In this document: positions 1 through 62,606 of the stretch, one piece after another
Layout of the letters: the number at the start of each line of letters is the position of its first letter
Numbering within the stretch: the first letter of the stretch is position 1
Source of the DNA: Sporocytophaga sp.
Lineage (GTDB): Bacteria > Bacteroidota > Bacteroidia > Cytophagales > Cytophagaceae
Length of the DNA: 62,606 nt
Direction of reading: 5' to 3'
Assembly (NCBI RefSeq): GCF_017745095.1
Contig: NZ_JAGHZZ010000026.1
Location: 1 to 62,606, forward strand
The notes under the pieces: model-generated
What the model saw: the letters and a program-made list of their open reading frames with translations, nothing else
What the model was told of the DNA's origin: nothing
Databases searched by the model: none
Position numbers and translations under genes: made by a program

Positions 1-1
1 G

Positions 2-70
2 GCTGTAACTGAAAGTTCAAAAAGGAAACTAAAAGAGTTAATACCCAAAATTGAAACATTTATCAATTAG
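2..70 (+). CDS. C-terminal end of a gene running in from the left
   Basis: An open frame enters from the window edge and ends at TAG (68-70), giving 22 residues ending in IETFIN. It is Lys- and Glu-rich and in frame from the first complete codon. A convincing intrinsic terminator lies about 100 bases downstream, which supports a real gene end. Too little is present to name a product, and a chance open frame of this length cannot be excluded. Confidence 0.35.
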   Translation, partial: AVTESSKRKLKELIPKIETFIN

Positions 71-171
71 CTAGTAGTGCATCTCTTCTGGCGCAAGTCT
101 GTGACTAGTGCCTATAAATGAAGTCCAGTTTATAAACTGACGGAAACTCCAAAATAAAGATCCATAGTAAG

Positions 172-207
172 AAGGTGTCAGAGTTTAAAGACTGGCACCT
201 TTTTTTA
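172..207 (+). terminator. Rho-independent terminator
   Basis: Ten-base arms AAGGTGTCAG (172-181) and CTGGCACCTT (192-201), with one G-T pair, enclose a ten-base loop and run into a T-rich tract. It is placed to end the gene that enters at the left edge. Confidence 0.75.
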
Positions 208-221
208 TTTGATTCTGCGCT

Positions 222-263
222 GCAACTCCCACAATCTTTCCACGCAACTCCCACAATCTTTCC
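222..263. repeat. Two-copy 20-bp direct repeat
   Basis: A 20-base unit beginning GCAACTCCCACA occurs at 222-241 and again, identically, at 244-263, so the period is 22 bases. It lies in the non-coding stretch 71-401, between the terminator and the transposase remnant. Apart from this repeat and the terminator, that stretch shows nothing gene-like. It could be the edge of a mobile element. Confidence 0.85.
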
Positions 264-401
264 GCAATTAACACTTCGATACAACGAAGTCGATGAAAAT
301 TAAAAGGTTGAAAGAGAAAGGAAAGCAAAGCGTATGGAAGTCGTTTTTTAAGCAAGAGATTTTAAAAAGTATAAGAAAAAAAGTATCTGAAAGAAGTGAA
401 C

Positions 402-664
402 TTAACACTTCGGACAGGTACTTTTTCTGTTTTGTTCAAGTCTTGCAGCTTTAGCTTGTCTGGTTTGTTCGGAAAAGTCTATATCGGAAAGTTTTTGAGT
501 ATAGGCTTCTATAGGAGTAAGTCCATTGAGGGCATAATGAGGTCTGAAAAGATTATAGTCTTCAATGGATTTTATAATGCAGCCAAAGAGTTCTTTGAAA
601 GATTGTGGCAGGTTATGTCTGATATAACGCTTCATGATTTTGTTGATGGCTTCTGGGGTGGATC
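402..664 (-). pseudogene. IS3-family transposase, C-terminal remnant
   Basis: The minus-strand frame gives about 87 residues with the end of an rve (DDE integrase) core: YNLFRPHYALNGLTPIEAY, the usual C-terminal block of IS3/IS150-type transposases, then a basic tail ending in a CPKC motif. An ATG at 635 opens a 77-residue frame, but homology-like sequence (STPEAINKI) continues upstream until an in-frame TGA near 665. The catalytic D,D and most of the protein are missing, so this is a dead fragment. The plus-strand sequence just beyond the break reads as an unrelated RHS-like remnant, so the element was cut at that point. Confidence 0.75.
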
Positions 665-897
665 AAGGGGTGTGAATCCGGTACTCTTGATGTAACAAGA
701 GATGTGAGTAAAGATGCTAATCAGGATGCACTAATAGGTAAGGATGGGGTTCATAAAATGTGTGTAAGGATGCTTATAGTTATAATCTTCATTATTTTGA
801 CGAGATTAAAAGCCCACTCGATGTAACTGATAATTCAATCGCACATTTTATGTGTCCTTGTAATTATTGGAATATATATCATATCATTTTGCTTTAA
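661..897 (+). pseudogene. RHS/YD-repeat-like protein, frameshifted remnant
   Basis: Reading from about 661 in the frame of GAA at 674 gives SGTLDVTRDVSKDANQDAL and on to HKMC. Around 763-768 the frame moves by one base and continues as DAYSYNLHYFDEIKSPLD to TAA at 895-897. The DAYSY.L.YF block resembles the core motif found near the end of Bacteroidota RHS repeats. No complete frame covers it and no start is seen. The left boundary coincides with the truncated transposase, so this looks like debris joined by an insertion or deletion. The family call rests on one short motif. Confidence 0.5.
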
Positions 898-900
898 TTA

Positions 901-1526
901 CTAAAATTTGATTCCGAAAATATTCAACCTTTGCGATTTATTAAGCTGCTTGAAGTATTTATGGATCATTTCTTCAAGATGTTGAGAGTTCTTGACGTCA
1001 CTGTCAATTTTGATTGTAATAAAATTTAAAGCCATTCTGACTCGCTCCCTTGTTTTTGCTGTGTCGTTTTTATCAACATTCTCCATGTAAGCCCTGACAT
1101 GTTCATCGAATAAATCTTCATAGTAAGTATGGTTGCGACCTTTTAATCGATCTATTATGTTGTAGATATTATGGATTTCTCCAAAAGCAACAGGATTATT
1201 AAGGATTTTGTATAGGTCAGTTTTTTTATGGTGTCAAAGGTGTGCCTTGAGAAAAAACAATCATTGAATCTTTCATTTCTTAAATCTTCATAAAAGTCAT
1301 GTCTTTGTCCTTTGTTTAAGGCGTCCAGACCTTTTTTATAGATTTTATATAATTTTGATATTTCCTGTCGGTAAATTTTTCCTGTGCTTGCTTGGTGCAC
1401 TATATCAGAAAGAATTATTTTCCTGATATTACTAATTTCAAGTTTCTTTATAAAATAGTCAAAGATAACTTTTAGTATGATAGCTATCAATGCACCTATA
1501 AATCCTGTTAGAACTTTTTCAGCCAT
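901..1526 (-). pseudogene. Membrane-anchored protein split by a -1 frameshift at A7
   Basis: The first frame starts at ATG 1526 and encodes a short N-terminal membrane segment (FIGALIAIILKVIFDYFI, about residues 8-25) and a charged helical domain. It runs into LEKSIISTT and a stop at 1155. The sequence after TIKK is replaced in the -1 frame by TDLYKILNNPVAFGEIHNIY, which continues without a stop through MENVDKNDTAKT to the stop at 901. The join falls on a run of seven A's on the minus strand (T7 at 1221-1227) in the setting ATA AAA AAA CTG. Fused, the product is about 208 residues. Either one A was lost (mutation or sequencing error) or the run is a slippery site. Family not recognised. Confidence 0.6.
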
Positions 1527-1791
1527 GAAGAAAAGTATGTTATTTTGTAACTACAATTAGTAAGTTTATGCAATTACTGTTTCTGTAATTTAAATCGAGG
1601 CTAGGGAAATTATTGAAATTACCAGTGCTAAAGAAATAAAAGATAAAGGTAACTGTATCACTGGAGAACACTTCAAGTATCGTCTATATTACTTTACTCT
1701 TTTTATGATAACAACCCTCTTCTGAATTCGACAGTTATTGAATTATAGCTTGTCTTAAATGTTTTAAAGCTTGAGATAATAGAACTGAATT

Positions 1792-2874
1792 TTATCTGAC
1801 AATCAAATATTCCTGATGCCTACCTTTTTCTGTTACTATTTCCACTATATATGTACCGGGTTTTAATTCTTTCGTAGATATTGAATTCAAATTGCTACTG
1901 CTATCCATTTGTTTAAGAAGGCTCCCATTTAAATCATAAATGCTGGTTGAATAGCTGCTTGTTTTATTGTTTGAATTATCAATGTTTACATTTACTGTCT
2001 CTCCTGCTACAACAGGATTAGGATAGATTAAAGGAATATTGCTATTACCACTTAAATCAACAAAAATCGTCTTCAAATCTTCATGTTGCCCATCGTTATC
2101 AAATTGAATAAGTTTGATATAACAGGAGGAATTTACGGGTAAAGAATATATGTATTCGGTAATTCCGGTAGTATTATTCTTTCCTTCTTGAAATCCAATT
2201 AACTGGAAATTTATGCCATCCTCACTTTTATATATTTCAAAGCCAGCATTGTTTTTCTCAGCTATAGTTTTCCACTTAAGATTTATGTGTGAAGATTCTA
2301 TTGTATAAGAAATGCCAGTTAACTTCACTGGTGCTACAAATACTGTGAAATCTGTAATCAGAGGATTAACATTACCTGTTGTTTCGAATGGTGTATGACC
2401 TAAAAATCCGGATCCGTCTATATAACCAAGGTTCTGAAAAGTACCGTAGGAGGTAAGTGTACCATTGACTACTACACCATTACTGTAATTAGTAAAGCTA
2501 TTTGAAGTAGTTATCTGGGCAATTGCTCCTACATTGATATTACCTGACTGTACATTGAGGTTATTAGCTATAACCTGGCCATTTTGTAAGTCAAATAAGC
2601 CTCCCTGAATAGTAATTGTACTGCCCTGTAAGGATTGTCCGTTTTCAATGGAAATACTGCCACCAGTCTTTACTGTTAAGTTTGTAAAAGACAAATTGTT
2701 GTTTACTGTTACGTTGTCGGTTTCCGATGGTAAGCAGCTACAGGAAGGCCCTCCAGGGGTTGTCGACCAATTGCCTGGATCATCCCACGATCCATCATTA
2801 CGACTATAAAGGTTAGCTGAAAAACTAAAATGGCAGCTGGTGTAAAGTAAGGTGAAAAGAAAAAATTTTTTCAT
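1792..2874 (-). CDS. Secreted surface protein with T9SS type-A sorting domain
   Basis: About 360 residues when started at MKKFFLF (ATG 2872-2874), which places a normal signal peptide (MKKFFLFTLLYTSCHFSFSA) at the N-terminus; an ATG 24 bases upstream would only add a poor leader. The mature N-terminus carries a W-x-DPGNWS motif with a Cys pair, then Gly/Asn/Thr-rich beta repeats (SISIENGQSLQGSTITI), a fibronectin-like middle region, and a C-terminal sorting domain opening with IYPNPV and ending GTYIVEIVTEKG. This is the layout of Bacteroidota T9SS cargo; the function is probably adhesive or structural but unproven. It is flanked on both sides by decayed genes and by AT-rich spacers. Confidence 0.8.
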   Translation of the reverse strand: MKKFFLFTLLYTSCHFSFSANLYSRNDGSWDDPGNWSTTPGGPSCSCLPSETDNVTVNNNLSFTNLTVKTGGSISIENGQSLQGSTITIQGGLFDLQNGQVIANNLNVQSGNINVGAIAQITTSNSFTNYSNGVVVNGTLTSYGTFQNLGYIDGSGFLGHTPFETTGNVNPLITDFTVFVAPVKLTGISYTIESSHINLKWKTIAEKNNAGFEIYKSEDGINFQLIGFQEGKNNTTGITEYIYSLPVNSSCYIKLIQFDNDGQHEDLKTIFVDLSGNSNIPLIYPNPVVAGETVNVNIDNSNNKTSSYSTSIYDLNGSLLKQMDSSSNLNSISTKELKPGTYIVEIVTEKGRHQEYLIVR

Positions 2875-2961
2875 TATAATTAATTGTACGAACGGCAAAG
2901 TTAACCTTATAAAACGATTTTTACAATCGATAAATCAGCAATTCTACTCTTAAATGTTAAA

Positions 2962-4257
2962 TCATTGGTACTTATAATTATTCCCCAGGAAATACCACAA
3001 TTCTTGAGATGTTCCGGAGAATATAAAGTTTTTAGTAACCTTATTGTAATTTTTAGGATCTATACAAATAGGAGAGGAAAGCGGTAAACTTCCCATAGTT
3101 TTAAAAGAACTTGAATTATATAATAATAAAAAGATAAAACAGAGACGACAGATTGGTGGAGCATTGACATATCCTTCTATAGTTCTTTTACATAACATAC
3201 TGGCAGCAGTGTTTTTATGATTATATTCCTGGAATGAAAGTAAGTTATATTTTGATTGCAATGTTTTGCTGCTATTCCAGTTGAGTACGAATTTTAATGC
3301 CATTTCATTTTTCTGTAATAGTAGACAGGCGTGGGAATGTCTCGAAATATGGAAATGTACTTTCTTCGAAACACCTGCTTTAGTAAACCAAACTTCAAGT
3401 TTTTTGTATTGAGTGTACTTCAGTCCTTGAAAAACTTTCTGAGTTTGATCTTCTGGTTTTTCACCTAATAGTTTTACTGCACTTTCTGAAAGGGGAGTAG
3501 TTTCTGATTCTTTGGTTTTCTTTTGTCGGTATCTTAAAATCCATCCTGTGGCATCGGAGACTTGAACTTCTGACCATTTTAATTCTTCACAATCCGAAAA
3601 TCTTAATCCTGTTAAATAACAGAATAAAAATGCCCGTTTTAAAACAGGTACAGAGCAATCAGTTTTAGCCAATAAAGTAATTTCTTCCTCGGTTAAAAAC
3701 TCTCAATGTGGGGCATTGTATTTAATACTCTTCACAAGAGTTGCTGGATCATCAGATATTAATTTTTCTCTGTATGCTTGATGGACTGAATGTTTAATTA
3801 TATCAAAATAAGATGCGGAACTGTTTTGTGAAACTTGCGAACGAAAATGTTCCTTTATATCATCAAGTATAGATACTGTTAAGTTTTTTAAAAGTATGTG
3901 GTCCCTATCTTCAAAAAAGCTTTTTAAATGTTTTAAGGCACTACGCCATGCATCGTAGTTAATATTGGACTTTCGTCTCTTTTCTGTTAGTTCTTCAAAC
4001 CAATTGAGAAGTGTGATATCTTTCTTAATGTATTTTTGACCAAAGGTGCCATTGATAATTTGTTCCTGGATAGTTATTCTGATCTTCTCTGCGGTTAAAC
4101 GTGTTTTTTCGTTTAACTGTCTAACTTCCGCTGAAGTAGGTTTTTCCAGGTAAAGTTCAAGGCTCTTATGTTTATTCTTACCATTGTGATAAATATCCAG
4201 ATAAAGACTTTGTCTACCATCCTTAAGTTCCTTCATTCTTAGTTTTACGCTGCTCAT
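2962..4257 (-). pseudogene. Tyrosine site-specific integrase interrupted by one TGA codon
   Basis: Residues 1-184 (ATG 4257) have the arm-binding start typical of Bacteroidota integrases (DGRQSLYLDIYHNGK) and a SAM-like core-binding domain. An in-frame TGA at 3703-3705 follows NAPH, and the same frame resumes immediately as EFLTEEEITLLAKTDC and on into the catalytic domain. Visible catalytic residues are the first Arg in YLTGLRFSD, and His and Arg in HISRHSH. The third box reads LNWNSSKTLQSKYN where LGH..-..TTQ.YA is usual, so His is replaced and the Tyr context is weak. The tail after IEGY looks like read-through. Either broken by a point mutation or sequencing error, or the TGA is suppressed. 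The excisionase-like gene just upstream fits a mobile-element end. Confidence 0.8.
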
Positions 4258-4275
4258 GTACTCTAAACTCTTTAA

Positions 4276-4632
4276 TTAAATGCAGTTAAAATAATTATCG
4301 ATATCAGATCTGCGGATGATTACTCTCTTTCCAAATTTTCCGCTCTTTAGTTTTCCCTGTTTTATTAATGAACTGATTGTCCATCTGCTTGCTCCAATAA
4401 GTGAAGATGCTTCTTTTATACTCAGGAAGTCTTTTGCATGTATCTCCAATATGGGCTTTACGATAGTGGAAGATGTTTCTTTGTTGGATAATGCAACTTT
4501 TTCTTCTTTCTTTTTTTGCTTATAAAGCTTCTTTGCACAATTATCAGAACAACATTGAGTAACTGTAGTCTTTGCAATAAACTCTTTATTGCAGTTCTGA
4601 CAGATTCTTGTTATTCTGATATTCGAACTCAT
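4276..4632 (-). CDS. Zinc-finger plus helix-turn-helix excisionase-like protein
   Basis: 118 residues. An N-terminal Cys cluster (CQNCNKEF, then CCSDNCAKKL) looks like a small zinc ribbon. A Lys-rich linker follows, and residues 68-116 form a MerR/Xis-type winged helix (LSIKEASSLIGASRWTISSL, then KFGKRVIIRRSDID), the HTH_17 pattern found in excisionases and conjugative-element regulators. It sits 18 bases upstream of the integrase frame on the same strand, the usual xis-int order. Expected role: directing the integrase toward excision or controlling its expression. Intact, although its partner is interrupted. Four TTGTA boxes lie just ahead of its start. Confidence 0.75.
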   Translation of the reverse strand: MSSNIRITRICQNCNKEFIAKTTVTQCCSDNCAKKLYKQKKKEEKVALSNKETSSTIVKPILEIHAKDFLSIKEASSLIGASRWTISSLIKQGKLKSGKFGKRVIIRRSDIDNYFNCI

Positions 4633-4633
4633 A

Positions 4634-4686
4634 TTGTAACTCGTGTAGGTTGTTGTAGCTTATTGTAGCTACATGTTGTTGTATGT
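4634..4686. promoter_or_regulatory. Cluster of TTGTA boxes upstream of the excisionase-like gene
   Basis: TTGTA occurs at 4634, 4653, 4663 and 4679. The middle two share TTGTAGCT and are exactly ten bases apart, about one helical turn, and the last is TTGTATGT. The cluster covers the likely promoter region of the HTH gene starting at 4632. This spacing suits binding sites for that protein or for the integrase arm domain, but binding is inferred. Confidence 0.35.
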
Positions 4687-4786
4687 AGAATAATTTCGCC
4701 CTACAAAAATAAAAAAGTCCAGGCTTGTTTCAAACCTAGACAAAAGCTAGAAAAACTAGTATAACAAGCGAAAATATGAGAAAACA

Positions 4787-4829
4787 AAGGTCAATAAAGA
4801 AGAGGTAAGTGTTTCTTTTATTTGACCTT
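4787..4829 (-). terminator. Hairpin downstream of mnmE
   Basis: Arms AAGGTCAA (4787-4794) and TTGACCTT (4822-4829) enclose an AT-rich loop. Read on the minus strand the second arm is followed by a T-rich stretch (TTTGTTTTC). It lies about 20 bases past the mnmE stop, so it probably ends that transcript. It could also be part of an attachment site, given the integrase next door. Confidence 0.45.
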
Positions 4830-4849
4830 AGTTGTTTTTGTTTGGGTGC

Positions 4850-6232
4850 CTACTTTCCGATACAGAACTTACTAAAAATATTCCCGAGTAAATCGTCAGT
4901 AGTTATCTCGCCAGTGATTTCACCAAGATAAATCAGAGAGCTTCGGATATCTTGAGCAAGCAGTTCACCTGATATACCGTCATCAAGCGCTTCAAGAGCG
5001 GCTTTTAATGAATCTCTGGATTTGATAAGGCTTTCATAGTGTCGAACATTGGTGACAATAACATTACCTGTTTTAAAGTTGGCAAAGTTTACCATTTCCA
5101 CAAGGTTGGCTTTCAGTTCTTCAATGCCAACCTTCATAGCAGCTGAAATAAAGATGATACCATCAAAGTTTCTGAACTCAATGATATTGGACTTGTCCTT
5201 ATCTATTTTGTTCCCGACAACTACGAGAGGGATATTGTAGCTCTTTAATTCGAGAAGGTTTTCTTTAAGCTCTTTTTCAGAAGTTGAATTAACATCAAAC
5301 ATGTAAATGATGAGGCTAGCCTGTTTCATCTTTTGTTTGGTGCGTTCAATACCAATAGATTCAATTTTGTCAGAGGAATCCCTTAGTCCAGCCGTATCAA
5401 TAAAGCGGAAACGAATTCCTTCCAGAACCATTTCATCTTCAATAAAGTCACGTGTAGTACCAGGTATTTCAGAGACTATTGCTCTTTCTTCATTGAGTAA
5501 TACATTAAGAAGAGTAGATTTACCGGCATTAGGTTTTCCTGCGATAACGGTCGGCACACCATTTTTGATAACATTTCCTACATCAAAAGAGCTGATCAGA
5601 TGATCAATTACTCTTTTAATTTCATAAATAAGATTCTTTAATTGAGACCTGTCGGCAAACTCTACATCCTCTTCACTGAAATCAAGTTCCAATTCTATCA
5701 GGGATGCAAAGTTGATGAGCTGTTCTCTCAATTTTTTTATTTCCAGAGAAAAACCACCTCTCATCTGATTCATAGCTGCCTGGTGGGCAGCTTCTGTTTC
5801 AGAATAAATAAGATCTGCTATTGCTTCTGCTTGAGCCAGGTCGAAACGACCATTTAAAAAAGCTCTTTTAGTAAATTCACCTGGTTTGGCAAGTCTTACA
5901 CCTTTTCTGATCAGCAGTTGAAGGAGTTGTTTGACTATATATTCCGAACCATGGCAGGAAATTTCAATGACATCCTCTCTAGTAAAAGAGTTTGGACCTT
6001 TAAAAAGAGAAACAACTACTTCATCTAAAATTTTCTCTCCATCACGGATAGTTCCGAAATGAATAGTGTGAGATGCAGCAGTTGTTAAATCTTTACCTTT
6101 AAATATCTTATGTGTCACAGGAATGGCTTCTTTGCCTGATATCCTGATTACCGCAATGGCCCCTACACCTGAAGCGGTTGCAAGAGCGGCAATTGTGTCT
6201 TCACTTTCTATGTTACTACTATGAGGTTCCAC
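4850..6232 (-). CDS. mnmE: tRNA uridine-5-carboxymethylaminomethyl(34) synthesis GTPase MnmE
   Basis: 460 residues, normal length. With MnmG it modifies wobble U34 of tRNAs. The N-terminal folate-binding domain (GVGAIAVIRISG) is followed by a helical domain that holds an inserted G domain: Walker A AGKPNAGKST (231-240), G2 PGTTRD, G3 DTAG (279-282), G4 NKID (342-345). It ends in the conserved FCIGK, whose Cys is required for the reaction. The start follows ten bases after the thioredoxin-like gene, so the two are likely co-transcribed. The 3' end of mnmE/thdF is the integration site of SGI1-type islands in gamma-proteobacteria, and a degenerate integrase lies just beyond it here. Confidence 0.97.
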   Translation of the reverse strand: MEPHSSNIESEDTIAALATASGVGAIAVIRISGKEAIPVTHKIFKGKDLTTAASHTIHFGTIRDGEKILDEVVVSLFKGPNSFTREDVIEISCHGSEYIVKQLLQLLIRKGVRLAKPGEFTKRAFLNGRFDLAQAEAIADLIYSETEAAHQAAMNQMRGGFSLEIKKLREQLINFASLIELELDFSEEDVEFADRSQLKNLIYEIKRVIDHLISSFDVGNVIKNGVPTVIAGKPNAGKSTLLNVLLNEERAIVSEIPGTTRDFIEDEMVLEGIRFRFIDTAGLRDSSDKIESIGIERTKQKMKQASLIIYMFDVNSTSEKELKENLLELKSYNIPLVVVGNKIDKDKSNIIEFRNFDGIIFISAAMKVGIEELKANLVEMVNFANFKTGNVIVTNVRHYESLIKSRDSLKAALEALDDGISGELLAQDIRSSLIYLGEITGEITTDDLLGNIFSKFCIGK

Positions 6233-6242
6233 TTAAAAGGGG

Positions 6243-6797
6243 TTAGTTGGCATCGGGACTATAAGATTGCTGAAATTGCTCCCAGGTTTTTGTCTTATAG
6301 TGTTCCTCTCCGTAATAATGTAAAATTTTATCCAAAATATCAACATCCAAATAACCCGGAACAGGGGAAAGGAGGTTTTCCTTACTATCCAGATATACCG
6401 TAGTAGGGTAACCGGTTGCATTAAAGATACTTCTGGCAAGATCTTTTTCAGAAATATCTTTTCCTTTGTATTTAATCATTTTGCCACTTTCTGCATTCAG
6501 TTTTACAGCATAATATTTTTTATTCAGATACCCGGCAATTCTAGGATCGTTCAATGTGGCTTGATCCATTTTTTTGCACCATCCGCACCAGTCAGTATAA
6601 ACATCTATAAATATTTTCCTTGGTTTTTTAGCATTCCGTTTAATCGCTTCATCATAACTAAGCCATTTAACCTCCTCATTTTTCCCCGGTTGCTCTGATG
6701 AAATGGTGATCGCTTTATCAGTTGGTTTATGGAGAATAGTGAATCCTGTAAGGAAAGCGCTAATGGAAAGTGCAGAAATTATTAATACTTTTTTCAT
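6243..6797 (-). CDS. Exported thioredoxin-fold protein (CGWC)
   Basis: 184 residues. A signal peptide or N-terminal anchor (VLIISALSISAFLTGF) is followed by a thioredoxin-like domain with the redox motif WCGWCKK (Cys71, Cys74) and the cis-Pro region TGYPTTVYLD. The DVYTDWCGWC context matches the DUF255/thioredoxin_7 group of periplasmic disulfide reductases or chaperone-like thioredoxins in Bacteroidota. It probably acts in the periplasm on disulfides; the substrate is unknown. It is the first gene of a two-gene unit with mnmE (10-base gap), an association without an obvious functional reason. Confidence 0.85.
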   Translation of the reverse strand: MKKVLIISALSISAFLTGFTILHKPTDKAITISSEQPGKNEEVKWLSYDEAIKRNAKKPRKIFIDVYTDWCGWCKKMDQATLNDPRIAGYLNKKYYAVKLNAESGKMIKYKGKDISEKDLARSIFNATGYPTTVYLDSKENLLSPVPGYLDVDILDKILHYYGEEHYKTKTWEQFQQSYSPDAN

Positions 6798-6908
6798 CTT
6801 GATATATTTAGAAAAAACTCTTTAGGTAACCGAAATATTAAGAATTTAGTTTTAGTTAACCAGGTTAAAATCCTATTTGTCAGTATTATTACTGGTTTTA
6901 TTGAAATT

Positions 6909-7808
6909 CTAAACTTTGCTTTCCTCAATGATCATTCCAGTTTTGTCCGCTTCGTTTTTTTTTCTTAGAATCCCATATCTAGGAGAAAAGATAAAGGCAA
7001 GGACAAAAATTAAACCTGTCATTGTAGCCATTGCACCTGCAATAGATCCGTCAATTTGAGAGGCAAGAAGATAACCTAAAACCGAGCTAAGAATTCCGAA
7101 TACTGCTGCCAAAACTAGCATTAATTCAAAACGATCTGTAAGAAGATAAGCCGTGGCTGCGGGAACAATCAAAAAAGCTACAACCAGAATTGCCCCCACC
7201 GATTCAAAGCTGGCTACTGTTGCCAAGGAAACCATGCTCATAAGGATATAATGCCACAATGCAGTGCTAAAACCAATAGCTGCTGCATAGGAGGGATCAA
7301 AAGTGGTGACGAGCAATTCTTTATATGACGTAAAAATCATAATTAGTACCAGCACAAGTATGCTTCCCATAATCCAGATTGCCTGCGGACCGAGGTTTGT
7401 GCCTGTATCTGTGATCCAAACATTTAAAGGTACGTAGGCTATTTCTCCATATAAGACACATTCCTGATCAATATCAACTTTATTGGCAAAAACAGAGATC
7501 AGAATTACTCCCAAAGCGAACAGCCAGGTAAAAGTTACACCTATCGAGGCATCTTCTTGGAGCCTGGCTTTTTTGTGAAGGAATTCTATAAGAAAAGTAG
7601 TAAGAATGCCGAGAATCCCAGCACCTAAAAGCATTGGTATAGTCTGTCTGGATCCGGAAATTAGAAATGCGAGAACAATTCCTGGAAGTACGGCATGAGA
7701 AATGGCATCACCCACCATGGCCATTCTCCTCAATATCAGATAACAACCCAGTAGACTGCATGTTACTGCAACGAGAGCGCCTGTAAGTATAATCCAAAAT
7801 GAAGACAT
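6909..7808 (-). CDS. Metal ABC transporter permease (ABC-3 family), second subunit
   Basis: 299 residues, about eight hydrophobic segments, starting MSSFWIILTGALVAVTCSLL and containing the ABC-3 signature LILRRMAMVGDAISHAVLPG, near-identical to a block in the neighbouring permease. The family (ZnuB/MntC/TroC) forms the membrane channel for Zn, Mn or Fe import. It is last in a five-gene operon with regulator, binding protein, ATPase and a longer permease, so the pore is probably a heterodimer of the two permeases. The short charged C-terminal tail has no extra domain. Confidence 0.92.
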   Translation of the reverse strand: MSSFWIILTGALVAVTCSLLGCYLILRRMAMVGDAISHAVLPGIVLAFLISGSRQTIPMLLGAGILGILTTFLIEFLHKKARLQEDASIGVTFTWLFALGVILISVFANKVDIDQECVLYGEIAYVPLNVWITDTGTNLGPQAIWIMGSILVLVLIMIFTSYKELLVTTFDPSYAAAIGFSTALWHYILMSMVSLATVASFESVGAILVVAFLIVPAATAYLLTDRFELMLVLAAVFGILSSVLGYLLASQIDGSIAGAMATMTGLIFVLAFIFSPRYGILRKKNEADKTGMIIEESKV

Positions 7809-7865
7809 GTTTTTCTGCTACTTGATTTTTATTTTTTATAATTTCAATGAAAACCCCAATAGACT

Positions 7866-9158
7866 TTAAAAGTCTTTATATGGAATTTTTGTATCATGAG
7901 GATCTACTTCGGGATACTTTAGCTGTTCCAGAATTTTAGCTTCAAGCTCCGGAGTTATGATGTGTTCAATAGTCTCCGCATCATCGTGTACATGGTCAGG
8001 GGCAAGCTGAAGGTATTGTGTCAGGTACAATTCCCAAAGTCTATGCAATCTCGCAACTCTTTGGCCTTTAACTTTACCCGCTTCGGTAAACTTCCAATGA
8101 TCTTTAGTTTTAGAAAGAAAGCCTTGATCTGTTAACCTGGCAAGCCCGTTTTTTAAAAGATCTTTTCGCATAGATCTACGTTCTAGCAGGGAGGTAATGG
8201 ATCTTGCCGTAAAGAAATCCTGATCTTTTTCTCCCAACTGAAAGAAGAGCTTCAGAATATTTTCGTCTGTGATTTGTTTCTGGTTCTTTATCTGTTTGCG
8301 TAGCCTTGCAAAAACTCCTTTAACCGGAGCGAAGGCAAACGACACAATTGCAATCATGGAGATAACCATTACGATCCAAGGGCCTGTTGGCATTGAAGGA
8401 GCAAGGTAGGAAATGTATGCCCCGAAAATTCCGGAAACAGCACCCATCATCGCTGCCACCAGCATCATGATGGTGAGGTTATGAGTCCAGTATCTAGCTG
8501 CCGCGGCTGGTGTAATGAGCATAGCAGCCATTAAAACCACACCGACCGCTTGAATACCAGTAACAACTGCAAGTACAGTAATAGACGTGAGCATAAATTC
8601 CAGTATTTTAACTGGTAGACCTATTGCTTCTGCAAAATTTCTGTCAAATGAAATGAGTGTAAATTCTTTAAAAAAGAAAAATACACCTATTAGTAATATA
8701 ATACCAACTAGGCCAAAACTATAAAGATCCTCTGGTAGAATGGAGGCGGCTTTCCCAAATAAAAAGCTGTCTAAACCGCTTTGGTTAGCATTTCCACCAT
8801 GTTGAATAGCGGTCAGCAATAAAATTCCGATTCCGAAAAAAACTGAAAGGACGATACCAATAGCACTATCTTCTTTAAGTTTAGTCTTAGTAGTAATATA
8901 TTCAACCAAAAATATGCTAAGTCCACCTGTAATAAAAGCTCCTATCAGAAGTATAAATGGATTTTTTTCACCTGTTAATAAGAATGAAAGGCAAACTCCC
9001 GGCAATACGGAATGTGCAACTGCATCACCGATCAAAGCTCTTTTTCTCAGAAAAGTAAAGCACCCCACCACTGCAGAGCAGACGGTCATAAGTATAGAAC
9101 CTACTACAACATATCTAATATTCGGATCAGTAAATGAGAAAAATTCAAAGAATTTCAT
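7866..9158 (-). CDS. Metal ABC permease fused to a DtxR-like regulatory domain
   Basis: About 430 residues from ATG 9156-9158 (MKFFEFFSF); the longer frame begins at a TTG. Residues 1 to about 290 are an ABC-3 permease with the FLRKRALIGDAVAHSVLPG signature and eight or nine membrane segments. From about residue 300 the sequence is soluble: a winged helix (ITSLLERRSMRKDLLKNGLA, then LTDQGFLSKTKDHWKFTEAG) and a DtxR-type dimerisation/metal region (RLHRLWELYLTQYL, then DHVHDDAETIEHIITPELE, then PEVDPHDTKIP). The same motifs occur in the separate DtxR-type regulator at 11047. The fused domain probably senses cytoplasmic metal and gates transport, or binds DNA from the membrane; both are inference. 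Confidence 0.9.
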   Translation of the reverse strand: MKFFEFFSFTDPNIRYVVVGSILMTVCSAVVGCFTFLRKRALIGDAVAHSVLPGVCLSFLLTGEKNPFILLIGAFITGGLSIFLVEYITTKTKLKEDSAIGIVLSVFFGIGILLLTAIQHGGNANQSGLDSFLFGKAASILPEDLYSFGLVGIILLIGVFFFFKEFTLISFDRNFAEAIGLPVKILEFMLTSITVLAVVTGIQAVGVVLMAAMLITPAAAARYWTHNLTIMMLVAAMMGAVSGIFGAYISYLAPSMPTGPWIVMVISMIAIVSFAFAPVKGVFARLRKQIKNQKQITDENILKLFFQLGEKDQDFFTARSITSLLERRSMRKDLLKNGLARLTDQGFLSKTKDHWKFTEAGKVKGQRVARLHRLWELYLTQYLQLAPDHVHDDAETIEHIITPELEAKILEQLKYPEVDPHDTKIPYKDF

Positions 9159-9164
9159 ATGGTT

Positions 9165-9314
9165 GTAAAGCTGAAAGCTCAAAGCATAAAGCTTAAAGTC
9201 ATTCCCTTTTTAATTAAATATTTATTCAGTAACTACTATGTAATGTTATAAATTTCTCTACTTAGAGCCTGCTTTTTTAAACTTTCAGCTTTTAGCCTTA
9301 GGCTTTAAGCTTTA
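9165..9314. repeat. Inverted pair of AAGCTTAAAGC-type repeats between ABC genes
   Basis: At 9165-9201 the plus strand reads a run of AAAGCTGAAAGC, then AAAGCATAAAGCTTAAAG. At 9280-9314 the complementary pattern appears (CTTTCAGCTTTTAGCC, then GGCTTTAAGCTTTA). The two arms face each other across roughly 80 bases between the ATPase and permease genes and could pair in the operon mRNA. The right arm overlaps the 3' end of the ATPase gene. It may be a REP-like intergenic element or a processing/attenuation structure. Confidence 0.6.
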
Positions 9315-10099
9315 TCCTCACGGGAAGGGAATTGCTGTTTCTCCAACAAATCACCGACCTTGGCTAATACAGTCAGTTTTCCTCCATAAGTCTCCTGGAG
9401 AAGATCCTGAGTGAATACTTTTTCTGTGGGGCCTGACGCAACTAAGCGCATATTTAATAATAAAACCCAGTTAAAATAAGTGACTGCAGATTGCAGGTCG
9501 TGATGAACGACTACGACAGTTTTGCCTGAAGTGGTCATATTTCTGAGAATCTCAATGATCGCAGCTTCCGTTGCAGCATCAACCCCCGCAAAAGGTTCAT
9601 CCATAAAATAGATATCAGCGTCCTGAGCCAAAGCTCTGGCGAGAAATACTCTCTGTTGCTGGCCTCCTGAAAGTTGTGATATCTGCCTGTTGGCAAAATT
9701 TTGAAGACCTACTTTTCTAAGACACTCCACTGCCACTTCTTTATCAGCTTTTCTTGGTCTCTTAAATAATCCGATCTGACTATATCTTCCCATTAATACC
9801 ACATCCAATGCCGAAGCGGGGAAGTCCCAGTCAACCGATTCTCTTTGTGGTACATAACTTACCTTTTGTCTCACTTCATCCAGGTCCTTACCAAATAATT
9901 TCACAAAGCCACTGCTAAGTGGAATCAGCCCCATAATTGCTTTAATTAGCGTAGATTTACCTGCCCCATTGGGGCCAATTATACCGGTAAGTGAGCCAGC
10001 AGGCAAGGTTAAGTCTACTCCCCATAAAACTGGCTTCCTATGATAGGCCACTGTAAGATCGTGAACTTCTAATATTGGATTTGGAACCTGAATAATCAT
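9305..10099 (-). CDS. Metal ABC transporter ATP-binding protein
   Basis: 264 residues. Walker A GPNGAGKST (42-50), Q-loop near 85, signature LSGGQQQR (143-150), Walker B DIYFMDEPFAGVD (162-174) and the switch His in VVVVHHDL, all intact. The closest family pattern is ZnuC/MntB, the ATPase that powers Zn/Mn import through ABC-3 permeases. It follows the binding-protein gene by 21 bases and precedes both permeases. It starts at ATG 10099. Confidence 0.93.
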   Translation of the reverse strand: MIIQVPNPILEVHDLTVAYHRKPVLWGVDLTLPAGSLTGIIGPNGAGKSTLIKAIMGLIPLSSGFVKLFGKDLDEVRQKVSYVPQRESVDWDFPASALDVVLMGRYSQIGLFKRPRKADKEVAVECLRKVGLQNFANRQISQLSGGQQQRVFLARALAQDADIYFMDEPFAGVDAATEAAIIEILRNMTTSGKTVVVVHHDLQSAVTYFNWVLLLNMRLVASGPTEKVFTQDLLQETYGGKLTVLAKVGDLLEKQQFPSREDKA

Positions 10100-10120
10100 A
10101 AGGTTTTAATATATAGCGTT

Positions 10121-11050
10121 TTACTTTAGTGCAGTAGTAATCTTATGAACATTGCTGGTAACCATTCCTATATATGTGCCTTCAAAGGTACCCTTGGCAC
10201 CCATGGCGTCACTATATAAAGTACCACCAATTGAAATTTCATGGCCTTTTTCTTTTACACCTTTTACTACTGCTTCGATAGCTTTAGGAGAAACAGAAGA
10301 TTCTACAAAAACAGCTTTAATTTTTCTTGAAACAATAAAATTTACAAGTCCGGTTATGTCATTCAACCCAAAATCAGATGATGTGGAGATTCCTTGTAAA
10401 CCTTTTACCTCAATTGAGTATGCCTTGCCAAAATACCCAAACGCATCATGTGCAGTAATCAAAACCCGTCTTTCCTGAGGGATTGACTGAATTTCATTTT
10501 TTACCCAATGATCCAGTGAGTCAAGTTGCCTTATATATTTAGCAGCATTATGCTCATAATAATCTTTCTTTAAATTATTGATTTTCACAAGGCTGTTATA
10601 AATCTCTGCGACCGATTTGGTCCAAAGGTGTACATCAAACCATATATGCGGATCAAAAGCATCGGCAAATTGAGGAGCAGTCATTAATAGGTTATGCGGT
10701 ATACCGTTGGAAACCGGAATTACTGGTTTAGATTTGGCTAGTTTTTCCAGAATTTCAGCCATTTTTCCCTCAAGGTGCAAACCATTATAAAAGATGATAT
10801 CGGCTTCTGAAAGCTTCTCAAGATCTCCGTGAGTAGCTTTATAAAGATGCGGATCGACTCCCGGTCCCATGAGCGCAATGATGTCCGCAGAGGTGTCAGC
10901 AATGTTTTTTACTGCATCTGCAATCATGCCGGTAGTCGTTACAATTAATAGTTTTTTCTTTTTTTCGGAAGCTTTTTCAGAACATGAAAAAATGGATCCT
11001 GAAAAGATAATTAAAAGTATTACGAATAAAATAAAATTGTATTTTTTCAT
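10121..11050 (-). CDS. Metal-binding lipoprotein of the ABC importer (cluster A-1)
   Basis: 309 residues with a lipoprotein signal (FSGSIFSC, lipidation Cys about residue 23). It is a ZnuA/MntA/TroA-type solute-binding protein: the first metal His in GPGVDPHLYKATH, the second in NGLHLEGKM, then a DPHIWFDVHLW block and the RVLITAHDAFGYFGKAY segment, with the late acidic ligand in GGTLYSDAMG. There is no His-rich loop, which slightly favours Mn or Fe over Zn. Its start overlaps the stop of the upstream regulator gene by four bases (ATGA), so translation is probably coupled. Confidence 0.93.
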   Translation of the reverse strand: MKKYNFILFVILLIIFSGSIFSCSEKASEKKKKLLIVTTTGMIADAVKNIADTSADIIALMGPGVDPHLYKATHGDLEKLSEADIIFYNGLHLEGKMAEILEKLAKSKPVIPVSNGIPHNLLMTAPQFADAFDPHIWFDVHLWTKSVAEIYNSLVKINNLKKDYYEHNAAKYIRQLDSLDHWVKNEIQSIPQERRVLITAHDAFGYFGKAYSIEVKGLQGISTSSDFGLNDITGLVNFIVSRKIKAVFVESSVSPKAIEAVVKGVKEKGHEISIGGTLYSDAMGAKGTFEGTYIGMVTSNVHKITTALK

Positions 11051-11709
11051 GATTCGGCAATGAGAATATTTTTAGCTACTTCACTTGATACTAGTATTGT
11101 TTTTTTATTATCAATCAGAATTTCTAGAGAACCGTCGAATTCAATTTTATCCATTACCTTGATTTTCGCCCCAATATAAATTCCTGCTTTATCGAGATAT
11201 TGAAGAAATAAAGGGGAGGTCTCCTTCAATCCTATAACTTTTCCCTGGTTATGTAAATCTGTTTCCGATAAGGGAGTATGTTTCTTAGCTTTCATTTCTC
11301 CACGTTCATTCGGAATGGGATCTCCATGCGGATCAAACGGGGGGAATCCTAGAAATTCATCTAATCTCTCTATCAGTAAGTTAGATTGAATGTGTTCAAG
11401 TTGTTCTGCAATTTCATGCACTTCATCCCAGTTAAACTTTAACTTTTCAACAAGGAAAACTTCCCAAAGTCTGTGTTTTCTGATAATCTGAAGAGCGATC
11501 TTTTTGCCGCTAGGAGTTAATGAAACTCCTTGATACTTGATATAGTTAATGACTTCTTTCTGTGAAAGTTTTTTAAGCATATCACTGACAGAGGCAGGCT
11601 TTGTATTTAAAGCATCGGAGATGGCATTGGTAGAAACGTCAATTTTGCCATCCTCGGAAAGGTGGTAAATCGCTTTTAGATAGTTTTCTTCTGTAAAACT
11701 CAGAAACAT
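11047..11709 (-). CDS. DtxR/MntR-family metal-dependent repressor
   Basis: 220 residues. Winged helix at about 1-65 (FTEENYLKAIYHLSE, then STNAISDALNTKPASVSDML), a dimerisation and metal-binding domain (RKHRLWEVFLVEKLKFNWDE, HEIAEQLEHIQS, then FDPHGDPIP) and a C-terminal FeoA/SH3-like domain (about 145-220). The E..EH and HGD ligands are present. First gene of the metal-import operon and so probably its repressor; palindromes that fit a DtxR-type operator lie just upstream. Which metal it senses (Mn or Fe) cannot be fixed from sequence. Confidence 0.93.
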   Translation of the reverse strand: MFLSFTEENYLKAIYHLSEDGKIDVSTNAISDALNTKPASVSDMLKKLSQKEVINYIKYQGVSLTPSGKKIALQIIRKHRLWEVFLVEKLKFNWDEVHEIAEQLEHIQSNLLIERLDEFLGFPPFDPHGDPIPNERGEMKAKKHTPLSETDLHNQGKVIGLKETSPLFLQYLDKAGIYIGAKIKVMDKIEFDGSLEILIDNKKTILVSSEVAKNILIAES

Positions 11710-11729
11710 GATTCAGGCTAATTGTAATA

Positions 11730-11771
11730 CAAATATATGAAAATTTAGGTTTGTCTAAAAAAAAGTTTAGA
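11730..11771 (-). promoter_or_regulatory. Promoter with overlapping DtxR-type operator palindromes
   Basis: Read on the minus strand, TATATTTG (plus 11730-11737) fits the Bacteroidota -7 element TAnnTTTG, about 20 bases from the regulator start. Immediately upstream are two overlapping inverted repeats: TTTAG-6-CTAAA (11744-11759) and TCTAAA-6-TTTAGA (11754-11771). Their size and TTAGG/CTAA half-sites resemble DtxR/MntR boxes, and they cover the -33 region where a repressor would block RNA polymerase. Confidence 0.55.
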
Positions 11772-11792
11772 TTTATTTTATTGTATTGATAG

Positions 11793-12932
11793 TTAATTGT
11801 TTAAGTAGTTGTTGATGACTTGAAGAAATTGAATTTCTTCAGAATCCCAGGTTATATTTTCTGGTTGAGAGGTATAAAAAATGTGTTGTTTTAACTTTTC
11901 TAAAAGGTCCTCAGGTTTTGACTTATTGAAATCATATGTGATGGCGGCATTGTAAGAGTCTGTAATTGAGGTCCAAATGTGATTTGATGGAATAATCATT
12001 GGCAGATATAGGGAAAGGTATTCATATAATTTGGTGGGAATACAATTTTCAGTGCTTTTATTGGGGACGTAGCTAAGGATTCCTATATCTGAATTTTTAA
12101 TTTGCTTTAATATTTCTGAGTGGGCTACAGGTGAATCTCCTCCGATAAGATTGATAAAAGGATAGTCTTTGATTTCTGATTTTAATTTATTAAGTATTTC
12201 TTTTTTAGGTGAATATCCTATTACAGTTAAAGTAATATTTGAATCTATTTTATGAAGCTTTTTTATAAGATCTATTGCTTTAAATATTCCATAGACTTCT
12301 GAAATTGTTCCAGAATACAGGAATCGAAAACCTTTATTAGGCTTAATCTTAAAAGCTTGTTTAATGACTGGTGGAATTCCCTCATTTTTAAATTTATTCT
12401 CTACCACACAGCTTTTGTTCCTTGTAAAAGAAAACTCTGATTCATAATTCCTCTCCGCTAGAAAATAAAAATCTATAAAAGGTCTCGTCAGAATTTCAAA
12501 AAGCCTGACTCCGCTGGCGATAATATTTCGAACGAATGGTGGAAAAGTTGGAGTGAAGCGGATATTTCGATAATAGTTTTCCTGAACATCATAGATTAAA
12601 ACTGTACCTGAAATTATCTTATATAAAATACTAACTAGCAGAATTTCATGGGTAGTAATGATGACTAGTTGAGGTTTTACTTTAAGTAAAAGTTTCAATA
12701 ATTTTATCTGAGCGCTAAACCTGGAAATATGCAATCTGGATGCTGAAAATAGGGTGTGAAAGAATATTCGATTTTCAGAAGTAGCATTTTTGGTAGGAGA
12801 AAATCCGGCAATATGAATTTCCACATCATTGAGTTTAAGTAATGATTTTGCAAATTTTTCGTACATTCGGGTCTCATTTACCGGTTTGAGCACCGAGGCC
12901 AGAAGTATTTTGGCTGTTTTACTCATTGACAC
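11793..12932 (-). CDS. Glycosyltransferase, GT-B fold (GT4-like)
   Basis: 379 residues. The N-terminal half begins ILLASVLKPVNETRMYEKFA and the second domain has FLYSGTISEVYGIFKAIDLI and the C-terminal SDIGILSYVPN, CIPTKLYEYLSLYLPMI, the nucleotide-sugar binding and E-x7-E-like region of family GT4/GT1 enzymes. Probably transfers a sugar during polysaccharide or glycolipid synthesis; donor and acceptor unknown. It is divergent from dapD with only about 37 bases between the starts, and not in an obvious polysaccharide cluster. Confidence 0.82.
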   Translation of the reverse strand: MSMSKTAKILLASVLKPVNETRMYEKFAKSLLKLNDVEIHIAGFSPTKNATSENRIFFHTLFSASRLHISRFSAQIKLLKLLLKVKPQLVIITTHEILLVSILYKIISGTVLIYDVQENYYRNIRFTPTFPPFVRNIIASGVRLFEILTRPFIDFYFLAERNYESEFSFTRNKSCVVENKFKNEGIPPVIKQAFKIKPNKGFRFLYSGTISEVYGIFKAIDLIKKLHKIDSNITLTVIGYSPKKEILNKLKSEIKDYPFINLIGGDSPVAHSEILKQIKNSDIGILSYVPNKSTENCIPTKLYEYLSLYLPMIIPSNHIWTSITDSYNAAITYDFNKSKPEDLLEKLKQHIFYTSQPENITWDSEEIQFLQVINNYLNN

Positions 12933-12969
12933 TAAAATTAATACTTTTATATTTTAATACATTTTATAA

Positions 12970-13776
12970 ATGAAAGAGATTATTGAAAGAGCCTGGAATG
13001 ACCGAAGTATTTTGAATGATCAGGAAGTACAAATTGCAATCAGAACTATTATTGAAGAACTTGATAAAGGTATCAGAAGAGTTGCTGAGCCAACTGAAAG
13101 TGGATGGCAGGTAAATGAGTGGATTAAAAAAGCAGTAATTCTTTATTTTCCTATTCAGAAAATGAAGGTTACAGAAGTTGGTCCTCTTGAATTCCACGAT
13201 AAAATGGAGCTTAAAAAAGGGTATGATAAATTAGGTGTAAGGGTTGTACCTCACGCTGTTGCAAGATATGGAGCCTTTCTAGCAAAAGGGGTGATCATGA
13301 TGCCTTCTTATGTAAATATCGGTGCTTATGTAGATGAAGGAACAATGGTCGATACTTGGGCAACAGTAGGAAGCTGTGCTCAGATTGGAAAAAATGTTCA
13401 TTTGAGTGGTGGAGTTGGTATTGGCGGTGTTTTAGAACCAGTACAGGCTGCTCCCGTAATCATTGAGGATGGCGCATTTATTGGATCGAGATGTATTATT
13501 GTGGAAGGTGTTCGTGTTGGAAAAGAGGCTGTTATAGGTGCAAATGTTTGTCTTACAGGTAGTTCTAAAGTGATTGACGTGACAGGAGATAAGCCTGTTG
13601 AATACAAAGGATATGTTCCGGAAAGGTCAGTAGTAATCCCAGGCTCTTATACAAAGAAATTCCCTGCTGGTGATTTTCAGGTTCCTTGTGCATTGATTAT
13701 TGGAAAAAGAAAACCAAGTACGGATCTCAAAACATCGCTGAACGATGCTCTAAGAGAAAATGATGTAGCTGTTTAG
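12970..13776 (+). CDS. dapD: 2,3,4,5-tetrahydropyridine-2,6-dicarboxylate N-succinyltransferase
   Basis: 268 residues, normal length. It uses succinyl-CoA on tetrahydrodipicolinate in the succinylase branch of lysine and diaminopimelate synthesis. The N-terminal helical domain (MKEIIERAWNDRSIL) precedes a left-handed beta-helix with hexapeptide repeats and the family segments VRVVPHAVARYGAFLAKGV, MPSYVNIGAYVDEGTMVDTW and GGVGIGGVLEP. A strong terminator follows 20 bases after the stop, so it is probably transcribed alone. Confidence 0.97.
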   Translation: MKEIIERAWNDRSILNDQEVQIAIRTIIEELDKGIRRVAEPTESGWQVNEWIKKAVILYFPIQKMKVTEVGPLEFHDKMELKKGYDKLGVRVVPHAVARYGAFLAKGVIMMPSYVNIGAYVDEGTMVDTWATVGSCAQIGKNVHLSGGVGIGGVLEPVQAAPVIIEDGAFIGSRCIIVEGVRVGKEAVIGANVCLTGSSKVIDVTGDKPVEYKGYVPERSVVIPGSYTKKFPAGDFQVPCALIIGKRKPSTDLKTSLNDALRENDVAV

Positions 13777-13796
13777 CGATTATCATATTATATCAG

Positions 13797-13834
13797 GACC
13801 CTGAAGTTTTTTATGAATTTCAGGGTCTTTTTTT
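13797..13834 (+). terminator. Rho-independent terminator of dapD
   Basis: Nine-base arms GACCCTGAA (13797-13805) and TTCAGGGTC (13819-13827) followed by seven T's. Confidence 0.93.
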
Positions 13835-13920
13835 GTAATTATATTAATTATTTACTTTAATGTTTGTGTATTAAGTGTTTTAAAATGAATTGTTTGTATT
13901 GTTTTTAATTCTAAACTTAT

Positions 13921-14616
13921 ATGAATGATTATTTGTCAGCTCTAAAGGTTAAGATTAATATTTCTGAGAAAATTAAAGATTTCAGATTTGTACTCCAATG
14001 TCTGATTATTTTTACTGCCATGCTTTTAAAGCCAGCCATGGAAATTGGGGTTTTGGGAAACTGATCAATTTCGAGATTCGATTTTCCTTATTTTGGGAGG
14101 AACTTATATTTTCTCTTTATAGGGACCTTTTGAGAAATTTTATCCAAAAGCAAAGAATTATCTTCCCCTTACTTTGCCTTATTGTTGCCACCTTTATCTT
14201 GGCACTTGCTGTTGGAAATCCATTTTTTAAGATATCTGATGAGCACTTCGAAAGGCCCTTGTTGTTTATTATTCATATTGTACTATTTCTGGTTGAAGCA
14301 ATTGTTATCTTTTGTGGAATATTGGATCTTTTTAAGGATGATAAAGCCTCGAAAGACAGGCTTTGGGGAGCCGTATCTGTTTACTTGATGATTGCAATTT
14401 CCTTTGCAAGCCTTATGATCTGATTAATATTATTAAACCTGGATGTATGGGTTTACTCTTGAACTTAGGTCTTGAAAGTTACACGGAGTGTATCTATTAT
14501 AGTCTTAGTATCCTTGGCGGGCAAGATCGATTTATGAACATCCAGATAGATTAATTAGAAATTTGGGAGTCGTAGAATCTCTTTGGGGAAACTTATTTGT
14601 GGTCTTGCTTGTATGA
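13921..14616 (+). pseudogene. Potassium-channel-like membrane protein, decayed copy 1
   Basis: No single frame covers it, but consecutive frames join into one protein. ATG 13921 gives MNDYLSALKVKINISEK and a membrane segment to a TGA. A second frame gives DSIFLILGGTYIFSL. A third (within the open frame 13998-14423) runs YRDLLRNFIQ through two membrane segments to YLMIAISFASL. A fourth carries YDLINIIKPG and the pore-like CIYYSLSILGG. A fifth ends NLGVVESLWGNLFVVLLV (14614-14616 stop). The order (membrane segments, YLMIxxxFASLYDLI, pore loop, then E..G.LFVALL) matches two-TM/pore channel proteins. At least four frameshifts, so inactive. Copy 2 follows directly. Confidence 0.7.
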
Positions 14617-14648
14617 AAAATTCTATCAGCTCCTGATAAAAAACTGAC

Positions 14649-15368
14649 ATGACAACCAATTCTAAAATAGAAGGCTACATTCCAGAAAAAGAGATCTTTA
14701 GGTATAAGGTATATAAACGACTATTTCAGATACAAATAGGGTTAATTATTTCAGGCTTCATTGTAGTCGAATTTATAAAAATTGCAGAATTGCCGGTTTT
14801 AAAATCTTTAATAATCGCCTCATTTTTTCTGGCAGGAGCAGGCTATTTTTATATTTTGAGGGAACTCCTGGGTAGTTTTGTTTGAAACCACATTTTTAGA
14901 ACTGGCCTTTTGATATTCTTATTCACTCAGTTTTTTCTAATAGTTCTCGCAGAAAATCCAATATTCATAGTTTCTAAATCAGAATACAGAAGAGTATTAT
15001 TATTTATAGTGCATTTGGGGATATTAATGGTAGAAGCCGGGTAATTTATTTTTCGGTAAATGACCTGTTTAAGAGTTCTCGCTTGTCTCCTGGTAAATTA
15101 ATTAGTTGTGTAGCCCTTTATTTAATGATTGCGCTTGCTTTTGCCAGTTTATATGACCTGATCATTTTGATCAATCCTTATGGGTATGGCTATTTTATAA
15201 AAGGAGGTTTTCCCAGTTATTCTGAGTCAATCTATTATAGTCAAATGCATTCCCGAATGCTTCTATTTTATTAAAAGAGTAGGTATAATAGAAGCTGTTA
15301 CGGGGGAGATGTTTGTTGCATTGCTCATTGGCAACTTACTAAGCAAGCCAGAAAATAGTGATTTATAA
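14649..15368 (+). pseudogene. Potassium-channel-like membrane protein, decayed copy 2
   Basis: ATG 14649 opens a 78-residue frame with two membrane segments ending in LRELLGSFV and a TGA at 14883-14885. Sequence continues in the same frame as NHIFRTGLLIFLF, then VLAENPIFIVSKSEYRRVLL, stops after MVEAG, and shifts to NDLFKSSRLSPGKLISCVAL, YLMIALAFASLYDLI and SESIYYS. Another shift gives RVGIIEAVTGEMFVALLIG to TAA at 15366-15368. Copy 1 matches at each block (YLMIAISFASLYDL, CIYYS, ESLWGNLFVVLL), so this is a tandem duplicate that decayed separately. The first 78-residue frame could survive as a small membrane protein, but its end aligns with the interior of copy 1. Confidence 0.7.
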
Positions 15369-15398
15369 AAATACACTATTTATATAGTGTATTTTTAT
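15365..15398. terminator. Bidirectional terminator, 15-bp perfect arms
   Basis: ATAAAAATACACTAT (15365-15379) pairs perfectly with 15384-15398 across a four-base loop. A-rich and T-rich ends make it work in both directions, between channel copy 2 (plus) and hbd (minus). It overlaps the last codons of hbd. Confidence 0.85.
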
Positions 15399-16285
15399 AA
15401 AAATCTTTCAGCTGGAATCAGTTTGTCTTTTCCGCTCTTGTTGTAATCATAAAAGCCAACACCTGATTTAACACCTTTATGGCCTGCTTCTACCATGTTC
15501 ACCAAAAGGGGGCATGGGGCATATTTAGGATTTCCAAGTCCTTCATGTAGCACCCTAAGAATAGCCAAGCAAACATCAAGACCAATGAAGTCAGCCAATT
15601 GCAATGGGCCCATAGGATGAGCCATTCCAAGTTTCATGACTGTATCAATTTCAGTAACCCCGGCAACTCCTTCAAACAGGCTAAATATTGATTCATTGAT
15701 CATGGGCATAAGGATTCTGTTTGCGACAAATCCTGGGTAATCGTTTACCTCAACAGGAATTTTTTCCAGTTTTCTGGAAATTTCCATGATTGTTTCAGTA
15801 GTCAATTTTGAGGTTGAATACCCATTAATCACTTCAACAAGTTTCATGACTGGCACAGGGTTCATAAAGTGCATTCCGATTACTTTATCAGGACGTTTGG
15901 TAGCGGCCGCAATTTTTGTAATGGAGATGGAAGATGTGTTAGTGGCCAAAATGCAAGGTGGGGGAGCAATAGAATCCAATTCCCTGAATAAATTTAATTT
16001 AACTTCTTGGTTTTCTGTTGCAGCCTCAATAACCAGATCTGCATTTTTTACCGCATCATTTAATAAGGTAAAAGTTTTTATTTTTGATAGAATTTCAAAT
16101 TTCTGCTCGGGTTTTATTATTTCTTTTTTAATTTGGCGGTCAATATTTTGCTGAATGTTTTTCAAACCGGATTCGAGGGCTCCGGCAGATACATCACAGA
16201 GGCTTACTTCATAACCGAATTGAGCAAAAACGTGAGCTATTCCGTTGCCCATAGTACCCGATCCGATAATTGTTATATTTTTCAT
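15395..16285 (-). CDS. hbd: 3-hydroxybutyryl-CoA dehydrogenase
   Basis: 296 residues. It interconverts 3-hydroxyacyl-CoA and acetoacyl-CoA with NAD(P), in fatty-acid or polyester metabolism. The Rossmann motif GSGTMG (8-13) is followed by IAHVFAQFGYEVSLCD. The family block ATNTSSISIT and the catalytic His region GMHFMNPVPVMKLVEVI are intact, as is the C-terminal domain with DYPGFVANRILMP and AHPMGPLQLADFIGLD. A lone gene; its end overlaps a two-way terminator. Confidence 0.95.
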   Translation of the reverse strand: MKNITIIGSGTMGNGIAHVFAQFGYEVSLCDVSAGALESGLKNIQQNIDRQIKKEIIKPEQKFEILSKIKTFTLLNDAVKNADLVIEAATENQEVKLNLFRELDSIAPPPCILATNTSSISITKIAAATKRPDKVIGMHFMNPVPVMKLVEVINGYSTSKLTTETIMEISRKLEKIPVEVNDYPGFVANRILMPMINESIFSLFEGVAGVTEIDTVMKLGMAHPMGPLQLADFIGLDVCLAILRVLHEGLGNPKYAPCPLLVNMVEAGHKGVKSGVGFYDYNKSGKDKLIPAERFL

Positions 16286-16567
16286 GCAATAAATTTGAAG
16301 GTTTTGGTGTTATCAAAAAATAAATGTTTGAAATTATTGTTATGAAACTAGCATAAAAATAGACTCAAATTTTTTTTTTATTGAAAAGGAAGTATATTTG
16401 TCTATTATCCCTATAGGGTAATAGGGTGCTTGTGTGAAATTTGTTATTTAGATTTGTTATAAACTATCTTAACAATTTCTTAACATTTAATAGGTATCTT
16501 TATTATAGGTATAGTATAATTTTGTAAACAGATTTATAACAGAGTTCAATAGTCATTTAAAAACAAA

Positions 16568-17377
16568 ATGGAAAATCAAACTTCTTCTACGGGAAAATTT
16601 AATTCCTGGTTCGCTGTGGTAGCCATCGTATTGGCAATTCTTTTCAGTTTCATTCTTTATTACAATGTTTTAGGCGATCCTTCTAATTTTCAAGGAGATA
16701 ATATCGCTAACCATCCAAAAGAAGGAAACTATCTTGGTGTAGTTTATAAAGGTGGTTTGATTGTACCAATCCTTATGTCTTTCCTTCTGATGGTTCTTGT
16801 TTTTTCAGTTGAAAGAATTATTACAATTGCAAAAGCTTCAGGAAGTGGATCTGTTAACTCTTTCATTAGAAGAGTAAAGAGTCTTCTTTCTTCAAATGAT
16901 ATCAGAGCTGCTATCGAAGAGTGCGATAAGCAAAAAGGTTCTGTAGGAAACGTAGTAAAATCAGTTCTTTATAAATATGAAGGTTTATCTAAAGAAGCTG
17001 GTCTAAACAAAGAACAAAAACTTGTAGCAATCCAGAAAGAGCTAGAAGAAGCTACATCTTTAGAGCTTCCAATGCTTGAGAAAAACCTTACAATTATAGC
17101 AACTCTTGCTTCGGTTGCAACTCTTACAGGTCTTTTAGGTACTGTAATTGGTATGATTAAAGCGTTCGCAGCTCTTGCTACTGCCGGTTCTCCAGATGCA
17201 GTTGCTCTTGCGAACGGTATCTCTGAAGCTCTTATCAATACTGCACTTGGTATTGCTACTTCAGCTTTAGCGATCATTGCTTACAACTTCTTTACAAGCA
17301 AAATTGATGATCTTACCTATAACATTGACGAAATAGGATTCAGCATCACTCAATCATTTTCAGCAAGCACTAAGTAA
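16568..17377 (+). CDS. exbB: MotA/TolQ/ExbB proton channel (TonB system 1)
   Basis: 269 residues. Three or four membrane segments: an N-terminal one (AVVAIVLAILFSFILYY), then GLIVPILMSFLLMVLVFSVERII, and the paired C-terminal helices with ATLTGLLGTVIGMIKAF and IATSALAIIAYNFF, the conserved channel motif. With ExbD it uses the proton gradient to drive TonB. The extra N-terminal helix and periplasmic loop are usual in Bacteroidota. First of a six-gene cluster; the upstream gap is AT-rich with a possible -7 element TAATTTTG (16517-16524) but no clear -33. Confidence 0.93.
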   Translation: MENQTSSTGKFNSWFAVVAIVLAILFSFILYYNVLGDPSNFQGDNIANHPKEGNYLGVVYKGGLIVPILMSFLLMVLVFSVERIITIAKASGSGSVNSFIRRVKSLLSSNDIRAAIEECDKQKGSVGNVVKSVLYKYEGLSKEAGLNKEQKLVAIQKELEEATSLELPMLEKNLTIIATLASVATLTGLLGTVIGMIKAFAALATAGSPDAVALANGISEALINTALGIATSALAIIAYNFFTSKIDDLTYNIDEIGFSITQSFSASTK

Positions 17378-17395
17378 TCAAAAAGCAGGATAATC

Positions 17396-17986
17396 ATGCC
17401 AAAAGTAAAAATTCCAAGAAAAAGCATTTCACTGGACATGACAGCCATGTGTGACATGGCCTTCCTGCTGTTGACCTTTTTCATGCTCACAACCAAGTTC
17501 AAACCGGAGGAGCCTATCGCTGTCGATATGCCATCTTCAATCTCTGAAACCATTCTTCCGGATGCCAACATCCTGACGATTTCTATCGGTAAAGAAGGAA
17601 GAGTATTCTACGGTATGGACGGTCAGGAAGCTAAAAGAGAAGTTTTAAAAAACATCTCTTCCAAGTATGGTATAACATTTACTCCTTCGGAAGAGAAGAA
17701 ATTTATCTTGATGTCTTCATTCGGATCACCAGTGAGCGATCTTAAAAAGGTGTTAAGTTCAAAAGAAGCAGAAAAGAAACAATCCGGTATTCCGATTGAC
17801 TCTACCAATAATCAGTTAAGAGACTGGATTCTATATTCTGCCAGAGCTGACAAACAGCTGAAAGTCGCTGTGAAAGGAGATAAAGAGACAGACTACAAGG
17901 TAGTATCAAGAGTTATTGCTATTCTTCAGGAGTTGAATATCAATAAAATCAAATTGATCACTACAATGGAGGCAAAACCTCAATAG
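17396..17986 (+). CDS. exbD: ExbD/TolR biopolymer transport protein (TonB system 1, first)
   Basis: 196 residues. A short cytoplasmic start (MPKVKIPRKSISLDM), then one membrane helix with the essential Asp in MCDMAFLLLTFFML, then a periplasmic domain longer than classical ExbD (about 140). The N-terminal KxxxSLDMTAMCD pattern is characteristic of Bacteroidota ExbD paralogues. It follows exbB by 18 bases and is followed by a second exbD, so the motor may use an ExbD heterodimer. Confidence 0.92.
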   Translation: MPKVKIPRKSISLDMTAMCDMAFLLLTFFMLTTKFKPEEPIAVDMPSSISETILPDANILTISIGKEGRVFYGMDGQEAKREVLKNISSKYGITFTPSEEKKFILMSSFGSPVSDLKKVLSSKEAEKKQSGIPIDSTNNQLRDWILYSARADKQLKVAVKGDKETDYKVVSRVIAILQELNINKIKLITTMEAKPQ

Positions 17987-18048
17987 TCAGTTGCTCCAAA
18001 AGCAATTATTTTAAAAAATCAGTTAGTACTTATAAAATCTAACCTAAA

Positions 18049-18558
18049 ATGGCAGAAGTAAATACCGGCGGGGGTGGTGGTAAGAAAGGTAAAAAAAGAA
18101 GTAAGAAGGTTTCTACAAAGATAGATATGACACCAATGGTGGACCTTGCTTTTCTCCTTATTACATTCTTTATGCTTACAACTACCTTCAATAAACCGAA
18201 GATCATGGAGGTAAAGATGCCTGTGAAAAAGGAGGACAATACTAAGACCAATTATAAGGAGTCCGAAACTATGACACTGGTGCTGGGAGAGGAAAACAAA
18301 GTCTTTTATTTCATGGGGTTGGATAATCCTAAAGTAGAATCAGCGGATTTTTCTGATCAGGGAATAAGAAAAGTATTATTACAGAAAAACAAGTCTATAG
18401 CTGAGTTTAAAGTAATAATAAAGGCGATGGATACTTCCAAATACAAAAACATGGTAGATATTCTTGATGAAATACACATCACAGGAGTAAAATACTATGC
18501 AATTGGCAAAATCTCTCCGAAGGATATTGAATTAACCAAAACAGTTCAGGGTAGTTAG
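18049..18558 (+). CDS. exbD: ExbD/TolR biopolymer transport protein (TonB system 1, second)
   Basis: 169 residues. A Gly- and Lys-rich N-terminus (GGGGKKGKKRSKK) precedes MTPMVDLAFLLITFFML with the membrane Asp, then a periplasmic domain ending near LTKTVQGS. It is homologous to the preceding ExbD but clearly distinct, with a more basic cytoplasmic tail. Gap of 62 bases from the first exbD and 32 to tonB. Confidence 0.92.
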   Translation: MAEVNTGGGGGKKGKKRSKKVSTKIDMTPMVDLAFLLITFFMLTTTFNKPKIMEVKMPVKKEDNTKTNYKESETMTLVLGEENKVFYFMGLDNPKVESADFSDQGIRKVLLQKNKSIAEFKVIIKAMDTSKYKNMVDILDEIHITGVKYYAIGKISPKDIELTKTVQGS

Positions 18559-18590
18559 TTTATCCGGAATAAACATCTAAATTAAGAATT

Positions 18591-19418
18591 ATGAGCATCC
18601 TGGAAGAAACGGAAACGATTTCGGTTAAGAAAACAGAAATAAATTCGCAGGCAACCCTTAATGACATTGTTTTTGAAAACAGAAACAAAGAATACGGTGC
18701 TTTTATTATAAGAAGGGAATATGGACGTTATGTTACCTCGGCAGTAGTAATTTCAGCCATAGTGTTTTTTGTGGGATTAGTATCTCCTCTTATCTATAAC
18801 AAATATAAGCCTGCGGAAGCAGAGGAAGTTGTGGAAGAGGTTGAACTTGACTTGATGGAGGTCAAAGACGAGAAGCCTGAAGAGGAAATTCCTGTTGAAC
18901 CGCCGCCACCTGCAGAGGAGCCTCCAAAGGCTGCAATGACTGAATTTCTTGAGCCTGAAGTAACTAAAGATGAGCAGGTCGTTAAAGACCCTCCTAAAAC
19001 TGAAGACATTGTTAATCCTGGACCTGAAACTCAGGAAGGGGATCCCAATTTGAATACTGTTATTGATGGTAACGGTACAGGTAATGCCGTAGTTGAGGCA
19101 CCGGTATCTAATGAACCGCTGTTATATGTTCCTGAAATGCCCGAGTTTAAGGGAAATATGGAGGAGTTTTTTAGGAAAAATGTAGTTTATCCTACTAAAG
19201 CACAGAATAACGGTATTGAAGGTAAAGTATTCGTGCAGTTTATTATCAACACTGACGGTACTGTTACTGATGTTAAAGCTATCAGAGGTATCGGTTATGG
19301 CTGCGATGAAGAAGCAGAGCGTGTAACTAAAAAAATGGTTTGGACTCCTGGAAAACAAAATGGAGTTGCCGTAAGAATTAAAAAGGTTTTACCAATCCAT
19401 TTTAAATTACCGGATTAA
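18591..19418 (+). CDS. tonB: TonB energy transducer
   Basis: 275 residues. A cytoplasmic N-terminus with NDIVFENRNKEYGAFIIRRE (the Bacteroidota TonB signature), one membrane helix (VTSAVVISAIVFFVGLVSPL), an acidic Pro-rich spacer (EIPVEPPPPAEEPPK) spanning the periplasm, and the TonB_C domain (GIEGKVFVQFIINTDGTVTD, then WTPGKQNGVAVRIKKVLPIHF). It couples the inner-membrane motor to outer-membrane receptors such as the one at 57350. A hairpin just after the gene separates it from the PBP and TPR genes. Confidence 0.95.
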   Translation: MSILEETETISVKKTEINSQATLNDIVFENRNKEYGAFIIRREYGRYVTSAVVISAIVFFVGLVSPLIYNKYKPAEAEEVVEEVELDLMEVKDEKPEEEIPVEPPPPAEEPPKAAMTEFLEPEVTKDEQVVKDPPKTEDIVNPGPETQEGDPNLNTVIDGNGTGNAVVEAPVSNEPLLYVPEMPEFKGNMEEFFRKNVVYPTKAQNNGIEGKVFVQFIINTDGTVTDVKAIRGIGYGCDEEAERVTKKMVWTPGKQNGVAVRIKKVLPIHFKLPD

Positions 19419-19439
19419 AATATTAATCTTGTCAAAATT

Positions 19440-19477
19440 TCCTTAATCAGATTGTGTTTTTCAGGTCTGATTAAGGA
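19440..19477 (+). terminator. Hairpin after tonB (terminator or attenuator)
   Basis: Arms TCCTTAATCAGA (19440-19451) and TCTGATTAAGGA (19466-19477) are perfect 12-mers. The T-run (ATTATCTTTTT) begins a few bases later, so termination may be partial, letting some transcription reach the PBP and TPR genes. Confidence 0.65.
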
Positions 19478-19524
19478 TTATCTTTTTATAACAGAATAGT
19501 TTTGGTTTAAAAGTCAATAAGGTA

Positions 19525-19713
19525 GTGCAGAACGCGTTTTTTTATTTCAAATTATTAATGGCCTTTTTCTATTTTGGAATTGGCATATACTTCATTGTTT
19601 ACCATAAAACGATACAGTTGCTTAGTCCTCAAATGAACATAGGTCTGGGTGCATTACTTATCCTATATGGCGGATTCAGGGGATACAGGGCATTTAAAGA
19701 TCGTGAAGAATAA
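19525..19713 (+). CDS. Small two-helix membrane protein
   Basis: 62 residues starting at GTG 19525. Two hydrophobic segments (FYFKLLMAFFYFGIGIYFIV and MNIGLGALLILYGGFRG) and a charged C-terminus YRAFKDREE. Not recognised as a named family, but a protein of this type between tonB and the PBP lipoprotein is plausible. The next gene starts two bases past its stop, suggesting coupling. Confidence 0.6.
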   Translation: MQNAFFYFKLLMAFFYFGIGIYFIVYHKTIQLLSPQMNIGLGALLILYGGFRGYRAFKDREE

Positions 19714-19714
19714 A

Positions 19715-20656
19715 ATGCATATAAATTTTCGGATATATCAGCTTTTTATTTTGCTATTTCTGGCATTTTCCTGCAAGGAAAAAAGTAATAAAAATATAGA
19801 TGCTCCGGAAGATACCCCAACAAAGGGAGAAATCCATATTTTTTCTGATGCTTCTTTTAAACCTGCCATTATACCTCAAAAGAATACCTTTGAAGGCATT
19901 TACACCAATGCTAAAATAGGTATTACTTTTACTTCTGAAAGAACTGCAATTGATTCTTTTTTAAGAGGCCAAACTGAAATGATCGTCATTGGTAGACCTT
20001 TGAATGAAAAAGAATTATCTCCTTTTAAGTCGAAAGGAATCAGAGTCATTCAAGATGTGATGGCTAAAGACGCAATTGCATTTGTCCTCAACAAAAATTT
20101 TCCGGATTCATTATTAAGCATCAATCAGCTTACTGATATACTTTCCGGAAAGATAAAAAAATGGAAAGAAATCAATCCTTCTTTTCCATCGGGTAAAATT
20201 ATAATTGCTGCTGATCAGGGGAACTCAGGAAACTTGTTTTTCCTTAAAGATAGTCTGGGACTGGATATCAAAAATGTAGAGATTTTTTCTGCAGACTCTG
20301 TTGCTGGAGTTATAGATTATGTGAAAAACCATAACAATGCCATGGGAATAATTGGCATATCGTGGTTGAGCGATGCCGATGACAGAGATTCGAATAACTA
20401 TTTCAAACAAATTAAGGTTGCAGGTCTATATAAAGACAATAGGGACAAGTTTGCATTGCCCTTTCAAGGGAATATTGCCGACGGCTCTTATCCATTGAAA
20501 AGAAACATATATTTGATTTATAGTGGAGCAAGAACTGGCCTAAGGACTGGCTTTGCTTCTTTTGTTCTGGGGGACCGAGGACAGAAAATAATTCTCAAAA
20601 CAGGAATAGTACCGGCAAAAATGCCAGGTAGAGATATAGAGTTTAAGTACGAATAA
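19715..20656 (+). CDS. PstS-like phosphate-binding-fold lipoprotein
   Basis: About 313 residues from ATG 19715 (MHINFRIYQLFILLFL), which gives a lipoprotein signal ending FLAFSCKE; a longer frame from 19649 overlaps the previous gene and has no signal. The domain resembles PBP_like_2: GEIHIFSDASFKPAI, IGITFTSERTAIDSFLRGQT, AKDAIAFVLNKNFPDSLLS, then a GQKIILKTGIVPA tail. No pst transport genes are nearby. Such genes often lie beside tonB/exbD and a TPR gene in Bacteroidota, so it may serve the TonB complex rather than phosphate import. Confidence 0.85.
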   Translation: MHINFRIYQLFILLFLAFSCKEKSNKNIDAPEDTPTKGEIHIFSDASFKPAIIPQKNTFEGIYTNAKIGITFTSERTAIDSFLRGQTEMIVIGRPLNEKELSPFKSKGIRVIQDVMAKDAIAFVLNKNFPDSLLSINQLTDILSGKIKKWKEINPSFPSGKIIIAADQGNSGNLFFLKDSLGLDIKNVEIFSADSVAGVIDYVKNHNNAMGIIGISWLSDADDRDSNNYFKQIKVAGLYKDNRDKFALPFQGNIADGSYPLKRNIYLIYSGARTGLRTGFASFVLGDRGQKIILKTGIVPAKMPGRDIEFKYE

Positions 20657-20672
20657 AAAATTTTACCAAGCA

Positions 20673-22232
20673 ATGAGAAAAGGTATTTTAGTTGGATTTG
20701 CATTAATGCAAACATTGATAATGAATGCTCAGACTGTGCAGGATGCTACTAAAAGCATAGAACTGGAGCAGTTTGAAAAGGCCAAAAAGATTTTGGTGGA
20801 ATTGAGTAAAAAGGATCAGAAAAACCCTGAAATAGCTTTCCAGCTTTCTGATGTTTATTATCAAACAGGAAATCTGGATTCTGCAAAGATAGTAGCAGAG
20901 CAGGCTCTGGCCAAAAATGAAAACGCTCTTTACTATGTTGCCTTGGGAAAATCAGTTTATGAGAACAATGATAAATCAGGCGAAAACTATTTTGAAAAAG
21001 CTTTAGCTCTATCAAAATCCAAAGATCCCAAAGTATTAGCAGGTATTGCTGAGTTTTATATTAATTCAGTTAAATTTAAAAATGCTGATAAAGCCATTGC
21101 ATTACTTCAAACTGCGATAAGTAAGGATGATAAAAATCCATATTACTATTCCTTGATGGGGGATGCATACCTTGCTAAAAATGACGGTTCCAAAGCTATT
21201 GAAAGTTTTAAGAAAGCTTTGAATGCCAAACCTGGCTTTCCTATGGCATACCTTAAAATCGGAAATATCTACAACAAGGCAAGAAATTATAATGAAGGTT
21301 TAAAATATTATAATGAAGGTCTTGAGAAAAATCCGGATTATGTATTATTTCATCGCCAGATAGGGGACTTGTATTACAGGGCCAAACAATATCAAAAGGC
21401 AATTGCCAGCTATAAAGTATATGTCGAAAACACAGACAAAAATGCTGACAATGATTTTAGATATGCATCATTTCTTTTCCTGAATGAAAACTATAAAGAT
21501 GCTTTGGGAATATTTGAAAGCCTTAAAAAGAATAATTATTCAAATCCGATTCTGTACAGACTTCTTGGATATAGCTATTATGAAACAGGCGATGTTTCAA
21601 AAGGGCTTGAATATATGAACGAGTATTGGAAAAAAACGAATGACAAGCTGGTTATCGGAACTGATTATGAATACATGGGTAAGATTTATTCAAAATCAGG
21701 GAATGACTCACTAGCTATAATCAATTATAAAAAAGCTATTGAAAAAGATACGTCAAAAATTGAGCTTTACAGCGAAGTGGCAGGGATGTATTTTACCGGT
21801 AAACAATATGGCAAGGCTGCTGAGATGTTCGCAATCAGACTTACCAAAATTGCTCCGACTGCTCAGGATTATCTGAATTTGGGTAAAGCTTATTACTATG
21901 ATAAAAACTATTCTTTAGCTGATTCTGCTTTTGCTAAAATAGTTGAAATTATTCCAACATCTCCAACAGGATACCTTTGGAGGGCAAGAGCAAATTATGC
22001 AGGGGATGTGACGCCTGATAAAGGCAAGGCGAAACCTTATTATGAAAAAGTGATTGAATTAACACAGGCAGATGTTCAGAAGAACAAAAAAGAACTTACT
22101 GATTCCTATGCATATCTTGCTTATCACTATTCTTTGACCAAAGACAAAACCAAATCCAATGAATACTGGACAAAGGTATTGGAACTTGATCCTGAAAATA
22201 AAATGGCTAAGCAAGCGCTCGGAAAAAAATAA
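20673..22232 (+). CDS. Exported TPR-repeat protein
   Basis: 519 residues with a signal peptide (GILVGFALMQTLIMNAQT). The rest is tetratricopeptide repeats, roughly ten copies, with patterns such as YYSLMGDAYLAKNDGSKAIE, AYLKIGNIYNKARNYNEGLK and QIGDLYYRAKQYQKAIASYK. It is probably a periplasmic scaffold. It starts 17 bases after the PBP lipoprotein and is closed by a strong terminator, so it is the last gene of the TonB cluster. Confidence 0.9.
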   Translation: MRKGILVGFALMQTLIMNAQTVQDATKSIELEQFEKAKKILVELSKKDQKNPEIAFQLSDVYYQTGNLDSAKIVAEQALAKNENALYYVALGKSVYENNDKSGENYFEKALALSKSKDPKVLAGIAEFYINSVKFKNADKAIALLQTAISKDDKNPYYYSLMGDAYLAKNDGSKAIESFKKALNAKPGFPMAYLKIGNIYNKARNYNEGLKYYNEGLEKNPDYVLFHRQIGDLYYRAKQYQKAIASYKVYVENTDKNADNDFRYASFLFLNENYKDALGIFESLKKNNYSNPILYRLLGYSYYETGDVSKGLEYMNEYWKKTNDKLVIGTDYEYMGKIYSKSGNDSLAIINYKKAIEKDTSKIELYSEVAGMYFTGKQYGKAAEMFAIRLTKIAPTAQDYLNLGKAYYYDKNYSLADSAFAKIVEIIPTSPTGYLWRARANYAGDVTPDKGKAKPYYEKVIELTQADVQKNKKELTDSYAYLAYHYSLTKDKTKSNEYWTKVLELDPENKMAKQALGKK

Positions 22233-22263
22233 TAGACTTTTAGAAAATTTCGAATTTAAAAGG

Positions 22264-22291
22264 TGCCTGAAGAAATTCAGGCATTTTTTTT
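22264..22291 (+). terminator. Rho-independent terminator of the TonB-TPR cluster
   Basis: TGCCTGAA (22264-22271), loop GAAA, TTCAGGCA (22276-22283), then eight T's. A stable GAAA tetraloop hairpin. Confidence 0.95.
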
Positions 22292-22386
22292 GTGAGTAAT
22301 TTTCATGTAAAATTTCAAGAAAAAATGTAACAAATCCGGAGAAAAACGGATTATAATAGTAATTTAAAATCGACCCAAATTAATAT

Positions 22387-22761
22387 ATGTCAACACAAAA
22401 TATTCACATCGCTATGGGAAGCCTGGCATACTCAATTGCAAAGGCTGATGGTGCAATTCAATCAGAGGAGAAAGAAACGATAAAAAATCTTGCGCAAAGG
22501 GAGTTCCAGTTGGGTGACAGTGATATCGAATGGATTGACCAGATGTTTAATAAGCTTGAAAAAGCTAATATCCCTCTTGAAGACGCTTATAATTATGCCT
22601 TAGATACTCTTGAAGCAAACAGGTTTCATTTTGATTTTACCCAAAGTATGAAATCCAAATGCATTAGTTTTATGGAAAGGGTTGCTGAAGCTTTTAATGA
22701 AACTTCTGTAGAGGAGAGGTCCATTATATCAAGGTTTAAGAAGGATGTACAACGCTTTTAA
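22387..22761 (+). CDS. TerB-like helical protein
   Basis: 124 residues, all-helical. The segment SLAYSIAKADGAIQSEEKET, then DSDIEWIDQMFNKLEKANI, resembles the TerB/DUF533-like fold, where a D.G.I..EE helix-loop binds metal. Starts at ATG 22387 after a terminator, so it has its own promoter. In other bacteria TerB-type proteins sit at the membrane and respond to stress; here the role is not known. Confidence 0.6.
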   Translation: MSTQNIHIAMGSLAYSIAKADGAIQSEEKETIKNLAQREFQLGDSDIEWIDQMFNKLEKANIPLEDAYNYALDTLEANRFHFDFTQSMKSKCISFMERVAEAFNETSVEERSIISRFKKDVQRF

Positions 22762-22766
22762 TTTGC

Positions 22767-22862
22767 TTAAAATATAGCATCCAATATACCTGCCACTGCA
22801 AGGAATATAATCAATACACCAATTAAGGCAATTATAACAATTGTTCTTATTATTGTTCCCAT
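22767..22862 (-). CDS. 31-residue single-helix membrane peptide
   Basis: ATG at plus 22860-22862 opens 31 codons to TAA at 22767-22769. It consists of a short MGTIIR start, one strongly hydrophobic helix (TIVIIALIGVLIIFLAVAGI) and LDAIF. It fills the gap between the TerB-like and DedA genes, antisense and convergent to the TerB-like gene. Its composition and complete frame fit a small integral-membrane peptide, but no homologue is recognised and chance remains possible. Confidence 0.4.
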   Translation of the reverse strand: MGTIIRTIVIIALIGVLIIFLAVAGILDAIF

Positions 22863-22925
22863 TTTCGTTTGTGGCTTTTTAAATATTAACTAAACAGACC
22901 TCTTCATTGTTAAACAAGAGGTTAA

Positions 22926-23549
22926 TTGAATTTAAATTTTTTGACTTTGGGTCCTGAATCAATTATTGAATTTGGAGGCTTTGCCATTCTTCTTGTACTC
23001 GTATTTTTAGAGACTGGAATGCTCATTGGCATATTGATTCCCGGTGGAGAAACGCTTCTTTTTACTGCTGGCCTGCTGTCCGGAAGTGAAGTGCTTAATG
23101 TACCATTCCCACTATTAATGATCACCTTGACATTAGCATCCATTGCCGGAGACCTTACGGGATATACAATAGGGATGAAAACCAGACGACATCTTTTTAA
23201 CAGGGAAGACAGCTTTATCTTTAAAAAAAGTTATCTGAACAGAGCCAAAGCATTCTATAGAAAATATGGCTCAGTAGCGATCATAATAGGGCGCTTTTTT
23301 CCAATTATCAGGACTGTCAACCCTTTAATGAACGGCGCCATAGATCAACCTTATATGCGATTTTTTACAATGACCACTATTGGTTGTACCCTGTATGTAA
23401 ATACAATTATTCTGGTTGGTTTTTATCTGGGAAAAACATTCCCGTTTTTAAAAAGCTATCTTGAAGTTATTCTCCTTGGTATCGTTTTACTTTTTATTCT
23501 GCCTCTTTTAATCAGGATCAGAAAGGAAAAGAAAAACAAGGAAGGTTAA
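22926..23549 (+). CDS. DedA-family membrane protein
   Basis: 207 residues from TTG 22926. Hydrophobic helices with the DedA/SNARE-associated pattern: GILIPGGETLLFTAGLLSG, ASIAGDLTGYTIGM and the signature FYRKYGSVAIIIGRFFPIIR (F.R..P..R). Members help recycle lipid carriers such as undecaprenyl phosphate across the membrane. Lone gene with an unusual TTG start and no ATG in a better place. Confidence 0.9.
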   Translation: MNLNFLTLGPESIIEFGGFAILLVLVFLETGMLIGILIPGGETLLFTAGLLSGSEVLNVPFPLLMITLTLASIAGDLTGYTIGMKTRRHLFNREDSFIFKKSYLNRAKAFYRKYGSVAIIIGRFFPIIRTVNPLMNGAIDQPYMRFFTMTTIGCTLYVNTIILVGFYLGKTFPFLKSYLEVILLGIVLLFILPLLIRIRKEKKNKEG

Positions 23550-23621
23550 TCCAAATTATTGAATAATTTTGTGCCCTAATATATCGGGTTAAATCTTTCC
23601 TGAATTAGGGAAAATAGCAGA

Positions 23622-23882
23622 ATGATCGAAATAGTTGTATTGTATTTCTTATTGAAGAATTTAGGTAAACTGGCCAGGGAAAAAGGCCAATCTTCAATGC
23701 AGTGGATGGTCTTTGGCTTTCTTGCATGGATTTGTGGTGAACTAAGTGGTATTGTTTTGGTACTCAATTTTATTGGGCAGGAATATTTAATTTTTAGTAT
23801 GTTTTTTGGAATTGGAATGGCTTATCTCTTCTTTTTGATCGTAAAAAGTAGGTTACAGGGCCTTCCTGATTCTGAAAACTGA
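23622..23882 (+). CDS. Small membrane protein
   Basis: 86 residues with an N-terminal helix (IEIVVLYFLLKNLGKLA) and two more (WMVFGFLAWICGELSGIVLV and LIFSMFFGIGMAYLFFLIV). The KNLGKLAREKGQ.. start is common in uncharacterised Bacteroidota membrane proteins. It precedes the OmpA-like gene by six bases and may be co-transcribed with it. Confidence 0.65.
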   Translation: MIEIVVLYFLLKNLGKLAREKGQSSMQWMVFGFLAWICGELSGIVLVLNFIGQEYLIFSMFFGIGMAYLFFLIVKSRLQGLPDSEN

Positions 23883-23888
23883 TACTAT

Positions 23889-25391
23889 ATGAAAAAAAAG
23901 CTGATTCTAGTCGTATTAAATTTTCTTTCCCTTATTGCCTTCAGTCAAAAAAACACCAATACAAATCTGCAAACGCTGGGCAATCCTGTAAATACACTTG
24001 AAAGTTCTGAATTTGCTCCTACTATCAGTGCAGATGGCAATACATTGATTTTTGAATCCGATAAAGGTGGTCGTTGGCGATTATACATGACTAATCAGGT
24101 ACAGCCGGGAGTTTGGTCAAAACCGGTAGATATAATAGCCATTAATAATGTTGTTGGTCCGGATGATTTCTTAGGTGGCCCGTGCCTAAGTTATGATGGA
24201 TCCACTTTGTTCTTTACTTCCAATATGAAAGGTGGAATGGGTGGGATTGATATTTGGTATAGCAAACGAACCGGAAATAACTGGAGCGCACCTAAAAATC
24301 TTGGGAAACCTGTTAATTCAGCCGGATACGATGGCTTTCCTTCTTTATCCCCGGATGGTAAAATCCTGTATTTCATGAGAGCTGGAGAAAAGAATACTTC
24401 TACGGGCCAGCGCTGCTGCAATCTTTTTAAAGCTACAAGACAAGGAGCCTTTTTCATAAATCCTGTTCCCTTGCCTTACCCTGTAAATTCTGGCTGTGAA
24501 GGATACCCAAGAATAATGGCAGATGGTAAAACTCTAATTTACTCTTCATATAAATCCGATGGAAAGGGTGGGTACGATCTTTATGAATCAAAATTTAAAT
24601 ATGGCAAATGGACTAAGCCTGTTCCATTGGATTTCATAAATACAGCCAAGGATGATGAATTGATTTCCGTTCCGGCTTCTGGCGACATTATTTACTTGTC
24701 ATCCACAACAAGCAATAATAAAGATGACATCTATAAGGTGGAATTACCTGGTGAGTTCCGACCTGAAAAAGTGATTTCCGTCGAGGGATTCATTAAAGAT
24801 GAAGAAACCAGTAAACCTATTGCTTCAACCATTCAGCTCAATAATTTTAAAACCAAAGAAAAAGTATCGGAAGTTATCAATGATTCTGTTACCGGTAAGT
24901 ATCAAGTATATATTGAGGAAGGACAAACTTATGATTTTTCCATAAGCTCAAAAGGCCATACTTTTCATTCAGAGGTCTTAAAATCTGATTCTATAAAAAG
25001 GTATCAGAAGTTTGAAAAAAGCGTTAAATTGAAACCTCTCAAGAAGAATACTTCTTTCGTTCTGAATAATATTTTCTTCGAATTTGATTCTTCTGCAATA
25101 TCTGCAACTTCTTTTTTTGAATTGGACAGGGTGGTAGATCTGATGAAGGTGAACAAGAGTCTTGTTGTAGAGATCTCCGCACATACAGACGATATGGGAA
25201 GTGACGATTATAATAATAAGTTATCTCAAAACAGGGCAGAATCAGTTGTAAGATATCTTACATCAAAAGGGATAACAGCCGAAAGGCTTGTCGCCAAAGG
25301 TTTTGGTAAAACTATGCCGGCAGTACCTAACGACTCTGATGAAAACCGTGCCAAAAACCGAAGGGTTGAATTTAAAATATTGAAAATTTGA
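23889..25391 (+). CDS. PD40 beta-propeller plus OmpA-domain outer-membrane protein
   Basis: 500 residues. Signal peptide (LILVVLNFLSLIAFSQ), then four or more PD40/WD40-like repeats (PTISADGNTLIFESDKGG, SLSPDGKILYFMRAG), a carboxypeptidase-regulatory-like segment (VEGFIKDEETSKPIASTIQL), and a C-terminal OmpA domain (FFEFDSS, then VEISAHTDDMGSDDYNNKLS, LSQNRAESVVRYLTSKGI, ENRAKNRRVEFKI) that binds peptidoglycan. Related proteins are periplasmic or outer-membrane scaffolds, some linked to T9SS or gliding (PorE-like). Partner unknown. Confidence 0.9.
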   Translation: MKKKLILVVLNFLSLIAFSQKNTNTNLQTLGNPVNTLESSEFAPTISADGNTLIFESDKGGRWRLYMTNQVQPGVWSKPVDIIAINNVVGPDDFLGGPCLSYDGSTLFFTSNMKGGMGGIDIWYSKRTGNNWSAPKNLGKPVNSAGYDGFPSLSPDGKILYFMRAGEKNTSTGQRCCNLFKATRQGAFFINPVPLPYPVNSGCEGYPRIMADGKTLIYSSYKSDGKGGYDLYESKFKYGKWTKPVPLDFINTAKDDELISVPASGDIIYLSSTTSNNKDDIYKVELPGEFRPEKVISVEGFIKDEETSKPIASTIQLNNFKTKEKVSEVINDSVTGKYQVYIEEGQTYDFSISSKGHTFHSEVLKSDSIKRYQKFEKSVKLKPLKKNTSFVLNNIFFEFDSSAISATSFFELDRVVDLMKVNKSLVVEISAHTDDMGSDDYNNKLSQNRAESVVRYLTSKGITAERLVAKGFGKTMPAVPNDSDENRAKNRRVEFKILKI

Positions 25392-25394
25392 AAT

Positions 25395-26441
25395 ATGTCA
25401 ATGATGCCGATTAATACTGCAATAGCAGGATATGGTGCCGCTGGAGAATTTTATCATGCCCCCTTTATTGCAAGTTTGCCTGAATTTAAACTAACCAGTG
25501 TTCAGGAAAGACATAAAGAACAATCAAAGTTGAAGTTCCCAGATGTGAAGGTAGTCAGAACTTTCTCGGAATTAACGAATGATCCTGAAATTGAACTGAT
25601 CGTGATCACAACTCCCAATGAATTTCATTTTTCTATGGCCAAAGAAGCTATGGAGAAAGGGAAACATGTTGTGGTTGACAAGCCAATTACGGTATCTTCA
25701 GAGGAGGCAGAACAATTGATTAAAATTTCTAAAGAAACTAACAGGATCTTGACTGTATATCAGAACAGACGTCTGGATGCCGGTTTGCTTACAATTAAAA
25801 AAATAAAAGAAGAGAAGGGTTTTGGAAAAATCAGGCACTATGAAGCCCACTTTGATCGTTTTCGTCCTGCTATTAAAGATTCCTGGAGGGAGAAAGAAAC
25901 TCCTGGAGGTGGTCTGTTATATGATCTGGGTGTCCATTTGCTGGATCAGACTATATACCTTTGGGGAAAACCGCAGTCTATTACTGCAAAGATTGAAAGA
26001 CAAAGACCAGATGCAGTAGTAGATGATTTCTTTGAGATAACTCTTCAGTATAATGGATTCAAAGCTGTAGTAAAAGCAGGAATGCTAGTGGAAGAAAAAA
26101 CTCCTCAGCTTTATGTGGAAGGTTCTAAATTAACTTACTTCCGTTACGATCTAGATCCACAGGAAGCTGCTTTAAAACAAGGGTTATTCCCCAAAGATGT
26201 AGCATGGGAAAAAGAAACCGTTCCTACATCTGGATTTATCAGAAATACGGATTGTGAAGAATCTGAGTACCCTTCTGAAAGAGGAAATTATCCTTATTTC
26301 TATAAGAATCTTGCTCAGGCTATCCAGAAAGGAGAAGAACTTTTAGTAAATCCGGAAGAAGCCCATTATGTGATAAAACTCATTGAGTTTGCCAAAGCAA
26401 GCAGTGAAGAAAAAAGAACTATTGATTTAAGTAATGTTTAA
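25395..26441 (+). CDS. Gfo/Idh/MocA-family oxidoreductase
   Basis: 348 residues. NAD(P)-binding motif AGYGAAGEFYHAPFI near the start, then VITTPNEFHFSMAKEAMEKG and HVVVDKPITVSSEEAE with the catalytic Lys of the DKP motif, and the C-terminal alpha/beta domain (GGGLLYDLGVHLLDQ). Probably oxidises or epimerises a sugar or cyclitol; substrate not predictable. Starts three bases after the OmpA gene and overlaps the next gene by eight bases. Confidence 0.93.
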   Translation: MSMMPINTAIAGYGAAGEFYHAPFIASLPEFKLTSVQERHKEQSKLKFPDVKVVRTFSELTNDPEIELIVITTPNEFHFSMAKEAMEKGKHVVVDKPITVSSEEAEQLIKISKETNRILTVYQNRRLDAGLLTIKKIKEEKGFGKIRHYEAHFDRFRPAIKDSWREKETPGGGLLYDLGVHLLDQTIYLWGKPQSITAKIERQRPDAVVDDFFEITLQYNGFKAVVKAGMLVEEKTPQLYVEGSKLTYFRYDLDPQEAALKQGLFPKDVAWEKETVPTSGFIRNTDCEESEYPSERGNYPYFYKNLAQAIQKGEELLVNPEEAHYVIKLIEFAKASSEEKRTIDLSNV

Positions 26442-26931
26442 ACCGGAAGAAATAAAAGAGAAGGGCAAGGTTGCGGAGACGATTAATAAAAAGTTTTTTG
26501 ATAAGCTGAAGAAAGTTTCTCCAGATCAGCTGGATAAAATAGTGCATCCTGTTCATGAAGATGTATTTGAGGAAATAGATTGCCTTGCCTGTGCAAATTG
26601 CTGTAAAACCACTAGCCCTATATTTTATCAGGCAGATATTGAAAGAGTAGCAAGGAAACTAAGGGTAAAACCTTCAGAATTTATAGATCAATACCTGCAT
26701 CTGGATGAAGATAATGATTATGTACTGAATTCATCTCCATGTCCTTTTCTTGACGGGGAGAATTATTGTCTGGTTTATGAATCAAGACCAACAGCTTGTA
26801 GAGAATATCCACATACTAATAGAAAGAGATTTCGTCAGATCCTTAACCTTACTCTAAAAAATACTCAGGTTTGTCCAGCTGTGTATGAGATTGTAGAAAG
26901 GTTGAAAGTAAAACTGGATTTTGGTAAGTAG
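26434..26931 (+). CDS. YkgJ-type Cys-cluster protein
   Basis: 165 residues. Carries the CxxCxxCC-type cluster (CLACANCCKTTSP) and a later CPFLDGENYCLVYESRPTAC, which together bind zinc or an iron-sulfur centre in the YkgJ/UPF0153 family. Biochemical role unknown. Its start codon lies within the last codons of the oxidoreductase gene. Confidence 0.88.
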   Translation: MFKPEEIKEKGKVAETINKKFFDKLKKVSPDQLDKIVHPVHEDVFEEIDCLACANCCKTTSPIFYQADIERVARKLRVKPSEFIDQYLHLDEDNDYVLNSSPCPFLDGENYCLVYESRPTACREYPHTNRKRFRQILNLTLKNTQVCPAVYEIVERLKVKLDFGK

Positions 26932-26950
26932 TCTTTCAATAATTTTTTAG

Positions 26951-27505
26951 GTGAAAAGATTTTTAAAATATTTCTCAATTGCTGTAATCATTGTCTTTTT
27001 GATACAGTCTTCCTTTATTGCTGTTGACGGACTTCGGGACGATAAAGTAAAAACAGATTGTATTCTGATACTGGGTAATAAGGTTAATGAAGATTGTACG
27101 CTTTCTCCAAGATTAAAAGCTCGATCGGATAAAGGCCTTCAGTTATTTCGTGAAAATCCGTCATCGATCATCATTGTTTCCGGAGGACTTGGGAAGGAAG
27201 GATATTATGAAGGTACTGAGATGAAAAGGTATCTTGTTGATCGGGGTGTTCCTTCTCAAAAGGTCATAGCAGATGATCTTGGAATTAATACTTTACAAAC
27301 TGCTAATAATTATAAGAAACTGAGTGAAACGTATCACTGAGTAGTGTTACCGTTGTATCCCAATATTATCATATTTACAGAACTAAACATTTACTTAGGA
27401 AAGTTGGTGCGAGTCAAGTCTATGGTGCACACGCAGACTTGACTCGAGTGGAGGGATTTTAATTCGATGTTTAGAGAATGTATTGCTTTTTATAAATACT
27501 GGTAA
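26951..27505 (+). pseudogene. YdcF/ElyC-like (DUF218) protein, two frameshifts
   Basis: GTG 26951 opens a frame with an N-terminal helix (YFSIAVIIVFLIQSSFIAV) and the DUF218 core: DCILILGNKV, LSPRLKARSDKGLQLF, IIIVSGGLGKEGYYEGTEM, VIADDLGINT. It stops at 27340 after KLSETYH. In a neighbouring frame the family sequence continues, SSVTVVSQYYHIYRTKHLL, ASQVYGAHADL, and after another one-base shift near 27447 as WRDFNSMFRECIAFYKYW to TAA 27503-27505. Together about 180 residues, the usual size. DUF218 proteins act at the cell envelope (ElyC in peptidoglycan/lipid-carrier control). Two shifts suggest real decay, though the errors could be sequencing ones. Confidence 0.75.
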
Positions 27506-27549
27506 ATGCAAAAAGTTTCGGAAATGTCCGAATGACGACGAGTTAACGA

Positions 27550-29196
27550 TTAACGAATTAAAGTAATATTGATTACTTTGTTTTCATCGACAACAATAGC
27601 ATAATAACCAGCATCTGCCATTGAACCGTCTGTTTTTGTTCCGTCCCAGACTGCGGGAGCAACAAGTTCTTTGATTAAATTTCTTCCTGAATCCAGTATT
27701 TTAATTTTGCCTGGAGTTTCGATAAAATAAGAATCCATATAACCGTCACCATTCGGACTGAATACAGCTTGACAATCTTTGGGTTTCTGAAGGGTGAACG
27801 ATGATGTTGAACCTTTACAATTAAACTGGTCATTAACAGTAAATCTATATATGCCCGCCTCCAGGTTATTGTAACGGAAATTATCAAGAGTAAGAGTATC
27901 AGCTTTTGTGACTGATTTGATGCCAAAACGATAAGGTGGAGTTCCTCCCTTATATTCAACTCCTTGCAACTCTATTGAATATCCTTCTTTGCAATTTTCA
28001 GAAAGAATATTTATTGATTTATAGGACAATTCAATACATGGCTTTACTGTCAGAACCAAATTAGTACTTTTGAGTACCAGTGAAGGTAGAGCCTTCAATC
28101 TTATTTCCTGAAAATATCCTCCGGACTGCTCTGGAGTTAGAGGAGATAAAGTCAGTGCTGATGATTTATTTGTATTGTCAGCAATCCCATTTTTAAACCA
28201 TTGGTACGTTACAGGTAGCGTCACATCAACCTTCGGATCATATATGAAAGGTTCTGTTTGGTCTTTCAACTCTAGGTTCTGATCAATTATAAAAGGCTTT
28301 TGAGGAGTATAAATGAACTTGCTAAACTGAGGGTGATTTTTAAGAGGTAAGATGTCTTCAAACGTGAGATAATTATCAGAAATATTCACGTTGTCCAAGT
28401 TGAATTTTGCTAGCAGATCCGGAAGGCTAGATAATTTGTTATTTGAAACATTAAAGACTTTCAGGGTTGTATTAGCTTTAAGGTCTGATAGATCTTTCAG
28501 ATTATTGCCTTGTATAAATAATACTTCCAGAAAGTTCAGATCTTTCAAACCTATGATGGTGTCTAATCCAAGATGATTTAAATGTAGCTGTTTAAGATTT
28601 TTTAAAGCAGATACATTTTGAAATATAGGCGTCGGATTATTTCCGACAACAAGTATTTCCAAATTTACATAACCTGAAAGATCAGGCATTTCTGTCAATT
28701 GATTATTGCCACAAGACAATGTTTTTAAATTTGGAGAAGAAGGCAAAGCCGGTAATTTTTTAAGCTGGTTATTATAAACCTGAAAATCCTCTAAATTAAC
28801 AAGAGTAATTAAAGAGGGTAATTCTGTGATATTATTATTATACAGGTATAATAATCTCAGATTTGTAAGTCGTGAGATATCCGGAATTGTTGTAATGTGA
28901 TTAAAACCCAATTTGAGTGTATAGACGTTGGTAAAGTACGATATTCCGGTAGCGTCATTAATGTTTGAGTATTCCAGATTCAACTCACCATAAAAATCTT
29001 TGGCCTTAATAGTATCCAGCTTACCATCTTTCATATAAGCAGTATAATCCTTCTCTAGTTTTGCTCTAAGGTTTTCGTCAGGTATTTCAACAAGATTATC
29101 CTGTGCACTGACATTTAAGCCAACCAAAACAAAAGCTATAAAAAGGAAAATTCCTTTATACTTTAACGTTTTTATCTGAAGGTTACTCAAAATCAT
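27550..29196 (-). CDS. Leucine-rich-repeat surface protein with T9SS type-B C-terminus
   Basis: 548 residues. Signal peptide (GIFLFIAFVLVGLNVSAQ), then about nine leucine-rich repeats (LRLLYLYNNNITELPSLI, NLKTLSCGNNQLTEMPDL), an Ig-like stretch (VTYQWFKNGIADNTNKSSAL), an SprB-type repeat segment (CKEGYSIELQGVEYKGGTPP) and a gliding-motility C-terminal domain opening AVFSPNGDGYMDSYFIETPG and ending with VDENKVINITLIR. The C-terminus is the type-B signal for T9SS export to the surface. Overlaps the preceding anti-sigma-like gene by four bases, so the two are translationally coupled. Confidence 0.9.
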   Translation of the reverse strand: MILSNLQIKTLKYKGIFLFIAFVLVGLNVSAQDNLVEIPDENLRAKLEKDYTAYMKDGKLDTIKAKDFYGELNLEYSNINDATGISYFTNVYTLKLGFNHITTIPDISRLTNLRLLYLYNNNITELPSLITLVNLEDFQVYNNQLKKLPALPSSPNLKTLSCGNNQLTEMPDLSGYVNLEILVVGNNPTPIFQNVSALKNLKQLHLNHLGLDTIIGLKDLNFLEVLFIQGNNLKDLSDLKANTTLKVFNVSNNKLSSLPDLLAKFNLDNVNISDNYLTFEDILPLKNHPQFSKFIYTPQKPFIIDQNLELKDQTEPFIYDPKVDVTLPVTYQWFKNGIADNTNKSSALTLSPLTPEQSGGYFQEIRLKALPSLVLKSTNLVLTVKPCIELSYKSINILSENCKEGYSIELQGVEYKGGTPPYRFGIKSVTKADTLTLDNFRYNNLEAGIYRFTVNDQFNCKGSTSSFTLQKPKDCQAVFSPNGDGYMDSYFIETPGKIKILDSGRNLIKELVAPAVWDGTKTDGSMADAGYYAIVVDENKVINITLIR

Positions 29197-30290
29197 CTTA
29201 ATACAGTAATCTGTCCGTTTTCTTTCTGACCATTTGAATATTCCACTATATAAACATATAATCCGGCTACAGCCAGATTACCTGTCATATCATTACCATT
29301 CCATTCTGCGATTTCTCCTTGGCCTGTTTTTGTCTTAAATATAAGCAATCCTGCTCTATTGTATATTGAAAGTATTCCAGCTTCTTCTGAAGAAATCGGA
29401 ATTTTCAGAGTTTCACCGAATTCAGGACTAAAGCTGAATGATTGCTTTTTGTAACATTCTTTTTCGGATACCAATACTACCTTTTCTTTCACGCAACCAG
29501 ATTGATCTTTGACTTTGACTGTATAACTGCCCGGTCTTAGATTGGTGTAACTTGATAAAGAAGAAAAATTTCCGTTCCCATTAAATTCATAGGAGTAAGG
29601 TGCTGTACCGCCTTTAAGGCTGTTTTCTGTAACTTTTATTTCTCCTGTAGCACCATTGATGCAAGAGCTTGTTGAGGAAAGTGTAAAGTTAATATTTACA
29701 TCCGCGCAAGCATCTGATTGTTTGACAACTGATGATTTGGTTGTAATTGTATCAGATTTAATTATCTCCGTTCCTTTTTGTAAAGTTATTTCATTCTTGA
29801 TTTCTGAAGGAACTGAATCTAAAAAGTTTTCGGAAGAGTTACTAATCTGTGGTTTTATCCATACCTTTTTATTTACATGCTTTTTAGTATTCGGAGATAA
29901 AGATAACCCATTGCTTTGCAATGAATCACTTACATTAATAAGGGGTTTTTCCGATGGACTTTTAGAGGAAGTTGTCTTATCTGATTTGATGTTGTTAAAG
30001 ATACCAAGACCTGTAGCTACACTAATAAGTAAAAGAAGTGAACCTCCCAATAACCACTTATTAGAGTTATTTTTTTGATCCAGTTGTTTTATGTCTTTTT
30101 TGATTCGATCTCTTAGAACGTCTAGTTCAGCACCGAGAACAACCTCATTAAGGAGCTGCTGATTAGCAACTTCATCTCTTAATGCGGGATCTTCAGCTAA
30201 AGCTATTTGAAATTTCGCTAAAGCATCTTCCTTCAGTTCCCCGTTGAGGTATTGATCAATCTCAAAGTAATATTCAACGCCTTCTTTCAA
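29193..30290 (-). CDS. Putative anti-sigma factor with SprB repeat and T9SS type-B C-terminus
   Basis: 365 residues. The N-terminal 75 are cytoplasmic and helical with an anti-sigma-like zone (FEIDQYLNGELKEDALAKFQ, then EDPALRDEVANQQLLNEVV). One membrane helix at 79-98 (LLGGSLLLLISVATGLGIF) is followed by a Ser/Lys linker, an SprB-type repeat (TSSCINGATGEIKV, then GGTAPYSYEFNG) and a C-terminal domain (LSIYNRAGLLIFKTKTG, then GLYVYIVEYSNG, ending QITVLR) like type-B T9SS cargo. Having a membrane anchor plus a surface sorting domain is odd. It sits between the ECF sigma gene and the LRR gene with four-base overlaps on both sides, which supports a sigma-restraining role. Confidence 0.8.
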   Translation of the reverse strand: MKEGVEYYFEIDQYLNGELKEDALAKFQIALAEDPALRDEVANQQLLNEVVLGAELDVLRDRIKKDIKQLDQKNNSNKWLLGGSLLLLISVATGLGIFNNIKSDKTTSSKSPSEKPLINVSDSLQSNGLSLSPNTKKHVNKKVWIKPQISNSSENFLDSVPSEIKNEITLQKGTEIIKSDTITTKSSVVKQSDACADVNINFTLSSTSSCINGATGEIKVTENSLKGGTAPYSYEFNGNGNFSSLSSYTNLRPGSYTVKVKDQSGCVKEKVVLVSEKECYKKQSFSFSPEFGETLKIPISSEEAGILSIYNRAGLLIFKTKTGQGEIAEWNGNDMTGNLAVAGLYVYIVEYSNGQKENGQITVLR

Positions 30291-30865
30291 TGCTTTAATA
30301 AATTTAAAAGATTCTTATCTTCATTTACCAGTTTCTGCAAATATTGCTTACACCTGTAGTTATTGGTTTTAGCCACATTTTCACTTGCATAGCCCATTTT
30401 CTCACTGATTTCCCTCATGCTTAATTTCTCAAAAATAGAGAAGCGAAGTATCTTCTGGCACTTTTCATCTAGTCTCTCAAATACCAACCTCATTGCCGAA
30501 GATTTTTCCTTTGTGATTAAATCTCCAAGATGATCAGAGTTGTCAGAAACTTCACTTTCAATCAGACTCAGATCTTTATTTTGAATTCGTTTATCCCTCC
30601 GTACTTTATCAATCCATAGATTTCGAGAAACAGAAAAGATAAAACCGTCAATTCCATATTGTTGGTTAAATTTATTTTGCTTCACTTGATTAAAAAAGAT
30701 TACAACTGCATCCTGAAAAATATCACTTGCTTCTTCCAATGAACCATTGTTCTGAAGAACATACCTTCGGACCTTTTTTAAAGTATGTTCGTAAAGATAA
30801 TCAAGTACAGGGTCATTTTCACCCTGTTGGATACATTCTATAATTTTTGAATCTATTTTATTCAC
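30287..30865 (-). CDS. ECF RNA polymerase sigma factor (locus 1)
   Basis: 192 residues. Region 2 (DIFQDAVVIFFNQVKQNK, then FIFSVSRNLWIDKVRRDK) and region 4 with the helix-turn-helix (LRFSIFEKLSMREISEKMGY, then VAKTNNYRCKQYLQKLV) are clear. The sigma-70-family ECF type is usually kept inactive by a partner encoded next to it, which here is the membrane protein at 29193. Divergent from a PorP/SprF-like gene with 105 bases between. Its own promoter target may be in that gap. Confidence 0.93.
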   Translation of the reverse strand: MNKIDSKIIECIQQGENDPVLDYLYEHTLKKVRRYVLQNNGSLEEASDIFQDAVVIFFNQVKQNKFNQQYGIDGFIFSVSRNLWIDKVRRDKRIQNKDLSLIESEVSDNSDHLGDLITKEKSSAMRLVFERLDEKCQKILRFSIFEKLSMREISEKMGYASENVAKTNNYRCKQYLQKLVNEDKNLLNLLKH

Positions 30866-30970
30866 ACTTCCTGATCCTACGATTTGAAAATAAAAAAGTA
30901 AACACTAGCTTCACGGCTATTATTTTTAATTTTACGAGAATAACTGTTAAATATTACAGAAATTATTCCT

Positions 30971-31840
30971 GTGTCCGGATTCAGACTAATTATATTAGTA
31001 ATTTTTATATTCCCTTCTATTGTCAGAGGTCAGTCCAGGTCTGAAGTTCCGGATCTCTTCGATCAATTTTTTAATAATTACTATCTACTAAATCCTGCTG
31101 CTACAGACACAAGCTATAAATTTAAAATCAGGGGAGAAAACAGAACTCAGACCGGACTTTTTGAGGGGATTAGCAAGCTTTATGTTGATGCAGATTTTAA
31201 AATAAGAGATAAAGAAGGACGATCCCAATTCCTTGGATTGCAGGCTATCAATTTTAAAGAAGGTGATTTTATAAACAGAAGCAGGCTTTATGGAAGATAC
31301 TCCTGGAGGACAAATCTTTCTGAATATTCTTCATTATCAGCTGGTGCTGCTTTAGGAATTGTGAATTATAACTTCAGAGGTTCTCAGGCAGGGGCGGGAG
31401 GAAGCTCAACTGTTATGGACGGAAGTGTAGGTATATGGTATAGCTGGAAAAAACTTTATTTGGGAATCGCAGGTCAACAAATATTAAAGACTAAGCTTCA
31501 ACCTATAAATCAACAGTTTCAATTGGATCGTTATTGGAATTGTAATATGTTTTATACTTTTCAGATTACTCAATTTCTTGATTTCAGTCCGCATTTATAT
31601 ACAAGACTGCAAAAAGGAACTGAAAATGTTCAGTTGGCAGGGGTTTTTGATATTTATGATTTGGTGAGTGCGGGGGTAAACTTAAAATATAAAAGAGGGA
31701 TAGCATTTATTGCCGGATTCAAAAACTTAAAAATTGGAAACTCAGGATTTTCATTATATGCCTCTTATATGGCAGGTACTAATAGCCCGTCAATATTGGA
31801 TGACAATGCTGTAGAATTTTATCTTAGTTTTCAACGGTGA
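30971..31840 (+). CDS. PorP/SprF-family T9SS outer-membrane protein
   Basis: 289 residues from GTG 30971. Signal peptide (FRLIILVIFIFPSIVRGQ), then the family start FDQFFNNYYLLNPAATDT, internal beta-strand repeats, SLSAGAALGIVNYNFRG, and the C-terminal strand VEFYLSFQR. PorP/SprF proteins hold type-B T9SS cargo such as SprB on the outer membrane. Its neighbours on the opposite strand encode a type-B LRR protein and an SprB-repeat anti-sigma protein, so it probably serves them. Confidence 0.87.
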   Translation: MSGFRLIILVIFIFPSIVRGQSRSEVPDLFDQFFNNYYLLNPAATDTSYKFKIRGENRTQTGLFEGISKLYVDADFKIRDKEGRSQFLGLQAINFKEGDFINRSRLYGRYSWRTNLSEYSSLSAGAALGIVNYNFRGSQAGAGGSSTVMDGSVGIWYSWKKLYLGIAGQQILKTKLQPINQQFQLDRYWNCNMFYTFQITQFLDFSPHLYTRLQKGTENVQLAGVFDIYDLVSAGVNLKYKRGIAFIAGFKNLKIGNSGFSLYASYMAGTNSPSILDDNAVEFYLSFQR

Positions 31841-31964
31841 AGTCGATTGACTATATTGTTTAAATTTTTTTTTAATTTTTTTCGCACGGCTGTTTACATT
31901 TCATTTTTGCATCCGTATTAGGTTTGATTTTTCGCAAAAAAAGAAAATGCAAATCGGATAATAC

Positions 31965-34823
31965 ATGAAGAAAAGACTATTCTTATTACAAATTCTAGTT
32001 TTTTTAATTTATACTCGGCAGTCTGTAATAGCGCAAACTACCAATACGTGGAAAAATGTAGCAATAGGAGCAGGTGGGTTTGTTTCCAGTATCATTACAA
32101 GCAAAACTGAAGCTAATTTAGTATATGCTCGAACAGATGTGGGCGGTGCTTACAGATGGGATGCTGCTAAGAATGTATGGGTTCCTCTTACTGACTGGGT
32201 TTCTGATACTGAAACAGGATATCTTGGAGTAGAAGCCTTGGCAATAGATCCTCAGGATTCTAAGAAGGTATATATGCTGGTAGGAATAGACTATTTTAAC
32301 GGAGGTAAAACAGCTATCCTTCGTTCCAGCGATTACGGAAATACTTTTATAGTAACTGAAGTAACATCTCAATTCAAAGCACATGGCAATGGAATGGGAC
32401 GTCAGAATGGTGAAAAACTTGTTGTAGATCCTAATTTAAGTTCTCTCTTATTTTGTGGTACCAGAAGAAATGGGCTTTTTAAAAGCACCAATTCAGGTGC
32501 AGCCTGGAGCAAAGTAAGTGGATTGAGTGTCTCTAGCACTCCTAATGATAACGGCATCAGCTTCGTGCTAATTGATCCTACCAGTGGAACTAATGGTAGT
32601 GCATCTAAAACCATATTTGCAGGAGTTTCCCAAACAGGAACTAACCTTTATGTAAGTAAAGATGGTGGGGCTACTTTCAATGCTATTTCTGGAGGCCCTA
32701 CCAACTTTATGCCTCAAAGAGCTGTACTTGCTACAGATGGAAATCTTTTTATCACATATGGAAACGGAGCAGGACCACATGGCCATTGGAGTCTTCCGGA
32801 ACCTATGGATAATGGGGCTATCTGGAAATACAATACTAAAACAGGTACATGGACTAATGTAACACCTTCCGGTTATGCAAGAGCTTTCGGCGGAATTTGC
32901 GTTGATCCTAATAACCCAAACAGACTTGTAGCTTCAACTATAAATACCTATCTGCAACAAAATAATGCATGGGGTGACAGAATTTTTCTGAGTACAAACG
33001 GAGGAAGCTCATGGACAGATATTTTTTCGAAAGGTCTTACACTAGATCAGAATGATTGCCCCTGGATTGCTGATCAGGCCATACACTGGGCTGGTTCTAT
33101 TGAGTTTGATCCTTTTAATACTGCAAAAGTCTGGGTAACTTCTGGAAATGGTGTATTTAAGACGGAAGATATTAATGCTTCAAAGACCACATGGAAATTC
33201 ATGCAAAAAGGCCTTGAAGAAACTGTTCCTCTAGATATGGTGAGCATTCCTGGCGGACCTCTGGTTTCTGCTCTTGGTGATTACGACGGCTTTGTTCATA
33301 CAGATATTACTAAATATTATTCCAGACACACTCCAACTACAGGTACTACTACAGGTATTGCTTTCGCATCCAAAAAGACAAGTACAATGTTACGTGTTGG
33401 TAGCGAAATGTACTACTCCACGAATCAAGGTGTAAGCTGGACAAAGTGTAATAAAAGTGGTTTGAGCGGGGTTAAAGGGAGCGTAGCAATATCCTCTGAC
33501 GGAAAAGTATTTTTAAATTGTCCCGATGCTTCCTCTACAACTTATAGATCCACAGATAATGGAAATTCATGGACAGCATGTTCAGGGTTAAATATATCTA
33601 ATGCCTTTCCAGTAGCTGATGCAGAAAATGCCAACAAGTTTTATGCCTTCAATGAATCAAGTGGAGCTATGCTCGTGAGTACAGATGGAGGTATTTCTTT
33701 CAGCACTTCAGGAAATGCAGGATCTGGAGGAGCGAGAGTGATTCGTACTACTCCAGGAAAAGAAGGACACTTGTGGGTCCCACTTTGGAATGGCCTGGCA
33801 CGATCAACAAACTCTGGTCAGTCATTTACAAAAGTTAATAGTGTTACTTATTGTGGTGCGGTTGGACTTGGAAAGGAAGCTCCAGGTAAAAGCTATCCTA
33901 CCATTTACATATGGGGGACAATCAACAATGTAATAGGTATTTACCGATCTATAGATGAAGGTGCAACTTGGGTGAGGGTAAATGATAATGAACATGAATT
34001 CGGTGGACCTGGCAATGCTAAGATGGTGTTGGGAGATATGAATGTGTACGGAAGAGTATATATGAGCACTGCGGGAAGAGGTATAGTATATACTGAAACG
34101 GGAACGCCGGATTGTGCCGGAGTCGTAGGTGGGGCGGCCTATCTTGATAATTGTAGTACCTGTGTTGGCGGAACCACCGGAAAACAACCATGTGTGGCAG
34201 ATTGTAATGGAGATTTTGGAGGTACAGCTTTCAAAGATAACTGTGATGTCTGTGTTGGAGGAAAAACTGGCAAAACAGCCTGTGTGAAAGATTGCAATGG
34301 TGTTTTTGGTGGAACTGCATTTAACGACAATTGTAATATTTGTGTAGGTGGCAATACTGGTAGAGTTGCCTGCGTAAAAGATTGCCATGGTGAATATGGC
34401 GGAAAAGCTTATTTGGACAACTGTCAGACCTGTGTTGGCGGTAGCACGGGGATGACAGCTTGCTCCAAAGATTGTAATGGAGATTGGGGTGGTACAGCAG
34501 CACTGGATGTCTGCAATGTATGTGCCGGAGGTAAGACAGGAAAAGTCCCTGTTGTAAATCAAAGTGAATGTACTGTCACATCTATTGATAATATTCAGTC
34601 TGGTGACATGGTATCAGTTTATCCAAACCCTTTTAGTGCTGATTTTACTATAGCATCAGAAGGTCAGTTTAAATATTCTGTTATTAATAATACTGGTCAT
34701 ATTGTTGCAATGGGCACAGCTGAAGGCCAATTGGTTTTAGGAGCTGAGCTTTCTGCTGGCATGTACCTTTTAAAAATTGAAAAAGTCGGTAAGACTACGA
34801 TCAGAAAGATTGTAAAATACTGA
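31965..34823 (+). CDS. GH74 xyloglucanase with Cys-rich repeats and T9SS type-A domain
   Basis: 952 residues. Signal peptide (FLLQILVFLIYTRQSVIAQ), then a twin seven-bladed propeller typical of GH74: the entry motif VYARTDVGGAYRWD with a catalytic Asp, sialidase-type Asp boxes (STNGGSSWTD, STDGGISFS, STNSGQSF, SIDEGATW), and a possible second catalytic Asp in SALGDYDGFVH. Residues about 716-865 are five 30-residue Cys repeats. The last 70 are a type-A sorting domain (VYPNPFSADFTI, then LSAGMYLLKIEKV). The enzyme is expected to cut xyloglucan or beta-1,4-glucans outside the cell. No other glycan gene is adjacent. Confidence 0.95.
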   Translation: MKKRLFLLQILVFLIYTRQSVIAQTTNTWKNVAIGAGGFVSSIITSKTEANLVYARTDVGGAYRWDAAKNVWVPLTDWVSDTETGYLGVEALAIDPQDSKKVYMLVGIDYFNGGKTAILRSSDYGNTFIVTEVTSQFKAHGNGMGRQNGEKLVVDPNLSSLLFCGTRRNGLFKSTNSGAAWSKVSGLSVSSTPNDNGISFVLIDPTSGTNGSASKTIFAGVSQTGTNLYVSKDGGATFNAISGGPTNFMPQRAVLATDGNLFITYGNGAGPHGHWSLPEPMDNGAIWKYNTKTGTWTNVTPSGYARAFGGICVDPNNPNRLVASTINTYLQQNNAWGDRIFLSTNGGSSWTDIFSKGLTLDQNDCPWIADQAIHWAGSIEFDPFNTAKVWVTSGNGVFKTEDINASKTTWKFMQKGLEETVPLDMVSIPGGPLVSALGDYDGFVHTDITKYYSRHTPTTGTTTGIAFASKKTSTMLRVGSEMYYSTNQGVSWTKCNKSGLSGVKGSVAISSDGKVFLNCPDASSTTYRSTDNGNSWTACSGLNISNAFPVADAENANKFYAFNESSGAMLVSTDGGISFSTSGNAGSGGARVIRTTPGKEGHLWVPLWNGLARSTNSGQSFTKVNSVTYCGAVGLGKEAPGKSYPTIYIWGTINNVIGIYRSIDEGATWVRVNDNEHEFGGPGNAKMVLGDMNVYGRVYMSTAGRGIVYTETGTPDCAGVVGGAAYLDNCSTCVGGTTGKQPCVADCNGDFGGTAFKDNCDVCVGGKTGKTACVKDCNGVFGGTAFNDNCNICVGGNTGRVACVKDCHGEYGGKAYLDNCQTCVGGSTGMTACSKDCNGDWGGTAALDVCNVCAGGKTGKVPVVNQSECTVTSIDNIQSGDMVSVYPNPFSADFTIASEGQFKYSVINNTGHIVAMGTAEGQLVLGAELSAGMYLLKIEKVGKTTIRKIVKY
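34110..34559 (+). repeat. Five tandem 90-bp repeats encoding Cys-rich 30-mers
   Basis: Inside the GH74 gene, units begin at 34110, 34200, 34290, 34380 and 34470. Each encodes DC.G..GG.A..D.C..CVGG.TG...C and ends just before the next DC. Units 1-4 have four Cys each; unit 5 lacks the final Cys (CAGG, then KVPVVN), but an SEC follows. Likely a disulfide-bonded stalk between the catalytic domain and the sorting domain. Confidence 0.95.
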
Positions 34824-34834
34824 AATTAAAAAGT

Positions 34835-35106
34835 CAGGTTGATAGATGAATGAGTGAAATGATCCTTTGGGTCTTTCACTTTTCGTTGCACCTGCAAAGC
34901 ATTAAGCAAAGGATTCTAGTGTTGGATCTTAATTTAGGTTGATAGATAAATGAGTGAAATGTCCTGAAAGGGACTTTCACTTTTTCTCCTAGCTTAATTT
35001 AAACAATGAATGATTTGAGTTTATCGGATTTCCCTTTTTCGGTACTTAAATACAGGTTGATAGATGTATGTATGAAGGATCCTTACCGGGATCCTTCATT
35101 TTTTAT
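34835..35106 (+). repeat. Three-copy intergenic element with conserved leader and hairpin
   Basis: A leader close to AGGTTGATAGATGAATG occurs at 34836, 34936 and 35054, each followed at once by a hairpin with different stem sequence: AGTGAAA/TTTCACT (34853-34880); AGTGAAATGTCC/GGACTTTCACT (34953-34981, then T's); ATGAAGGATCC/GGATCCTTCAT (35072-35099, then T's). The first two start exactly 100 bases apart. Leaders are conserved while stems have changed with pairing kept. Together they fill the 285-base gap between GH74 and the minus-strand gene. At least the second and third look like terminators. Confidence 0.85.
35072..35104. terminator. Two-way terminator between GH74 and the EEP gene
   Basis: Eleven-base perfect arms ATGAAGGATCC (35072-35082) and GGATCCTTCAT (35089-35099), with six T's running on from the last base. 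It abuts the stop of the minus-strand gene at 35109. On the minus strand the hairpin is followed by CATACATCTATC, less T-rich, so it is best as a plus-strand terminator. Confidence 0.8.
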
Positions 35107-35108
35107 AG

Positions 35109-36158
35109 CTAATCAGAGAATCTGTAACACCCCAGAATGGGCACATGGTCTGAAATATGTATAGTATCATATGTATAGAAATTCTTTATCGATAATTTCC
35201 GAGGCTCGAAAAACTGGTGATCAATTCTTAAAAAAGCTTTATTGGGTAGGAATGTAAATCCAAAGCCATTTCCTTTTTCTTCAAAAGCATTATTTAGCTT
35301 TTTCTTCACATTCTGATAGACATAACTATACGGAGTTTCATTGAAGTCGCCCGCAACAATCAATGGTATAGCAGTAGAATCAATAAAAGCGTTTAGTTTT
35401 CTTACCTGAGTACTTCTGATTTCACTTGTTTGTTTTAGCCAATAGGCGTTTCTCAAAACTTTTTTAAGTGGGAAGAAAGGATTTCCTTTTTTTAGATTGT
35501 TAGATTCAAAATGAACACTTACAATCCTTAGTACTTTACCTTTTATAAGTACATCAGCATAAATGCCCTTGTTAAAATCGCTTCGCCCTTCAAATACAAG
35601 TCCACTACGAATGATCGGGTATTTAGAGAAGATTGTAACTCCAACTACATTCTTTTTAGCTGACACAACCTGATATGGATATAGTGTTTCCAGAAAAGGG
35701 CCGCCTTTTTCTGGAAAAAACTCCTGCAGACAGACAAAATCAGTATTTTTTCCGGAAATAATTCTTGACAGATTTTCTTTAAATCCTAGTTCATGAGCAA
35801 TATTATATCCGCTGACATTATATGAAAGAACAGTGAAGTCACAATTCGGATCTGTGATTTCATTTATCCTGCTTATTCTAAAAAGTGTAAAAAAATAAAA
35901 AAATGAAAGCAGAAAAAATGCCGTTCCAATCCACTTAATTATTGAGCCTTTCCTAAAAAGAAACAGAAATAGAGTGATAAGACAATTAAAGAATACGAAG
36001 ACTGGAATTAATAAAGTAGCGATTTCAGAAATCCAAAGTACATGAGGGGGGATGTATAATGAAATCAAAGAAAAACCAAATATGAGATAAAAAAATATCA
36101 AAAAGCAATTGCCGATAAATGCAAGGTTACTTTTTGAAAAACTAAAAACTGAACTCAT
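35109..36158 (-). CDS. Membrane-anchored endonuclease/exonuclease/phosphatase-fold protein
   Basis: 349 residues. Three N-terminal membrane helices (about 13-37, 42-66, 75-95) precede an EEP domain: VLSYNVSGYN, NTDFVCLQEFFPE (metal Glu), IVSVHFESNN, LIVAGDFNETPYS (catalytic Asp, Asn) and ISDHVPILGCYR (last His). The family includes phosphatases, nucleases and lipid phosphoesterases; this membrane-linked form is common in Bacteroidota and its substrate is unknown. It converges with GH74. Confidence 0.9.
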   Translation of the reverse strand: MSSVFSFSKSNLAFIGNCFLIFFYLIFGFSLISLYIPPHVLWISEIATLLIPVFVFFNCLITLFLFLFRKGSIIKWIGTAFFLLSFFYFFTLFRISRINEITDPNCDFTVLSYNVSGYNIAHELGFKENLSRIISGKNTDFVCLQEFFPEKGGPFLETLYPYQVVSAKKNVVGVTIFSKYPIIRSGLVFEGRSDFNKGIYADVLIKGKVLRIVSVHFESNNLKKGNPFFPLKKVLRNAYWLKQTSEIRSTQVRKLNAFIDSTAIPLIVAGDFNETPYSYVYQNVKKKLNNAFEEKGNGFGFTFLPNKAFLRIDHQFFEPRKLSIKNFYTYDTIHISDHVPILGCYRFSD

Positions 36159-36267
36159 AATGAATTTTTAATATTAATCTTCCTTCATAAAGGAAGCGAC
36201 TTATGACGCGAATTTAGAGATAAAATTCTACAGACTTTTTAATTATGAATAAATAGGCAACGATAAC

Positions 36268-36987
36268 TTAATTATTAGGTACCAATCGAACTTTAAGATA
36301 GGGTTGCTTTTCTCTTGCTGCATTTATTGAATAGAACACAAATGATTGATAAAATTCAGAATCGCCTTCTGTATACATTCGAAAAAGAAATCCATTATTT
36401 TCATCCTTTTTATCCTTTCCGGCAATTTTTTTTACAAGTGCTGTCAAATCCAGACGCATGATAGGTGGGAAATCGGAGGGGATATTAAAATATAAATATT
36501 CATCTGGCAATGGTGAAATACGAGGTTGATGTACCCAGGTTAAATCTTCCAGATCCCATGAATCTTCTACCAGGCATACCTGGATATAGTTCGGGATTGA
36601 ATCTTTACATACATTATCCGGAACTTTGTTATCAGAGCCGTTAGGTTTGGTATGGAGAATTAAAATTGCAGACTCTATTTCTTCATTATCCTTGATCTCT
36701 GATAGGTCTAATTTTAAATATGTCCGATAACTCACAGGTTCTCCAAACCTTGTCCATTTCGCAACAATATTATGAATGTCAAATCTCCCGTTAATGTTTT
36801 CAAGAGTAACATGGGAATTCAAATAAGCATCTCCATCAACTTCACCAGTTTTAGTTAAAGGTTGTCTTATCTCAAGAGTTCTTTCAATATTTTCTGCAGG
36901 GGGACAGCAATGGTGTTCACATCCTGATATCATTAAATACGATAAAGTAGCAATACCTAGAACTACAAGTTTTCTATAATTAATCAT
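36268..36987 (-). CDS. DNRLRE-domain lipoprotein, paralogue A
   Basis: About 239 residues from ATG 36985-36987 (MINYRKLVVLG), which gives a lipoprotein signal ending YLMISGCEHHC; the longer frame starts 30 bases upstream. The body is a DNRLRE-type beta-sandwich: DGDAYLNSHVTLENINGRFD, YLKLDLSEIKDNEEIESAIL, LTWVHQPRISPLPDEY and a C-terminal FVFYSINAAREKQPYLKVRL. Similar domains make surface or matrix proteins. Adjacent paralogue B is about half identical by eye, with the same CEHHC start. Confidence 0.82.
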   Translation of the reverse strand: MINYRKLVVLGIATLSYLMISGCEHHCCPPAENIERTLEIRQPLTKTGEVDGDAYLNSHVTLENINGRFDIHNIVAKWTRFGEPVSYRTYLKLDLSEIKDNEEIESAILILHTKPNGSDNKVPDNVCKDSIPNYIQVCLVEDSWDLEDLTWVHQPRISPLPDEYLYFNIPSDFPPIMRLDLTALVKKIAGKDKKDENNGFLFRMYTEGDSEFYQSFVFYSINAAREKQPYLKVRLVPNN

Positions 36988-37066
36988 AGTGCGGCAAACG
37001 ATTGAAAGCTGATGCAAACGACATGAGGATTAAGTTGAGATCAATAGGCAAAAGAATAAGTTCAAT

Positions 37067-37780
37067 TTAATAGTTAGATTTCAATTGTACCCTTAAATAA
37101 GGTTGCTTTGTAACCTCAGCATTTGCTGAATAAAATACAAATGATCGGTATGGTGGAGCAGCTTCTTCTGGCGCCATTTTAAAAAGAAATCCATTATTAT
37201 TAAATGTTTTATTTTTTCCAGCTATTTTTCTGACCAGATTGGTCACATCTATTCCAATTACAGCGGGAAAATCTTCCGGAACGGTAAAGATTATATTATC
37301 TTCTAGTAATTCCGAAAAACTGGGTTGGTTGACCCAGCTTAAAGTTTTTATTTCCCAAGAATCAGTAACAAGACATATCTTTACATTATTAGGATCATGA
37401 GTATCATTGACAATATCAGGTACTGAGCCATCCGCACCGGTAGGCTTAGTATGGAGTAATAATGTTGCTGAAACTATTTCTTCACTCGTTTTTATTTCAG
37501 AAAGATCTATTTTGAGATAAGAACGGTAACGTGCAGGATCTCCGAATCTAGTCCAATTGCCCACTATATTGTGAGGGTCTCCACTACCATTTATGTTTTC
37601 AAGAGATGGATCTGAATTTAAATAAGCATCTCCATCTCCCTCGGAATTTATATCCTGTCTTATTTCAATGGATCTTTCAAAACTACCTTGAGGCAATGGA
37701 CAATGATGTTCACAAGAGGAGCCAAGGAAAAATATAATGAGTAAAACAGGAAAAATGAAAGGATTTTTTGATATAATCAT
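37067..37780 (-). CDS. DNRLRE-domain lipoprotein, paralogue B
   Basis: 237 residues with lipoprotein signal (PVLLIIFFLGSSCEHHC). Shares with its neighbour the segments DGDAYLNSDPSLENINGSGD, YLKIDLSEIKTSEEIVSATL, LSWVNQPSFSELLEDN and RSFVFYSANAEVTKQPYLRV. A tandem duplication. It reads away from the ECF sigma gene at 37896, with 115 bases between, so the sigma factor may control it. Confidence 0.82.
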   Translation of the reverse strand: MIISKNPFIFPVLLIIFFLGSSCEHHCPLPQGSFERSIEIRQDINSEGDGDAYLNSDPSLENINGSGDPHNIVGNWTRFGDPARYRSYLKIDLSEIKTSEEIVSATLLLHTKPTGADGSVPDIVNDTHDPNNVKICLVTDSWEIKTLSWVNQPSFSELLEDNIIFTVPEDFPAVIGIDVTNLVRKIAGKNKTFNNNGFLFKMAPEEAAPPYRSFVFYSANAEVTKQPYLRVQLKSNY

Positions 37781-37845
37781 ATTTTACTCAAAAATGGAAA
37801 AGAATCATTAATTGTGGGTATTAAGTCCTTCAATATCTGTTTTTT

Positions 37846-37877
37846 TTGTAAATTTTGGAATATAATTTATATTTTTG
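37846..37877 (+). promoter_or_regulatory. Candidate Bacteroidota promoter of the second ECF gene
   Basis: TTG (37846-37848), 21 bases, TATTTTTG (37870-37877), fitting TTG-N17-23-TAnnTTTG. The ATG follows at 37896, so the leader would be about 12 bases. Confidence 0.45.
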
Positions 37878-37895
37878 TTTTCCAACACTTAATTA

Positions 37896-38513
37896 ATGGT
37901 GCTATCAGATAACGATATCGTTAGAGGTTGTGCGAAAGGGGATTTAAAATCTCAGGAAGCTTTATTTAAAAAATATGGCCCTGAGCTGAAGAAATTATCT
38001 TTCCGGTACTCAAAAAGTGTTGAAGATGCAAAAGACATTTTTCAAGAAGCTTTCATTAAAATTTTTAAAGATATAAACTCTTTTCGCAATGAAGGCGCTT
38101 TAATCGGCTGGATGAAAAGAGTTACTGTAAACACCGCAATTTCTTTTTATAGAAAAAAAAGCAATTCCGGATTTTTTCATTTGTCAATTGAACCTGAATC
38201 TGAAGAGGAGTTAGGAAGCAGAGATAGTAGTCTACAAAAATATTTTAATGAAACGGAGGAAATCGAAGACGAAGATTTTAGTGAATATGAAAAAGCTTTG
38301 TCAAAACTTTCTTACGAACAGTTAATAAATCTTATAAAATCTCTTGATCCTCCGCAAAATATAATCTTTAACATGTTTTATGTTGAAAATTATTCCCACA
38401 AGGAAATTGCCAGAGAATTAAAAATTAGTGAAAATAATTGCAGAACTTTACTTCACAGGTCCAAAAAGAAGTTAAAGGATTCAATCAGAGTATTAATTTA
38501 CCATACAGTTTAA
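37896..38513 (+). CDS. ECF RNA polymerase sigma factor (locus 2)
   Basis: 205 residues. Region 2 (EALFKKYGPELKKLSFRYSK, DAKDIFQEAFIKIFKDINSF, then GWMKRVTVNTAISFYRKK) and region 4 (ESLDPPQ-like LIKSLDPPQNIIFNMFYVEN, SHKEIARELKISENNCRTLL) are intact. An acidic insert (EPESEEELGSRDS) separates the two regions. It leads a three-gene unit with a membrane protein that starts two bases after its stop. Confidence 0.93.
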   Translation: MVLSDNDIVRGCAKGDLKSQEALFKKYGPELKKLSFRYSKSVEDAKDIFQEAFIKIFKDINSFRNEGALIGWMKRVTVNTAISFYRKKSNSGFFHLSIEPESEEELGSRDSSLQKYFNETEEIEDEDFSEYEKALSKLSYEQLINLIKSLDPPQNIIFNMFYVENYSHKEIARELKISENNCRTLLHRSKKKLKDSIRVLIYHTV

Positions 38514-38515
38514 GC

Positions 38516-39136
38516 ATGGAGGACCATAAGGACATAGGTATTTTAATTAAAAACCGCCTGAAATATGCGGAGAAAGGGGATTCTTTTGATTTCGATGGAG
38601 AATGGCAAGCAATTAAACCTATTGTCCAAAAAAATAATTTTGTTACCTGGAGACTTAATACATTTAATATTTATTATCTGATATTTATAACAACATCGAT
38701 AACCCTAATTCTTTTTTATCTATTCTTTGCATCAAAGCCAGATTTAGCTGAAAATGCAACGAAGAATGGAAGAGAAACCATTACAATAAAGGAGGGGAAT
38801 ATTGCCAATAAAACGTCCAGAATTGATAAAGATTTAAATTCGAATAATCATTCTGGTTCCAACCAATTTAATAAATCAGGACAATTGACATCAACTGTTT
38901 CAATAGAGGCGAAAGATTCTGCTGATAAAAACTCAATAGTTCCGGTAATATCTTCTTTTCAGATTGCAGATACTTTAACAAATTCTCAAGTAAATTCAGA
39001 AGCACAAACAGTACAGTCAACTCCTCCGCTGCAGGAGGCTAAAAAGAACAAGCCTGTAATAACTTTGAACAAACAGGATACTATTATAAAAACAGATACA
39101 TTGAGGAAAGTAAAAACGAAAAAGATTTTTAAATAA
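38516..39136 (+). CDS. Putative anti-sigma or signalling membrane protein (locus 2)
   Basis: About 206 residues from ATG 38516 (MEDHKDIGILIKNRLKYAEK); a longer frame overlapping the sigma gene is not used. The N-terminal 55 residues are cytoplasmic, then one membrane helix (IYYLIFITTSITLILFYLFF) and a long Ser/Thr/Asn/Lys-rich periplasmic tail with no fold visible. Size, topology and place fit an anti-sigma factor, but no zinc-binding motif is present. Lies between the sigma gene and an outer-membrane protein gene. Confidence 0.7.
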   Translation: MEDHKDIGILIKNRLKYAEKGDSFDFDGEWQAIKPIVQKNNFVTWRLNTFNIYYLIFITTSITLILFYLFFASKPDLAENATKNGRETITIKEGNIANKTSRIDKDLNSNNHSGSNQFNKSGQLTSTVSIEAKDSADKNSIVPVISSFQIADTLTNSQVNSEAQTVQSTPPLQEAKKNKPVITLNKQDTIIKTDTLRKVKTKKIFK

Positions 39137-39140
39137 TATC

Positions 39141-39905
39141 ATGTTTATGAGACTTGTATTTTTTACTTTTTTGCTTTCAATACAATCAGTTTTTGCACAG
39201 GTTGATACGCTGTTTAAACAGGGGGTAGATGCTGATACCATTATCATAAAAAAAGCTCCAGTTACCGTTTCTCAACAGTTTGTTGTAGATGAATACCTTT
39301 ATAAAGAAGTAGAACATTTTTTCTATATCAAACCATATATATCATATCTATATTTCCAGAATTATTTGTCAGGCAATGAGGGCGTATTGGGGCAAGCTTT
39401 CTGTTACAGTGTGAGAGAAAAGAATAGCTACAATCTAGGAATAGATTTGGGGTACAGCATTAAAAGATTTAATTTTCTTTTGGGGTATTCCTATCAGTCT
39501 TATAGCGAAAAGGTATTGCTTTACAAGGAGAACAATTCTTATCAAAACCATTTTGTGCAGAACCATATTTCAGCCAAGGTATCTATTGATTTGAATTTTA
39601 AGAAAATTAAAATAGCTCCATTAATCGGATTGGCTTATAATATGGCTGTTTCAGCTAATACTGTTTATCCTGTTTTAAAGGATAATGTCATAGCATTTGA
39701 AAAGACAAATGATTTCCAGAAATCAGGTACTTCATATGCTCTGGCAGGTCTGGAGTTGAAAGCATTTAACTCTAAACGAACGAGTCCATTTGCCAGCGTA
39801 ACTTATATGAGAAGCTTATTTGCAGAAGGTAATGAGGGGAAGTTTAATTTCTCATATACCAAAAATATTTTCATATGGTCTTTAGGGCTTATGATTAAGT
39901 TCTGA
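39141..39905 (+). CDS. Outer-membrane beta-barrel protein (locus 2)
   Basis: 254 residues. Signal peptide (LVFFTFLLSIQSVFAQ), then alternating beta-strands (YIKPYISYLYFQNYLSG, NLGIDLGYSIKRFNFLLGYS) and a C-terminal strand with FIWSLGLMIKF, as in outer-membrane proteins. Four bases after the membrane protein gene. Family not recognised. Likely the envelope end of the ECF locus. Confidence 0.75.
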   Translation: MFMRLVFFTFLLSIQSVFAQVDTLFKQGVDADTIIIKKAPVTVSQQFVVDEYLYKEVEHFFYIKPYISYLYFQNYLSGNEGVLGQAFCYSVREKNSYNLGIDLGYSIKRFNFLLGYSYQSYSEKVLLYKENNSYQNHFVQNHISAKVSIDLNFKKIKIAPLIGLAYNMAVSANTVYPVLKDNVIAFEKTNDFQKSGTSYALAGLELKAFNSKRTSPFASVTYMRSLFAEGNEGKFNFSYTKNIFIWSLGLMIKF

Positions 39906-39945
39906 GATATTGGTCTTAACTTTTTCCTGTTTTAAAAGAATATTC

Positions 39946-39963
39946 GAGAGCCACTCTCGTTTC
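39946..39963 (+). terminator. Weak hairpin after ECF locus 2
   Basis: CGAGAG (39946-39951), loop CCA, CTCTCG (39955-39960), then TTT. Short and without a long T-run; low-efficiency terminator at best. Confidence 0.4.
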
Positions 39964-40022
39964 AATTTCAGTTCAGTTTCAATTCTTAAGCTTTCTGATC
40001 AATATATTACTTGTTATCAGCA

Positions 40023-40760
40023 ATGGATTTTCGTTTATATCTAATTGTTTTTCTGTTCCTATTTAATATTTCCAGGTTATATGCCCAATCTGATACAACA
40101 GTTTTGAAGAAAAAAAAGTGGTATCAGAAAAATTCGGTGAAGTATTTTGCAGCACCTGCAATTTTAGTTGGTTATGGGGTTTCCGTGTCAGGAAATCATG
40201 GACTTTATAGCAGTATAGATGCTAAAAATGATATTCATCATTTGTTCCCTAATTTTTCTACGGATGCGGACGATTATTTAAAATATGTTCCATACGGCCA
40301 ATATATTTTGCTGAAATTGCTAGGAACGCCCTCTCAGCATGATTTCCTCAATGTGGCATTGCTTATAATTAAGTCTAATATTATTGCTTCTGCTTTGGTT
40401 TTCCCATTAAAAAATATAGTAGGCAGAGAGCGGCCGGACAAGTCTGATTTTATGTCTTTTCCTTCAGGACATACAACTGACGCTTTTGTGGCAGCAGCTA
40501 TTTTACATCAGGAATTTAAAGATAAGAGTCCTTGGATCGGTGTCTCGGGATATGCAGTTGCAGCCTCAGTGGGAGTATGCAGAATGTTGAATAATAAACA
40601 CTGGCAATCTGATGTCCTGGCTGGGGCGGGAATTGGCATCTTATCGGTACATCTTGCTTATCTTACGCATCTCAATCGTTTTCATTTACCCAAAAAACTT
40701 ACAATTTCACCAATGGTAAGTTTTCATGCTAAAGGGATAGGAATAAACTATCGGTTTTAA
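40023..40760 (+). CDS. PAP2 acid phosphatase-type protein, paralogue 1
   Basis: About 245 residues from ATG 40023 (MDFRLYLIVFLFL), with signal peptide ending NISRLYAQ; the longer frame begins at TTG. Motif 1 KNIVGRERP, motif 2 SFPSGHTTDAF, motif 3 CRMLNNKHWQSDVLAG (Arg, His, Asp present). The set is enough for a phosphatase on lipid or isoprenoid phosphates at the periplasmic face. It converges with a second PAP2 gene across two bases. Confidence 0.9.
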   Translation: MDFRLYLIVFLFLFNISRLYAQSDTTVLKKKKWYQKNSVKYFAAPAILVGYGVSVSGNHGLYSSIDAKNDIHHLFPNFSTDADDYLKYVPYGQYILLKLLGTPSQHDFLNVALLIIKSNIIASALVFPLKNIVGRERPDKSDFMSFPSGHTTDAFVAAAILHQEFKDKSPWIGVSGYAVAASVGVCRMLNNKHWQSDVLAGAGIGILSVHLAYLTHLNRFHLPKKLTISPMVSFHAKGIGINYRF

Positions 40761-40761
40761 A

Positions 40762-41604
40762 TCAAAATTTATAAGTCATTGCAAATCCTTGATACGGGCC
40801 AATAACAGGATCAAATGACATATTTTTGTTCTTTTTCCGAGGCTTGTGAAGTTCCGGTACTACAATCCCTATGGCAGCTCCTGCTATTGTTCCCACAATG
40901 AGGTCGGAAGGGAAATGCATTCCCGCCTTATATCTGTAGTAGGCTGTTATCGCAGGCGGAATAACTGCCAGGCCATATAAAACAGGTACAAGTTTGGATC
41001 CCTTGTGATAATCGGCAAATACTTTTGCTGCAAAAAAAGAACATGTGGCAGCAGCAGCAGCATGGCCTCCGTAAAAAGAATTTTTGGACCCGTTTCGGGT
41101 TCTTCTTTCTATGCTTTCATTAGGATTATAAACATAAGGACGGTATCTGTTAATCCGGCCTACTCCCCATGAATAACAATTGGACATAAGCGAAATTGTT
41201 GTCAAGTAGATTACTCCGATTCTCAATGCATCCTGCCTGATTTTTTTATCAAATAATAATAGGCTAGGCAAAATGATTGTAGTTGTTAGCGAAATATCCG
41301 ACATATGCATGGCTGTCTCTGCAAATGCTGGATTCTGCCTGGTAGCTCCTCGGTCAAATTTTGGGACATCTTCAGGAGTTAAGGTAAGAACAGTGGCTTC
41401 ATCAATACCCTTTTTCCCTTTTAAAACACGAACGCCATAATAATTAGAGACAAGGCCTCCAACTATAATGGGAGCATCAATATACCATTTTACTCTATAG
41501 ACATGTTGTTTGCTCTTGTTTTCATTTGATACAGAATCATTTTGTTGACCAAAAGTCTGAAAAAAAACAAAGGAAAGAATCAAATGTAGATAAATACTCT
41601 TCAT
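40762..41604 (-). CDS. PAP2-superfamily protein, paralogue 2, atypical motifs
   Basis: About 280 residues from ATG 41602-41604 ([15 protein letters not shown]), giving a signal peptide ending FQTFGQ; an upstream ATG at 41703 would overlap the divergent AIM24 gene. Motif 1 [14 protein letters not shown]; motif 2 reads [10 protein letters not shown] instead of PSGH; motif 3 [17 protein letters not shown]. Catalytic His, Arg and Asp are present, but the Pro-Ser is replaced, so activity may be altered. The two PAP2 genes face each other tail to tail. Confidence 0.85.
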
Positions 41605-41692
41605 GAACCGGCTGGAAATTGACTTTGTATATAAATCAACTTTAGAATTAAAGATTTTGTTAAATTCGCATCTGTTAAACATAATAATACAT

Positions 41693-42478
41693 ATGAAAAG
41701 CAATCACGAAATAGATTACAAGATTTATGGCGAGGAAATGCAGTTTGTAGAAATCGAACTTGATCCTCAGGAGACAGTAGTTGCTGAATCTGGCAGCTTT
41801 ATGATGATGGAAGAAGGGATAAGAATGGAAACTATTTTTGGTGACGGATCTCAGCAACAGGGAGGATTTCTGGGAAAGATTTTTTCTGCAGGGAAGAGAC
41901 TTCTAACCGGTGAGAGTTTGTTTATGACTGCTTTCACTAATGGTGGTTCAGGTAAAAAGCATGTTAGTTTTGCATCTCCTTATCCTGGCAAAATTATACC
42001 TATGAACCTGGCAGAATTGAATGGCAGATTAATTTGTCAGAAAGATGCTTTTTTGTGTGCTGCAAAAGGCGTATCCATAGGAATTGAATTCCAGAAAAAA
42101 CTTGGCACCGGCCTTTTTGGAGGTGAAGGATTCATCATGGAAAAACTTGAAGGAGATGGATATGCTTTCGTACACGCCGGTGGAATGGTTGTTGAGAGAA
42201 CTCTTCAACCAGGTGAAGTTCTTAAAGTTGATACAGGCTGTATAGTAGCATTTACCAGTGAGGTAAATTATGATATCGAATTTGTGGGGGGAATCAAAAA
42301 TTCTCTTTTTGGTGGTGAAGGGCTGTTTTTCGCGACATTAAGAGGACCTGGAAAGGTTTGGGTACAATCCTTGCCGATAAGCAGACTTGCTTCTAGAATG
42401 ATAGCATATGGAATTGGCCAACGTAAGGAAGAAGGTAGTATCCTTGGTGGTTTGGGTAATTTGATTGATGGAGATTAG
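41693..42478 (+). CDS. AIM24/TIGR00266-family protein
   Basis: About 261 residues from ATG 41693 ([20 protein letters not shown]); an upstream ATG at 41603 adds a leader that overlaps the PAP2 start. Repeating beta-sandwich with [40 protein letters not shown] and [15 protein letters not shown]. The family binds membranes or acts in mitochondrial and bacterial membrane organisation; function unproven. Ends in a good terminator. Confidence 0.88.
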
Positions 42479-42505
42479 AATTCATCTGACAGTTATAATA
42501 AAAAG

Positions 42506-42533
42506 AGATTGGCAGAAATGTCAATCTTTTTTT
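42506..42533 (+). terminator. Terminator after AIM24
   Basis: AGATTGGCA (42506-42514), loop, TGTCAATCT (42519-42527), then six further T's, with one G-T pair. Confidence 0.85.
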
Positions 42534-42649
42534 ATTCTCTTCCAAATCGCTTTAGCTCCCTTGATTAAAGGATGAATTGAATTAGTCTGATATCCGGAAT
42601 TTGTTATTAAAAACAGTCTTCATTCAGTACTCGTTATTATTTTATAAAG

Positions 42650-43216
42650 ATGGGAATAATGGAAAAGGATATTAAATGGAAACCGATCTTAGGAGGAGCA
42701 ATTGCAGGAGCGATTTTAGGATATCTAATGAGACGAAGACCTGCTCCGATCAATGTGGAAAGAAAAATTGACCTGAACAGGTATCAGGGCAAATGGTATG
42801 AAATAGCTGCAATCCCCTCAAAATTTGAAAAAGGATGCACAAATGTTACCTCAGAGTATTCTTTGCAAAAAGATGGAACATTCAAAATAGTTAGCGAATG
42901 TCGAGTGATTGAATCCGGTAATCTAAAAAAGTCATTCGGTAAAGCCACATTGAAAGATCCTGGCACCAATTCTAAATTTAAAATGAAATCCAGAGGCCCT
43001 TTTAAAAGAGATTATCAAATCCTTTCCGTCGGAAATGAGTATGAGTATGCACTGGCCGGAGACCAGTCGAGAACTAGACTTTGGATATTGTCCAGGAAAC
43101 CTGTATTGGCTAAAAATGTAGTTGATCAATTAATTGATAAAGCGAAAAACGAAGGATTTGATATTGGAAAGATTGTGTTCATTAAACATAACCATAATAA
43201 TGAGCCATGTTATTAA
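42650..43216 (+). CDS. Lipocalin-family protein
   Basis: 188 residues. An N-terminal helix (ILGGAIAGAILGYLMRRR) anchors the protein instead of the usual lipoprotein signal. Then the lipocalin motif LNRYQGKWYEIAAIPSKFEK, GCTNVTSEYSLQKDG, and the later YALAGDQSRTRLWILSRKP. Bacterial lipocalins (Blc) carry lipids in the envelope. Lone gene. Confidence 0.9.
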   Translation: MGIMEKDIKWKPILGGAIAGAILGYLMRRRPAPINVERKIDLNRYQGKWYEIAAIPSKFEKGCTNVTSEYSLQKDGTFKIVSECRVIESGNLKKSFGKATLKDPGTNSKFKMKSRGPFKRDYQILSVGNEYEYALAGDQSRTRLWILSRKPVLAKNVVDQLIDKAKNEGFDIGKIVFIKHNHNNEPCY

Positions 43217-43380
43217 AAAAAGAATTATGGCAGAACTTATTTTACCATTTTAAGCTTTTATCCCAGAATGTATATTTAATGCGATTTTAATCGTAACATA
43301 TACATATTGGCTCAGTTAATTAATATTAAGTTATTTTTTTAGTTGGCAATAATATATTTGAATAAAAAAACATAATCAAC

Positions 43381-43992
43381 GTGATCAAACTAACATTTTC
43401 TCTGCTGTTCTTAAATCTGATATTAGCCTTTACATCTGTAGGTGGTGATTGGGAATTAAAGAAGGAGGAAGAAGGAATTAAAATCTATACCGGAGATAAG
43501 GATGCCGGTATAAAAAAAATAAAAATTGAGACCAGCATCAATTACTCTGCTGCTAATGTGCTTGAGGTACTTAAGGATAAGGAAAAATATACCAATTGGG
43601 TTTATAAATGCAGTGAAGCTAAGTTATTGAAAAAGGTAAATGAAAACGAATATTACCATTATCAGATGACCAGCGCACCATGGCCTATACAAGACCGTGA
43701 TATGATTGTTCATCTTAAAATTGCTGAAAATAAATCTACTGGTGAATACATACTGACAGGAATGGGAGTGCCAGATTACCTTCCAGAAAGAAGCGGAAGA
43801 GTGAGGATTAAACATTACCAGACACTTTGGAAAATAACTCCGATTACCCAGAATTCCTGTCAGGTGATTTATGAAATGAGAGTTGATCCTTCCGGAGCTA
43901 TTCCCGCATGGCTCTACAATCTTGGGTCAACAGAAGGCCCAATGATTACTGCTCAAAATCTCAGAAAAGAAGTTGAAAAAAGGTTCCATTAA
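43381..43992 (+). CDS. START-domain (StAR-related lipid transfer) protein
   Basis: 203 residues from GTG 43381. Signal peptide (LTFSLLFLNLILAFTSVGG), then DWELKKEEEGIKIYTGDKDA, NVLEVLKDKEKYTNWVYKCS, PWPIQDRDMIVHLKI and the C-terminal helix with EGPMITAQNLRKEVEKRF. START domains hold lipids or other hydrophobic ligands; this one is exported. Converges with a DinB gene with only two bases between. Confidence 0.88.
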   Translation: MIKLTFSLLFLNLILAFTSVGGDWELKKEEEGIKIYTGDKDAGIKKIKIETSINYSAANVLEVLKDKEKYTNWVYKCSEAKLLKKVNENEYYHYQMTSAPWPIQDRDMIVHLKIAENKSTGEYILTGMGVPDYLPERSGRVRIKHYQTLWKITPITQNSCQVIYEMRVDPSGAIPAWLYNLGSTEGPMITAQNLRKEVEKRFH

Positions 43993-43994
43993 AT

Positions 43995-44468
43995 TCACCA
44001 ATTCCCAAGCATTTTCCTTAAAAGAACGATCTGACCTGTATGGTAAGCTGTATGATCACAAATTAATATGGCTTCCCTTAAAAGGTTTTGTCCTCTACCA
44101 TTTGGAATAGGAACAAGAAGATCGGTGGTTGGGGCTTTGATGAGATTTACAAACGAATTCCTATCCTCAGAAAAATTTCGAAGACAATCCTGCCATTCTT
44201 GAAGGGTAGGATCACTATTTGCGGGCCAGTAATCATCAGGCCACTTTGGTTCTTGATATTGGCTGTTGATACAAAATTCAAGGATATCTTTTTGAGTAAA
44301 CCGAATGTGTGCACTCAGTTGCCAGATATTATATGGGAAATTTGTTTTCGATTTTCCTGCAGTTTTATAATCTATCCCCATAACTGCTCCTTCAAATGAG
44401 ATATGCGCCTGGTCTATGGTCAGCATATTCAAAATCTGGATTCTGATATCTTTCTGTTCATCTTTCAT
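43995..44468 (-). CDS. DinB-family metal-binding protein
   Basis: 157 residues, four-helix bundle. Candidate metal His residues in NIWQLSAHIRFTQKDI and CDHTAYHTGQIVLLRKMLG, the DinB_2 pattern. Damage-inducible in Bacillus, otherwise thiol-transferase-like roles; here unknown. It follows the pst-like gene's region on the same strand with 52 bases between. Confidence 0.82.
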   Translation of the reverse strand: MKDEQKDIRIQILNMLTIDQAHISFEGAVMGIDYKTAGKSKTNFPYNIWQLSAHIRFTQKDILEFCINSQYQEPKWPDDYWPANSDPTLQEWQDCLRNFSEDRNSFVNLIKAPTTDLLVPIPNGRGQNLLREAILICDHTAYHTGQIVLLRKMLGNW

Positions 44469-44520
44469 TAAAGAGAAACAGGGAACAGAATTTCTTGTTT
44501 AATAATTGCTAAGCCTTTAT

Positions 44521-45468
44521 TTACTGAATTTCGTTATGATGTTTCCCGCTTATTAAAGAACTACTGACTGGTATGTAACCTTCGTTAAAGATTATTTCTT
44601 TACCCTTATCACTTTTTATAAAATCAATAAAGGGTTTTAATTTTATATATGTATCAGCCGTATAATAGAGGTAAAGAGGTCTTACAAACTTATAGTGAAA
44701 ATTTTCTACATGTTCGTTCCTTAATTTTATGAAAGTCTTGCCATGGTCAAAGGAGATGTCAAGAGGTTCCACTGAATAGTTCAATTGTGCAAATGACACA
44801 TATCCAATAGCATTTTGATATTTCCGAACAGAATCAATTATATTTTTACTGTTTTTTAGAGTGACTGTATTTTCAGAGAAGTTCTCGTTATTAAGTATTT
44901 GTTCTTTAAAATAACGATACGTACCTGATGAAGTGTCCCTTCCAAAGATACGTATATGTTTGTCAAGGCCAGTGCTTACTTCCCATTGTTTAATATTACC
45001 TGTGAAAATTTCTTTCACCATTTCTTTAGTTAAGCCCTTTGCTTTATTGTTTACATTTACAATAATTGCAAGGGCGTCACCACCAAGATATAGTTCAACA
45101 AAATCAAGCTTTCTTTTATGAAAATCAAATTTATGATTTTCATTCATGATTGCTGAAGTCATAGCTATGTCTGCATCTTGCGTTTTTAATGCTTCTATGC
45201 CAGACAAACTTCCGGCCGCTTCTAGATTAAAGGCGTATAAACTATTTCTCTTTTCAAACTCTGATATTAACTTTTCCATTACAGGAGCGACAGTAGTGCT
45301 ACCTTTGATGGAAATTCGTACCAGTTTCGAATTATTTTTTCCACGAGTCGTATCTTTTTTAGAATCATTAACAGATTTTTCTAAAACTGCTGATGAAAGA
45401 TTCATGGTACTAGTGCCATCACAGGAAAGCATGGATAGGGCAATGAATAACAATAATAACTTGTTCAC
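44521..45468 (-). CDS. PstS-like phosphate-binding lipoprotein
   Basis: 315 residues with lipoprotein signal (LLFIALSMLSCDG). The core has ISIKGSTTVAPVMEKLISEF, AAGSLSGIEALKTQDADIAM, LVNKQW-like IFTGNIKQWEVSTG, and RIFGRDTSSGTYRYFKEQI, the phosphate-binding pattern of PstS family proteins. No pstCAB or phoU in the window. A second PBP of this kind lies at 19715. Confidence 0.9.
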   Translation of the reverse strand: MNKLLLLFIALSMLSCDGTSTMNLSSAVLEKSVNDSKKDTTRGKNNSKLVRISIKGSTTVAPVMEKLISEFEKRNSLYAFNLEAAGSLSGIEALKTQDADIAMTSAIMNENHKFDFHKRKLDFVELYLGGDALAIIVNVNNKAKGLTKEMVKEIFTGNIKQWEVSTGLDKHIRIFGRDTSSGTYRYFKEQILNNENFSENTVTLKNSKNIIDSVRKYQNAIGYVSFAQLNYSVEPLDISFDHGKTFIKLRNEHVENFHYKFVRPLYLYYTADTYIKLKPFIDFIKSDKGKEIIFNEGYIPVSSSLISGKHHNEIQ

Positions 45469-45772
45469 AAATGCGGTAATTTGTTCGAAAATAATTAATT
45501 GAATTAATTTGGCAAAAGAATTTATCTTATGATAAATAAGTGTTGCAACCTGTATTTCCCGTACTTTTTACGGTAACACCCCAATAATTAAAGGTAATTA
45601 AGATAATAAAGACTTTTTTATTTCAAATTTAGATCTTAAGTAAGAATAATAATCATGTGAAAGACTGATTTAATGATTATTTAACAACATTTTTTTAATT
45701 TCAAGTCTGATTCACTCTGAAACAAATATCAGATCTGCCAGTTATAGCATCAATTTTTAAAATCAATTTAAC
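45469..45772. other. Divergent intergenic stretch without a gene
   Basis: Between pst-like (minus) and fadL-like (plus). Contains a perfect palindrome AATTAATT-G-AATTAATT at 45493-45509 and an extended hairpin from GTGTT (45540) to AACAC (45579) with an inner CCGTA/TACGG stem (45559-45573). Both are AT-rich and may be regulatory. No open frame that looks coding, and no clear TTG-N-TAnnTTTG promoter. Confidence 0.5.
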
Positions 45773-46999
45773 ATGAAAAAACTATTATTTTTTATGATAT
45801 TTCTCTCAGCTGCCGGTTTGGTGAGAGCTGGAGGATACCAGGTAAATCTCATTGGTGTAAGATATGTCGGAATGGGACATATCGGCACAGGACTTACAAT
45901 GGATGCCGGTTCAATTTTCTTTAATCCGGGAGCTTTGTCCTTGATAAAAGACAAGTATAGCATCACTGGAAGCGTGAGTGGTATATTTTCTTATACTCAG
46001 TTTCGCTCTGCCAATGCTGGCTATACTGCTAGGACAGATAATCCTTTGTCTACACCTTTCTCTGTATTCGCCAGTGCTAAAATCACGGATGATTTAAGTG
46101 CAGGAATTGGAGTGTATACTCCATTCGGCAGTTCCATTGTATGGGGTGATAATTGGGGAGGGAAATATTTGATCCAGGATATCAAATTAAAAGCCGTATT
46201 CTTTCAGCCAACAGTGTCTTACAAAATAGGTGATAAGCTTGGTATTGGAGCAGGACTAGTGTTTGCTTATGGTAAAGTTGATCTTCATCGTGCTATCCCC
46301 GTCACCTTTGCTGATGGAAGTTCAGGTCAGGCCAATCTGAAAGGTCACGCAACAAATTGGGGATACAATGTAGGGATATCATTTAAACCAATAGAAGCCT
46401 TGACAATTGGTTTGAACTACAGGTCTAAGATAAAAATGGACCTAAAAGATGGAGATGCTAATTTTACAGTACCATCTTCCTTATCGGCTAATTTCCCTGC
46501 CGGAAATAAATTTGATGCTACTCTACCATTACCAGCTACATTCAGTGGCGGTATTTCTTATAATATAAATGAGAAATTTCTGATCGGAGCTCAGGTTGAC
46601 TATGTCAGATGGAGCGCATATGATTCACTCATTTTTGACTTCAAACAAAATACATCGTCATTACCTGATTCCAGAAATCCTAGAAAGTATGATAATACTT
46701 TTATCTTCAGACTTGGCGGGCAATACAAAGCAAGTGATATGCTCACAATAAGACTAGGTGGATATTATGATGAAACTCCTGTAAAAAAAGATTATGAAAA
46801 TCCTGAAACTCCTGATGGCAACAGGATTGGACTTTCTGCTGGGCTTTCCATTTACCCTATAGAAAAATTAAGTATCGACTTGTCATTTCTATTTGTCAAT
46901 CAGCTGAAACGTGACTCCCAGTATTTGCCTGCGAATTTTAAAGGGGCATACAAAACTTATGCATACATTCCAGGGATTGGCTTAACGTATAATTTTTAA
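45773..46999 (+). CDS. OmpP1/FadL/TodX-family outer-membrane transport protein
   Basis: 408 residues. Signal peptide (LLFFMIFLSAAGLVRAGG), then YQVNLIGVRYVGMGHIGTG, MDAGSIFFNPGALSLIKDKY (the N-P-A plug of FadL), and beta-strands to the end with GIGLTYNF. FadL-type porins import hydrophobic substrates such as fatty acids or aromatics. The next gene, a GDSL esterase, starts 13 bases after it and may act on the same substrate. Confidence 0.93.
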   Translation: MKKLLFFMIFLSAAGLVRAGGYQVNLIGVRYVGMGHIGTGLTMDAGSIFFNPGALSLIKDKYSITGSVSGIFSYTQFRSANAGYTARTDNPLSTPFSVFASAKITDDLSAGIGVYTPFGSSIVWGDNWGGKYLIQDIKLKAVFFQPTVSYKIGDKLGIGAGLVFAYGKVDLHRAIPVTFADGSSGQANLKGHATNWGYNVGISFKPIEALTIGLNYRSKIKMDLKDGDANFTVPSSLSANFPAGNKFDATLPLPATFSGGISYNINEKFLIGAQVDYVRWSAYDSLIFDFKQNTSSLPDSRNPRKYDNTFIFRLGGQYKASDMLTIRLGGYYDETPVKKDYENPETPDGNRIGLSAGLSIYPIEKLSIDLSFLFVNQLKRDSQYLPANFKGAYKTYAYIPGIGLTYNF

Positions 47000-47012
47000 T
47001 CAGAAAGGAACT

Positions 47013-48338
47013 ATGAAACTTAAGATAGCACATCTTTATGTAGCTCTGGCAGCTTTAACATTTGGATGCAAACCGGACATAAAAGAAGATATTACGGCCA
47101 CTTCAGGAACTGCGAATTTTTCACAATATGTAGCAGTGGGTAATTCATTGACGGCGGGTTATGCTGACGGAGCCTTGTATAAACAAGGACAATCGTATGC
47201 TTATCCTAATATCCTTGCACAGCAATTCGCATTGGTGGGTGGTGGGCCTTTTAAAATTCCATATATGGTAGATGATAATGGGATAGGCGTCCAAAATAAT
47301 CAACCCGTTACGAAAAGAATATTAGGTCCTGTAACAGATTGTAAAGGCGTTACTTCTTTAGGTCCTGTTTTTGCAGGAATACCCAATCTTGCGAATCTCG
47401 CACCTATACCTGGACCTTTTAATAATATGGGGGTTCCCGGAGCAAAGTCTTTTCACCTGCTGACTCCTTTATTTGGTAGACCTTTAACTCAAGGAGGGAA
47501 TCCATTTTATTATCGTATGGCCAGTAATCCAGGGGTATCAACAGTAGTAGGAGATGTAGTCGCTCAAAATCCTACGTTTGTTTCTATCTGGATTGGGAAT
47601 AATGATGTACTGGGATATGCTTCGACAGGTGGTGAAGAAGGAGGTGATTCTATTACAAGTGTAACAGCATATACTCAATATCTCTACGCAATTGTAAATA
47701 CTGTAACAGCTGGCGGAGCCAAGGGAGTTATTGCAAATATCACTGATGTTACAAGTATTCCTTACTTCAGAACAGTACCTTACAATGGATTGGTATTAAC
47801 CTCGCAAGCTCAGGTAGACGCATTAAACGCTGGCTATGCTCCGTTGGGAATTAAGTTCAATTTGGGACAAAATCCTTTTATTATAAGTGATAAAAATGCT
47901 CCCGGAGGCTTAAGGCAAATAAAAAGTGATGAATTAATATTATTGACAATTCCACAAGATTCAATAAAATGCAAAGGTTTGGGAAGTCAGATTCCTATCC
48001 CCGGTAAATATGTATTGGATCAAACAGAAATTGCCAATATAAAGACGGCAACTGCAGGATATAATCAAGCAATTGTGACTGTGGCTCAGCAAAAAGATTT
48101 GGCATTTGCAGATATGGCTTCATTAATGTCTTCACTTAGCACAGGAATAACTTTCGATGGCCTTACATTTACCACAACTTTCGTGACTGGAGGGGCATTT
48201 TCACTGGATGGAATTCACCTGACACCTCAAGGGAATGCAATAGTTGCCAATGGTTTTATCGATGCTATAAACCATAAATATAGTTCAACGTTGCCTCAGG
48301 TAAATGTGGCATCATATCCTGGGATTGTTTTTCCTTGA
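47013..48338 (+). CDS. SGNH/GDSL-family lipoprotein esterase
   Basis: 441 residues. Lipoprotein signal (ALAALTFGCKPD). Block I YVAVGNSLTAGYADG carries the catalytic Ser in GNSLT, block III VSIWIGNNDVLGYAS the Asn, and block V LDGIHLTPQGNAIVA the Asp and His. A secreted or outer-membrane lipase/esterase. Probably co-transcribed with the FadL-like gene and closed by a strong terminator. Confidence 0.93.
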   Translation: MKLKIAHLYVALAALTFGCKPDIKEDITATSGTANFSQYVAVGNSLTAGYADGALYKQGQSYAYPNILAQQFALVGGGPFKIPYMVDDNGIGVQNNQPVTKRILGPVTDCKGVTSLGPVFAGIPNLANLAPIPGPFNNMGVPGAKSFHLLTPLFGRPLTQGGNPFYYRMASNPGVSTVVGDVVAQNPTFVSIWIGNNDVLGYASTGGEEGGDSITSVTAYTQYLYAIVNTVTAGGAKGVIANITDVTSIPYFRTVPYNGLVLTSQAQVDALNAGYAPLGIKFNLGQNPFIISDKNAPGGLRQIKSDELILLTIPQDSIKCKGLGSQIPIPGKYVLDQTEIANIKTATAGYNQAIVTVAQQKDLAFADMASLMSSLSTGITFDGLTFTTTFVTGGAFSLDGIHLTPQGNAIVANGFIDAINHKYSSTLPQVNVASYPGIVFP

Positions 48339-48359
48339 AAAACATTAAATCATAAAATG

Positions 48360-48394
48360 GAGGTTGTCTGACTTTCAGACAACCTCTTTTTTTT
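48360..48394 (+). terminator. Terminator of the FadL-esterase unit
   Basis: GAGGTTGTCTGA (48360-48371), loop CTT, TCAGACAACCTC (48375-48386), then eight T's. Confidence 0.95.
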
Positions 48395-48468
48395 AAACTC
48401 CTTTAAACAATATTAATTAAACTTAAGGGCCGAGGATTTACCACATTCGCTCCCTGTGAAAAATATCC

Positions 48469-48501
48469 TTGTTAAGGAATTAAGTTAAATTCATATATTT
48501 G
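48469..48501 (+). promoter_or_regulatory. Candidate promoter P1 for exbB2
   Basis: TTG (48469-48471), 22 bases, TATATTTG (48494-48501), fitting the Bacteroidota consensus TTG-N17-23-TAnnTTTG. Confidence 0.45.
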
Positions 48502-48546
48502 CCGCTAATTAGATTGGGAATATAGTAATATTACTTTTTCTTAATC

Positions 48547-48579
48547 TTGATTTTATGTGCAATGTATTGGTTATCTTTG
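48547..48579 (+). promoter_or_regulatory. Candidate promoter P2 for exbB2
   Basis: TTG (48547-48549), 22 bases, TATCTTTG (48572-48579). Same spacing as P1 78 bases upstream. Confidence 0.5.
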
Positions 48580-48855
48580 TATTATAAAGTTTGAGGGAGT
48601 TGCGTTTTGGAATTATTATTCATAAACTGAATATTACCCTCAGGTAAAAAATCCAAAAAAAAATCCTGAATTGGCTATAAATACTCCAATTTGGGAACTT
48701 AAATGAACAATAAAGGGATTTATAATTGCCGCAAGAATCAAAACTTGAAATTTAAAATAAAAACTAACGTTTAGAATACTAACTGTATATCTAATTGTTG
48801 ATAATCAGATATATAATTGAAGAGATAATCACTAAAACAAGGACTAAATTTAAGT

Positions 48856-49557
48856 ATGACTATTTTCCTGCAAATGGACTCAGCTTTAGTTGCCGCTACT
48901 GCTGCCAGCTCAACTCCTAAAGAAGGACTTTCCTACCTTCAATTGATCATGATGGGTGGTTTAATCATGATTCCAATTCTTATACTTTCTTTAATTTCAT
49001 TTTACATTTTCATAGAGAGGTATCTCTATATTAAAAATAATGCACAGCCAGACAAAGGCCTTTTATCTATTGTAAAGGAAAAGGTGCAAACGGGTAAAAC
49101 AGCAGAAGCACTAAGACTTTGCGAAAACTCATCTCTACCTGTTGCCAGAATGCTTGAAAAAGCAATCATTCGTTTGGGCTCGTCCATCAGAGATATTGAA
49201 AGTGCAATGGAGAATGTTGCAGCTGTTGAAGTTTCCAAAATGGAAAAAAATATGGGATTGCTTGTAGGTATTGCGGCTGTAGCACCGATGTTAGGATTTC
49301 TTGGTACTGTTTTCGGTATGATCCATACATTCCAGGATATTGCTGCAAATGACAACATAAGTATCGGAGTTATTGCTGATGGTATCTATCAGAAAATGAT
49401 CACTTCTTCAGCTGGTCTTATTGTAGGTATCATTGCCCATATTTTTTACACTTTGCTCAATACTATGATTGAGAAAAATGTAACAAGTTTGGAACTACAG
49501 GCAATTGATTTCCTTGACATTCTACACAAACCAGTATATGAAGATCAAAAGGCGTAA
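48856..49557 (+). CDS. exbB: MotA/TolQ/ExbB proton channel (system 2)
   Basis: 233 residues. An N-terminal periplasmic stretch, then membrane helices LIMIPILILSLISFYIFIER, MGLLVGIAAVAPMLGFLGTV with GTVFGMIHTF, and ITSSAGLIVGIIAHIFYTLL. Shorter than the ExbB at 16568 and lacking its extra helix, so closer to TolQ. The exbD gene starts 20 bases before its stop. Confidence 0.93.
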   Translation: MTIFLQMDSALVAATAASSTPKEGLSYLQLIMMGGLIMIPILILSLISFYIFIERYLYIKNNAQPDKGLLSIVKEKVQTGKTAEALRLCENSSLPVARMLEKAIIRLGSSIRDIESAMENVAAVEVSKMEKNMGLLVGIAAVAPMLGFLGTVFGMIHTFQDIAANDNISIGVIADGIYQKMITSSAGLIVGIIAHIFYTLLNTMIEKNVTSLELQAIDFLDILHKPVYEDQKA

Positions 49558-49933
49558 AAAGGCTCATGCTGCGGTAGAAGCTGCAGCTTTGTCAGATATT
49601 ATGTTTTTCCTTCTGGTATTCTTCCTGATGCTGTCCACACTTGCAAGTCCGGACGCAATCAAGGTTTTATTACCACAAGCAAAAACAGGGGCTGCGATTC
49701 CAAGACAAGTAGTAAATCTTACTGTAGATAAGGATTCCAAAATCTATATAGGTAAAGATGAGGTTAACTTTGATGCATTGAAAGCTCAGTTGGAGACAAC
49801 TACACAAGGTTTGGAAAATCCTACAATTGTGTTGAAAATGGACAGAACTCTAGAGGTTCAAAAACTTATCAGCATTATAGATGTTACTAATCAGTTGAAA
49901 TTACCGGTGGTGGTAGCATCGGATAAAAAATAG
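49538..49933 (+). CDS. exbD: ExbD/TolR biopolymer transport protein (system 2)
   Basis: 131 residues from ATG 49538 (MKIKRRKKAHAAVEAAAL), which overlaps exbB by 20 bases, so the two are coupled; a frame from 49505 begins without an ATG. One helix with the Asp in ALSDIMFFLLVFFLML, then a standard ExbD periplasmic domain. No tonB or Tol gene is adjacent. Confidence 0.92.
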   Translation: MKIKRRKKAHAAVEAAALSDIMFFLLVFFLMLSTLASPDAIKVLLPQAKTGAAIPRQVVNLTVDKDSKIYIGKDEVNFDALKAQLETTTQGLENPTIVLKMDRTLEVQKLISIIDVTNQLKLPVVVASDKK

Positions 49934-49962
49934 AGAAACTAAACAGATAACAATAAACCAAT

Positions 49963-51576
49963 ATGAATTTTGAAAATCTTTTTCCAAAAGAGGAAAATAT
50001 ACCTGCTTCAGTAAAACTGAACGGACCTTTACATCAAAAGGAATATTTGATCAATGGAGAAATAAAGCACGCAGAAGGGGCTACGCAAAAGGTTTTTTCT
50101 CCTGTTTGTATTGAAAAAGACGGAACCCTAACTCAGGTTGAATTAGGAAGCTTTCCTCTGTTGACAGAAAAAGAAGCATTTGAAGCTATGGATGCTGCGG
50201 CCAATGCCTATAAGAATGGAACAGGTGAGTGGCCTATGATGCATGTAGATCAAAGGATTAAAGCTGTTGAAAAGTTTACCTGGAAGATGAAGGAGAAGAA
50301 GTGGGAAGTGGTAAACATGCTGATGTGGGAAACAGGAAAACCACTTAAGGATTCTGAAAAAGAATTTGACAGAACTGTAGAATATATAAACGACACAATT
50401 AATGCATTAAAAATACTCGACAGAAAATCTTCAAGATTTGAAATTGAACAGGGAATCATCGGGAAAGTAAGAAGGGGACCACTTGGGGTAGTGCTTTGTA
50501 TGGGACCATACAACTATCCTTTGAACGAGACTTTTACCACTCTTATTCCTGCCCTGATTATGGGAAACACCATCGTATTCAAACCTGCGAAAATTGGTGT
50601 ACTCCTTCACAGACCATTGCTTGCTGCTTTCCAGGAATGTTTTCCTCCAGGAGTTGTAAACATCGTATATGGAAGAGGTAGAGCAACAGTAGGTCCTTTA
50701 ATGTCTACTGGTAAAATAGATGTACTAGCTTTCATTGGTACAAGTAAATCAGCGAATGTTCTTAAGAGTCAGCATCCGAAGCCTAACAGGCTTAGATCAG
50801 TGCTGGCGCTGGAAGCTAAAAACCCAGGTATTGTTCTTCCTCATGCGGATCTTGACAATGCTGTAAAAGAATGTCTTCTTGGTTCGCTTTCTTTTAATGG
50901 ACAACGTTGTACTGCTTTAAAAATCATTTTTGTTCACAGTAAAATCAAAGATCAGTTTATTCAGAAATTCGTAACCGAGTTGGATAAACTTAAAAGAGGT
51001 ATGCCTTGGGAAGATGGAGTTTCTATTACACCTCTTCCAGAGCCTGAAAAGCCAGCTTATCTGACAGACCTGATCAAAGATGCAGAGTCTAAAGGTGCTA
51101 AAGTTGTTAATAATAAAGGAGGAGCAATCTGCCAAACTTATTTTAACCCTGCAATACTTTTCCCAGTAAATTCTTCAATGAAAATTTACCATGAGGAGCA
51201 ATTTGGCCCCGCCGTGCCAGTCGTGACTTTTGACGATGTTCAGGAGCCAATTGATTATATAGTAAACTCTAACTATGGTCAGCAGGTTAGCTTGTTCGGC
51301 AGTGATTCTCAAGAATTGGCTTACCTTGTAGATAGACTTGTTAACCAGGTTTGCAGGGTAAATATCAATAGTCAGTGTCAGAGAGGACCAGATGTATTCC
51401 CTTTCAATGGAAGAAAAGATTCTGCAGAAGGTACGCTTTCAGTAGAGGATGCATTAAGAGCATTTTCTATCAGAACAATTGTTGCAGCTAAAGAAATAGA
51501 GCCAAATAAGGTAATTATAAAAGAAATTGTAAAAGAAAATCATTCCAGTTTCATGTCTACCGATTTTATCTTTTAG
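49963..51576 (+). CDS. gapN: NADP-dependent glyceraldehyde-3-phosphate dehydrogenase (GapN-type ALDH)
   Basis: 537 residues. Non-phosphorylating oxidation of glyceraldehyde 3-phosphate to 3-phosphoglycerate, giving NADPH. Aldehyde dehydrogenase fold: [17 protein letters not shown] (oxyanion Asn), [27 protein letters not shown] (general base Glu) and [12 protein letters not shown] (catalytic Cys). The C-terminal [20 protein letters not shown] is typical of the GapN group. It lies 30 bases after exbD. Confidence 0.93.
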
Positions 51577-51656
51577 GTTTTGATTTAAATTACTGTAAAT
51601 TTGATAGTTAAAATAAATCTTGTTTACTAATTAATTAATAACCTAAACTAATTAAA

Positions 51657-53747
51657 ATGGAGATTTTTGGAATTATCATTCTCGGAGTGTTAGCTCTGAT
51701 ATTTACTTTTTTTAAAACTAAGTGGGTAACCAGTCAGCCTGCCGGAGAGGGAAAAATGACTGAAATTGCAAAGCATATAGCTGATGGCGCATTATCTTTC
51801 TTAAAGGCAGAGTACCGAGCCTTGTCGATATTCGTAATCGTTATTGCTGGGCTCCTTTCATTTTTGGCTGAAGAAGAAAATTCACACTGGTTAATAGGTG
51901 TAGCCTTTATTGTAGGTGCTTGTTTTTCAGCTCTTGCGGGTTTTCTTGGAATGAAAATAGCCACGAAAAGTAACGTAAGAACTACTCAGGCTGCAAGAAC
52001 TAGTCTTTCCAAAGCCCTTGACGTATCATTTTCAGGTGGTATGGTGATGGGTATTAATGTTGTTGCTATAGGAATTCTTGGAATAAGTGTTTTATTCCTT
52101 CTTTTCAGTAACATACATTCTGTTTTAGGTGTTGAGCCGTGGAGAGTAAAAAAGGTTCTTGAGGTAATGATAGGTTTTTCTCTAGGAGCAGAAAGCCTTG
52201 CACTATTTGCCAGAGTAGGTGGAGGTATCTATACTAAGGCTGCTGATGTTGGGGCTGACCTAGTTGGAAAAGTAGAAGCCGGTATTCCGGAAGATGATCC
52301 TAGAAACCCAGCTGTTATTGCAGACAATGTGGGAGATAACGTAGGTGATGTTGCCGGTATGGGCGCCGATCTTTTCGGATCATATGTCAGTACAATACTT
52401 GCGACTATGGTACTTGGACTCACAGTAGCACCAATGACCAAAGATATCTCTGGTACTAACCCTGCAATATTACTTCCATTATTCCTTGCAGCTGCAGGTC
52501 TTATCTTTTCAATTATAGCATCTTTTTTTGTAAAGGTTGGAGAAAAAGGAAGTCCTCAGGTAGCATTGAATGTCGGGAACTTCGGAGCAGTAATTCTTAC
52601 AGCCATTGCGTCTTATTTTATCATTGACTTCATGTTTGATAAGCATATCAACATTAATGGGTTGTCAGTTGGATCTGTGAATATCTTCTATTCAGTAATC
52701 ATCGGTTTGTTGGTAGGTACTTTAATTAGTCTTGTCATTGAATATTATACTGGAAAAGACAGGGGCCCTGTAACTATGATTGCCCGTCAATCTATGACTG
52801 GAGCTGCCACTAATATTATTGCAGGTCTAAGTGTGGGAATGTTCTCTACCGCAATTCCAGTAGTGATTCTATCTCTGGGTATCATATTCGCATTCAATAT
52901 GGCAGGTCTTTATGGTGTAGCAATTGCAGCATCAGGAATGATGGCCACTACAGGTATCCAACTAGCTATAGATGCATTCGGGCCGATAGCTGATAATGCT
53001 GGTGGAATTGCAGAAATGGCAGCTTTGCCAAAAGAAGTAAGAGAGAAAACAGATATTCTTGATTCTGTAGGAAACACAACTGCTGCGATAGGTAAAGGAT
53101 TTGCAATTGCTTCTGCAGCACTAACATCTCTTGCAATGTTTTCAGCTTACATGGAAACTTCAGCTTTGGAGGTAATCGACATTGCGAATGCTAAAGTACT
53201 TGCTGGTTTACTGATCGGAGGAATGACACCATTCCTGTTTTCCGGATTTGCAATTCAGGCTGTAGGACAATCTGCGAATGCAATGGTGGAAGAGGTTAGA
53301 AGGCAATTCAGAGAAATCAAAGGTATCATGGAAGGAAAAGCTGAAGCAGATTATGAGAAGTGTATTACCATTTCCACCAAAGCTGCTTTACGTCATATGA
53401 TTCTGCCTGGTGCAATTGCGCTGACATTTCCACTTATAGTTGGTTTTACTCTTGGCAAAATGGCTTTAGGAGGTTTCCTCGCAGGTGTACTTGTTTCAGG
53501 AGTTATGATGGCATTTTTTCAATCAAATGCAGGTGGAGCATGGGATAATGCTAAAAAGATGTTTGAAACCGGAGTTGATATCAATGGTAAAAAATACTTT
53601 AAAGGCTCAGATCCGCATAAAGCTGCAGTTGTGGGTGATACTGTAGGAGATCCGTTTAAAGATACTTCTGGTCCTTCATTAAATATTCTTATTAAGCTGG
53701 TATCAATTGTAGCCATGGTTATTGCTTCATTGCTTTCAGCAAGCTAA
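51657..53747 (+). CDS. hppA: Membrane-bound ion-pumping pyrophosphatase, K+-dependent type
   Basis: 696 residues, about 16 membrane helices. Pyrophosphate site [20 protein letters not shown] and [15 protein letters not shown]; the second, [20 protein letters not shown], is at the C-terminus. The segment [17 protein letters not shown] has Ala where K+-independent enzymes have Lys, so it belongs to the K+-dependent group, whose members pump Na+, H+ or both. Which ion is pumped cannot be told by eye. It ends in a strong terminator. Confidence 0.95.
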
Positions 53748-53768
53748 AACAGCTCAACTTATTTAAAA

Positions 53769-53805
53769 AAGCCCTGTAATGATAATATTACAGGGCTTTT
53801 TTTTA
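53769..53805 (+). terminator. Terminator of hppA
   Basis: AAGCCCTGTAAT (53769-53780) and ATTACAGGGCTT (53787-53798) are perfect 12-base arms, then T's. Confidence 0.95.
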
Positions 53806-53863
53806 TTTTTAGCTTTTGTTTTATATTTTAAGGTGTTAAGAAAAGAATTTTTAAGTCAAAAGC

Positions 53864-55309
53864 ATGAAATCAAATAACAGTTTGTTCAGGACAAAGCCAC
53901 TGGAAGAGGTGTTAAAAGACACGACCGAAGGGCCACAGCTCAAAAAGACTCTGGGGGCATTTAACCTGGTAACATTAGGAATAGGTGTAATTATCGGAGC
54001 GGGTATATTCTCTCTTACCGGTATTGCAGCGGCTAATAATGCCGGTCCTGCTGTTACAATATCATTTATGATTGCCGCTTTGGGCTGTGCATTTGCAGGT
54101 CTTTGTTATGCAGAATTCGCTTCTATGCTACCGATTGCAGGGAGTGCCTATACCTATTCTTATGTTACTATGGGAGAGTTTATAGCCTGGATTATAGGCT
54201 GGGATCTTGTTCTCGAATATGCTGTAGGAGCTGCAACAGTGGCTATTAGTTGGTCTAGATATTTAAGCAAGTTACTTCATTTATTCAATGTCGAATTACC
54301 GGCTCAATTAATGATGTCTCCTTTCGATTCTACAATTGTTAACGGTCAGACAGTTCATGGAATTATTAACCTTCCGGCGGTCTTTATAACAGTTCTGATG
54401 TCTATGATTCTGATCAGAGGTACAAAGGAGTCTGCCAAGCTGAATAATTTTATTGTTGTCCTTAAAGTATCTGTGGTTTTGGCTTTTATTTTCCTGGGTT
54501 GGGGGTATATCAACAAGGAAAATTACATTCCTTATATTCCGGAAAACACAGGTGAATTCGAGCATTTCGGTTGGACTGGTGTAGTTACTGGTGCTGCGGT
54601 TGTGTTCTTCGCATTCATTGGATTTGATGCTGTATCCACTGCTGCCCAAGAAGCTAAAAATCCTAAAAGAGATATGCCAATTGGAATTTTAGGGTCACTA
54701 GTTATTTGTACAATTCTTTATGTACTTTTTGCTCATGTAATGACTGGTTTGGAAAATTATAAGAACTTCGTAGGAGAAGCTGCACCAGTAGCAAAAGCTA
54801 TTGAAAATACTCCTTATAAGTTTTTTCAGGAAATGATCATTATAGCTATTCTGGGAGGATATTCCTCTGTGGTGATGGTATTATTGATGGGACAGTCAAG
54901 GGTGTTTTATACGATGTCCAAAGATGGATTATTACCTTCAGTATTCTCTGATTTGCATCCTAAATTCAAAACTCCATATAAATCCAATATTCTATTTGCA
55001 ATATTCGTTGGTTTGTTCTCTGCGTTTGTGCCTGTAACTGTTGTGGGAGAGATGAGCAGCATCGGGACATTGTTTGCATTTGTACTTGTTTGCATAGGCG
55101 TATTGGTAATGCGTAAAACAAATCCGGATGCTCCACGAGCATTTAGAACACCTTGGGTGCCATTTGTGCCAGTAATGGGAGTTATAGTTTGTTTTTATAT
55201 GATGTATGCTCTTCCTATGGATACATGGATCAGATTGTTTGTCTGGATGGGAATTGGAATGCTGGTATACTTTGCCTACGGAAAAAAGAATAGCAAATTT
55301 GCTAAGTAA
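53864..55309 (+). CDS. APC-superfamily amino-acid permease
   Basis: 481 residues, 12 to 13 hydrophobic segments. The N-terminus (TLGAFNLVTLGIGVIIGAGI) is the APC signature with the G-rich unwound helix. The pattern LPIAGSAYTYSYVTMGEFIA and EYAVGAATVAISWSRYL is close to cationic amino-acid transporters of the YfnA/CAT group. Substrate not determinable. Lone gene ahead of a two-way terminator. Confidence 0.93.
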   Translation: MKSNNSLFRTKPLEEVLKDTTEGPQLKKTLGAFNLVTLGIGVIIGAGIFSLTGIAAANNAGPAVTISFMIAALGCAFAGLCYAEFASMLPIAGSAYTYSYVTMGEFIAWIIGWDLVLEYAVGAATVAISWSRYLSKLLHLFNVELPAQLMMSPFDSTIVNGQTVHGIINLPAVFITVLMSMILIRGTKESAKLNNFIVVLKVSVVLAFIFLGWGYINKENYIPYIPENTGEFEHFGWTGVVTGAAVVFFAFIGFDAVSTAAQEAKNPKRDMPIGILGSLVICTILYVLFAHVMTGLENYKNFVGEAAPVAKAIENTPYKFFQEMIIIAILGGYSSVVMVLLMGQSRVFYTMSKDGLLPSVFSDLHPKFKTPYKSNILFAIFVGLFSAFVPVTVVGEMSSIGTLFAFVLVCIGVLVMRKTNPDAPRAFRTPWVPFVPVMGVIVCFYMMYALPMDTWIRLFVWMGIGMLVYFAYGKKNSKFAK

Positions 55310-55334
55310 GCAATTAACCATTCTTATTTAACTT

Positions 55335-55376
55335 AAATGCTGTAAGTCTGAGCAACATATTAGACTTACAGCATTT
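55335..55376. terminator. Two-way hairpin, 15-bp perfect arms
   Basis: AAATGCTGTAAGTCT (55335-55349) and AGACTTACAGCATTT (55362-55376), loop of 12, with GTTATTTTT a little downstream. It separates the converging permease and patatin genes. Confidence 0.8.
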
Positions 55377-55427
55377 GTTATTTTTAGCATTTGATAAAAC
55401 AAATTAACTTATCAATTGACAGGTTGC

Positions 55428-56450
55428 TTACTTTTTATTTCTCCCAGATAAGAATTTTGCAGTTGCATTTTCTCCGCTTTTAATAAGTGTTTCCAGTTCT
55501 TTTTCAGACAATTTCCTCACTTTTGGATTGATTCCTGCACAAGAAACTGAAACAGTTCGTTCCCAATCCTGAGGAATTAATGGTATCCTGTTTAGACTTT
55601 CTATGGAATAGATGTAAAACGCGCTCAGATAATCAATTGTATTGTTGATCTCAAGTGTCGCAAGGTCGTGATTTATTGAGTCACTTATTATTTGGGCATC
55701 TGAGTCGATCCTGAATCCAAGTGTTTTATTATTTGGTATTCTGATTTTCCCTTGCAAAGAATCTTTAGAGTAAGTATCAAAAAGGAATATCGGAAAGTTG
55801 CCAGTAATGCCTCCATCTACAACAATATCAAGGTTTTTTCCGGAATTTTTATTTTTATAGCTATTGCCTACATTATCGATAAATACTGCTTCAAAATACA
55901 AAGGGATAGACATAGAAGCCCTAACTGCATCTTTAATTTTCATGGATGGAAATGTTTCTACAGAGAATACAAGCAGTTGCTGTTTGTTGAGACAGGTCCC
56001 TGTAACATATAGATCTTTAAATCCATTTTTTTTCAGATCAGAAAAAGTAATATCGGCATTCCCTGTTTTGTTGGTTATGATTTTTTCAAGCCATTTGTTA
56101 AATGCGTCGCTTCGATACCAGCCAAATCTGTTATTCATTCTATAGATTCCTCCTATAAAAATAAATTTACCATCATTAAAGCTTTGAAATTTTGTTGATG
56201 ATATAATCTCATATATTTCGGAAGATGTGTATCCCAAAGAAAGCATCAAAGCTGTTATCGCCCCTGCGGAGGTGCCACCTACTTTTTTAATATTGCTTGT
56301 AATACCGGCTTTTTCGAGTTCGTGTATTGCGCCACTATATGCTATGCCTCTAATCCCGGCCCCTTCAAATATAAGGTTTTCAATTTGAATCTGACCTATT
56401 GAATATTGGCTAATAGTTATGAATAACATTAAAAATAAAACTACTCTCAT
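55428..56450 (-). CDS. Patatin-like phospholipase, exported
   Basis: 340 residues. Signal peptide (VVLFLMLFITISQYSIGQ), then the oxyanion loop FEGAGIRGIAYSGAI, nucleophile GGTSAGAI and catalytic Asp in VVDGGITGNFPIF. A Ser-Asp dyad lipase. It lacks the surface-protein C-terminal domain or barrel seen in PlpD-type exports, so it may be periplasmic or outer-membrane. Confidence 0.92.
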   Translation of the reverse strand: MRVVLFLMLFITISQYSIGQIQIENLIFEGAGIRGIAYSGAIHELEKAGITSNIKKVGGTSAGAITALMLSLGYTSSEIYEIISSTKFQSFNDGKFIFIGGIYRMNNRFGWYRSDAFNKWLEKIITNKTGNADITFSDLKKNGFKDLYVTGTCLNKQQLLVFSVETFPSMKIKDAVRASMSIPLYFEAVFIDNVGNSYKNKNSGKNLDIVVDGGITGNFPIFLFDTYSKDSLQGKIRIPNNKTLGFRIDSDAQIISDSINHDLATLEINNTIDYLSAFYIYSIESLNRIPLIPQDWERTVSVSCAGINPKVRKLSEKELETLIKSGENATAKFLSGRNKK

Positions 56451-56628
56451 TTTTGATCAAAGCTTTTAAATAGTAAGTACATTTATTCTCAAGAACCCTT
56501 AATTGCAGAAAATATTATGCCAGTTATGTAATAGGTTTGATTTGATAATATTCAATCTGAAATAGATTGAAATCAGTACAAATAGCTGTAAGTTAGTGCT
56601 GATCTAACTCATCTGAAGAAAATAGTCC

Positions 56629-57282
56629 ATGGAAGAACAATTTAAAGCATTTGCAAGTCAATTACGAAGGCCGACGAATGAGGATGGCGTAAAAACAGGC
56701 GTTCATATGAACGAAGGAAACAAAATTATGAATCTGGAAGCCATTAAAGCTGTGAATCCTTGTGCACATGACAGGATACTTGAGATTGGCATGGGCAATG
56801 GTTTTTTTGTGAAAAATATAATCTCTATAGATCCAACCATAGTATATACAGGATGTGATTTTTCAGAGACTATGATTGAAGAAGCAGAAAAGATGAATGC
56901 TGAATATATTAAAATCGGAAGTGTCGTGTTTTATCTTGCTTCAGCTGATAAGCTACCATTGAAAGATCATTCATACAATAAATTGTTTACCGTAAATACT
57001 ATTTATTTCTGGGAAAATCCTGTGAATACGCTTAATGAATTTAAAAGAGTGTTGACGAAAGATGGCGAATTGATTATTGTGGTACGACCTAAACATATTA
57101 TGGAGAATATTCCTGTGACTAAATATGGCTTCACGATGTATTCAAAAGAAGAGCTTATTGAACTCCTTTTAGCAAATAATTTTGATGTATTGGACACAAA
57201 TGAAATAGAGGAGCCCTCAAGAGAAGTGATGGGAAAGATATTAGAATTCGGAAGCCTTGTGGTGCATGCGAAACAGAAATGA
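56629..57282 (+). CDS. Class I SAM-dependent methyltransferase
   Basis: 217 residues. Motif I DRILEIGMGNGFFVKNI, the acidic motif II loop YTGCDFSETMIEEAE, motif III SADKLPLKDHSYNKLFTVN and TIYFWENPVNTLNEFKRVL. Methyltransf_11 family. Acceptor unknown; no biosynthetic neighbour. A perfect-arm terminator follows. Confidence 0.9.
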   Translation: MEEQFKAFASQLRRPTNEDGVKTGVHMNEGNKIMNLEAIKAVNPCAHDRILEIGMGNGFFVKNIISIDPTIVYTGCDFSETMIEEAEKMNAEYIKIGSVVFYLASADKLPLKDHSYNKLFTVNTIYFWENPVNTLNEFKRVLTKDGELIIVVRPKHIMENIPVTKYGFTMYSKEELIELLLANNFDVLDTNEIEEPSREVMGKILEFGSLVVHAKQK

Positions 57283-57301
57283 TTTGTATAGTTAAAAAAA
57301 T

Positions 57302-57332
57302 AAAAAAGGGATTGCATTGCAATCCCTTTCTA
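57302..57332. terminator. Two-way terminator between methyltransferase and TonB receptor
   Basis: AAAGGGATTGCA (57305-57316) and TGCAATCCCTTT (57318-57329) with a one-base centre, preceded by A's and followed by T-rich sequence. Works on both strands. Confidence 0.88.
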
Positions 57333-57349
57333 TTTAAAATAATATAAGA

Positions 57350-59539
57350 TTAATAATCAAAGTGAATACCTGCTAAATATAAACCATGTATCAAATCAGA
57401 TCCGAAAAACTCTCTGCTATCTTCATCAAATGCATTTCTTGTATTTGCGAATATGTTAAGGTTCTTAGTTAACTGATATGATATTTTAGCATTCAAAATT
57501 AGTTTTCCGTTTATATTACTGATTGGAAATTCATTGTATGGAACACCATCTTGAGTAGAAGAAAGTGTATAGATTGAGTATTTGCTCATCAGATAGCCAT
57601 TCACATTGACATTCCATTTACTATTAGGGGCATAATTAGCATAAAATCCTCCATAAACATTCGGCGTAGCCTTGCCATCCACATCAGATTGTGTCTCAGT
57701 TGTATAATTAGGGTTCTGAGATCCCGCAGGAGTTGAGTAGTATGGAGAGTAATTTTTAAGCCTGGTTTTTTGTATTGTTACAAATGGTTTAATGTTGATT
57801 TTGTTTTTGCTTAAGGCCAGATTCATTGCAATGGTAGCTCCATTTTGAATTGCCTTCAGGTCAAGGTTTGTAATTGACATATTTATGAACACAACATTAT
57901 TGGAAACAGCAGGTGCTTGTTGAACTGTGCTGGAGAAGTTTTGAGCTACTTGATGGAAACCTGCAATATCTAACTGCAAATTTTCCATGAGTTGAAGACG
58001 ATATCCAATTTCTAACATGTCGTTAGTCACCAATCTTCTGTCTTTAGAACCAAGAACCCATATTTGAGTAGGTAATGGATTAAATGGATTTGGAGGAATG
58101 TTGCCGACATTTAGTTTTGCATAGGTATCGTAGATGAAAGAACCACTATTTGAACGGGCTGCAACAAGACGTAAATTGTTTTTTTCGTTCATTCTGAAAT
58201 TCACGATACCTTGGTAAGATAGGTATAGCTTTTCTGGAAACTTAAATTTGTCACCTCTAAGAGCACCGATGAATCGGAATTTTCCCATTGTATAATCAGC
58301 TTTTAAGGATGCGGCAAAATTATACATTGTTGCCTTATTGTTAAAAATTCCAGACTTGTTCTCAGCTATAGTGTATGGTTCATCATTTACCGCACTGTTT
58401 TGATAATTTATAGCAGGTCGAATGTTGAATTTGTCAGTTATTTTTATGGTATAATCAATATAGGCATCAATATTCCTATAGTCATATTGATATTGTGATA
58501 CGTCGCCAACTAAACCTTGCTTTCCATTTAATATGGATGCTTGTACTAAAAATCCTTTAAGTTCACTTTTAACCATACCATAGTAACTCTTGTTACTTAA
58601 ATATGTCATAGGAGAGCCGGCACTAATTCCATACCATGTTTTATTTTGGTTGTAACCTCCAGCTAGATGAATTTTGATATCTTCAGCAGGTCTTAAATTA
58701 ACATTTAAGTTACCAGCAGTCTTCTCAAGTGCGAGATCTGGGTTAGGAAGGTATTGCTTTCTGGTAGCAGGGTTACTATAAGAATCAGTTGACGATGAAT
58801 CTAGGTTAGTGATGAACTGCCTTTTTTCAAAATCATAGAAATCAACTGTTCCTCTATGTCTGTTTTGATAATTAAAGGAACCCGAGACGTCAATTTTATC
58901 GGATGGTTTAAAGCCTATGTAAGCTTGACCTATATATGTTCCAGGAGCACCTCCTTGGGCATGAGCAGTAGCAGAAATTCCATTTTTATCAAGGCTCTTT
59001 GTAATGATATTAATCACACCCGTAACTGCATTGGGACCATATAATGGGGCAGAAGGGCCTAATACAACTTCAATTCTTTCAACATCTATAATGTCTATAG
59101 GAAGGTTTTGCCAATACGTACCACCTTGTAAATAATCGAACACTGGCCTGTTGTCAATCATTACAAGAATGAATCTGTTCGTATTATTGTACTGGTGAGT
59201 AGGAAGGTTGTCCATTCCTCTGATAGTTACATCATATGCGCCATTTGACATTTGTTTTACAAATAATCCGGGGCAAAGTCTTAATGCTTCTGGGATTGAA
59301 GTAGCTCCGGAGTTGAATATTTCTTTTCTGGTAACGACGAATGATGATAACGGAGCTTCGAATGCTTTCTCTTCAGATCTAGATGCTGAAACAATTTTAA
59401 CGTTCATTAAATCTTCGAGAGATATAGCTGTAATATCTTCTGATTGTGTAAGTGTGCTGTCAGTTTGGCTATACGATACGGCGGGTATAGCCATAGCCAG
59501 AGCAGCAGATAATATGCAGTTCTTAAATTTAAAATTCAT
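57350..59539 (-). CDS. TonB-dependent outer-membrane receptor
   Basis: About 729 residues from ATG 59537-59539 (MNFKFKNCILSAALAM), with signal peptide ending PAVSYSQ. TonB box region (EDITAISLEDLMNVKIVSAS), plug domain (VTRKEIFNSGATSIPEALRL, IRGMDNLPTHQYNN, VLGPSAPLYGPNAVTGVINI) and a 22-strand barrel ending GIHFDY. The closest named group is the iron/cobalamin-like vitamin or copper receptors (ALRLCPGLFVKQ), not the SusC type, which has a distinct N-terminal domain. Transport is powered by TonB at 18591 or a like system. Confidence 0.95.
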   Translation of the reverse strand: MNFKFKNCILSAALAMAIPAVSYSQTDSTLTQSEDITAISLEDLMNVKIVSASRSEEKAFEAPLSSFVVTRKEIFNSGATSIPEALRLCPGLFVKQMSNGAYDVTIRGMDNLPTHQYNNTNRFILVMIDNRPVFDYLQGGTYWQNLPIDIIDVERIEVVLGPSAPLYGPNAVTGVINIITKSLDKNGISATAHAQGGAPGTYIGQAYIGFKPSDKIDVSGSFNYQNRHRGTVDFYDFEKRQFITNLDSSSTDSYSNPATRKQYLPNPDLALEKTAGNLNVNLRPAEDIKIHLAGGYNQNKTWYGISAGSPMTYLSNKSYYGMVKSELKGFLVQASILNGKQGLVGDVSQYQYDYRNIDAYIDYTIKITDKFNIRPAINYQNSAVNDEPYTIAENKSGIFNNKATMYNFAASLKADYTMGKFRFIGALRGDKFKFPEKLYLSYQGIVNFRMNEKNNLRLVAARSNSGSFIYDTYAKLNVGNIPPNPFNPLPTQIWVLGSKDRRLVTNDMLEIGYRLQLMENLQLDIAGFHQVAQNFSSTVQQAPAVSNNVVFINMSITNLDLKAIQNGATIAMNLALSKNKINIKPFVTIQKTRLKNYSPYYSTPAGSQNPNYTTETQSDVDGKATPNVYGGFYANYAPNSKWNVNVNGYLMSKYSIYTLSSTQDGVPYNEFPISNINGKLILNAKISYQLTKNLNIFANTRNAFDEDSREFFGSDLIHGLYLAGIHFDY

Positions 59540-59551
59540 TATACGCGTCAA

Positions 59552-59954
59552 TTAATAAGTTAATAAGTTAATTTTAAAAGTTGTGTTACATAATAATTAT
59601 GTGTGAATGTTGTTAGGTTTAATTATTTAGTTAAGTAATATTATTCTTCTCTATTAATATTATTTAATAGACAACTGGAGGTGATCAAAGTTTCGTTGCT
59701 TCAGCAATTAGCTGATCTTCAAGAAGGATCTCAAATTAATGGACATAGTGATTCAATTATGGATAATTGCCAATCCAAAATAGTGTCCCCAGAATAGTTA
59801 ATTTGATTATGCAACTACAAGAGATGTTCAGTATCTATATTAAAATTTAGCTGATTAAATTTAAAGATGTACTGAAGCTTAAAGCTGCATTCTATTTTAT
59901 GATAATATTTTTTAATAACAGGGGTATAAAAGCTATCAGGGTTTTTGATAGGTT
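59552..59954. other. Intergenic stretch between the GAF sensor and TonB receptor
   Basis: About 400 bases, very A+T-rich, no convincing frame on either strand. At its right end ctatca (59933-59938) and tgatag (59946-59951) make a small hairpin that, read on the minus strand, precedes CTTTTAT and probably ends the GAF-sensor transcript. The receptor gene has its own promoter here or is reached by read-through; no clean TTG-N-TAnnTTTG was found. Confidence 0.5.
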
Positions 59955-61610
59955 TTATACTTTGCTCTTCAGATTATCATTCTCTTTCATCAGTTCAAGT
60001 TCATGTTCCTTTAACTGTTGAATGAGCAAATCGGTGTTTTCCTGTTTTCTTTTCATCTCTTCCTGAGTAGCCTGTAGCTCTTCAAGATTTTGTCTGAGTT
60101 CTTCCTCTTGTTCATGCATCTGGTTTCTTTGCTTTTGAGATTCTTCCAGAAGGATCTTCGTTCTTTCATTTATTTTCATGGTAGAAAGAGAAGATGCAAG
60201 TGTTTCACTAAGTTTTTGAATAAACTCAACCTGATATGGCTGGAATTCATTGAATGATGCGAATTCCATTACTCCGTTTATTGTTTCATTAACTTTTATA
60301 GGTACTATCAGAATTGCTTTTGGATTTGAATCTCCAAGGCCGGATGTAATCGTTACATAACTGTCTGGTACATCAGTCAGATAAATAAGATCTCCTTCAA
60401 TCCATGCTTGACCAGCAAGTCCTTCACCTTTACCGATCCTTTTAGTCTGGAATTTCTTTCTGTCAAATGCATACACGCTTTTTAACTCAAGGTAAGGATC
60501 ATTTTCGTTTTCATCATTTACAATATAAAGCCATCCTTGATTAGCCTGTACATATTTTACCAGTTTGATCAGGAATATATCAAGCATCTCGTTGGTACTA
60601 TCATAATGTTTTCTTAAGATCTCACCAAATGCAGCGTAACCTTCATTAGACCAGTTTCTCTGCTTATCTTCTTTGGCGACCTTAACAAGATTGTCTCTCA
60701 TTGTAATAAGAGCATTACCAAGCACATCTTTTTCACTTAGAGGAGCAAATTCAGATTCTAGATTTCCTTTACCTATTTCATTTGCAAAGGTTGCTGTAGT
60801 ATTTAGGCCCTCAACCATTTTCTGTACATCACCCATCATTTCTCCAATTTCATCATTGGTTATTTTAATGGAAGTATTATCCAGTTCACCTTTGGAAACT
60901 TTATTCACGAGATTGTGCAAAGAGTTGACAGGTTTTATTATTTGACTGGAAAGTCTTATAGTAAGTAAAAAACCAAGTATAATAATAAAGCCAAGCAAAA
61001 TAAAATTAGTACGAGACAGAAGTTGCATGTTTTCAATCATGCTTATTTGCTGATCACTTGTTGTATGTTTAAGCTCATCAAGTATTTTATGTAAATGAAC
61101 AGAAATACTATTGATGTTTGTTGTAATCTCATCGCTTTTACTTTCACTCAATATCGGAGTGATGCCATCCTGATAACTGTCAAAAGTAGCCAGGCTGGTC
61201 ATAATCTCTTTCTGCATAATGAAAGTTTTGTCGATCTCTTTAATCAGGTTCTTTAGAGAATCTGCGAGTACTTGGTCCTTCCAGTTTTTTTGAAGTGATG
61301 TTAATTTTGCCTTCAACTGAGGATAATCCTTGGCATGTATCTGCTTGAGCTTAATTTTATCAGGATGGTTTTCTATGTCAATTTTAACCCAATTGGCCAT
61401 CAGATTTTTTGACTGAATAAGCAATAGCTCAAGCTCAGTTAGATGAGTGATACTTGGCTGATCTGTTGTATTTATTTGTTCAGTTGCTTCTTTATTCTTA
61501 GTAAGCAGGTAGCTACTGATCACTCCATATGCGCAGAATAAAAAGATGATTGAGAAGAAGCATAAAATTATCTTACCTCTTATTCCTTTAAATATATTAC
61601 CTGATTTCAT
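59955..61610 (-). CDS. HAMP-GAF coiled-coil sensor protein without kinase or cyclase
   Basis: 551 residues. An N-terminal membrane helix (IRGKIILCFFSIIFLFCAYG), a helical periplasmic sensor domain (about 35-195), a second helix (FILLGFIIILGFLLTIRL), HAMP (SSQIIKPVNSLHNLVNKVSK), a second HAMP-like region, a GAF domain (about 335-470, with LYIVNDENENDPYLELKSVY and PIKVNETINGVMEFASF) and a C-terminal coiled coil (QEEELRQNLEELQATQEEMK). No H-box, HATPase, GGDEF or methyl-accepting domain, so the output must be by protein contact. Similar cores exist at the front of Bacteroidota histidine kinases. Lies 30 bases after YfiR. Confidence 0.88.
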   Translation of the reverse strand: MKSGNIFKGIRGKIILCFFSIIFLFCAYGVISSYLLTKNKEATEQINTTDQPSITHLTELELLLIQSKNLMANWVKIDIENHPDKIKLKQIHAKDYPQLKAKLTSLQKNWKDQVLADSLKNLIKEIDKTFIMQKEIMTSLATFDSYQDGITPILSESKSDEITTNINSISVHLHKILDELKHTTSDQQISMIENMQLLSRTNFILLGFIIILGFLLTIRLSSQIIKPVNSLHNLVNKVSKGELDNTSIKITNDEIGEMMGDVQKMVEGLNTTATFANEIGKGNLESEFAPLSEKDVLGNALITMRDNLVKVAKEDKQRNWSNEGYAAFGEILRKHYDSTNEMLDIFLIKLVKYVQANQGWLYIVNDENENDPYLELKSVYAFDRKKFQTKRIGKGEGLAGQAWIEGDLIYLTDVPDSYVTITSGLGDSNPKAILIVPIKVNETINGVMEFASFNEFQPYQVEFIQKLSETLASSLSTMKINERTKILLEESQKQRNQMHEQEEELRQNLEELQATQEEMKRKQENTDLLIQQLKEHELELMKENDNLKSKV

Positions 61611-61640
61611 TTATTTTTAAATACTATTTTGGGAATATTG

Positions 61641-62162
61641 TTAGTCAACGATTCTAGCCAGTTTCTGTAATTCAGAAGAAATCTTTAATCCGTTTTCAGC
61701 GGCATTTTTGTTAGAGATTTCGAACTTAACTTTACTGTCCTCTTCGAAAAAGTTTACAACAACTCCATTTTTGGTTGCTGACGGAGAATTACTTACGACT
61801 AATACATGATGTTGTTTCGCTTTAGGTGCAATTTCTGAATATTTTGCTGACTGATTAGATGGAATGAATAATATCTGACATGCATCTACTTCAGCTATGT
61901 TATGAATTTCTTTGACGACAACTTTCATAGAGCCTGCCATCTTTCCATTAAGTGCCATTGCTTCTGTGTTCATTGGAGATTTTCCAAATACGCCCAATAC
62001 AATTTCTCCTCCTGGAGATGGCCATTGGGTATACTTAATAAAATGGAACATCAGACCTGAGTATACCTTGTATTCAGTTTGAGCCTCTGACTTCGTACTG
62101 AATAAGAAGAGGGTAAAGGCCATGATTACTGCAAGCTTTGCTGGTCTAAAATTGATCTTCAT
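61641..62162 (-). CDS. YfiR-family (DUF4154) periplasmic protein
   Basis: 173 residues. Signal peptide (LAVIMAFTLFLFSTKSEAQ), then YSGLMFHFIKYTQWPSPGGE, VLGVFGKSPMNTEAM, CQILFIPSNQSAKYSEI and FFEEDSKVKFEISNKNAAEN, the family pattern. In Pseudomonas YfiR is the periplasmic brake on the YfiN cyclase. Here the next gene encodes a HAMP-GAF sensor, which YfiR may regulate from outside. It starts a unit that includes that sensor. Confidence 0.88.
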   Translation of the reverse strand: MKINFRPAKLAVIMAFTLFLFSTKSEAQTEYKVYSGLMFHFIKYTQWPSPGGEIVLGVFGKSPMNTEAMALNGKMAGSMKVVVKEIHNIAEVDACQILFIPSNQSAKYSEIAPKAKQHHVLVVSNSPSATKNGVVVNFFEEDSKVKFEISNKNAAENGLKISSELQKLARIVD

Positions 62163-62543
62163 GATTATTATAATAAAGTAAATAATTTGTTTACAGGCGG
62201 ATTTTCCTAACTATGTAGGATTCAAAGTTAAATACGAATGGAATATGCATTAGTTGTAAAAAAATCTCAAAAGAATTATATTTTTTAGTATACAGTTAAA
62301 CGCAAAGTAAATTTTTTTATACACCTGTTTTTTGAGGTTTATTTTATTGTAAATCAATTTGATGAGAGTAGATGTAAAGCTGGTTTATTTTTTTGTTAGT
62401 CGGGACAATAATTCAATTTATAGGGAAAGTTCTATGGTTTTATCTCTCGTTAAATATTTTGATAGATGATTGTTTAAAATTTATCCCAACTATCTTATCA
62501 ATCATTCCGTTAGAATCCTCCGAATGTCATTTTTCTCATAACA
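62163..62543. other. Divergent intergenic stretch at the right end
   Basis: Between YfiR (minus) and the partial plus-strand gene. CAAAGTTA at 62223-62230 reads TAACTTTG on the minus strand and could be a -7 element for YfiR, but no -33 TTG was found. A 60-residue open frame in 62393-62575 looks non-coding. Nothing else seen. Confidence 0.45.
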
Positions 62544-62606
62544 ATGCAAACAGCTCCGGAAATAGGAATAAATGAGCTTAGAAAGCTAATTCAGGCAATT
62601 ATAGAA
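62544..62606 (+). CDS. N-terminal part of a gene leaving the window, possibly CheR-like
   Basis: ATG 62544 opens 21 codons (MQTAPEIGINELRKLIQAII, then E) still open at the edge. The E..I..LI.AI. pattern resembles the start of Bacteroidota CheR methyltransferases, but this is too short to decide. It is divergent from the YfiR/GAF unit. Confidence 0.4.
   Translation, partial: MQTAPEIGINELRKLIQAIIE

Follow-up and report, generated by a model that had tools for sequence, protein, structure and literature searches.

Fec-type signalling is laid out as an outer-membrane receptor, the periplasmic arm of a membrane-bound σ regulator and an ECF σ factor. Within the Bacteroidota, the Dma proteins of Bacteroides adjoin an ECF σ factor and consist of an anti-σ N-terminal domain, a membrane helix and a long disordered tether leading to an outer-membrane end, which is a C-terminal barrel of their own. 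In the Gram-positive Clostridium thermocellum, many SigI/RsgI σ/anti-σ pairs act in parallel, each driving itself and polysaccharide enzymes through promoter letters of its own; according to the accessible parts of two reports, sigI3 drives itself and pl11, and sigI6 itself and xyn10 genes (PMC4711584, PMC12203970). Type-B cargo proteins, encoded together with a cognate PorP/SprF-type carrier, serve secretion and gliding, and the available sections of the reports on them describe no σ or anti-σ partner (PMC12618676, PMC12635249). Finally, in the PorA/PorXY-SigP system of Porphyromonas gingivalis, as far as the available text goes, a protein bearing a C-terminal T9SS domain acts on an ECF σ factor from outside through a two-component system, thereby controlling T9SS genes (PMC7712824).

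The window considered here, a stretch of 62,606 nucleotides of Sporocytophaga sp. DNA, contains a locus (Table 1) that has features in common with each of these systems. An earlier note had described the genes for the σ factor, the membrane protein (AS) and the LRR protein as joined by four-base overlaps, the PorP gene as beginning 105 bases from the σ gene on the opposite strand, and a GH74 enzyme as coming next; coordinates and junction sequences agree on the overlaps, the other two positions hold, and residues 27-712 of the enzyme match solved GH74-type xyloglucanases (best E 1.7e-221), as expected of a two-propeller xyloglucanase. We put at roughly 0.5 the probability that this locus is one copy of a multi-copy cassette signalling from the outer membrane to the cytoplasm for plant polysaccharides, a reading in which cassette conservation, domain anatomy, motif loss and shared promoter-like elements are the observed parts.

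Table 1. Features of the locus (positions in the window)
Feature	Position	Strand	Size or residues	Basis or remark
ECF σ factor	30287..30865	-	192 aa	gene call and domain search
Anti-σ-like membrane protein (AS)	29193..30290	-	365 aa	gene call, domains, predicted structure
LRR protein with type-B-like C-terminal domain	27550..29196	-	548 aa	proposed surface receptor
Short PorP/SprF-type barrel (PorP)	30971..31840	+	289 aa	terminates at last strand
GH74-type xyloglucanase with type-A T9SS tail	31965..34823	+	952 aa	proposed target gene
CHU_C-like domain of AS	29214..29417	-	residues 292-359	without PNGDG-like motif
Type-B-like tail of LRR protein	27586..27768	-	residues 477-537	with SPNGDG; CHU_C 20.1 bits, cut-off 27
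Promoter-like element TGTTTAC-N16-CGTA, 5' of σ gene	30878..30904	-		
Same element, 5' of GH74 gene	31891..31917	+		kept in L111, L119, L125

The cassette comprises a short PorP, an ECF σ factor, an AS and a surface protein, in most cases of LRR type, that ends in a type-B-like tail; the genome contains 11 complete paralogous copies of it, the window locus being one of them. Of 176 σ genes, 163 were left after deduplication by sequence, and 85 deduplicated AS of this kind adjoin a σ gene among the relatives. A PorP (at least 60 bits and within 4.5 kb) lies beside 82 of these 85 AS and a cargo tail beside 79, so that the earlier proposal of a single four-gene system, with neighbours conserved together in other genomes, is borne out. 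Related σ factors whose partner lacks the tail domain have a PorP nearby in only 7 of 78 cases; in three of these the AS is split, and the other four represent one variant with a standard-type PorP. Restriction of the cassette to one genus is ruled out by the 23 of 390 genomes of the order that match at 1e-25, one via its C-terminal half alone, in searches in which only 5 candidates were scored per genome.

The σ factor reaches 67.7 bits with TIGR02937 (cut-off 42.9), exceeds the cut-off of Sigma70_r2, has region-4 models that score under cut-off when taken alone, belongs to the ECF group by regions 2 and 4, and has 24 relatives within its own genome. AS has an anti-σ layout, its gene overlapping that of the σ factor, with a helical N-terminal domain (residues ~1-75), one membrane helix (~78-97), a disordered linker (~98-190; residues 74-189 are of low confidence in the structure model) and two β domains, SprB-like and then CHU_C-like by domain search and predicted structure. 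It is termed anti-σ-like and would inhibit the σ factor. Simple hydropathy finds a membrane-helix-like segment in 71 of the 85 AS and a signal-peptide-like start in none. The N-terminal domain also occurs beside 58 of the 78 related σ factors whose partners have other C-terminal parts. A PDB sequence search with AS matched the CHU_C of GhpA, as well as FlgD, with nothing convincing for the N-terminal domain, and Foldseek with the AS model returned generic Ig folds only.

At its C-terminus, AS is recognised by the Pfam CHU_C model (37.4 bits, cut-off 27), as the earlier note had expected of an HMM search; it falls slightly under the cut-off of the type-A model (21.4 against 23) and misses that of the NCBI type-B model (17.8 against 35), while its SprB repeat scores 22.4 against 28. 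Domain models for σ, PorP_SprF, LRR and CHU_C are exceeded at the locus; the SprB repeat and the type-B tail that the earlier note gave to the membrane protein stay below cut-off. Cross matches reveal AS tails and cargo tails to be homologous. In Flavobacterium johnsoniae, the accessible part of one report states, secretion required each of five type-B motifs (PMC12618676). The AS tail is a degenerate type-B domain, and its function as a T9SS export tag is unlikely, because the PNGDG-like motif P[ND]xD[GNAL] is kept in 0/85 AS tails as against 62/79 cargo tails.

The LRR protein scores 73.8 bits with LRR_4 (cut-off 27); its tail, which reads SPNGDGYMD, lies below cut-off both for CHU_C (Table 1) and for the type-B model (22 against 35), yet it bears the PNGDG-like motif, and a PorP is encoded at the same locus. 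A signal-peptide-like start was found in 74 of 79 cargo proteins by simple hydropathy. The PorP reaches 128 bits with PorP_SprF (cut-off 22.3) and 87.7 with NCBI TIGR03519, slightly under the cut-off of 90.55; a PDB sequence search with it found no relative, and its structure model resembles chain F of the T9SS translocon, which we take to be PorV. Only 7 residues follow the conserved Glu, and an SprF-type periplasmic tail with a CXC motif is absent, there being no Cys in the last 40 residues; the standard PorPs of the genome likewise have no CXC. Against the signalling-cassette reading counts a tail of at least 13 residues in 21 of 78 cassette PorPs.

Within the 6.63-Mb genome, TGTTTAC-N16-CGTA occurs exactly twice, upstream of the σ gene and of the adjacent GH74 gene; the PorP gene is without it. 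Searches for two further cassettes gave elements that differ from this one and are likewise confined to the σ gene and one enzyme gene, three of the 11 promoter codes of this genome being covered in all. In a blind test on 58 cassettes (near-orthologues and loci cut too short left out), 16 of 76 large flanking genes exceeded all 244 control upstreams, 0.3 being expected; the window σ/GH74 pair is not among these 16, and 3 of 169 controls match its score in an earlier control test, the comparison with 169 controls comprising 26 tests. At least one blind-test match, L134, has as its large neighbour a Na/H exchanger and no polysaccharide enzyme, and no element shared with the tested neighbour was detected in several cassettes (L011, L012, L130, L154, L049, L171 and others). 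A loose promoter pattern gave 18 and 13 matches in two other genomes, where the reversed control had 77 and 38; the pattern found the σ sites of L137 and L151 and missed those of their enzymes, in which letters or spacing differ. PorP upstreams, searched over a shorter stretch, exceeded controls in 0 of 23 cases (best 14/169) and gave a weak signal in a further test (77/5000), on which grounds PorP was rejected as a target through the promoter type of the σ factor. That the σ factor switches on both PorP and the enzyme, as had been supposed, is therefore upheld for the enzyme alone, and judging from these elements the σ factor very probably drives the adjacent GH74 gene.

CAZyme domains are present in 7 of 15 large genes flanking the cassettes of this genome, the other 8 having none, compared with 1 of 20 in a control of randomly chosen places, for which 20 of the 24 proteins reaching 500 aa were scanned. 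Cassettes have a PL11 enzyme as neighbour in six genomes and a GH74 enzyme in two genera; the 28 flank proteins from other genomes are no blind sample, since they were picked by size and often by a type-A tail. Two flank proteins of L057 with Sortilin/BNR matches were rejected as GH74, as they fall outside the relatives of the window enzyme at 1e-20, and the enzyme of L010, with a clear CBM6, was not accepted as a certain GH59 (24.8 against 27). TonB receptors flank L016 and L051.

Evidence of coevolution is modest and mixed. Across 50 cassettes (74 of the 85 entered, before redundancy removal), distances in the periplasmic part of AS correlate with those of PorP at 0.29 (0.09 to 0.49), of the cargo tail at 0.20 and of σ at 0.00; PorP has its strongest partial link with σ (0.37), and the excess of AS-PorP over AS-N-domain is insecure, 13.2% of bootstraps lying at or below zero. 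For the cognate-tail test, the 11 genomes that have at least three complete cassettes were taken; within the genome of the window by itself, AS tails do not pair clearly with cargo tails.

In the mechanism that we propose, the LRR protein would be exported by the T9SS and held at the surface by its short PorP, both together forming a receptor that may bind glycans. AS would sit in the inner membrane with its N-terminal domain bound to σ, its disordered tether spanning the periplasm and ending in two Ig-like domains. The final one, in origin a type-B sorting domain, would dock on the PorP/LRR complex in place of being exported. Ligand binding would alter this contact and cause AS to release σ, probably via proteolysis, whereupon σ could transcribe the operon that encodes it and the gene of one neighbouring secreted enzyme, GH74 in this case; because promoter codes differ, the cassettes would be able to run in parallel. 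More tentatively, a T9SS carrier barrel may have turned into an outer-membrane signal transducer, with an exported type-B cargo as receptor and a domesticated sorting domain as anti-σ docking arm, and the many cassettes with private promoter codes may constitute a set of circuits insulated from one another, each pairing one polymer with one enzyme.

Other readings assign the signal differently. AS itself might be the sensor, its Ig-like domains binding soluble oligosaccharides in the periplasm while PorP and LRR merely capture surface polymer, as the C. thermocellum anti-σ RsgI, according to the consulted part of one report, itself bears a polysaccharide-binding domain (PMC4711584); the co-occurrence of PorP and AS tail in 82 of 85 cases and the joint divergence of PorP and the AS periplasmic part speak against this, and we consider it unlikely. 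Rather less probable still is surveillance of export, with the AS arm binding periplasmic PorP or LRR cargo and σ activity reporting T9SS export: it would accord with the homology of AS and cargo tails and with the dependence of the periplasmic state of SprF on SprB export and loading, as given in the available text (PMC12635249), but one enzyme per cassette and private promoter codes fit substrate-specific signals better.

The earlier note had seen the AS tail as a true, cleavable T9SS surface signal, so that σ would be freed when the T9SS handles the outside part or when that part is lost. Recognition as CHU_C by Pfam favours this model, which is nonetheless quite improbable given that all 85 AS tails lack the PNGDG-like motif, that the type-B cut-off is missed, and that AS combines one membrane helix with no signal-peptide-like start. 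Equally doubtful is a role in particle attachment instead of a polymer-specific response, in which case the neighbouring enzyme would be there by chance or would be just one target among several, with variant promoters at other places in the genome. In favour of this, LRR proteins at the surface commonly act as adhesins and 8 of the 15 large neighbours are without a CAZyme domain; the element common to σ and enzyme upstreams and the recurrence of PL11 and GH74 beside cassettes argue against it.

How Cytophaga, Sporocytophaga and other bacteria that degrade insoluble polymers by contact sense them is a largely open question, which becomes testable gene by gene because each circuit is given a candidate receptor, holder, membrane partner, σ factor, promoter and target. 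A transducing PorP would make the T9SS a sensory apparatus in addition to a secretory one, and cassette-specific promoter codes would supply a natural set of orthogonal σ parts.

Compared with Fec-type signalling, the outer-membrane part is here a PorP with an exported protein and not a TonB-dependent receptor, and no such receptor with a signalling domain was found among the eight window proteins scanned. Dma carries its own barrel; the AS tether ends in two Ig-like domains, and the barrel is supplied by another protein, PorP, which has a cargo of its own. SigI/RsgI differs in that the anti-σ bears the outside sensor, in having no outer membrane, carrier barrel or secreted partner, and in a σ factor, σ-I, that descriptions set apart as another family. 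By analogy, the logic of the cassette would resemble that of clostridial SigI/RsgI, and its architecture that of Bacteroides Dma.

The genes of the window's cassette (tabulated below), namely those for a short PorP/SprF-type barrel (PorP), an ECF σ factor, an anti-σ-like membrane protein (AS) and a surface cargo protein, have the positions, strands, overlaps and spacing that the earlier note had described. Pfam and NCBIfam domain matches back the σ factor, the LRR cargo and PorP, and the best PDB sequence match of the adjoining enzyme has an E value of 1.7e-221. For the outside part of AS, presented earlier as an SprB repeat plus a type-B sorting domain, the outcome is divided: the CHU_C domain is recognised by HMM (37.4 bits, cut-off 27), and the SprB repeat (22.4 versus 28) and the NCBI type-B tail model (17.8 versus 35) stay under threshold. 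The same genome has a gene for SprA, the T9SS translocon. The inverted repeat past the LRR gene, seen by eye, is possibly a terminator or a repeat remnant.

Features of the window in and around the σ factor cassette
Feature	Position	Strand	Remark
Gap past LRR gene end	27341-27549		exact 11-base inverted repeat (CGAGTCAAGTC / GACTTGACTCG)
LRR protein gene	27550-29196	minus	4-base overlap with AS gene
AS gene	29193-30290	minus	4-base overlaps with LRR and σ genes
σ gene	30287-30865	minus	4-base overlap with AS gene
PorP gene	30971-31840	plus	105 bases beyond σ gene
Enzyme gene	31965-34823	plus	next after PorP; GH74-type by PDB sequence match
Weak σ-like ORF	37896	plus	205 aa; 36 bits to cassette σ model

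Searches of the window's own genome for CHU_C (54 matches), PorP (32, one under the cut-off) and σ (24) converge on the same loci; the window and L009-L018 make up a total of 11 complete cassettes. The order PorP, then divergent σ-AS-LRR, is found in nine of the 11; at L010 (2486-4138) and L017 (2192-4219) a cargo-tail protein without an LRR match lies on PorP's side, away from AS. AS matches over the full length are listed for 15 of the 19 family genomes; at 1e-25, AS matches occur in 23 of 390 order genomes, one of which (G115) covers the C-terminal half only, and a search of 395 genomes of the phylum gave four matches in all, full-length in the own genome only. Neighbours were counted around 163 deduplicated genes of the cassette σ family, the sample having been collected via AS and σ searches and not via PorP or cargo. 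An AS with a CHU_C-like domain follows 85 of them, with PorP within 4.5 kb in 82, a cargo tail within 6.5 kb in 79 and both in 78, which bears out the supposition that these neighbours are conserved together; the seven incomplete cassettes are L145, L157, L160, L036, L170, L182 and L186, some at contig ends. PorP is near only seven of the 78 σ genes whose partner lacks the CHU_C-like domain: three of these have an AS split in two frames (L162-L164), and in the other four, which represent one variant, PorP is of the standard type (L019, L165-L167). The variant (L019 4683-14001, contig C44 of the own genome, and its orthologues) keeps the σ family and encodes a 246-aa AS with an SprB-like part, a 686-aa protein whose tail is CHU_C-like and a PL11 enzyme; by eye, TGTTCAC-N17-TGTATA is common to its σ and PL11 upstreams. 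The split AS genes, broken in or near the linker, belong to a genome of the same genus (G018), where PorP is also split at L125; these could be assembly errors or decay.

Polysaccharide enzymes recur beside the cassettes. CAZyme domains were found in 7 of 15 flanking genes of at least 500 aa around the own cassettes (GH74, GH10, CBM6 with sub-threshold GH59, GH5, GH43, GH5 and PL11), against 1 of 20 proteins scanned around 20 random positions, and 15 of 28 chosen flank proteins in other genomes are clear CAZymes (GH9, GH10, GH18, GH43, a GH74 homologue, PL11, pectate and alginate lyases). PL11 adjoins cassettes in six genomes (L015, L049, L132, L136, L144, L150), and GH74 adjoins orthologues of the window's cassette (L111, L119, L125) as well as L151 of another genus, there with 40% identity. 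The enzymes of the neighbouring cassettes L014 (GH43, 10157-12583) and L015 (PL11, 603-3233) have a 190-aa stretch in common at 84% identity, which suggests a recent exchange of C-terminal parts.

Common elements stand upstream of both σ and enzyme: TGTTTAC-N16-CGTA in the window (GH74), GTTTAC-N16-TGTA at L009 (GH10), TGAC-N15-ACGTAGC at L013 (GH5) and CGTTAC-N15-ATGTCTC at L015 (PL11). The pattern TTTAC-N15..18-[CT]GTA occurs in 18 of 85 σ upstreams versus 17 of 1700 shuffles. The window, L015 and L013 patterns have two genome-wide matches each, at σ and enzyme (reversed controls 4, 0 and 0, respectively); since they were written from these very sites, the informative point is that a third match does not occur. 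Twelve of 26 σ/neighbour comparisons, two of them orthologues, exceed all 169 control upstreams, and cognate versus swapped pairs in 22 cassettes gave 0 of 10000 permutations. In a blind test (58 cassettes, 307 flanking genes, 244 controls), 16 of 76 large flanking genes exceed all controls, with 0.3 expected, as do 2 of 231 smaller ones, with 0.9 expected; the anchor form ([TGC]AC) was picked after examples had been seen, and the same form was used on controls. One large gene in this set of 16 encodes a Na/H exchanger (L134 2087-4312), its upstream element matching its own cassette's σ promoter. The suggested control of the adjacent enzyme by σ is very probable, with the window's own pair equalled by 3 of 169 controls and outside the 16, and the parallel claim for PorP is not supported: 0 of 23 PorP upstreams exceed controls, over a shorter searched stretch, and the swap test gave 77 of 5000. 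These facts support a set of parallel, self-amplifying σ circuits, many of which include a single polysaccharide enzyme.

In the structure model of the window AS (mean pLDDT 66.9), helices occupy residues 6-74 and a further helix spans 84-97; a disordered stretch then runs to about 190, ahead of two beta domains modelled with confidence. By simple hydropathy, a signal-peptide-like start is found in 0 of 85 AS and a membrane-like segment in 71, with a second segment in one. In four orthologue pairs, conservation is lowest in the linker (32-46% identity; σ 96-98%). The N domain, which 84 of the 85 AS have and which recurs in 58 of the 78 partners of other related σ factors, may be read as a σ-partner module with exchangeable ends; a scan of ten partners of the latter kind revealed TPR, trypsin-like or PPIase domains in some and no family match in five. 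Such fusions are seen at L021 5506-6501, L094 7079-9598, L106 7069-8580 and L043 5254-6024. AS and cargo tails are related, as cross matches between them reveal, and yet P[ND]xD[GNAL] occurs in the last 100 residues of 62 of 79 cargos versus 0 of 85 AS (strict PNGDG: 36 and 0). Mutating any of five type-B motifs stops secretion in F. johnsoniae, according to the available text of PMC12618676, where the motif letters are absent; P[ND]xD[GNAL] would be one of the five. Its sequence sets the AS tail apart from normal export signals, and its former interpretation as a T9SS surface signal is unlikely; it may be a former sorting domain, now a docking arm.

As for the sensing step, we infer that PorP and the LRR protein would form a receptor on which the AS arm docks. 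This reading is favoured because cassette PorP and the AS arm co-occur and modestly diverge together; direct sensing by AS and surveillance of export are less probable alternatives. In partial correlations computed on pairwise distances for a non-redundant set of 50 cassettes (500 bootstraps), the periplasmic part of AS is linked to PorP at 0.29 (0.09 to 0.49), to the cargo tail at 0.20 (0.01 to 0.38) and to σ at 0.00, the PorP link minus the σ link being zero or less in 1.8% of bootstraps. Against this count the strongest partial link of PorP, which is with σ (0.37), and the link of the AS N domain with σ, only 0.14; nor is the excess of the PorP link over that with the N domain secure (zero or less in 13.2% of bootstraps). 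In a comparison within 11 genomes, the tails of AS and cargo resemble each other slightly more when cognate (observed value reached in 3 of 2000 permutations), with orthologous cassettes recurring among these genomes and two showing the opposite trend; in the own genome alone such pairing is not clear.

The window PorP model (mean pLDDT 82.4) ends at its last strand, and Foldseek ranks chain F of 8gl6, a T9SS translocon complex, as its best match; by our own reading this chain is PorV. The 78 cassette PorPs extend a median of 8 residues past a conserved Glu (7-30; 21 with 13 or more), against 24 (14-35) for the 20 standard PorPs of the own genome. The accessible part of PMC12635249 describes a disulfide link of the SprF tail to GldK, formed only once SprB is exported and loaded, a precedent for the periplasm feeling the loaded state of a carrier; the absent tail of cassette PorPs may leave space for AS.

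Among the matches listed in open-licence PMC literature, no description of a σ/anti-σ/PorP cassette was found. In C. hutchinsonii, cellulose use is under the control of an ECF σ factor via chu_1276 (as cited by PMC12016534 and PMC10766802). As far as the available text of PMC13088901 goes, Dma of Bacteroides resembles AS in its N domain, helix, disordered tether and outer-membrane end, but contains its own barrel. SigI/RsgI pairs of C. thermocellum follow the same circuit logic: in the accessible text of PMC4711584, sigI3 activates the pl11 promoter as well as its own, and sigI6 activates xyn10 promoters besides its own.
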